NCBI GenBank assembly: GCA_025358475.1 | Contig: JANYJN010000618.1 | Coordinates: 1 to 33,416, forward strand | Origin: Candidatus Solibacter sp. | GTDB taxonomy: Bacteria > Acidobacteriota > Terriglobia > Bryobacterales > Bryobacteraceae | Reading direction: 5' to 3' | Length of the DNA stretch: 33,416 bases | In this document: piece by piece, positions 1 through 33,416 of the stretch | Numbering within the stretch: the stretch's first letter is position 1 | How the letters are laid out: each line of letters opens with the position of its first letter | Program-made: the position numbers and the translations under genes | Notes under the pieces: model-generated | The model's input: only the letters and a program-made list of their open reading frames with translations | Database searches by the model: none | What the model was told of the DNA's origin: nothing

Positions 1-156
1 ACGCAGGCGAAGAGCAGGAAGCTGGCGAGAAAACACCAAAGAGCCGCCGATGAACGCCGATAAACGCCGATAAACACGCATGGCTTATCGGCTTTCATCA
101 GCGTTAATCGTTGGCCAATAAAGATACTTTCGCGGCTTCTAGCGGGTCGCGAGTGG

Positions 157-2073
157 TTACTTGGTAAACGCATACCACCATCCGGCGCGGAAATCGTTAA
201 AGGTGGCCCGGCGCGAAGGGTTGCCGACGAGATACGCGCCACGAAGCAGGTTGAATGTCAGGTACGTGGATCGTGCGAGGGGAAGGCGGACCCCGGGACC
301 GGTCTCGACGAAATTGGCCCAATCCTGGCGTTTGGCGTCGATGGTGGCGTTGCCATTCCAGTGGAGTTGCAGCGGACCCGCATTATATCCGGCGCGGGAT
401 TGCGTGTAGAGGAGAAAATCGTGATTAAAACGGCTGATGTAGAGCGCATCCATGGAGGCGTCGGCGAACCAGGCGCTACCCTCGCGATGCAGCCCGCGCG
501 CGGTCGATAAGCCGGCGCGGTAGTCGGGCGACACGTGCCCCTTAAGGTAGGTGATGGCGCTGCCTGCCTCGCCCCAGGCGGTGATGCCATGCCAGGGCTG
601 GGTGGCCGCGCCGACGGCGAAGATGAAGGAGCTTTCGGAGAGATACAGCGGGCTCGTGGTGCCAATGGCGCCGCGGGTATCGCCCACAAAGCGCAGGCTG
701 ACGTAGGGGCGTACCGGAAAACCGAGGTTGACTTCGGTCTTGACCTGGCCGTAGCCGAACAAGTCGTGCCAGCGCGTGGAAAAGATGGGAAACAGCCAGG
801 CGGTGGTGCGGAAGCGCTGCGCGGCGGCATGGAGACTGTGGAAGCCCAGCTCGGCGTCGGCGGCGATGGTGGGGTCGGGACTGCGCCGCGCCAGGTCGAA
901 CCACCGAAACGCCATGGCGTCGCGGCGCAGGATGTTGTTGGTCCAGGCCAGCTTGCGCATGATGTCGAAATCGCCCGGGTCGCTCTCATGGGCGGCTTCG
1001 AGGTACTTGAGCGCATCCTTCATATATCCGGCCTTGAAGCTGCGCTCGGCCATGATTTTGGCGTCGATGGATTGGGCGGCGGCGTGCGGTCGGACCACCT
1101 GTGGCAAGCGCAGCACGGCGCGGACGCGGTTGGCGAGATCGTCATCCTTGCCGGAGAGCACGCGGTCGAACAACGGCATGGCGGCGAGTTTCTCGCCGCG
1201 CGCGTAGAGCAGGAAGCCCAGTTGGGTGGCGGAGAGCAGATCTTCGGGCGCGTTCTGGGTGAGGATGCGAAACTCGGGTTCGGCCTCGCTGTCGCGGCCC
1301 ATGCGCAGCAGCAGGAAGCCCAACTCGCGGCGGAGTTGGTGGTTGGCCGGGTCGAGCGCCAGCGCCTGGCGGAACTCGCCGACGAACGGGTAACGCGACG
1401 GTAGGAATTCGCGGGCCATCTCGGCGGCGCGCGCTTCGCCCCCCCGGGAGGCGGCGAGCAGCGCGGAGGTGGCGTCGGGGGTGCGCCCCATGGCCAGCCA
1501 GACGCGGCCCAGGTCCACCAGAACGGTGCGCCGGTCGGCGAGTAGGCGCCAGGCGACTTCGAAATGGGTGGCGGCCAGCGCCAATTCGTCTCGCTGTTCG
1601 GCCAGGGTGGCTAACTCGAAGTGACCGCTGAAGTTATCGCTGCCCAGCACGATGGCGCGCTGCCACCGGGCGATGCCGCTGGCGAGGGGGTCGTCGATAT
1701 TGTGGAAGGCCCGCTCGGCGGTGGCGTTGCCGGTGCGCCGCAGGCGGTCGAAGACGCGGCGCGCCTCGGCCTGCTGTTGGGTTTCATAACAGAGGAAGGC
1801 GTACTCCAGGGCGGCGGTGGCGTCGGCGGGGTCCAGGCGCAGGGCCTCACGAAACTGCTCGCGGGCCAGGGTAGGCTCGCCGATTTTGAGGAGGGTGTAG
1901 GCCAGGTCCTTGCGGATATCGGCGCGGGTTGGGGCGGCCTGAATGGCGGCGAGAAAGGCGGGCACGGCGACATCGTAATCGCGCGCGCGCAGGGCGGTAT
2001 AGGCGCGGTCGGCATCGCCCGGCTGGGCGGATGCCAGCACCGCCGCAACGGCGTAGAGGATGAGGACGCGCAT
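157..2073 (-). CDS. TPR-repeat outer-membrane protein (signal peptide, TPRs, C-terminal beta-barrel-like region; BcsC/PgaA/NfrA-like architecture)
   Basis: 638-aa ORF; N-terminal hydrophobic leader MRVLILYAVAAVLASAQ; repeated TPR-like helices (ALRLDPADATAALEYAFLCYE etc.); C-terminal aromatic-rich alternating segments ending GWWYAFTK; AAGGT SD upstream of ATG. Confidence 0.75.
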   Translation of the reverse strand: MRVLILYAVAAVLASAQPGDADRAYTALRARDYDVAVPAFLAAIQAAPTRADIRKDLAYTLLKIGEPTLAREQFREALRLDPADATAALEYAFLCYETQQQAEARRVFDRLRRTGNATAERAFHNIDDPLASGIARWQRAIVLGSDNFSGHFELATLAEQRDELALAATHFEVAWRLLADRRTVLVDLGRVWLAMGRTPDATSALLAASRGGEARAAEMAREFLPSRYPFVGEFRQALALDPANHQLRRELGFLLLRMGRDSEAEPEFRILTQNAPEDLLSATQLGFLLYARGEKLAAMPLFDRVLSGKDDDLANRVRAVLRLPQVVRPHAAAQSIDAKIMAERSFKAGYMKDALKYLEAAHESDPGDFDIMRKLAWTNNILRRDAMAFRWFDLARRSPDPTIAADAELGFHSLHAAAQRFRTTAWLFPIFSTRWHDLFGYGQVKTEVNLGFPVRPYVSLRFVGDTRGAIGTTSPLYLSESSFIFAVGAATQPWHGITAWGEAGSAITYLKGHVSPDYRAGLSTARGLHREGSAWFADASMDALYISRFNHDFLLYTQSRAGYNAGPLQLHWNGNATIDAKRQDWANFVETGPGVRLPLARSTYLTFNLLRGAYLVGNPSRRATFNDFRAGWWYAFTK

Positions 2074-2149
2074 ATTACCTTAGAGATAGATAGTAGTGCG
2101 GTGGTGCGGGGGAGGTTCTCAGGGAAATGTGGGGTTGGCTTAATCACTG

Positions 2150-2345
2150 ACCGGTCGAGGCCTCATCGCGCAACGGCGGGCGGGCCTACGCACCGTGTTC
2201 GGCAGGCCACTCCCGTGTGGGACCGGCGTCTGGTGGTCCGCTGCCGGAACAACCACATCAGCACCTTGCAGGGCGCCAGCAGGCCGACGGGGGCGTCGGC
2301 CGCGGACCAGGGGGTCCGCCTCACCAAGCTCCGAGGGCGCCACAT
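2150..2345. other. GC-rich structured intergenic region, candidate ncRNA or cis element (strand undetermined)
   Basis: Abutting perfect hairpins GGCCGACG-GGGG-CGTCGGCC (2282-2301) and GCGGACC-AGGG-GGTCCGC (2302-2319), plus GGCCT...AGGCC (2183-2208) and TCCC-GTGT-GGGA (2211-2222); no recognisable protein. Confidence 0.4.
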
Positions 2346-2403
2346 TTAGTCTGCGTGCCGCCTCAGTGTTTCATGGAATTTCCCGCGCCGCGGGTCCATC
2401 CCA

Positions 2404-2429
2404 ACAGACCACGCAAGGTAATGGTCTGT
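2404..2429. promoter_or_regulatory. Inverted repeat about 40 bp upstream of addB
   Basis: ACAGACCA-cgcaaggtaa-TGGTCTGT: perfect 8-bp arms, 10-nt spacer. Confidence 0.4.
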
Positions 2430-2470
2430 CCCACCTCTTCCACCGTTGGTGATAGCCTGGAATTCCCATC

Positions 2471-5400
2471 ATGGACCGCTATTGCGAGTTGCGCGCGCGG
2501 GCGGCGGAGTTCGTCGCCGAGTGGGCGCAGTGGGGCGCGGTGGTGGTGCTTGGACCGGTGCGCGCGGCCGCCGACGAAGTTGCCCTGGCGGCCTGCGGCG
2601 ACGCGCTGGTGGGCGTACACCGACTGTCATTCCGCGAACTGGTCGGGGAACTTTCAGCCGCGGAGCTGAACCGGCGCGCGCTGGTGCCGGTGGGCCGGAT
2701 TGTGCGCGAGGCGCTGGCCGCGCGCGTCACGCAGGAGGCAGTGGGCGCCGGCGGCTTGAGCTACTTCGGGCCGGTGGCGGGCTTCCCCGGATTTCCGCGG
2801 GCGCTGGCCCGCACCTTTGAAGAGCTGCGCCTCAACGCGGTACCGCTGGATCAACTCCGCGAGTGCGGGGAATCGGGGGCGGACCTGGCGCGGCTGCTGG
2901 GCGCCTATCAGGACGAGCTCGGGGCGCGCGGCTTCGCCGATCACGCCACGCGGGTGGAACTGGCTCACCTGGGAGCGCGGGAGCAGCTTGGCGACAAGGC
3001 CGTGGTGGCGCTCGATCTGGCGCCGCGAACGCGCGCGGAGCGCGACTTGCTCACCCTCATCCTGAATACGGCACGGGCCCACCTGGATCTGCGGCTGGGA
3101 GCGGGCGATGCGTTGCCGCAATCTCCGCTGCAGGCTTTGCCGTACGCGTCGCTGGAGTTTGTTCCGCAGGCTTCGCCGCAGTCTCCGCTGGAATCTTCGT
3201 CGCAGGCATCGCCGCAGTCTCCGCTGGAATTTGTGCCGCAGTCTCCGTCGCAGGCTCTACCGGACTCTTGGTCGCGGGCTTTGCCCGAAACGTCGCTGGA
3301 ATCGCTGCAGCGATACCTCTTCAGTAGCGAGGTGGTACCGGCGCGTGAGGAAGACGGCAGCGTCGAGATCTTTTCCACTTCGGGCGAGGCGTTAGAGTGC
3401 GTGGAAATTGCGCGGCGCATCGGCGCGGCGGTGGAGGGCGGCGTGCCCTTCGACCAGATCGCCATCGCGGTGCGGTCGCCGGAGCGCTACCAGCCGCTGG
3501 TGATGGAGGGATTGCGCCGCGCGGGAATTCCGGTGCACTGCACGAGGGGCGCGCGGCGGCCCGACGTCGCCGGGCGCAGCTTCCTCGCCTTGCTGCACTG
3601 CGCCGAAGAGCGCCTCTCCGCCACGCGTTTCGCGGAGTATCTCTCACTGGGCCAGATGCCCGAGGACGAGGAACCGCCCACACCCGCCGCCTGGGAACGC
3701 CTGCTGGTGGACGCCGCGGTGATCGGCGGTCCGGACCGCTGGGAAACACGGCTCGATGGCCTGCGCGAGGAGCTACACCACCGCTATGGGGAGGAGGAAG
3801 ACGAAGGCGAACGCGCGCGTCTGGAGCGGCGGATCGCGAGCGTGGAGAACCTGCGCGGCTTCGCCCTACCGGTGATTGGCCGCCTGGCCGCACTGCCCGA
3901 GCGAGCCACCTGGGGCGAATGGATTGCGGCGCTCGGCGATTTGGCCGAATTCACGCTGCGCGAGCCGGAGCGCGTCACGGCGCTGTTGGAGGAACTGGAG
4001 CCGATGTCGCCCATCGGTCCCGTGGGCCTGGCGCAAGTGCTGCTGGTGATGGGTCCGCGGCTGACCACGCTGGCCGTGGAGCCGCGGGACTCGCGCTACG
4101 GCAAAGTGTGGGTAGGCGGCATCACGGAAGCGCGCGGCATGGCGTTCCGCCGGGTGTTCGTGCCGGGTGTGAACGAGGGGTTGTTTCCGCGCCCTCCGGC
4201 GGAAGATCCGCTGCTGCTAGAGGCGCAGCGCGCGGCTTTGGGTTTCGAACCGGGCGTGGAACTGCGCGGCGCATTGCAAACGGACGATACCGAGCTGCTG
4301 CGCATCGCGGCGGCCTGCGCGAGCGAGCGATTCACGCTCTCGTTTTCGCGCCTGGATCTGTTGACCGGGCGCGAACGCGTGCCATCCTTCTACGCCTTCG
4401 CGGCGCATCGGGCGGCGGGCGGGGAGGAGATCGATGTGCGCGAATTCGAGGCGCGCGCCCGCTCCGCCACGCGCACGCGCATCGGCTGGCCGGCGCCGGC
4501 CGACCCCGCCAGTGCCATCGACGACGCGGAATTCGATCTGGCCACCTTGGCCCCGCTGGTGAAGGGTTCGGGGCAGTATCTGAAGAGTCTGCCGGGGCGC
4601 GCGGTGGCGTCCCTGCGGGCGCGCTGGATGCGCTGGCACCAATCGTGGAAGGCGGCCGATGGCCTGTTCATCGAGGAAATCGGCAGCCACGCGCTGAAGG
4701 CCTACCGGCTGACCGAGCGCCCGTGGTCGCCTACGCTGTTGCAGCAGTACGCGCGTTGTCCGTACCGTTTCGCGCTGCGCGGCATCTTCGGCCTGCGTCC
4801 GGCGGATCGCCCCACGGGCATACAGCGCATGGACCCGGCGGAGCGTGGGAATCTCTATCACGCGGTGCAGTTTGAACTCTTGGGAGATCTGGCCGCGGCC
4901 GGCCTGGCGCCGGTCAATGGCGGCAATCTCGCCAAAGCGCTGGAACGGCTCGACGCAATTTTGGAGGTGGAGGCGGCGCGCGCGGAGAGGGATCTGGCGC
5001 CCGCCATCCCGGCGATCTGGCGCGGCGAAGTACAGCAAGTGCATGCCGACCTGCGCGGCTGGCTGCAACAGAAAGCGGCCGTTGAAGCGGATTGGACGCC
5101 CGAATTCCACGAGCTGAGCTTCGGCCTGAAGAATCCGGCGGGCCGCGATCCCCGCAGCCGCCAGGAAGCCGTCACCATCAGCGGCGGCTTCCAACTGCAA
5201 GGCTCCATCGACCTGGTGGAGCGCCACACAAGCGGCATGGTGCGCGTGGTGGATCACAAGACCGGGCGCATTCCGGATCCGCGCCCGGAGACGGTGGGCA
5301 AGGGCGAAGTGCTGCAGCCCACGCTCTACGCGCTGGCCGCCGAAGCGATGCTGGGCGAGCCGGTTTCGGTTGGGCGCCTCTACTATGCCACCATCGCGCA

Positions 5401-5635
5401 GAACTACACGGCGATCGACGTCCCGCTGCACGAGTGGACGCGCCGCCGCGCGCTACACGTGCTGGAAGGGATTAATGGGGCCATCGTCAACGGGACACTC
5501 CCCGCCGCCCCGCGCGAAGGCGGCTGTAAGAACTGCGAGTACCTCCCCATCTGCGGCCCCTACGAAGAGGAGCGCGTGAAGGTAAAGTCGCAGGCCGGGC
5601 TGAAGGGATTGAAGGAAATGCGGGGGTGGCGATGA
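2471..5635 (+). CDS. addB: AddB-like helicase/PD-(D/E)XK exonuclease subunit
   Basis: 1054 aa; C-terminal nuclease region with VVDHKTGRIPDPRP and Fe-S-type cysteines (YARCPYRFALRG ... CKNCEYLPICGPYEEE); followed directly by AddA-like helicase. Confidence 0.85.
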   Translation: MDRYCELRARAAEFVAEWAQWGAVVVLGPVRAAADEVALAACGDALVGVHRLSFRELVGELSAAELNRRALVPVGRIVREALAARVTQEAVGAGGLSYFGPVAGFPGFPRALARTFEELRLNAVPLDQLRECGESGADLARLLGAYQDELGARGFADHATRVELAHLGAREQLGDKAVVALDLAPRTRAERDLLTLILNTARAHLDLRLGAGDALPQSPLQALPYASLEFVPQASPQSPLESSSQASPQSPLEFVPQSPSQALPDSWSRALPETSLESLQRYLFSSEVVPAREEDGSVEIFSTSGEALECVEIARRIGAAVEGGVPFDQIAIAVRSPERYQPLVMEGLRRAGIPVHCTRGARRPDVAGRSFLALLHCAEERLSATRFAEYLSLGQMPEDEEPPTPAAWERLLVDAAVIGGPDRWETRLDGLREELHHRYGEEEDEGERARLERRIASVENLRGFALPVIGRLAALPERATWGEWIAALGDLAEFTLREPERVTALLEELEPMSPIGPVGLAQVLLVMGPRLTTLAVEPRDSRYGKVWVGGITEARGMAFRRVFVPGVNEGLFPRPPAEDPLLLEAQRAALGFEPGVELRGALQTDDTELLRIAAACASERFTLSFSRLDLLTGRERVPSFYAFAAHRAAGGEEIDVREFEARARSATRTRIGWPAPADPASAIDDAEFDLATLAPLVKGSGQYLKSLPGRAVASLRARWMRWHQSWKAADGLFIEEIGSHALKAYRLTERPWSPTLLQQYARCPYRFALRGIFGLRPADRPTGIQRMDPAERGNLYHAVQFELLGDLAAAGLAPVNGGNLAKALERLDAILEVEAARAERDLAPAIPAIWRGEVQQVHADLRGWLQQKAAVEADWTPEFHELSFGLKNPAGRDPRSRQEAVTISGGFQLQGSIDLVERHTSGMVRVVDHKTGRIPDPRPETVGKGEVLQPTLYALAAEAMLGEPVSVGRLYYATIAQNYTAIDVPLHEWTRRRALHVLEGINGAIVNGTLPAAPREGGCKNCEYLPICGPYEEERVKVKSQAGLKGLKEMRGWR
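3173..3230 (+). repeat. 36-bp-period in-frame minisatellite within addB
   Basis: TCGCCGCAGTCTCCGCTGGAAT at 3173-3194 and again at 3209-3230; flanked by degenerate units encoding QASPQSPLE-type repeats (about 3115-3312). Confidence 0.8.
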
Positions 5636-5692
5636 GGTGGCAAATCGTCAGGGAACCACTGCCTGGCCCCGCGAAGCGCATATTAAGCCGGA

Positions 5693-5728
5693 ATGCGACC
5701 ACACCGCGTCTCAGCGGTGAGGTCGCAT
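5693..5728. repeat. Palindromic element between addB and addA
   Basis: ATGCGACCACACCGC-gtctca-GCGGTGAGGTCGCAT; 14 of 15 positions paired. Confidence 0.6.
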
Positions 5729-5786
5729 GCCCGTTTGGTTCCGGCTGCGCAGGGAAAGGGAGAGTCTCTCGGCCCGAGGTCTCCGC

Positions 5787-8700
5787 ATGACGCCGGTTCC
5801 GGTTTCCGATCTGGATCGCAGTTGGGTGGTGGAGGCCTCCGCCGGCACGGGGAAGACCACGGCGCTGGTGGACCGTATGGTGGAAGTTATCGCCGCTGGA
5901 ACGCCGGTGGAAACCATCGTGGCGGTCACCTTCACGCACGCCGCCGCCGGCAACATGAAACTGCGGGTACGCCACGAGCTGGAACGGCGGCGTGCGCGCG
6001 AGCTGGACGCCGATGTTCGCCGCCGTCTAGCCGAAGCGGCGCGCACCCTGGACCGCGCCTTCATCGGCACCATACACGCCTTCTGCGCGCAACTGCTGCG
6101 CTGCCGCCCGGTGGAGGCGCGCATCGATCCGGACTTTCAGGAACTGGCGCAGCCCGACGCGCTGCGCGTCTTCGCCCGCGTGTTCCGCCGTTGGACGGAG
6201 CAGCGTTTGTCCACGCCCAGCCCCGCCCTGTCCCGCGCCTTCGCACGCCTGGGGTGGCGCGCCGAGCGCGACGGCGGCGAGCCGCTGGACGAATTGCGCA
6301 AGGCCGCCTGGAACTTGGCGGAGTGGCGCGATTTCGACGCACCCTGGGCGCAGCGCCCCTTCGCCAGGGACGCCCACATGGCGGCCCTTATCGATAGCGC
6401 CGAGGCCACCCTGCGCATTCCGTCGAAGGGTGGCAGAGCGCTGGAGGACTTCCGCCCCTTGCGCGAATTCGTCCTCCGTGCGCAGCGCGCCCGCGAAGCC
6501 GGACGCGTGGACTCGGCGGTGGTGGAGAGCGAGTTGCTGCGCCTGCCCATCGAGATGCGTTGGGTGAGAGGCCGCGATGCCCTCTATGCCGGCTGGGAAG
6601 AGTTAAAGCTCGCCATCGAGGCCTTCCGCCAGCCGGCCGATGCCGATCTAGCCGCCGGTCTGCGCGAGGAGCTTTGGGAAGTGGTGGGCCTCTATCAGCA
6701 GGAAAAGCAGCGCGCCGGCCAGCTCGATTTCCTGGACCTTCTGCTGTGCGCCCGCGACCTGCTGCGCCACGACGGAGCGCGCGCCGATTTCGCGCGCCTC
6801 TACCAGCGCATCTTCGTCGACGAATTCCAGGACACCGACCCGCTGCAGGCCGAAATCCTGCTGCTGCTGGCCGCCCGGGACCCCGCCGAGCGCGATTGGC
6901 GCAAGGCGCGGCCGGCACCCGGCAAGCTGTACGTGGTGGGCGACCCCAAACAATCCATCTACCGATTCCGCCGCGCCGACGCCCGGCTGTTCCAGCGCAT
7001 CTGCCAGGGGCTGCGCGGCGATGGCGTGGGAACGCGCGAGTTGACTCGCAGTACGCGATCGACGCAGGCGATCCAGAGTTTCGTCAACGCCGCGTTCGAA
7101 CACAGCATGGAGAACTACCTGCCGCTGGAGGGCGGTGGGGAGGGCCCCGAAGATCAGCCCGGTATTGTCGCGCTGCCCATGCCATACCCCTACGGCACGC
7201 GCAATCTCTCTAACGTCAAGATCGACGCCTGCTCGCCCAACGCGGTGGCGGCCTTCATTGAATGGCTCTGCCAGCAGAGCGGCTGGAAGGTGCGCGACCG
7301 CGCGACCGGCACCTGGGTGGGCGTTCGTCCGGAGCACGTCTGCATCCTGTTCCGCCGCTTCACGAATTACGGCACCGATCTGACGCAGGAATATGTGCGC
7401 TGTCTGGAAGCGCGCGGGATCGCGCACCTGCTGGTGGGCTCGAAGAGCTTCCACCGGCGGGAAGAAGTGGGCACGCTGCGCACGGCCTTGCGCGCCATCG
7501 AGTGGCCGGACGATGAGCTGAGCGTTTTCGCCGTGCTGCGCGGCAGCCTGTTCGCGGTGCTGGACGATACGCTACTAAGGTTCAAGAACGCGTACGGCAG
7601 GTTCCACCCGATGATGGAGTTGGCCGAAGAGCCGCAACCCGCTGGCGCCCTGGAACTGGCCGCCGAGTTCGTTCCCATTCGCGAAGGCCTCCAACTGCTG
7701 AGGGAACTGCACCGCCGGCGCAATTACCGGCCCATCGCGGACACCATTAACGGCCTATTGGAAGCCACGCGGGCGCACGCCGGCTTCGCCTTCCGCAAAG
7801 GCGGCGAGAGGGTTCTGGCCAATGTCTACCGCCTGACCGACTTGGCGCGCAGCTTCGAAGCCAGCGGCGCGGCCACCTCTTTCCGCGCCTTCGTGGAATA
7901 CCTGGAGAGCGAGTACGCGGGCTCTGACACCAGCGAAGCGCCGGTGCTGGAGCGGGAGGGCGGCGGCGTGCAGTTGATGACGGTCCACAAGGCCAAGGGC
8001 CTGGAATTCCCGGTGGTGATTCTGGCCGACCTCACGGCGAAGCTCACCGGACCGCAGGGCGCGGACCGCACCAGCGACGCGGAACGGCGCCTGTGCGCGC
8101 AGCGCCTTCTGTGGTGCGCGCCTTGGGAACTGCTGGACGCTGCCGAGACCGAAGCCAAGGCGGACGAAGAGGAAGCGCTGCGCGTGGCCTATGTGGCCGC
8201 CACTCGGGCGCGCGACTTACTGGTGGTGGCGGCCATCGGCGAGGAGGAGCGCGCGGGCGGGTGGCTGAGCCCGCTGCACGATGCGCTCTATCCGGCGAAG
8301 GACGAATGGCGCATCGCGGCGGCGGCGCCCGGCTGTCCCCCGTTCGGCGCGAGCACTGTTTTGAACCGCCCGCCGGATCAAGAGGAGGAAGTCTCCGTCC
8401 GGCCGGGCCTGCACTCTCCCAAGGCGGGCGGGCACCAGGTGGTGTGGTTCGACCCGGCGGTACTCGGCCTGCACGCGGCGCCGACGGATGGCGTGGAGAA
8501 CGAAGACGTATTGAAGGGAACGCCTGAGCAGGCGGCAGAAGGGCTGCGCCTTTACCAGCAATGGCGCGAACGCCGCACGGCCCGCATCGCGCAAGGCAGC
8601 GTGCCGAGTTTCCGCACCAGCACGGCCGAAACGCTGGGACGCGCGGCGGGGGAGGCGGTTCGGGTGGAGACCATCACGCTTCCCTTTGCCCCGTGCCGTC

Positions 8701-9107
8701 CTGGCGGCCGGAAGTTCGGGCGCCTGGTACACGATATCTTGCAGCACGCGGGCGCCGGGGAGGATGTGGACGCGCTCGGCGTCATCTGGGGCCGCCGACA
8801 TGGCGCTGGCGAATTCGAGCGCACGGCGGCGGTGAAGGTAGCGCGCGCCGCGCTGGCGCATGACGCGATGGCGGTCCCGGCCGGCGCCCGGCGCTATCGC
8901 GAGCTCCCCGTGATGGTGCGCCTGGAAGACGGCACGCTGGTGGACGGGCGCATCGATTTCGCCTGGTCGGACGGAGAGAGCTGGACGGTGATCGATTACA
9001 AGACGGATCGCCAGGAGAAGCGGAACGTGGCGCAAGTGCAGGTGTACGCCCTGGCATTACAGCGCGCCACCGGGCTTCCCGTGCGCGGCATCGTGCTGGA
9101 AGTGTAG
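5787..9107 (+). CDS. addA: AddA-like UvrD/Rep superfamily helicase-nuclease
   Basis: Walker A VEASAGTGKTTALVDRM, VDEFQDTDPLQAEIL, VGDPKQSIYRFRRAD, VQLMTVHKAKGLEFPVVIL, RVAYVAATRARDLLVV, C-terminal VIDYKTDR; ATG at 5787 precedes the helicase domain (ORF track starts at 5727). Confidence 0.92.
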   Translation: MTPVPVSDLDRSWVVEASAGTGKTTALVDRMVEVIAAGTPVETIVAVTFTHAAAGNMKLRVRHELERRRARELDADVRRRLAEAARTLDRAFIGTIHAFCAQLLRCRPVEARIDPDFQELAQPDALRVFARVFRRWTEQRLSTPSPALSRAFARLGWRAERDGGEPLDELRKAAWNLAEWRDFDAPWAQRPFARDAHMAALIDSAEATLRIPSKGGRALEDFRPLREFVLRAQRAREAGRVDSAVVESELLRLPIEMRWVRGRDALYAGWEELKLAIEAFRQPADADLAAGLREELWEVVGLYQQEKQRAGQLDFLDLLLCARDLLRHDGARADFARLYQRIFVDEFQDTDPLQAEILLLLAARDPAERDWRKARPAPGKLYVVGDPKQSIYRFRRADARLFQRICQGLRGDGVGTRELTRSTRSTQAIQSFVNAAFEHSMENYLPLEGGGEGPEDQPGIVALPMPYPYGTRNLSNVKIDACSPNAVAAFIEWLCQQSGWKVRDRATGTWVGVRPEHVCILFRRFTNYGTDLTQEYVRCLEARGIAHLLVGSKSFHRREEVGTLRTALRAIEWPDDELSVFAVLRGSLFAVLDDTLLRFKNAYGRFHPMMELAEEPQPAGALELAAEFVPIREGLQLLRELHRRRNYRPIADTINGLLEATRAHAGFAFRKGGERVLANVYRLTDLARSFEASGAATSFRAFVEYLESEYAGSDTSEAPVLEREGGGVQLMTVHKAKGLEFPVVILADLTAKLTGPQGADRTSDAERRLCAQRLLWCAPWELLDAAETEAKADEEEALRVAYVAATRARDLLVVAAIGEEERAGGWLSPLHDALYPAKDEWRIAAAAPGCPPFGASTVLNRPPDQEEEVSVRPGLHSPKAGGHQVVWFDPAVLGLHAAPTDGVENEDVLKGTPEQAAEGLRLYQQWRERRTARIAQGSVPSFRTSTAETLGRAAGEAVRVETITLPFAPCRPGGRKFGRLVHDILQHAGAGEDVDALGVIWGRRHGAGEFERTAAVKVARAALAHDAMAVPAGARRYRELPVMVRLEDGTLVDGRIDFAWSDGESWTVIDYKTDRQEKRNVAQVQVYALALQRATGLPVRGIVLEV

Positions 9108-9470
9108 TGGCATTAGGCTCCGGCCTTGTGCATCCGAGCGGAAACTCGGACCCGGCTGGCTGGCGCGGCTGGTTCAGTGGCAGATACTCGGGGACGTGGT
9201 GGGCCTGTGCGGCGCATGGCGCGAGAGCCCGGCGACGGCCGAGCTGCGCCCAGATGCACAAGGCGGAGCCTTACGCCACTTCCGCGCTGCATGTAGGCCA
9301 CGTGGGTCTGCGGCGAATATGGTGGGTGTCTCGCGTGTCGCCGAATTGGCTGCGTGGGCAAAGCGAAAAGTCTTCCTCGCCACGTCCGCCGTTGTCGCGA
9401 TCGTGGGAAAACGAAGTGGCATTGGGGGCTCCGCCTGCCAACCGCTTTTTAAGTAAGCGGAGCCTTAGCG
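9108..9470. repeat. Mosaic of short repeats in alternating orientation (GATGCACAAGGCGGAGCCTTACGCCA family)
   Basis: Arms at 9108-9134 (-), 9253-9278 (+), 9417-9439 (- degenerate), 9455-9470 (+ partial), filling the addA/hom convergent intergenic gap. Confidence 0.6.
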
Positions 9471-10430
9471 CAAGCTCACCAGATCGCTGAATACGCCATA
9501 CGCCGTCTGCTCCACCCCCGGAGCGATCGACACCGTTCCGAACGTGCCCATCAAATCCGTATGGAACAGAATCAGGTTGCTCGTCCCCGGCGTGCATGCC
9601 AGAAGGTCGCTCCGCTCCAGCACCTCGGCGCGCACCCGCAGCGACACGCCGCGGCTGGTTCGCCGCCCCCGGCTCACCAGCCGCACCGTCTTTCCATCGC
9701 GCGCCATCTCCATCACCCGCTCCGGTGTCAGCCGCCTAATCCCCCGCGTGGTCACGCGTTGCGGGGTAGTTCGCGCGTCCATCAGCACGTTGGCCAGCGC
9801 CGCCGTCTTGGCTGCCGAGTCCCAGCCATCCACGTCGTACGCCCCATCGCCCTCCGTGATCCCCAGGCGCCGCGCCTCCGCCAGCCCGGCGTCAAAGCTC
9901 CCGCCTCTTTCCATGGTCTCGATCACCACCTTCGACGTCGAATTCAAGACCCCGGTGAACCCCAACACCTTCACCCCGGGCATCGTGTGCCGCCACAGGT
10001 TGAACACCGGCGCTCCATCCATCACGCTGGATTCGAACCGGAAGCCCACCCCCTGCCGCGCCGCCAGGTCGCGCAACGCCGCGTACGCGTGCGCGATCGG
10101 CCCTTTGTTCGCCGTCACCACGTGCATGTGCCTCGCCATGGCCGCCCGAATGTGCGCCGTCGCCGGCTCCCCCGTGGATGGATTGAGGGTGGTCAACTCC
10201 ACCGCCACCTCCGCCCGCGCCGCCTCTAGAAACTCTTCCACCGATGCCGCCCGCGCCCCGAACTGGGCAGCCTCCATCACTTCGGCGGGCAACCCCGCCG
10301 CGTCCACCGCCGTGCCGTGCCGCAGCGTATGGACCCCCGTGATGGTGAAGGGAAACTCCTTGTGCTTCTCCCTCAGCAACCGCGCCAGGGCGCGCCCCAC
10401 GTTGCCGTACCCGATAATTGCCAGCTTCAA
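9465..10430 (-). CDS. hom: Homoserine dehydrogenase (short form, no ACT domain visible)
   Basis: LKLAIIGYGNVGRALARLL Rossmann motif; VVTANKGPIAHAY; LGITEGDGAYDVDGWDSAAKTAALANVLM; likely TTG start at 10430. Confidence 0.88.
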   Translation of the reverse strand: MKLAIIGYGNVGRALARLLREKHKEFPFTITGVHTLRHGTAVDAAGLPAEVMEAAQFGARAASVEEFLEAARAEVAVELTTLNPSTGEPATAHIRAAMARHMHVVTANKGPIAHAYAALRDLAARQGVGFRFESSVMDGAPVFNLWRHTMPGVKVLGFTGVLNSTSKVVIETMERGGSFDAGLAEARRLGITEGDGAYDVDGWDSAAKTAALANVLMDARTTPQRVTTRGIRRLTPERVMEMARDGKTVRLVSRGRRTSRGVSLRVRAEVLERSDLLACTPGTSNLILFHTDLMGTFGTVSIAPGVEQTAYGVFSDLVSLR

Positions 10431-10537
10431 GGTTCGATTGTAGCCTGTCTTCCCGCGCGGGCGGTGGAGTGCGTGAGGCGCGGCAGCGGGACTGAAGGGG
10501 CTGCGTGGCACCAAACGGACATGCTACGATTTTGGCC

Positions 10538-13204
10538 ATGACTCCTAAGATTCTGGCGATTCTGCTGTTGGCCTCCGCGGCTCTGCTCCCTGCTCAGGGC
10601 CTGCCGCCGCTGATCGATCGCGAACTGCTGTTCGGCAATCCGGAGATAGCCGGCGGGCAGATCTCTCCCGATGGGAAGTATCTCGCGTTCTTGAAGCCTT
10701 GGAACGGCACGCTCAACATCTGGGTCAAAAAGACGGCGGAGCCGTTCAGCGCGGCGCGGCTATTGACGACGGAAGCCAAGCGGCCGGTGTCCGGGTACGG
10801 GTGGACGTGGGACGGCAAGTACGTCGCGTACGTGAAAGACAATGACGGAGACGAGAACTACAACTTGTACGCGGTGGACCCCGCGGCCACGCCGGCGGCG
10901 GGCGCGCAGGCGCCGCCATCGCGCGACCTGACCGGGTTGAAGGGCGTGCGCGTGATTCAGTACAGCGCGCCGAAGAACGATCCGGACACGGTGTATATCG
11001 GGATCAACGATCGCGACAAGGCCTGGCACGATCTCTACAAACTGAAGATTTCGACCGGCGAAAAGACGCTGATTCGCAAGAACACGGAGAAGATTGCGGC
11101 TTGGTTTTTCGATCTGAAGGGCCAGTTGCGGATGGCTGCGCGGACGGCCGACAACGGCGACACGGAACTGCTCCGCACGGACCCCGCCGGGTTCACCAAG
11201 ATTTACTCGTGCAACGTGAATGAAAGCTGCGGACCGCAGCGCTTCCACAAAGACGGCAAGCGCGTCTACATTGAGACCAACCAGGGCGACGCCATGGATC
11301 TGACGGCGCTGATGCTGCTTGACGTGCAAACCGGCAAGACCGAGTTAGTGGAATCCGACCCCTTGAAACGGGCCGATCTGGGCAGCGTCATGTTTTCGGA
11401 AGTGACCGACGAACTGGCGCTGACCACATACACCGACGAGCGAACGCGGCGCTATTTCCACGATAAGACGTTGGAGAGCGACTACAAATGGCTGCAAGGC
11501 AAGCTGCCAGGGAAGGAGATCGGGTTCGGGTCGCGCACGTTGGACGAGAGTCTCTGGCTGGTGAGTGCCCGTTCCGACAGGGAGCCCTCGGAGACGTACC
11601 TGTACAACCGCAAGGCGAAGACGCTGGTGCTGCAGTACCGGCTGTACGAGAAGTTGCCGCGCGAATCGCTGGCCGCGATGCAGGTGGTGAAGTACAAATC
11701 GTCGGACGGGCTGGAGATTCCAGCCTACCTGACGCTGCCAAAGGGCGTTCCGGCCAAAGGGTTGCCCGTGCTGTTGATTCCGCACGGCGGTCCGTGGGCG
11801 CGCGATAACTGGGGCTACAATCCGCTGGCGCAGTTTTTCGCCAATCGTGGCTACGCGGTGCTGATGCCGAACTTCCGGGGGTCCACGGGGTACGGCAAGA
11901 AGTATCTCAACGCGGGCAACGGAGAGTGGGGACGCAAAATGCAGGACGATCTCACGTGGGGCGTGAAGTACCTGGTGGTGGAAGGCATCGCGGACCCGAA
12001 GCGTGTGGGAATTCTGGGCGGGTCGTACGGCGGATACGCGGCGTTGGCTGGGGTGGCGTTCACGCCGGATCTGTATCGCGCGGCGGTGGACATTGTGGGG
12101 CCGTCGAACCTGCTGACCCTGCTGGATGCGATACCGGCGTATTGGGAGGCGGGGCGGAAACAGATGTACTCCCGCATGGCGGACCCGGGAACGCCGGCCG
12201 GCAAGGCGTGGATGAAGGAGCGCTCGCCGCTGAATTCGGCCGACAAGATCAAGACGGCGCTCATGGTGGTGCAGGGCGCCAATGACCCGCGGGTGAACCG
12301 CGCGGAGGCGGAGCAACTTGTGATCGCGCTGCGCGACCGCAATTTCCCGGTGGAGTACGTGATGGCGCCCGACGAGGGCCACGGGTTTGCGCGGCCAGTG
12401 AACAACATGGCGATGTTCATGGCGGCGGAGCGATTCCTGGCCAAGCACCTGGACGGCCGTTACCAGGCAGGCGGAACGCCGGAGGTAGTGAAACGTCTGG
12501 CGGAGATTACGGTGGATCCCAAAACGGTGACGCTTTCGAAGAAAGTGGAAGGGGCGGCGGTGGGAGTGCCGAAGCCGGCGGTGGATCTGAAGCCGGGGAC
12601 GTTCAAGTACCAGGCAAAGATTGCGATGGGCGGGAAGGAGATTCCGCTGGGCATTTCGGTGGTGGTAAAGGAAGAAGGCGGCGGCTGGAGCGTGGCGCAG
12701 ACGATGGAGACGCCGCAGGGCCCGGCCGTCCAGACGGTGTCGTTGGAGAAGGGCACGCTGATTGTGCGCAAGATGAACATCAATCAGGGGCCGGTATCGG
12801 TGGTGGTGGATTTCGCCGGCGGGAAGGCTTCGGGGAAGTTGAGCATGGGCGGGCAGGATCGGCCGGTGGCGGCGGAACTCGGCGGCGAGTTGTTCGCGGA
12901 TTCGGCGAGCCAGTGGAGCGCGATCGGGTGCCTGCCCCTGGCGGAGGGGTATAGCGCCACTTTCCGTAATTTTTCCGTGCAGACGCAGAAGGTGAAGCTG
13001 CTGGAGGCGAAGGTGGCCGGGGTGGAGACGGTGACGGTGCCGGCCGGGAAATTCGCGACCTGGAAGGTGGAAATCGCCTCGGTGGACGGCGGCAGCGACC
13101 ATACGACGGTGTGGGTCGCGAAGGAGTCCCGGGCGACGGTGAAGATGTCGTCGGTGATGGCCTCGACGGGCGGCGCCACGATGACGGCGGAGTTGATGCC
13201 GTAG
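10538..13204 (+). CDS. S9 family (prolyl-oligopeptidase/acylaminoacyl-peptidase type) peptidase with additional C-terminal domain
   Basis: Signal peptide MTPKILAILLLASAALLPAQG; GILGGSYGGYAAL serine nucleophile motif, QGANDPRVNRAEAEQ, DEGHGFARP; about 210-aa C-terminal extension after the hydrolase domain. Confidence 0.9.
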   Translation: MTPKILAILLLASAALLPAQGLPPLIDRELLFGNPEIAGGQISPDGKYLAFLKPWNGTLNIWVKKTAEPFSAARLLTTEAKRPVSGYGWTWDGKYVAYVKDNDGDENYNLYAVDPAATPAAGAQAPPSRDLTGLKGVRVIQYSAPKNDPDTVYIGINDRDKAWHDLYKLKISTGEKTLIRKNTEKIAAWFFDLKGQLRMAARTADNGDTELLRTDPAGFTKIYSCNVNESCGPQRFHKDGKRVYIETNQGDAMDLTALMLLDVQTGKTELVESDPLKRADLGSVMFSEVTDELALTTYTDERTRRYFHDKTLESDYKWLQGKLPGKEIGFGSRTLDESLWLVSARSDREPSETYLYNRKAKTLVLQYRLYEKLPRESLAAMQVVKYKSSDGLEIPAYLTLPKGVPAKGLPVLLIPHGGPWARDNWGYNPLAQFFANRGYAVLMPNFRGSTGYGKKYLNAGNGEWGRKMQDDLTWGVKYLVVEGIADPKRVGILGGSYGGYAALAGVAFTPDLYRAAVDIVGPSNLLTLLDAIPAYWEAGRKQMYSRMADPGTPAGKAWMKERSPLNSADKIKTALMVVQGANDPRVNRAEAEQLVIALRDRNFPVEYVMAPDEGHGFARPVNNMAMFMAAERFLAKHLDGRYQAGGTPEVVKRLAEITVDPKTVTLSKKVEGAAVGVPKPAVDLKPGTFKYQAKIAMGGKEIPLGISVVVKEEGGGWSVAQTMETPQGPAVQTVSLEKGTLIVRKMNINQGPVSVVVDFAGGKASGKLSMGGQDRPVAAELGGELFADSASQWSAIGCLPLAEGYSATFRNFSVQTQKVKLLEAKVAGVETVTVPAGKFATWKVEIASVDGGSDHTTVWVAKESRATVKMSSVMASTGGATMTAELMP

Positions 13205-13246
13205 GGGGGGATGGGCGAGCGGCCGCCCGAGTTCCCCGGCAATGGC

Positions 13247-15061
13247 CTAGTCTTCGTCCGGCGATTGTCCGACTTTCAGCACGCTGAGGAAGGCTTCCTG
13301 GGGAATGTCCACGCGGCCGACGCGCTTCATCCGCTTCTTGCCTTCCTTCTGCTTTTCCAGGAGTTTGCGCTTGCGGCTGATGTCGCCGCCGTAGCACTTG
13401 GCGATCACGTTCTTGCGCAGCGGCGAAATAGTTTCGCGGGCCACGATCTTGTTGCCGATGGCGGCTTGCAGCGCCACCTCGAACATCTGTCTGGGAATCA
13501 ACTTGCGGAGGCGGTGGATCAGATCTTTGCCGCGCTCGAAGGCGAATTCCTTGTGCACGATGATGCAGAGCGCATCCACCGTTTCGCCGGCCACCAGTAC
13601 ATCCAGCTTCACCATGGGAGAGACGCGGTATCCGGAGAGGTGATAGTCCAGGGACGCGTAGCCGCGGGAGACGGATTTCAGACGGTCGTAGAAATCCAGC
13701 ACGATTTCGTTGAGCGGCAGTTCATAGACCAGCATGACGCGGCCGCCCCCCAGGTGCTCGAACTTCTTCTGGGTGCCGCGCTTCTCTTCCAGCAGTTTGA
13801 GAATGCCGCCGATGTACTCCTCCTGGGTGAGCACGCTGGCATCGATGATGGGCTCTTCGATCTGCTTGATGGCGCTGGGGTCTGGGAACTTGGTGGGGTT
13901 ATCCACCTCGATCACCTCGCCGGAGTTGGCGGTGATGCGGTAGCGGACGCCCGGCGCGGTGGTGATGAGGTCGATATTGAACTCACGCTCCAGGCGCTCC
14001 TGGACGATCTCCAGATGCAGCAGGCCGAGGAATCCGCAGCGGAAGCCGAAACCGAGGGCCACCGAGTTTTCGGGTTCGAAATTGAAGGCGCTATCGTTGA
14101 GTCGGAGCTTTTCCAGGGCGTCGCGCAACAGGCCGTGTTCGTGGCTTTCGACGGGGTAGAGGCCGGCGAACACCATGGGCTTGATGATCTCGAAGCCGGG
14201 CAGCGGTTCGGCGGCGGGGTTTTCGTGATCGGTGACAGTGTCGCCGATCTTGGCGTCGCTGACGGTCTTGATATTGGCGTACAGGTAGCCCACCTCGCCG
14301 GCCTGCAGTTCGTCGCAGGGCGTGGCCTTGGGCGCCTGGTAGCCGAGCCCTTCCACTTCGAACACCTGCCCGTTGGCCATCAGGCGGATCTTCTGGCCCA
14401 GGCGGATGCGGCCGTCCAGGATGCGCATCAGGATGATGACGCCGCGGTAGCTGTCGAACCAGGAGTCGAAGATGAGGGCGCGCAGCGGCAGGTCGGGCGA
14501 CCCCTTGGGATGCGGCACCAGGTGGACCACGGCTTCCAGGATCTCGTGGATGCCGACGCCCTGCTTGGCGCTGCACAGCACGGCGTCGCGCGCGTCCAAG
14601 CCAATGATGGTTTCGATCTGCTCGCGGATGCGTTCGGGTTCGGCGGCGGGGAGATCGATCTTGTTGATGACGGGGATGATTTCCAGGTTGTGGTGGAGCG
14701 CCAGGTAGGTATTGGCGAGGGTTTGGGCTTCCACGCCCTGGGAGGCGTCCACCACCAGCAGGGCGCCTTCGCAGGCTTGCAGGCTGCGCGAAACTTCGTA
14801 GGAGAAATCGACGTGGCCGGGGGTATCGATCAGGTTGAGTTGGTAGAGCACGCCATCGTCGGCGCGGTAATTGAGGCGGACGGCGTGGGCCTTGATGGTG
14901 ATGCCGCGCTCGCGTTCCAGGTCCATGGAATCGAGGACCTGCTCCATCATTTCGCGCTGCGAGAGGGCGCCGGTGACTTCCAGCAGGCGGTCGGCGAGGG
15001 TGCTCTTGCCGTGGTCGATGTGCGCAATGATAGAGAAATTCCGAATGAACTCGCGATCCAT
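13247..15061 (-). CDS. lepA: Elongation factor 4 (LepA)
   Basis: [44 protein letters not shown]; 604 aa; C-terminal [27 protein letters not shown]. Confidence 0.98.
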
Positions 15062-15170
15062 GTGGTAGGGGGTTGGCCTGAAACCTAATTATCCCACACG
15101 GGCGCGCGGCATAGGACGGCAGGAACCGACGAAAGCAGCGATGTGGAAGCGCGGTGCTACACTGATTCCG

Positions 15171-15956
15171 ATGCCTTATCGCCACATTCTCTTCCAGTTG
15201 GAGGAGTCGGGTATCGTTTTGCTCACGGTCAACCGGCCGGAGAAGCTCAACGCTCTGTCGGGTGCGGTGATCGGCGAACTGGCCGACGCTTTCAGCCGCG
15301 TGGCGAACGAGGCCGAGATCCGCGCGGCTATATTGACCGGTGCGGGAGAGAAGGCGTTCGTGGCCGGCGCCGATATCGGCGAACTGGCGGCGCTTTCGCC
15401 TTACCAGGCGCGCGCCTTCGCGCTGCGCGGGCAGGCGGTATTGCGTCAACTGGAGACATGCGGCAAGCCGTCGGTGGCCGCTGTCAACGGGTTTGCCCTG
15501 GGCGGCGGGCTGGAACTGGCGATGGCGTGCACGGTGCGCTTCGCCAGCGAAAGCGCCAGACTGGGGCAGCCGGAAGTGAAGCTCGGGATCATACCGGGCT
15601 ATGGCGGCACGCAGCGTTTGCCGCGCCTGGTGGGGCGCGGGCGCGCGCTGGAAATGCTGCTGTCTGGCGAGGCGATTGTGGCGGCGGAGGCGTACCGCAT
15701 CGGGTTGGTGAATGCCGTGTTGCCGGGGGCGGAGCTGTTGGATTACTGCCGCGGTTGGCTCGGTAAGGTGCTCGCCAACGGTCCGCTAGCCGTCGGCTTG
15801 GTGCTGGACGCGGTGGATACGGGCCTGGCGAGCGGGCTGGAGGAAGGGCTGCGGTTTGAGGCCGCCGCATTCGGCGTCAGCGCGGCGACGCAAGATTGCA
15901 GAGAAGGTACGCGGGCGTTTCTGGAGAAGCGGCGCGCGGCGTTTACAGGGAAGTGA
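15171..15956 (+). CDS. Enoyl-CoA hydratase/isomerase family protein
   Basis: NRPEKLNALSGAVIGEL; AFVAGADIGEL; AVNGFALGGGLELAMACTVRFASESARLGQPEVKLGIIPGYGGTQRLPRLVG. Confidence 0.95.
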   Translation: MPYRHILFQLEESGIVLLTVNRPEKLNALSGAVIGELADAFSRVANEAEIRAAILTGAGEKAFVAGADIGELAALSPYQARAFALRGQAVLRQLETCGKPSVAAVNGFALGGGLELAMACTVRFASESARLGQPEVKLGIIPGYGGTQRLPRLVGRGRALEMLLSGEAIVAAEAYRIGLVNAVLPGAELLDYCRGWLGKVLANGPLAVGLVLDAVDTGLASGLEEGLRFEAAAFGVSAATQDCREGTRAFLEKRRAAFTGK

Positions 15957-15959
15957 GAT

Positions 15960-16436
15960 ATGTCGAAAGTATTTGAAGGCCAGTTATCGGCGGCGGGGCT
16001 GCGCTTCGCGATTGTCGTGAGCCGCTTCAACAGTTTCATCACGGAGCGCCTGCTGGGCGGGGCGATGGATGCCCTCAACCGTGCCGGCGGTAGCGCGGAT
16101 TTAATCGATGTCATCAAGGTTCCGGGCTCCTGGGAAGTGCCCATGATCGCGGGTGAAGTGGCGCGGCAGAAGCGCTATGACGCGGTGATCTGCCTGAGCG
16201 CCGTCATCCGCGGCGACACGCCGCACTTCGATTACGTGGCGGCGGAAGCGGCCAAAGGGATTGCGCAGGTGGCGTCAGAGACCGGCGTTCCGGTGGCGTT
16301 CGGGGTGCTCACTACCAACACGCTGGAGCAGGCCATCGATCGGGCCGGCGCCAAGGGCGGCAATAAAGGCTTCGACGCGGCGATGACCGCTATCGAAATG
16401 GCCAATCTGCTGCGCACCCTGCGGCAGGCCACCTAA
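15960..16436 (+). CDS. ribH: 6,7-dimethyl-8-ribityllumazine synthase
   Basis: [69 protein letters not shown]. Confidence 0.97.
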
Positions 16437-16844
16437 ATGGCTTCCCGCCGTAGAGCCCGGCAGCGCGCGCTGCAGATCCTCTTCATCTGGGATGCCCGCA
16501 AGCAGCCCGTGGAAGAGGCGATCGACGCCTATTACGACGCCCTCTACTCGGAGGAAGAGCTGGAACGCGACCCTTTCGTGGCCCTATTGGTGCGCGGCAC
16601 GGTGGAGCATCTGGCCGAGGTGGACGACCGGATCACGCGGCATGCAGAGCACTGGCGCATGGAGCGTATGCCGGCGGTGGACCGCAATATCCTGCGTCTG
16701 GCGGTGTACGAAATGACGCGTGGCGGCACGCCGGCGCCGGTGACCATCGACGAGGCGCTGGAGTTGGCGCGCAAGTTCTCCGGGGAAGACTCGGTGCAGT
16801 TCGTCAACGGTGTCCTGGACGCGGTGCGCCGCGAAATGACGTAG
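16437..16844 (+). CDS. nusB: Transcription antitermination factor NusB
   Basis: ASRRRARQRALQILF; DRNILRLAVYEM; VTIDEALELARKFSGEDSVQFVNGVLDAV; abuts ribH, a common bacterial pairing. Confidence 0.96.
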   Translation: MASRRRARQRALQILFIWDARKQPVEEAIDAYYDALYSEEELERDPFVALLVRGTVEHLAEVDDRITRHAEHWRMERMPAVDRNILRLAVYEMTRGGTPAPVTIDEALELARKFSGEDSVQFVNGVLDAVRREMT

Positions 16845-16913
16845 CCAAACGGCGGCTGACCGCGTCTCAATCAGCAGGTACGTTATACTTCGCTTAAGAG
16901 GACGGATTTCCGC

Positions 16914-18509
16914 ATGGCCCGAAGAAGGCGCTCCCTGTTTGTTTTGCCTGTGATCGTGTTCGCCTGCTCGGTTGCGGGCGGCATTTATGGGCCAAAGTTG
17001 GGGGTGGCTTCCGCCGCCACGGAAACGGAAGACCTCGATCTCGACGTGCGGAATTTCAGCAAGGTGCTTTCGCTGGTGGAAGCCAACTTCGCCGACAGAG
17101 TTAGCGCCGATAAGACGGTATACAAGGGCGCGATTCCAGGCATGCTGCGCACGCTGGACCCGCACTCCAATTTCTTCGATGCGCGCGAATACCAGTTGAT
17201 GCGCGAAGAGCAGAAGGGGCACTACTACGGCGTCGGCATGCAGGTGAGCCCGCAGCCCAACGGCAAAACGGCGGTGAAGGCGCCTTTCCCAGGCTCGCCG
17301 GCGTACAAAGTGGGGCTTCGGCCGGGCGACCTCATCGTGTCGGTGGATTCCAAGCTCACCGAGGGGCTGAATACCACCGAGATCGCGGACATGCTGAAGG
17401 GGCCGCGGGGCACGCCGGTAAAGATCGCGATTTCGCGTGAGGGGGTTGCGGACTTGATGATATTTACCGTGATCCGCGACGAAATCAGCCGCAAGAGCGT
17501 GCAGGATGCCTTCTGGATCAAGCCGGGGTACGCGTATCTCAAGATACTGGTTTTCGGCGAAACCACTAGCCGGGAAATGGACGACAACCTGAAGCGGTTG
17601 GGCGAAAACGGCATCAAGGGACTGGTGCTGGACTTGCGCCAGAACCCCGGCGGCCTGCTCAACCAGGGTGTCGCGGTGGCCGACCATTTCCTGGCGAAGA
17701 ACGCGCTGATCGTGTCGCATCGCGGGCGGTCCGCTCCGGAAAAGGCCTACGTGGCGGAGCACGGCAACCACGGGCGCGAATATCCCATGGTGGTGCTGGT
17801 AAATCGCTTTTCGGCGTCAGCGGCGGAAATTGTTTCGGGCGCCTTGCAGGATCACGACCGCGCGCTGATCCTGGGAGAGACCACGTTCGGCAAGGGCCTG
17901 GTGCAAACGGTTTACCCGCTGAGCGACAACACCGCCCTGGCGTTGACCTGGGCGCATTTCTATACGCCGAGCGGGCGTTTGATCCAGCGCGACTACTCCG
18001 GGAAGAGCTTCTACGACTACTACTTCCGCCGCGATGAGAATGCGCGCAATCCGGTGGACGTGAAGATGACCGAGGGTGGGCGCACGGTTTACGGCGGCGG
18101 CGGGATCACGCCGGACGAGAAATTCGAGACGGCGAAGCTGGATCGCTTCCAGGTGGTACTGTTGCGCAGCGGGCTGTTCAACTTTACGCGGTCCTACTTC
18201 GGAGCGCATCCGGCCAGTCTGGCTAAGGGCTGGATGCCCGACGAGCCGCTGCTGTTGGAACTGAAGAGCTACCTGAAGAGCCACGGCACGGTGTTCACGG
18301 AGGCCGGCTTCGCCAAGCATCACGACTGGATCAAGCGCTATCTGGCGCAGGAAATGTACACCACGGCGTTCAACGTGGATGAGAGCGATTCCATGTTTGC
18401 GCGCACGGACCCGGAAGTGGAGACGGCCGTTGAGATGATGCCGAAGGCTTCCGCGCTGCTGGAAACGGCCAAGAAGATCATCGTGCAGCGAATGAAGTCG
18501 CAGCGTTAA
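16914..18509 (+). CDS. S41 family C-terminal processing peptidase with PDZ domain
   Basis: N-terminal hydrophobic segment; PDZ-like FPGSPAYKVGLRPGDLIVSVD; GLVLDLRQNPGGLLNQGVAVADHFL; VNRFSASAAEIVSGALQDHDRALILGETTFGKGLVQTVYPL. Confidence 0.93.
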   Translation: MARRRRSLFVLPVIVFACSVAGGIYGPKLGVASAATETEDLDLDVRNFSKVLSLVEANFADRVSADKTVYKGAIPGMLRTLDPHSNFFDAREYQLMREEQKGHYYGVGMQVSPQPNGKTAVKAPFPGSPAYKVGLRPGDLIVSVDSKLTEGLNTTEIADMLKGPRGTPVKIAISREGVADLMIFTVIRDEISRKSVQDAFWIKPGYAYLKILVFGETTSREMDDNLKRLGENGIKGLVLDLRQNPGGLLNQGVAVADHFLAKNALIVSHRGRSAPEKAYVAEHGNHGREYPMVVLVNRFSASAAEIVSGALQDHDRALILGETTFGKGLVQTVYPLSDNTALALTWAHFYTPSGRLIQRDYSGKSFYDYYFRRDENARNPVDVKMTEGGRTVYGGGGITPDEKFETAKLDRFQVVLLRSGLFNFTRSYFGAHPASLAKGWMPDEPLLLELKSYLKSHGTVFTEAGFAKHHDWIKRYLAQEMYTTAFNVDESDSMFARTDPEVETAVEMMPKASALLETAKKIIVQRMKSQR

Positions 18510-18657
18510 GACTCCTATGCGATCAAGAGTGCCGGCACCTGGCTGGCGGGGTGGGCAATCCTGTCCTGGTTCCGTCCGGGGACGTTTTTTGTGGGGTACA
18601 CTGACGCCGCTGCGGGTGCTGGCCGGCGCCTTGACTACGAACGCAGAGGGCTGACTC

Positions 18658-19482
18658 TTGAGTAACGTCAAAGGAAAGAGCGTTTTGATCACTGGCGCGG
18701 GCCGCGGCATCGGCAAACGCCTGGCCATGGGATTCGCGGCCGAGGGCGCGCTGGTGGGACTGTTGGCGCGCACTCAACCGGAACTCGATCTGGCTAAGTT
18801 AGAGATCGAACAGGCGGGCGGCAAGGCGTTGCGCCTGCGTGCCGATGTGCGCGAGTTGGACGAACTGGCGCATGCGGTGGAACGTATGCGGAGCAACTTT
18901 GGCGGGTTGGACATCCTGATCGCCGCCGCCGGGGTGCAAGGACCCATCGGACCTTTCCTGTCGAGCAAGCCGAAGGCGTGGAACGAGACGGTGGAAATCA
19001 ACCTGATTGGCGTGGCCAATGCGTGCCGGGTGGCGCTGCCGCCGATGATCGCGAAGCGGTCGGGCAAGATCATCCTGATCTCCGGCGGCGGCTCGGCAAA
19101 TGCCCGCCCCAATTTCAGCGCTTACGCGGCATCCAAGACCGCGGTGGTGCGGTTCGGCGAGATTCTGGCTGCCGAGGTTGGCGATCACAACATTCAGGTG
19201 AACATCATCGCGCCCGGCGCGGCGTACTCCACCATGACCGACGAGATCCTGCAAGCGGGAGAAGAGAAGGCGGGCCGCAAGGAGATTGAGGACGCCGAAA
19301 ACGTGCGAAACGCGGGCGGCGTGCCGGCGGAGAAGCAGATTGCCCTGGCGTTATTTCTGGCCTGCCAGCGGAGCAACCACATCAGCGGAAAACTGATCCA
19401 CGTGAATGACGATTGGAAGCGCTTCGAGCAGGAGAACATGAAGCCGGAACTCTACACGCTGCGGCGCGTGCAGAAGATCTGA
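18658..19482 (+). CDS. SDR family oxidoreductase
   Basis: VLITGAGRGIGKRLAMGFAAEGA; ILIAAAGVQGPIG; FSAYAASKTAVVRFGEILAAE; TTG start. Confidence 0.93.
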   Translation: MSNVKGKSVLITGAGRGIGKRLAMGFAAEGALVGLLARTQPELDLAKLEIEQAGGKALRLRADVRELDELAHAVERMRSNFGGLDILIAAAGVQGPIGPFLSSKPKAWNETVEINLIGVANACRVALPPMIAKRSGKIILISGGGSANARPNFSAYAASKTAVVRFGEILAAEVGDHNIQVNIIAPGAAYSTMTDEILQAGEEKAGRKEIEDAENVRNAGGVPAEKQIALALFLACQRSNHISGKLIHVNDDWKRFEQENMKPELYTLRRVQKI

Positions 19483-19573
19483 CGGCGCAAATGACGCCAC
19501 GGGCCCGGGGTAAGCGGACCGGCGTGAGGCGCGATGCTAAAATACTGGCTTCACTCACCAGGAGGTGGTTCGC

Positions 19574-19975
19574 TTGCAGGTAATCAGGGCACTCTCGATC
19601 TTTCTCAGCTACGTCTTTCACGGGTTGTTGTGTCTGATATTGTTTGCCATTTCCAGCCTCGCGATAGCCGCCGGCGCCCAGACGCTGCATCTGGGTATGC
19701 TTCCCTGGACGGGTTCCACGTTGTTGTACACGCTGTTCTTTGGCTCTTTGGTAGGCCTGGTGACGCTGGCCCTGGCCATCAAGGGGAGGTGGCGCCCGTT
19801 GTTTTTTGTGTGGAGCCTGGCGGTGGCGCTGCTGCTGCTGAAGGGCTACATCTTCAGCGGCTATCGCTTCAGCCCAGGCGAGTTTGGCACGGCGATGTAC
19901 CTGATCGGGGGATCATTGATCGCGCTGCCCGGCTCCTGGATGCGGATGGGCCGCCAGGCTGGGGCGCGTCGCTAA
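19574..19975 (+). CDS. Small integral membrane protein of unknown function
   Basis: About 133 aa with several hydrophobic segments; AGGAGG SD at 19560-19565 suits TTG 19574 better than the GTG 19565 of the ORF track. Confidence 0.6.
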   Translation: MQVIRALSIFLSYVFHGLLCLILFAISSLAIAAGAQTLHLGMLPWTGSTLLYTLFFGSLVGLVTLALAIKGRWRPLFFVWSLAVALLLLKGYIFSGYRFSPGEFGTAMYLIGGSLIALPGSWMRMGRQAGARR

Positions 19976-20002
19976 GGCGCCGCATCTGCCAGTCGCAGTA
20001 TT

Positions 20003-20034
20003 GAAAACGGACAGCGGGTTTTCGAAAACGGACA
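20003..20034 (+). promoter_or_regulatory. Pair of direct GAAAACGGACA sites, candidate enhancer-binding-protein UAS
   Basis: GAAAACGGACA at 20003-20013 and 20024-20034, period exactly 21 bp; lies about 100-130 bp upstream of the predicted sigma-54 TSS. Confidence 0.5.
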
Positions 20035-20108
20035 TCCAGTAACCAGCGGCTGGACGACAATCCGGCAAAGCTCCTGTATTTCCCCCAATAGAAGATGAAA
20101 ACCCCCTA

Positions 20109-20124
20109 TGGAACGGCAATTGCA
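20109..20124 (+). promoter_or_regulatory. Candidate sigma-54 (-24/-12) promoter for the tandem tolC genes
   Basis: TGGAACGGCAATTGCA versus consensus TGGCACR-N4-TTGCW: GG-N10-GC spacing exact, one mismatch in the -24 element; predicted TSS about 20135, followed by AGGG SD and ATG 20153. Confidence 0.6.
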
Positions 20125-20152
20125 CGGAAGCCGTGTTCAGCTTCAGGGAAAA

Positions 20153-22072
20153 ATGAGTCATTTCCGAAACGCCTTCGCCGTGGTCCTGCTTGTCTCGGGC
20201 TCCACCATTCTTGCCCAATCGTCTGAAGTTTCCATCCAAACGCCGGCGCCGCCGAAGTACGTGGGGCGGTGGCTGAAGCCGTTCCATCTGGAAAAACGGG
20301 TGGTGGCAGCGGCCAAGCTGAGCAACTCGCCGCGGCTGGAATCGCTGGTGCGGGGGGGGAATCTCTATCTTTCGGTGCAGGATGTGATCGCCCTGGCGCT
20401 GGAGAATAATCTGGATATCGCGGTGCAGCGCTACAGCCCGTTCCTGGCGCGCGAAGTGCTGCGGCGCGCCGAGGGCGGAGGGTTTCTGCGGCAGGTGGAT
20501 ACACCGGTGGCCGCGGGACCAGCCTCTGTCAGCACGGCGGGAATCAGCATCAACGGGAATGGGCTGGGCGGCGGCGGCGGGCTGAGCGGCGGCGGCGGAA
20601 TAGTCAGCCAGATCGGCCCGGTGCCTCCCAGCCTGGATCCCAACCTGTACCTCAGCTTCAGCGCCGGGCACAACACCACGCCCTTGACCAACACCCTGTT
20701 AAATCAAACCACGGCCTTGACGCAGGGTTACCGGCAGTTCGTGGCTCAGTACACGCAGCAATTCCAGACCGGGACCAGTGGGAGCGTCACGTTTGTCAAC
20801 ACGCGCAGCCTGCTCAACAGCTCCACGCCGCTTTTCAACCCTTCGATCAGCGGCTTCTTCGACGTGCAGATCAACCAGAACCTGCTACAAGGGATGAGCC
20901 TGGGCGTCAACAATCGCAATATCCGGGTGGCCAAGAACAATCTGAAGGTGAGCAACCTTCAAGTGAAGCTGCAGGTGGTGACCACGGTGAGCGCGGTGCT
21001 CAACCTGTACTGGGACCTGGTGAGCTTCAACGAAGCCGTGCGCATCAAAGAGCAGGCGCTAGGGACGGCGCAGAAGCTGTACGACGGCAACCGGAGGCAG
21101 GTGGAGATCGGGGCCTTGCCGGCGATTGAAGTGACGCGCGCCGCGGCGGAGGTATCGGCCAGCAAAGAGGACCTGTTGATCGCGCAGACCAACCTGGCGC
21201 AGCAGGAGATCGTGCTAAAGAACGCGCTCAACCGCAACAGCATGCAGAACGTGTGGCTGGACGACGTACACATCATCCCGCTGGACCGCATTGAGGTGCC
21301 AAAGACGGAGGAGATCCGGCCGGTGGCGGACCTGATTCAGGAAGCCGTGGAGAATCGCCTGGAAATTGAGCGGAGCAAGATCAATCTTGACAGTTCGAAG
21401 ATCCTGCTGAAGGGTGACAAAAACGGCCTGCTGCCGAACCTGCAGGCCTTCGCGGAGTTGACCAACCACGGACTGGCCGGCCCGTCGAACCCGCTGTACA
21501 ACAATTGCTGCGGGGCGCCCAATGGGTATTTTATCGGTGGCGACGCCAATGTGCTGGCGCAGATTCTGCGGCGCAATTTTCCGGACTATTCGGCGGGTTT
21601 TTCGCTAAATCTTCCGTTCCGGAACCGGGCGTCGCAGGCAGACTACGTGACAGACCAACTGCAATTGCGGCAGACCGAACTGCAGTTGCAGCGCACCCTG
21701 AACCAGGTACGCGTCGACGTGAAGACGGCGGTGATCGGGCTGGAACAGGCACGGGCGCGGGATCAGACCGCGGTGGATACGCGGGCACTGGCCGAAGAGA
21801 GCCTCAAGGCCGAACAAAGCCGGTTCCATTATGGGGTGGCGACGGTGGCGCAGGTGATTCAGGCACAGAAGGAACTGGCGCAAAGCCAGGACGGCGAAGT
21901 GCAGTCCATGGCCAATTACACGCACGCGCGGATCGCCTTCGATCTGGCGATGGGGCGCACGCTGGAGGTCAATCACATCTCGATGGAGGAAGCGCTGGCG
22001 GGGCAGGTGCAGAGAGAATCCGTCATACCGGCCACGCTGCCGGCGCCGCGCGCGCAGGGGGTCGGGAAATGA
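20153..22072 (+). CDS. TolC family outer-membrane efflux protein (copy 1)
   Basis: Signal peptide FRNAFAVVLLVSGSTILAQ; TolC-like coiled-coil repeats (VLNLYWDLVSFNEAVRIKEQALGTAQKLYDGNRRQVEIGALPAIEVTRAAAEV); ATG 20153 has AGGG SD; ORF-track start 20108 overlaps the predicted promoter. Confidence 0.88.
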   Translation: MSHFRNAFAVVLLVSGSTILAQSSEVSIQTPAPPKYVGRWLKPFHLEKRVVAAAKLSNSPRLESLVRGGNLYLSVQDVIALALENNLDIAVQRYSPFLAREVLRRAEGGGFLRQVDTPVAAGPASVSTAGISINGNGLGGGGGLSGGGGIVSQIGPVPPSLDPNLYLSFSAGHNTTPLTNTLLNQTTALTQGYRQFVAQYTQQFQTGTSGSVTFVNTRSLLNSSTPLFNPSISGFFDVQINQNLLQGMSLGVNNRNIRVAKNNLKVSNLQVKLQVVTTVSAVLNLYWDLVSFNEAVRIKEQALGTAQKLYDGNRRQVEIGALPAIEVTRAAAEVSASKEDLLIAQTNLAQQEIVLKNALNRNSMQNVWLDDVHIIPLDRIEVPKTEEIRPVADLIQEAVENRLEIERSKINLDSSKILLKGDKNGLLPNLQAFAELTNHGLAGPSNPLYNNCCGAPNGYFIGGDANVLAQILRRNFPDYSAGFSLNLPFRNRASQADYVTDQLQLRQTELQLQRTLNQVRVDVKTAVIGLEQARARDQTAVDTRALAEESLKAEQSRFHYGVATVAQVIQAQKELAQSQDGEVQSMANYTHARIAFDLAMGRTLEVNHISMEEALAGQVQRESVIPATLPAPRAQGVGK

Positions 22073-24048
22073 GGATGTCCCTGCACCGCGGGGACGCGGA
22101 GGGCGCGGAGATAAGCGCGGAGAAAACCAAGACAGGCCCGGTCCCAGCGTCGCTTGGATGGACAAGGCGGAGCCTTATCCCACTGCTGGCCGCGACCTGC
22201 CTGGTGGCGGAGTGCGGCGCACAGAATCTGCCGTTCCCCGTGGAGAAGCCGCCGGGACCGGCGTTCCTGCGTCCTTACCGGGTGCAGCCGGTGCCGGGCG
22301 TCCGGTTGCACAATTCGGGCCGGGTCAACAGCCTGCTGCGCGCGGGGAAGCTGTACCTGACGGTGCGGGACGCCATCGCGCTGGCGATTGAGAATAACCT
22401 GGGGCTAGAGATCGACAGGTACAGTCCGCTGCTGGCGCAATCGTCGTTGGAACGCGCGCAGGCCGGCGGACCGGTGCGCGGGGTGCCGAGCGCAAGCGCG
22501 CAGGTTTCCAGCGTCAATGCCGGGGTGGGCGTGAACGGCAGCGCGCAGAGCGCCGGATTGGGCAGTGGCGGGGGAGGCGGCAGCGGGGGATCGAGCGGCA
22601 ACGCGGCCATCCAGCAGGTGGGCGCCGTCACGCCGAATCTAGATCCGATTCTACAGAGCACCACCACGCAGGCGCACCTTACGCAGCCGCAGGCCAACAC
22701 GGTATTGAGCCAGACGAATGCCCTGATTCAATCGGTGCGCACCACGAATACCACTTTGCAGATGGGGTTGCTCAGCGGGGGCGTGGTGCAGTACCGCAAT
22801 TACGAGCAGTCTCTCAAGGAAAACTCGCCGAGCGACAGTCTGAATCCGGCGGTGGGCCCGCACATGGATTTGGCGTTCCAGCACGGCCTTTTGCGGGGCT
22901 TCGGCGTCAAGTTGAATGACCGGGGCATCCGCATAGCCAAGCTCAACACGGGCGGGTCGCTGGAACAGTTCCGTTCGCAATTGCTGGATCTGGTGGCCAA
23001 CGTTCTCAACAGCTATTGGAACCTGGTGAGCGCGAGCGAGGAATTGAAGGCACGGCAGTATTCCTGGGAGAATGCACAGAAGTTCTACCAGGACACGCAG
23101 AAGGAAATTGCGGCGGGAGCGATTCCGCGCGTGGAGTTGAGCCGGGCGGCGGTCGAGGTGGCCACGCGGCGGCAGGATCTGGTGGTGGCCCTGGCGAACT
23201 TGCGGCTGCGCGAGAACTCGCTGAAAGAGCTACTGGTGCGCACGCCGGACGCAACGGTAGAGGCGGCGGAGATCATCGCGCTGGACCGCATAGAGATTCC
23301 CGATACGGACGATCTGCCTCCGCTGCGGCAACTGGTGGCTCTGGCGATGGCCAAGCGGCCGGATGTAGCGGTGTCGAAGTTGCGGGACCAGACGGCGGAG
23401 ATCTCGCTCGCGGGGACGCAGAATCCGTTATTGCCCAGCTTGCAGGTGGCCGGGCAAACCTTCAACCGGGGCGTGGCCGGGACGCCGCAAGCCAGCAGCG
23501 GAGACGCCCCGAACCCGTATTTCGTGGGTGGATACGGCACGGCGCTGGGGCAGGTCTTGCGGCGCAATTTCCCCAACTACCGTGGCAGCGTCTCCATTTC
23601 GGCCTCTTTGGGGAACCGGACGGCGCAGGGGGATTACGGGATCGATCAACTGCAATTCCGGCAGTCGCAGATTACCCGGCAGCGCGACACGAATGCCATC
23701 GTGGTGGACATTGCGGCGCGCATGAGCGCACTGCGGCAGGCACGGTCGCGGCACGCGGCGGCGGTGAATACGCGGACGCTACAGGAGCAGTTGCTGGCGG
23801 CGGACCGGGAGAAATTCTCGTCGGGGATCGCCACGTTCAACGACATCATCAACGACCAGCGGGCTTTGGTAGTGGCGCAGATTTCCGAGGTCAATGCGCT
23901 GGCGGCCTATGCCCATGCGCGGGTCTCGCTGGATCAGACGCTGGGCGAGACGCTGGAGCGGAACCAGGTGTCGCTGGAGGAGGGCTTGAGTGGGCGCGTG
24001 GCGCGGGAATCCAAGGCGCCCGAGGTGGCGGTGGGGGCGAAGGAATAG
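22069..24048 (+). CDS. TolC family outer-membrane efflux protein (copy 2)
   Basis: ATGA overlap with copy 1; VLNSYWNLVSASEELKARQYSWENAQKFYQDTQKEIAAGAIPRVELSRAAVEVATRRQDL; same domain order as copy 1. Confidence 0.86.
   Translation: MRMSLHRGDAEGAEISAEKTKTGPVPASLGWTRRSLIPLLAATCLVAECGAQNLPFPVEKPPGPAFLRPYRVQPVPGVRLHNSGRVNSLLRAGKLYLTVRDAIALAIENNLGLEIDRYSPLLAQSSLERAQAGGPVRGVPSASAQVSSVNAGVGVNGSAQSAGLGSGGGGGSGGSSGNAAIQQVGAVTPNLDPILQSTTTQAHLTQPQANTVLSQTNALIQSVRTTNTTLQMGLLSGGVVQYRNYEQSLKENSPSDSLNPAVGPHMDLAFQHGLLRGFGVKLNDRGIRIAKLNTGGSLEQFRSQLLDLVANVLNSYWNLVSASEELKARQYSWENAQKFYQDTQKEIAAGAIPRVELSRAAVEVATRRQDLVVALANLRLRENSLKELLVRTPDATVEAAEIIALDRIEIPDTDDLPPLRQLVALAMAKRPDVAVSKLRDQTAEISLAGTQNPLLPSLQVAGQTFNRGVAGTPQASSGDAPNPYFVGGYGTALGQVLRRNFPNYRGSVSISASLGNRTAQGDYGIDQLQFRQSQITRQRDTNAIVVDIAARMSALRQARSRHAAAVNTRTLQEQLLAADREKFSSGIATFNDIINDQRALVVAQISEVNALAAYAHARVSLDQTLGETLERNQVSLEEGLSGRVARESKAPEVAVGAKE
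22157..22183 (+). repeat. Copy of the same short repeat inside tolC copy 2
   Basis: GATGGACAAGGCGGAGCCTTATCCCAC versus GATGCACAAGGCGGAGCCTTACGCCAC at 9253. Confidence 0.6.
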
Positions 24049-24138
24049 GCAAGTTCAAGGGCCCACGTTGCACTTGCCACCATGAGGGAGACCGCGCGCC
24101 GCTTCGCCAATGTGGATTCCGGAGGTTCACTTCGAAGC

Positions 24139-24166
24139 GGATGCACAAAGCGGAGCTTTTTGCCAC
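24139..24166 (+). repeat. Copy of the same short repeat upstream of the HAD hydrolase
   Basis: GGATGCACAAAGCGGAGCTTTTTGCCAC. Confidence 0.6.
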
Positions 24167-24181
24167 AGGTTATCCTGAACC

Positions 24182-24796
24182 TTGGTCATCTATAAGGCGA
24201 TTCTCCTCGATCTGGGCAGGGTACTGATTGACTTCGATTTCCGGCGCGGGTACCGGGCGCTGGAGGGGTTGTGCCCTTACACCGCGGAAGAGATTCCGCG
24301 GCGGTTAGCCGGCACGGGGCTGGTGGAGCGGTTCGAAACCGGGCTGGTGGAGCCGCGCGATTTTGTGGACCAGATGTGCCGGATTCTGGAATTGAAGGTG
24401 GACTACGACCAGTTCCGTGGGATTTGGAGTAGCATCTTCACCGACATCCTGATTCCCGAGAGCATACTGGCGGGCCTCGCGCGGCGATACCGGCTGGTGC
24501 TGGTGTCCAACACCAATGCCTTGCATTTCGAGATGATCCGGGAAACGTACGGTCACCTGCTGCGCCACTTCGACGACCTGGTGCTGTCCTACGAAGTTCG
24601 CGCCATGAAGCCGCAGCCGGAGATTTTCCAGGCGGCGCTAGGGAGCGCCCGCTGCCGGCCCGAGGAGTGCTTCTATACGGACGACATCGCGGCGTACATC
24701 GAGGGGGCACGGCGGATGGGGATCGATGCCGTGGCATTTGAGTCGCGGATGCAGTTGGAGGGGGAGATGCGCCAGCGGGGAATCGAGTGGGAATGA
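24182..24796 (+). CDS. HAD family hydrolase
   Basis: AILLDLGRVLIDFDFRRGYRAL (HAD motif I variant DLGRV); LVLVSNTNALHFEMIRE; MKPQPEIFQAAL; FYTDDIAAYIEGARRMGIDAV; TTG start. Confidence 0.85.
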   Translation: MVIYKAILLDLGRVLIDFDFRRGYRALEGLCPYTAEEIPRRLAGTGLVERFETGLVEPRDFVDQMCRILELKVDYDQFRGIWSSIFTDILIPESILAGLARRYRLVLVSNTNALHFEMIRETYGHLLRHFDDLVLSYEVRAMKPQPEIFQAALGSARCRPEECFYTDDIAAYIEGARRMGIDAVAFESRMQLEGEMRQRGIEWE

Positions 24797-24865
24797 GCGG
24801 TGCGAAAGAGCGCGACCAGGGGTCACGCGCAGACGAGGGCGTTGGCCCCACCAAGAAATAAAAAA

Positions 24866-24899
24866 AGACCAGGCGTGACGGAGGAGAAACGCCCGGTCT
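24866..24899 (-). terminator. Rho-independent terminator of the MoeA-like gene
   Basis: Minus-strand AGACCGGGCGT-TTCTCCTCCGTC-ACGCCTGGTCT followed by TTTTTTTATTT; 11-bp stem with one G.U wobble in the minus-strand RNA. Confidence 0.85.
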
Positions 24900-24953
24900 A
24901 TAAAACCTGCAAACCACTCGGAGGATTTGGCGTGCAGGTTGGTGGAGGAGCTC

Positions 24954-25925
24954 TTACGACAGCAGGCCCCCGTGCCCCAGGCAGGCAATTTCCCACCCGG
25001 TCACGTGGTAGCGAGCTAACAGCGGAGGCAACACCAAATCGACAACGTTCGGCTTCGCCGAACGGAAGCAGCCAGGGGCGGAAATGATGGGGACTTCGTC
25101 CTTATACGCCATCAGGAGCAGATTACCGGGCTCCACGGGAGCCAGGAAGCGCTCGACTTGCCCGCCTACCTTTAACATGGCCTGGCCAATGATATCTTCG
25201 GGACCGGCCGGCGCCGTGGTGGATGCCACCAGGATGGTGCACGGCTTCGATCTCAATAAATGTTGTAGGCAACGCGCCACAGAATTCTCATCTTCCGTGC
25301 AAGCCAATACGAAATTCGCATTCACGCCGAAGCGTTCGAGGCGTTGCCGCATAATATTCTCGAACAATTGACGGGCGCGCTCGCCGCTGACGGGGTCAGT
25401 GTAGAGGACTCCTACAGTCGGGGTGCGGATCGGCCGGGCCTGAAGAATGGGGCCGCGCTCCTTGAGGATTCCGACTACGGCATCCAGCTGATCCTTGGCG
25501 ACGGCAAAAGGGGCGCTCTTGACGGTGGCAATGCGCTGGCCGGCGACCGCATAGCTGAAGTTCAACGCGGTGGCAATGACCACGCTGGCGGGGCAGTTGA
25601 TCTGCTTGAGCAGTTCATCGTCCACCAGCACGCAGCAGTTCTCGGTGGCCAGGAGGTTGGCCCGTCCACCGGCTGCAAGGCGGATTTCGAAACTCCCGCA
25701 GCCCATTTCGCTGGCAACCGCGCAGACCGCGTCATCCTCGCCGATCTCCCCGTCTTCCAGTTCCGTAACCCAAATGGTTTCCATGCCTTCGGACTCCAAC
25801 ACGCGAATGTCTTCGTCACTGATGACATGGCCCTTAGCCAAAAGCTTCTTACCACCGGGCCGGAAAATGGTGCAACAAAGGATCCGACCAGTTGAGGATT
25901 TCACATCAACCGTCTGCGCTCTCAT
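24954..25925 (-). CDS. Molybdopterin-binding (MoeA-like) protein
   Basis: 323 aa; PTVGVLYTDPVSGERARQLFENIMRQRLERFGV and TILVASTTAPAGPEDIIGQAMLKVGGQVERFLAPVEPGNLLLMAY resemble a MoCF_biosynth domain. Confidence 0.75.
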   Translation of the reverse strand: MRAQTVDVKSSTGRILCCTIFRPGGKKLLAKGHVISDEDIRVLESEGMETIWVTELEDGEIGEDDAVCAVASEMGCGSFEIRLAAGGRANLLATENCCVLVDDELLKQINCPASVVIATALNFSYAVAGQRIATVKSAPFAVAKDQLDAVVGILKERGPILQARPIRTPTVGVLYTDPVSGERARQLFENIMRQRLERFGVNANFVLACTEDENSVARCLQHLLRSKPCTILVASTTAPAGPEDIIGQAMLKVGGQVERFLAPVEPGNLLLMAYKDEVPIISAPGCFRSAKPNVVDLVLPPLLARYHVTGWEIACLGHGGLLS

Positions 25926-25945
25926 GTTCGCCTCTCAATCTGCCT

Positions 25946-25989
25946 AAATCTAAGTCGAGTTTAGGGGTAAAAAGTCCTAAACTAGATTT
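25946..25989. promoter_or_regulatory. Inverted repeat upstream of the MoeA-like gene, candidate operator
   Basis: AAATCT-aagtcg-AGTTTAGG-ggtaaaaagt-CCTAAACT-AGATTT. Confidence 0.5.
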
Positions 25990-26054
25990 TAAGCCGAAAT
26001 TGTAGAGGATTTGCGGAAATTTGCAACAATCTTATGGGGGGTGTGGGAAAGACC

Positions 26055-26681
26055 CTACTTTGGGGGTATCGCCTCCACCAGGCGGGGTGTGGGGATTTGG
26101 ATCAGCTCGTCACTGGGCGAGGTCATCAACGGCCCCCAGGGTTGCGGCTCCGCCTCAGCCCAATGATCCGCCCGAAGAATGCGCAAAACGGCAACTTCAT
26201 CGCAGGCCTGGAACTTCGGGCAGCGCACGCAGTCCTTCCACGCCTTGAGCGGGAGCGTCCCGCGTTCCACCACATGAAAACCCACTCTGTTGAAAAAATC
26301 TACAACGTAAGTGAAGGCGAAGACGGCGTCGAGTTGGTACTGTACGGCTTCCGCAACCAGGACCTCGACCAGTTTGCGGCCGACACCCTTGGTCTTGGCA
26401 TGCTCATGAACGGCCAGCGAGCGGATTTCGGCGGTGGTGGGACTGTAGAAGTGCAGGGCACCGCAGCCCAGTAGTTCGCCGTCGAGAGAAACCACGGAGA
26501 AATCGCGGATGGCTTCCGACATTTCAAATTCGGTTCGGGCGAGCATGATGCCGCGGCCTGCATAACCGTTAATAAGGTGCAGAATGGGGGCGATGTCGCG
26601 CATCACCGCTTTGCGGACGGTGAGGCGGGAAGCCGCGCCGGGCGATTCCACGAAAGCGTCGGCCCGAAGAGAGCTGATCAT
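26055..26681 (-). CDS. argA: Short GNAT-type N-acetylglutamate synthase (ArgA-like)
   Basis: GNAT motif EIRSLAVHEHAKTKGVGRKLVEVLVAEA; C-terminal LKAWKDCVRCPKFQACDEVAVLRIL; ATGA overlap with argB; ATG at 26681. Confidence 0.8.
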   Translation of the reverse strand: MISSLRADAFVESPGAASRLTVRKAVMRDIAPILHLINGYAGRGIMLARTEFEMSEAIRDFSVVSLDGELLGCGALHFYSPTTAEIRSLAVHEHAKTKGVGRKLVEVLVAEAVQYQLDAVFAFTYVVDFFNRVGFHVVERGTLPLKAWKDCVRCPKFQACDEVAVLRILRADHWAEAEPQPWGPLMTSPSDELIQIPTPRLVEAIPPK

Positions 26682-27448
26682 ACTACCATCCTGGTGCCCA
26701 GATCCTCGCCGGCGAGGATTCTGCCGAGGACGCCGTCTGTGGCGCCGGGCGCGATGCGCACCTGATCCACGCCGGCGGCGAGCGCGCTCAGCGCCGCGTT
26801 CAGCTTGGCCTGCATGCCGCCGGTGGCGATGCCGTCTTCGATCAGTTGGCGGCTGGCGGCGGCGGTGAGGACCGGCCGAACCTGTTTGGAGCCATCGAGC
26901 ACGCCTTCCACATCGGTCAGGAAAATGAGTTGCCGGGCGCCGAAGGCGGCGGCACACGCCGCAGCCATCTGATCGGCGTTGACGTTGTAGACCTGGCCCT
27001 GGCGGTCGCCGGCGACGCAGGCCACTACGGGCACGTAGCCGTTGGCGGTCAGCAAGTGGAGGAGGGCGGGGTTGGATTTCGTGACACGGCCGACGGCGCC
27101 AAGCGCTGGGTCCATCTGCTCGGCCTCGACGAGGAAGCTATCGATGCCAGAGATTCCTACAGCGAGCGCTCCCGCCCGGTTGATGGCTGCCACCAGTTCG
27201 TGATTGACGCTGCCCGCGAAGATCTTGAGCACGGCGTCCACGGTTTCGGGCGTGGTGACGCGGAGGCCGCCGACGAAGGTGCTTTGGATGCCGCGTTCGG
27301 TCAGATAGCGGGTCATCTGCTTGCCACCACCGTGGACGACGGCGATTTCGTGCCCGGCGGAACGGGCGCCGGCGATTTGCCGCGCCAGTCGATCGCGCGA
27401 GTCCGGAGCATCCAGCAGGGTGCCGCCGAGCTTGACGAGAAGCTTCAC
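26678..27448 (-). CDS. argB: Acetylglutamate kinase
   Basis: MKLLVKLGGTLLD; AVVHGGGKQMTRYL; YNVNADQMAAACAAAFGARQLIFLTDVEGVLDGSK; GMQAKLNAALSAL. Confidence 0.95.
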   Translation of the reverse strand: MKLLVKLGGTLLDAPDSRDRLARQIAGARSAGHEIAVVHGGGKQMTRYLTERGIQSTFVGGLRVTTPETVDAVLKIFAGSVNHELVAAINRAGALAVGISGIDSFLVEAEQMDPALGAVGRVTKSNPALLHLLTANGYVPVVACVAGDRQGQVYNVNADQMAAACAAAFGARQLIFLTDVEGVLDGSKQVRPVLTAAASRQLIEDGIATGGMQAKLNAALSALAAGVDQVRIAPGATDGVLGRILAGEDLGTRMVV

Positions 27449-28449
27449 AACAGTCCCTCGGTCTCCGCATGGCCCAGCATCAGGTTCATGTTCTGTATGG
27501 CCTGTCCGGCGGCGCCTTTGACCAGGTTATCGATGGCGCTGACCACGACGGCGCGTTTGGTCCGCGCGTCGAAGGTGACGCCGAGATCGCAGAAATTGGT
27601 GCGCGCAACGCCGCGCAGGTCGGGCATGTGCGGAGGGTTGAAGAGGCGCACGAAAGGTTCGGCGGCGTACTGGTGTTCGTAGATGGCCAGCAGGTCTTCC
27701 ACGCCCGCGATGGAAGGGGCGCGGAAGTAGATGGTCTCCAGGATGCCGCGATGGAGCGGCAGAAGTTGGGCGGTGAAGCTGAATTCGTGCTCTTCCAGGC
27801 CGGAGATCCGGAGCACTTCCGGCACGTGGCGATGGTACAGGATGGAGTACGCCGAAAAGTTTTCGGTGACCTCGCAGAAGCTGGTTTTGCGGCTAGGCTT
27901 GCGTCCCGCGCCGCTGACGCCGGATTTGGCGTCGCAGACGATGCCACTGGCGCGATCGATCACGCCGGCTTGTACCAGGGGGCGGAGCGCCAAATTGGCG
28001 GCGGTGGGGTAACATCCCGGGTTGGAGACCAGGCGCGCGGCAGGGATGAGGTGGCGGCAAAACTCGGGTAGCCCATAGACCGCTTCGGCCAGCAGTTCCG
28101 GCTGGGTGTGGGGCTCCTTATACCAGGCCGCGTAGCTGGATGGCGTCCCCAGGCGGAAGGCTCCGCTGAGATCCACCACGCGGGCGCCGGCGGCCAGCAT
28201 GGCGGGCGCCAGTTCCATGGAGACTTCCGGGGGGGTGGCCAGGAATACGATAGCAAGTCCTTCGTGGCGTACTGCTTCGCCGGTGCAGGCGATGCGGGCC
28301 GACGGTGGGGCGCGGCGAATCGCCGGAGTGCCACCGGGGTCTTCCCGGTGATCCATGAGGACTGGGTCCACGTGGGCGTGGTGATCGAGGAGGCGGAGCA
28401 GCTCCGCGCCGCTGTAGCCTCGATACCCTACAATTCCGACCCGTGTCAT
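27445..28449 (-). CDS. argC: N-acetyl-gamma-glutamyl-phosphate reductase
   Basis: RVGIVGYRGYSGAELLRLL; VSNPGCYPTAANLALRPLV; DAKSGVSGAGRKP; overlaps argB by 4 nt. Confidence 0.97.
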   Translation of the reverse strand: MTRVGIVGYRGYSGAELLRLLDHHAHVDPVLMDHREDPGGTPAIRRAPPSARIACTGEAVRHEGLAIVFLATPPEVSMELAPAMLAAGARVVDLSGAFRLGTPSSYAAWYKEPHTQPELLAEAVYGLPEFCRHLIPAARLVSNPGCYPTAANLALRPLVQAGVIDRASGIVCDAKSGVSGAGRKPSRKTSFCEVTENFSAYSILYHRHVPEVLRISGLEEHEFSFTAQLLPLHRGILETIYFRAPSIAGVEDLLAIYEHQYAAEPFVRLFNPPHMPDLRGVARTNFCDLGVTFDARTKRAVVVSAIDNLVKGAAGQAIQNMNLMLGHAETEGLL

Positions 28450-28732
28450 GTATAAATATACGCTTTAATGAATAATACCACAGTCTTGTCGGGCGAACAT
28501 CGCGCCGCGGTGGGAGGCAACCCGCCCAAGTTCTTGTTACCCCATTTTACCGGGAAGCGAGGAAACTCGGTCTTTCTTACCGGACCAGACGCGCATTTAT
28601 TCCAGAGCGCAGGCGGGAATTGTGACTTCGAATCTCGCAATCCATTGAAAACACGACTTTGGAGCACCGGGTGCTCGATTAAAAGCAAGCGGCACTCAAA
28701 TTAGTTTCCGAAATCCGAGGGAGGTTCCAAAA

Positions 28733-29077
28733 ATGAGAAGAAGTGCTAAATTGTTCGCGTTAATGGGCGTATTTTCCGTGTTGGCGTTAGCCGAAACCTG
28801 GCAAGGCAGGCTGGTCGACGCCAAATGCTACGAACAAAACAAGAGCGCCACCACCTGCGACCCTACCGGATCCACCAACATGTTTACGCTCCTCGTGGCC
28901 GAGAAGCCTTACGTGCTGGATGGGACCGGCAACACCAAAGCTGTCGAGGCGTTCAAAAACCGTGCTGACCGGGCGAGCGATCCTAGCCAGCCTCCGAGTA
29001 CCGAAGTGATGGCAAAAGTCACTGGGACCAAAGACGGCGATAACATCTTGAAAGTCGAAACGGTGGAGATTCGGTAG
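28733..29077 (+). CDS. Small secreted protein of unknown function
   Basis: 114 aa; signal peptide MRRSAKLFALMGVFSVLALAE; two cysteines (AKCY, TTCD); strong GGGAGG SD; followed by a perfect terminator-like hairpin. Confidence 0.75.
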   Translation: MRRSAKLFALMGVFSVLALAETWQGRLVDAKCYEQNKSATTCDPTGSTNMFTLLVAEKPYVLDGTGNTKAVEAFKNRADRASDPSQPPSTEVMAKVTGTKDGDNILKVETVEIR

Positions 29078-29085
29078 AAGCTGAG

Positions 29086-29120
29086 GAACCGTCCGGTGCC
29101 GCTACCGGACGGTTCGTTTT
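29086..29120 (+). terminator. Rho-independent terminator of the small secreted protein gene
   Basis: GAACCGTCCGGT-gccgct-ACCGGACGGTTC followed by GTTTT; perfect 12-bp stem. Confidence 0.85.
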
Positions 29121-29201
29121 CCATATCGATTTCCATATCGACCGGCTCCACCTGAAAAAAAGCATTCGCACTCGCCCTTAAAAGCTGGTATCATACAGTA
29201 C

Positions 29202-29696
29202 ATGTTGGTAAGTTGTCCAGCATGTATTTCCGGTTCCCTCACCCTGCTGGTATTGGTCATGGGTTGCGCGACACCTTCTCACGCCCAATTGGCCTCCAAG
29301 TCTAGCGAAACCCCCGCATCCGAGACCCGGCTTCTCGCCGAACGCTTTGCGGCGGAAAGGCTTTGGATGTGGCAGAAACGGCTAAACTTGCAAGGTTGGG
29401 ATCTCTCCGTAATCGTGTCGCGTGCCAACGAGTTAAAGCCAAAAACCGTGGGCAACATCCACTGGGACCGCGATAAGAAGACCGCCGTGATTCGGTTCCT
29501 CGACCCCTCGGACTACCATCTTCCGTTCGACCAAATGCTGCATGATATCGAATTCACCGTGGTTCACGAATTGATCCACCTCGAAATGGTGCCGGTGCTC
29601 TCCGATTTGCATCGTACGGAAGAGAACCGCAGGGAAGAGGAACACGCGGTCAATCACATGGCCGAGGCCCTCCTCAAACTCGACCGCGGCCAGTGA
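29202..29696 (+). CDS. Secreted small protein with HExxH zinc-metalloprotease-like motif
   Basis: 164 aa; N-terminal hydrophobic leader; FTVVHELIHLEMVPVL. Confidence 0.72.
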   Translation: MLVSCPACISGSLTLLVLVMGCATPSHAQLASKSSETPASETRLLAERFAAERLWMWQKRLNLQGWDLSVIVSRANELKPKTVGNIHWDRDKKTAVIRFLDPSDYHLPFDQMLHDIEFTVVHELIHLEMVPVLSDLHRTEENRREEEHAVNHMAEALLKLDRGQ

Positions 29697-29704
29697 AACC
29701 TCAC

Positions 29705-29738
29705 AATGCGCGCGGCTCGGATAGGAGCCGCGCGCATT
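29705..29738. terminator. Perfect hairpin between convergent genes, probable bidirectional terminator
   Basis: AATGCGCGCGGCTC-ggatag-GAGCCGCGCGCATT: perfect 14-bp stem, 6-nt loop, between CDS ends 29696 (+) and 29751 (-); no long T tract. Confidence 0.65.
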
Positions 29739-29750
29739 AATCAGCGGTCG

Positions 29751-31379
29751 CTATTGTGCTGTGCCCACTCCGATTGGGTCACCGGAAACCACCATCTCCA
29801 CTCGCCGGTTCTGTTGCCGGCCAGCCGCCGTGTCGTTAGTAGCCACCGGGCTGGCTTTACCAAGGCCGGTAGCGGTCAGATTGGTCATGGGCACGGCCTG
29901 CGACACCAGATAGTCGCGTACCGCGCCGGCGCGTTCGTTGGACAATTTCATGTTGTACTCTTCGGTTCCCACGCTGTCGGTGTGGCCTTCCAACTGTACC
30001 TTCAGGCCGGGGTAAGCCAACAGAATGCCGGCGACCTTGGCGAGCTTCTCGCGGGCCCCGGGCTTCAGAGTGTATTTATTGAAGTCGAACAGAACGTCGT
30101 TGATGTTCACGATGAGGCCGCGCGCGCTTTCACGCGTCTCCAGAATGGTGTTGAGCTGCTGGCGCAACCGTTCCCGAAGCTGGATCTTTTCCGCTTCCGC
30201 CTGCTGAGCTAACTTCCGTAAATTCTCGGCGTCGGCTTTGGAGGCTTCCTGTTGAGCTACAGCGGCTTCCCGGGCGGCGTCGGCCGCGGCCTTGTCGCGC
30301 GCTGCCTGAGCAGCGGCCAGTTGGGCTGCCATGTTTGCCTGGTCTGCCTGGGTTTTTGCCTGTTCCGCTTGCACCTTTGCCTGCTCCGCTTGGACCCGAG
30401 CCTGATCCGCCGCCCGGCGATCGGCTTCGGCCGCCAAACGCCTTTCCTGTTCGGCCTTAGCCTGCGCGTCAGCCAGTTTTGTCTGCCCCTGTGCGTCCGC
30501 TTCGCGCTGTGCGGCGGCGGAGCGTTCATTGGCCAGCTGTTCTTCCTGCATCTTGCGGTAGGTGATGATTCGGGCGTCCTCGGCCATCTGTGCGGCTTCG
30601 CGTGCGTTGGTCTCGGACTCCTTGCTATTCTTGCCCTTCTTGAGGAGGTAGTCCTCGGCATTCTTCAAGTCCACAACCGCTTTTTGGAACGTCTCGGCGG
30701 CATAGTGTTCCGCGCCGGCGAGTCGCGCGATCTCCACGGCGTTTTGGGCCTCGGCGAGTTGCAGCGGACCTTTCGGATTTACCTTGACGGGCTTATATAG
30801 ACCCCGGTTCATCACGTACTGGCCGCGTTTCAGCAACTCGTACTTGGCATCCACCTGCTCGATGGTGCCACTGGTTTCATTGGTCACAAAATTCTCCGCC
30901 ACCACAACGTCGCTGGGCTGCGTCACGGCAAAGTATGGCTCCGCGGTGACGATGAGGCCGAACGTCTGGAGATCGGTAGTCGAGAGGAGCTTGGCATGAT
31001 CGCCTTGGAGTACCACTTCCCCCAGGTTGGCGGGGCGGCCTTCCGGTGTGAGGCCCCACAATACATACGTCATGTACTCAGGCCCATACTGGCTGGCTGG
31101 CGTCATATGGTTGAATGTGGTTTCGATTTTTGTGGAGCCCATTTGACTCTGCACGCTGGCCTCACCCTTAGCCGCCGGCATCAGTTCAGTGCCGCGGAAC
31201 GCGATGTGGGTGGTGCCCGTTCGATGGTGATAGTTGATTGCCTTGGTGGTGCGCGAAACTACGGTGATGCGAAAGATCGGCATCGGCTGGCCGGGATTGG
31301 CCGCCGGGCCCTGGGTGGGATTCGGAATTTGCGCTACCAGCGCTCCGAACGCTAGAAATAGTAAAGCCGTGGCTTTCAT
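29751..31379 (-). CDS. OmpA family protein with long Ala/Gln-rich coiled coil
   Basis: Signal peptide MKATALLFLAFGALVAQ; heptad-like QAEQAKVQAEQAKTQADQAN; C-terminal OmpA domain FDFNKYTLKPGAREKL ... VQLEGHTDSVGTEEYNMKLSNERAGAVRDYL; ATG 31379 chosen over ORF-track 31571. Confidence 0.9.
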   Translation of the reverse strand: MKATALLFLAFGALVAQIPNPTQGPAANPGQPMPIFRITVVSRTTKAINYHHRTGTTHIAFRGTELMPAAKGEASVQSQMGSTKIETTFNHMTPASQYGPEYMTYVLWGLTPEGRPANLGEVVLQGDHAKLLSTTDLQTFGLIVTAEPYFAVTQPSDVVVAENFVTNETSGTIEQVDAKYELLKRGQYVMNRGLYKPVKVNPKGPLQLAEAQNAVEIARLAGAEHYAAETFQKAVVDLKNAEDYLLKKGKNSKESETNAREAAQMAEDARIITYRKMQEEQLANERSAAAQREADAQGQTKLADAQAKAEQERRLAAEADRRAADQARVQAEQAKVQAEQAKTQADQANMAAQLAAAQAARDKAAADAAREAAVAQQEASKADAENLRKLAQQAEAEKIQLRERLRQQLNTILETRESARGLIVNINDVLFDFNKYTLKPGAREKLAKVAGILLAYPGLKVQLEGHTDSVGTEEYNMKLSNERAGAVRDYLVSQAVPMTNLTATGLGKASPVATNDTAAGRQQNRRVEMVVSGDPIGVGTAQ

Positions 31380-31503
31380 GTAGGTTTCTCCAAACGGTAA
31401 TGAAGCACGCCGAGAACCTTCGTGCGAGACAGTACGGACTAGGCTCGCGAACTTAAGCCGGCAAGCAGCTAGTTCCCCGACCGCTAGATTCGTGTCTGCA
31501 AAC

Positions 31504-31555
31504 CCGCTCGCTAACGCTCCGGGCTCTGATGGGAGCCCCGAGCGTGAGTGAGCGG
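31504..31555. repeat. REP-like imperfect palindrome
   Basis: CCGCTCGCTAACGCTCCGGGCTC-tgatgg-GAGCCCCGAGCGTGAGTGAGCGG; 20 of 23 positions paired. Confidence 0.6.
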
Positions 31556-31591
31556 TGGCGCCCAACAACACAACTTCAGACGGTCGGAGTA

Positions 31592-32062
31592 CTAGTCTTC
31601 AGCCACGGATTTTTGGGCTAGTTCGCCGAAGAGGGGAAGGGAGTAGGCTTCGTCGTGGGCGGCCTTCACCATCATGAAGATTGACATGCCGACCAGGACC
31701 AACTGAACCACGGCGTGGAGATGAAACCCGGGGACGCGTTGCAGTAGGGGGCGCAGCACCTGATCGTCCAGGAGCCAGGCGACGAATAGGTACAAGCCCT
31801 GGAAACCGTGGAAGCGGACGAGGCGGTCGTGACGGAAGCGATCGCTGGCCAGCACGATGATGGAGGCAATCCAGCCGATGCCTGGGATGTAGCAGAGGAT
31901 CGAGGCGGTGCGGGGATTGACGGCGGCCAAGGCATCGCGCACGGCTGCAGCGGGGGGCGGAGCGCTGTCGCCGACTGGCTGTTTGGCGCCGCACCGCGAA
32001 CAATAGCGGGCCAACCCAACCTGTTTTCCGCATTGGCTGCAAAAAGGCATCTGCTCATACAT
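31592..32062 (-). CDS. Zinc-ribbon membrane protein
   Basis: N-terminal MPFCSQCGKQVGLARYCSRCGAKQ (two CxxC); hydrophobic segments ILCYIPGIGWIASIIVLA and HAVVQLVLVGMSIFMMV. Confidence 0.75.
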   Translation of the reverse strand: MYEQMPFCSQCGKQVGLARYCSRCGAKQPVGDSAPPPAAAVRDALAAVNPRTASILCYIPGIGWIASIIVLASDRFRHDRLVRFHGFQGLYLFVAWLLDDQVLRPLLQRVPGFHLHAVVQLVLVGMSIFMMVKAAHDEAYSLPLFGELAQKSVAED

Positions 32063-32146
32063 ACGCTATTACTTTTGATGGGGTTCCGGCAACTCCGTGC
32101 GCCGGGTAGGTTGCAGCCAGCACCCGCGGCGGGGCACAATCGACGT

Positions 32147-33151
32147 ATGCGAATGGTGTGTGCGGGCATTCTCCTGGTGGCGTCGGCGGCGATTCTGCCG
32201 GCGGCCAAGAATCTGGAAATCTACGCGATTGACGTGGAAGGCGGGCAGGCGACGCTGATCGTATCGCCTTCGGGCGAATCGATGGTGGTGGACACGGGGT
32301 GGGGTGGACACAATAAGCGCGATGCCGAGCGCATCGCCGCCGCGGCCAAAGCGGCGGGGGTGAAGACCATCGATTACCTGGTGATCACGCATTATCATAC
32401 GGACCACGTGGGCGGGATCGCGCAACTGGCCGAGATGATGCCGATCCGCAACTTCGTGGACCATGGCGCCAGCGTGGAAGACAGCAAGCAGGGGCAGGTG
32501 CTGTTCAACGAATACGCGGCATTCCGGGCCAAGGGGAATCACATTGAGGTGAAGCCGGGCGATACCATTCCGATCAAGGGAATCGAGGTCAAGGTGATCT
32601 CAGCGGGCGGCAAGGTGATCGACGCGCCGTTGCCCGGGGCGGGGCAGGCGGGCGCGGAGTGCGCCGGATTCCGGATGCACGACGCCGATCCGACGGAAAA
32701 CGCGCAATCGGTGGGAATGCTGATCACCTACGGCAGTTTCCGGATGATCGACATGGCCGACCTGACGTGGAACAAGGAAAAGGATCTGGTGTGTCCGGTG
32801 AACAAGATCGGCAAGGTGGATCTGTACCTTGTGTCGCACCACGGAATGGATATGAGCGGGTCGCCCGAGTGGGTGCATGCGCTCGGGCCGAAGGTGGCGC
32901 TAATGGACAACGGCGCGCGCAAGGGCGGATCCCTGGCGGCGTGGCAGACCATCCACGACACGCCGGGCACGCCGGACATATGGCAATTGCACTTCGCGGT
33001 GAGCGGCGGCAAGGAGCACAATTCGGCCGACCCTTTTATCGCCAATGTGGACGAGAACTGCGAAGGCAAGTGGATTCGCGTGGACGCCCAGAAGGACGGA
33101 GCGTTCAAGGTATACAACAGCCGGAATAAATACGAGAAGAGTTATCGGTAG
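32147..33151 (+). CDS. Secreted MBL-fold metallo-hydrolase (ComEC C-terminal-like)
   Basis: Signal peptide MRMVCAGILLVASAAILPAA; VITHYHTDHVGGIAQL; VVDTGWGG; LYLVSHHGMDMSG; ATG 32147 chosen over ORF-track 31808. Confidence 0.87.
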   Translation: MRMVCAGILLVASAAILPAAKNLEIYAIDVEGGQATLIVSPSGESMVVDTGWGGHNKRDAERIAAAAKAAGVKTIDYLVITHYHTDHVGGIAQLAEMMPIRNFVDHGASVEDSKQGQVLFNEYAAFRAKGNHIEVKPGDTIPIKGIEVKVISAGGKVIDAPLPGAGQAGAECAGFRMHDADPTENAQSVGMLITYGSFRMIDMADLTWNKEKDLVCPVNKIGKVDLYLVSHHGMDMSGSPEWVHALGPKVALMDNGARKGGSLAAWQTIHDTPGTPDIWQLHFAVSGGKEHNSADPFIANVDENCEGKWIRVDAQKDGAFKVYNSRNKYEKSYR

Positions 33152-33197
33152 AACAGTGGGACGGATGATCGCCTTTTGTCGTCAAAATGCTGGAGCG

Positions 33198-33237
33198 AGG
33201 CAGGACAGGCCGCCTGAGGCGGTAGCCTGTCCTGCCT
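33198..33237. repeat. REP-like nested palindrome / terminator after MBL hydrolase
   Basis: AGGCAGGACAGGC-CGCCTGAGGCGGTA-GCCTGTCCTGCCT; perfect 13-bp outer stem with inner CGCC-TGA-GGCG. Confidence 0.65.
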
Positions 33238-33273
33238 AATACCTAAGTGAGCGCCCCGCCGGGTGGGGCACGG

Positions 33274-33416
33274 CTACTGCCTGCCGTCACCCTGTTTTGG
33301 TTGGCCGGTTGGGGTGGTGAAGACGAAGGCCACCAGGACGAGCGCGCCGAGCGCGAACAGGGTGTCGCCTGGGACGCGCAGCCAGCGCAGATTCTGCATG
33401 AGAGGCGTTCCCAGGA
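33274..33416 (-). CDS. C-terminal fragment of a membrane protein truncated by window edge; possibly nitric-oxide reductase large subunit-like
   Basis: Minus-strand reading gives LGTPLMQNLRWLRVPGDTLFALGALVLVAFVFTTPTGQPKQGDGRQ*; the WLRVPGDTLFALGA segment resembles NorB/qNor C-termini from memory. Confidence 0.4.
   Translation of the reverse strand, partial: LGTPLMQNLRWLRVPGDTLFALGALVLVAFVFTTPTGQPKQGDGRQ

Follow-up and report, generated by a model that had tools for sequence, protein, structure and literature searches.

The regulons of sigma-54 outside Proteobacteria are poorly known. Sigma-54 has been tied to the cell exterior (Francke 2011, PMC3162934), in a text that makes no mention of TolC, MacB, Acidobacteria or Bacteroidetes. 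More recently, sigma-54 promoters were predicted for FtsX-like ABC permeases in Bacteroidia, Opitutia and gamma-Proteobacteria, and that report claims the first evidence linking sigma-54 with FtsX-like permeases (PLoS One 2025, PMC12316311). Sigma-54 control of FtsX permeases had already been predicted in 2025; the enhancer site and the nominated regulator described here appear to be new, as no earlier report of either was found in the literature searched, which covers subscription journals thinly. Starting from a pair of TolC genes in Candidatus Solibacter sp., we define a precise enhancer motif, nominate a regulator together with its kinase and give a short list of targets.

Genomic context and promoter of the TolC pair

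The window, meaning the whole stretch of 33,416 nucleotides that was analyzed, is contig C227 of a 5.5 Mb genome in 818 contigs (G000), and the promoter elements and TolC genes described below are on its forward strand. The genes 5' of the TolC pair encode, in order, enoyl-CoA hydratase, lumazine synthase, NusB, an S41 protease, a short-chain dehydrogenase and a small protein ending at 19975. TolC-1 (20153-22072; Pfam OEP, 3.4e-34) is an outer membrane efflux protein with a signal peptide, and TolC-2 (22069-24048; Pfam OEP, 3.9e-24) is a second one, whose start overlaps the TolC-1 stop via ATGA, as read in the sequence. The annotated N-terminus of TolC-2, MRMSLHRGDAEGAEISAEKTKT (22069-22170), is unlike a signal peptide; it may be translated repeat DNA, with the true start further downstream. 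Of the parts of a MacAB-TolC system, the window has only these two outer-membrane proteins; among the window proteins tested, neither a pump or adaptor gene beside them, nor a transposase, nor a transcription regulator was found, the last in agreement with the preliminary description, which had noted that no regulator is linked to the pair. Elsewhere in the window (2471-9107), a PD-(D/E)XK nuclease protein adjoins a UvrD-type helicase-nuclease, as an AddB/AddA-like recombination pair.

When the sequence was read again, all the promoter elements of the preliminary description were found where it had placed them. The -24/-12 element, TGGAACGGCAATTGCA (20109-20124), has the GG-N10-GC geometry claimed for it, with one mismatch to TGGCACR-N4-TTGCW and an A at -23. 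It is the sole match in the window with at most one mismatch, and its score was equaled by 1 of 5,000 dinucleotide shuffles of this intergenic region; since about 0.65 equally good matches are expected per whole window, the match alone is not proof. The single-sequence match is only moderately unusual; the case rests on comparison. The geometry of the element would place the transcription start at 20135. The Shine-Dalgarno sequence AGGG (20145-20148), kept or AGGA in G008, G005 and G001, stands before the ATG at 20153, and the conservation of both in relatives upholds this ATG as the start codon. The start at 20108 given by the open reading frame track, which by the preliminary description would lie inside the promoter, is not an ATG in relatives, and translation from it is ruled out, as in G006 and G007 the extended frame is either closed by a stop codon or shifted. 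A scan of 19900-20250 for the classical sigma-70 consensus, the only class that it covered, found no sigma-70-like promoter.

Two upstream sites lie 75 bp or more before the -24 element, as candidate activator sites. Site 1, GTATTG-AAAA-CGGACA (19998-20013), is centered at about -129 from the predicted start and contains the core GAAAACGGACA at 20003-20013, invariant in four of the five same-genus genomes; site 2, TTTTCG-AAAA-CGGACA (20019-20034), follows 21 bp after it, centered at about -108, with the same core at 20024-20034, invariant in all five. Both cores recur in other genera. By sequence comparison, the sites are degenerate TGTCCG-N4-CGGACA dyads, in which the acidobacterial copies keep the right half and have a degenerate left half, and the functional unit would be wider than 11 bp. 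The two-turn phasing proposed earlier holds at 21 bp in the genus but is only approximate beyond it, the distance being 20 or 21 bp in orthologs from other genera. Likewise, the palindrome GTTTTCGAAAAC is present at 20018-20029 as described but is incidental, and its lack of conservation outside the genus rules it out as an operator.

The paired core occurs once in the genome, along with three single copies of GAAAACGGACA on C55, C59 and C671, which were discarded as sites because they lie in coding-type sequence and have no partner. A genus-wide pair search allowing three mismatches gave no second convincing pair in this genome, so the regulon looks small, and beyond the TolC locus its hits were mostly at control level. 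When the search in G000 was extended to TGTCCG-N4-CGGACA with one mismatch, 16 places were found versus 13 in the control, too small a difference to be informative.

Conservation within the genus

The same-genus comparison comprised five genomes, namely the window genome and G008, G005, G001 and G007, and in the latter four the paired sites and TGGAAnGGCAATTGC contrast clearly with the DNA around them. Invariant columns make up 28 of 34 in the sites with their spacer and 14 of 16 in the -24/-12 element, where GG and GC are kept in all genomes; the corresponding counts are 13/74 for the DNA between sites and promoter, 5/28 for the leader and 61/98 for the start of the coding region. The footprint has 42 of 50 columns invariant versus 18 of 102 in the remaining intergenic DNA (Fisher p=2e-15, a guide only, given that columns are non-independent). 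The sites and the -24/-12 element are the most conserved DNA of the promoter, and exceed even the adjacent coding DNA. In G007, some 19 inserted bases, close to two turns of the helix, separate the sites from the promoter, and both sites and the -24/-12 element are present in G006 as well. A second pair of sites, accompanied by TGGCACACCGCCTGCT, is located in G008 (L240/L189, G008:C537) 5' of a gene for an Oar-like outer-membrane protein (named by inspection).

Other genera and association with efflux genes

The TolC-1 orthologs of G036, G022, G169 and L083 are preceded by GAAAnCGGACA-like pairs 20 or 21 bp apart and then GG-N10-GC, while in G028 a single perfect dyad, TGTCCGCCAGCGGACA, precedes TGGTACGAGAGTTGCC. 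GG-N10-GC occurs in all 11 orthologous promoters listed, at varying distance from the sites; the site-promoter combination is absent from the more distant TolC homologs examined. The sites of G036 have the TolC pair on one side and a divergent MacB_PCD/FtsX permease on the other, and in G096 a site pair faces a MacB_PCD/FtsX-type permease, with TGGCAACACGGCTGCC before the permease gene. Searching for GAAAnCGGACA-N8-12-GAAAnCGGACA recovered a single pair from each of 4 of 150 family genomes, in every case facing a TolC pair or a MacB-like permease, compared with 0 of 150 for the reversed control.

A scan of species genomes for the motif pair gave at least 118 loci. Efflux genes (TolC, HlyD, MacB, FtsX) were present at 11 of the 14 listed loci with a good -24/-12 element versus 15 of 104 without one (Fisher p=2e-6), a generous value, considering that the loci were chosen by motif and that several of the 14 are closely related to the window locus. 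Independent support for the association comes, at the level of sequence, from the Bacteroidota and Gemmatimonadota cases. HlyD-FtsX-MacB operons follow TGGCACGGGATTTGCT in Tannerella (L095), TGGCACGGGGTTTGCC in Parabacteroides (L128), TGGCACGGCGTTGGCT in Spirosoma (L089) and TGGCACGGTTTTGGCA at L180; in Gemmatimonadota (L151), TGGCAGGGTATTTGCT precedes an FtsX permease. The Bacteroidota sequences carry the full site, TGTCCG-AAAN-CGGACA, with strong TGGCAC..TTTGC elements following the pair; at some Chitinophagaceae loci, the pair is directly 5' of an FtsX-type gene and the TGGCA elements miss the strict GG-N10-GC rule. The combination of CGGACA with TGGCAC..TGC in 37 genomes was little above control, except at the regulator's own promoter (G008/G003, see below) and at the Oar-like gene of G008.

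The same scan returned GAAAnCGGACA pairs with a 12-bp spacer at contig ends of Thiorhodococcus (L075, L081, L108, L143 and L173, base 31-64), which suggests a multicopy repeat unrelated to the TolC promoter.

A candidate regulator

The organism has rpoN (Sigma54_DBD, 3.7e-57, on C691) and about 19 bacterial enhancer-binding proteins (bEBPs), among which a candidate for the matching activator was found on C181 (G000:C181:11361-12755), unlinked to the window. Its product has Response_reg, Sigma54_activat and HTH_8 domains (receiver, AAA+ sigma-54 interaction and Fis-type helix-turn-helix), and its gene adjoins that of a PAS-type histidine kinase with PAS and HATPase domains. The activator loop reads GAFTDA in the C181 protein (L058), G036 and Spirosoma (L089), and GAFTGA in G048; the replacement of GAFTGA by GAFTDA may alter the contact with sigma-54.

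Several linkages in other genomes point to this protein. In Spirosoma (L089), a gene for an NtrC-type bEBP lies some 2 kb away from the sites. Of the G000 bEBPs, the C181 protein is the best match to its product (45% across the whole length), and the two have similar recognition helices (LSRxALYRRL). A tree built from 18 bEBPs of G000, plus six that are linked or orthologous, unites C181 and its orthologs with the Spirosoma proteins in a single clade (support 100/99); the bEBPs encoded beside the motif in Spirosoma and in another acidobacterium belong to it. In G048 and G050, a series of genes for HlyD, ADOP-type permeases, MacB ATPases and TolC closes with a C181 ortholog, the kinase coming next, and another ortholog follows MacB ATPases and HlyD in G016. 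Within 8 kb, the acidobacterial L102 unites the bEBP (68%) and the kinase (62%) with a site pair and a MacB ATPase.

The regulator gene itself is preceded by CGGACA about 40-70 bp before GG-N10-GC in G008, G003, G005, G004, G009, G028, G035 and G036, with a near version in G012 and a weaker one in G006. The site at this promoter, GTCCCATTnnCGGACA, shares its right half with the TolC sites and not its left half. As the G000 contig ends at the start of the C181 regulator gene, the own-promoter reading comes from relatives; the combination of CGGACA and GG-N10-GC was not found at the other bEBP loci of G000.

Interpretation

The conservation of its elements, the association of the paired site with TolC and MacB genes and the presence of rpoN support the sigma-54 control of the TolC pair put forward in the preliminary description, and on these sequence comparisons it is very likely that the promoter exists and depends on sigma-54. 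The assignment of the regulator to C181 is well supported but indirect. Taken as a whole, the reading that the TolC pair is expressed from a sigma-54 promoter, activated via two upstream sites by an NtrC/ZraR-type regulator that is most probably C181, has a good probability of being correct. For its signal, phosphorylation, binding, start site, substrate and pump partner, we infer the following course. The promoter at 20109-20124 would transcribe the TolC pair; an envelope or toxic-compound signal would render the PAS-type histidine kinase active, and the phosphorylated C181-type regulator would bind the paired sites, form an ATPase ring and open the promoter. The extra TolC channels might then serve MacB/ADOP-type exporters encoded elsewhere.

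The alternative that survives best retains the sigma-54 promoter as described and has a bEBP other than C181 as its activator. With some 19 bEBPs in the genome and C181 unlinked to the pair in G000, there are other proteins to choose from, and regulator and TolC pair co-occur imperfectly, G004 having a C181-type regulator and no TolC-1 ortholog, and the incompletely assembled G007 showing the opposite. G002 has lost the TolC pair: at L235 (G002:C50), the upstream gene runs into a decayed pair of sites joined to what is left of TolC-2. A close ortholog of C181 was not found in G002, which fits the regulator assignment even if the association is imperfect. Against another bEBP, only the C181 clade has been found linked to the motif elsewhere, with the motif core at its own promoter, and the other bEBP loci of G000 are devoid of CGGACA with GG-N10-GC. 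We regard a different activator as unlikely.

Less probable still, and in our view quite improbable, is that the sites are operators of another class of regulator, with a sigma-70-type start and a fortuitous -24/-12 match. The A at -23, the frequency at which such matches are expected per window and a start deduced from geometry would all be compatible with it; however, GG-N10-GC is kept in 11 of 11 orthologous promoters at varying distance from the sites, a strong TGGCAC..TTTGC follows the same pair in Bacteroidota, and no site resembling the classical sigma-70 consensus was found in 19900-20250. That the tandem GAAAnCGGACA copies are the remnant of a mobile-element end or a dispersed repeat, as the many 12-bp-spacer loci resembling multicopy repeats near contig ends (e.g., Thiorhodococcus) could suggest, is rejected for the TolC locus, where each genome has one copy, at the orthologous place and with spacer and flanks unlike those of the 12-bp-spacer loci, where no transposase was found among the window proteins tested and where the sites are more conserved than the adjacent coding DNA.

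Beyond sigma-54 control through C181 at this locus, we lean, with some reserve, towards an ancient and unnamed sigma-54 two-component system, made of a TGTCCG-N4-CGGACA regulator and a PAS kinase, that would control MacB/FtsX-type exporters and TolC channels across Acidobacteriota, Bacteroidota and Gemmatimonadota. If so, this envelope-export regulon would have been overlooked because the regulator is unlinked from its targets in many genomes. An isolated TolC pair could then share its regulation with exporters encoded elsewhere, and the motif could serve to assign export regulons in Bacteroidota and in many uncultured Acidobacteriota.

Comparison with known systems

The system proposed here resembles the promoters predicted in PMC12316311 in having sigma-54 promoters 5' of FtsX/MacB-type genes, Bacteroidia included, and differs in that the text of that report leaves Acidobacteria, TolC and MacB unmentioned and its available passages name no upstream-site motif or activator. 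With the sigma-54/bEBP systems of the NtrC, ZraR and AtoC type it shares the -24/-12 element, the paired dyads 100-130 bp upstream and a response-regulator bEBP with a histidine kinase, whereas C181 has GAFTDA and not GAFTGA, and the targets are TolC/MacB genes. The ZraR, AtoC and PrsR models are the best-scoring ones for the C181 protein, yet in NCBIfam it stays below every equivalog cut-off (best 369.7 bits versus 760; PrsR, 366.1 versus 502.6), so that it is not ZraR, AtoC, PrsR or NtrC itself. The likeness to MacAB-TolC lies in the TolC-family proteins encoded here; the adaptor and MacB genes of such an operon, absent among the window proteins tested, are present under the same motif elsewhere, in related operons carrying HlyD/MacA, MacB ATPase and FtsX/MacB_PCD permeases.
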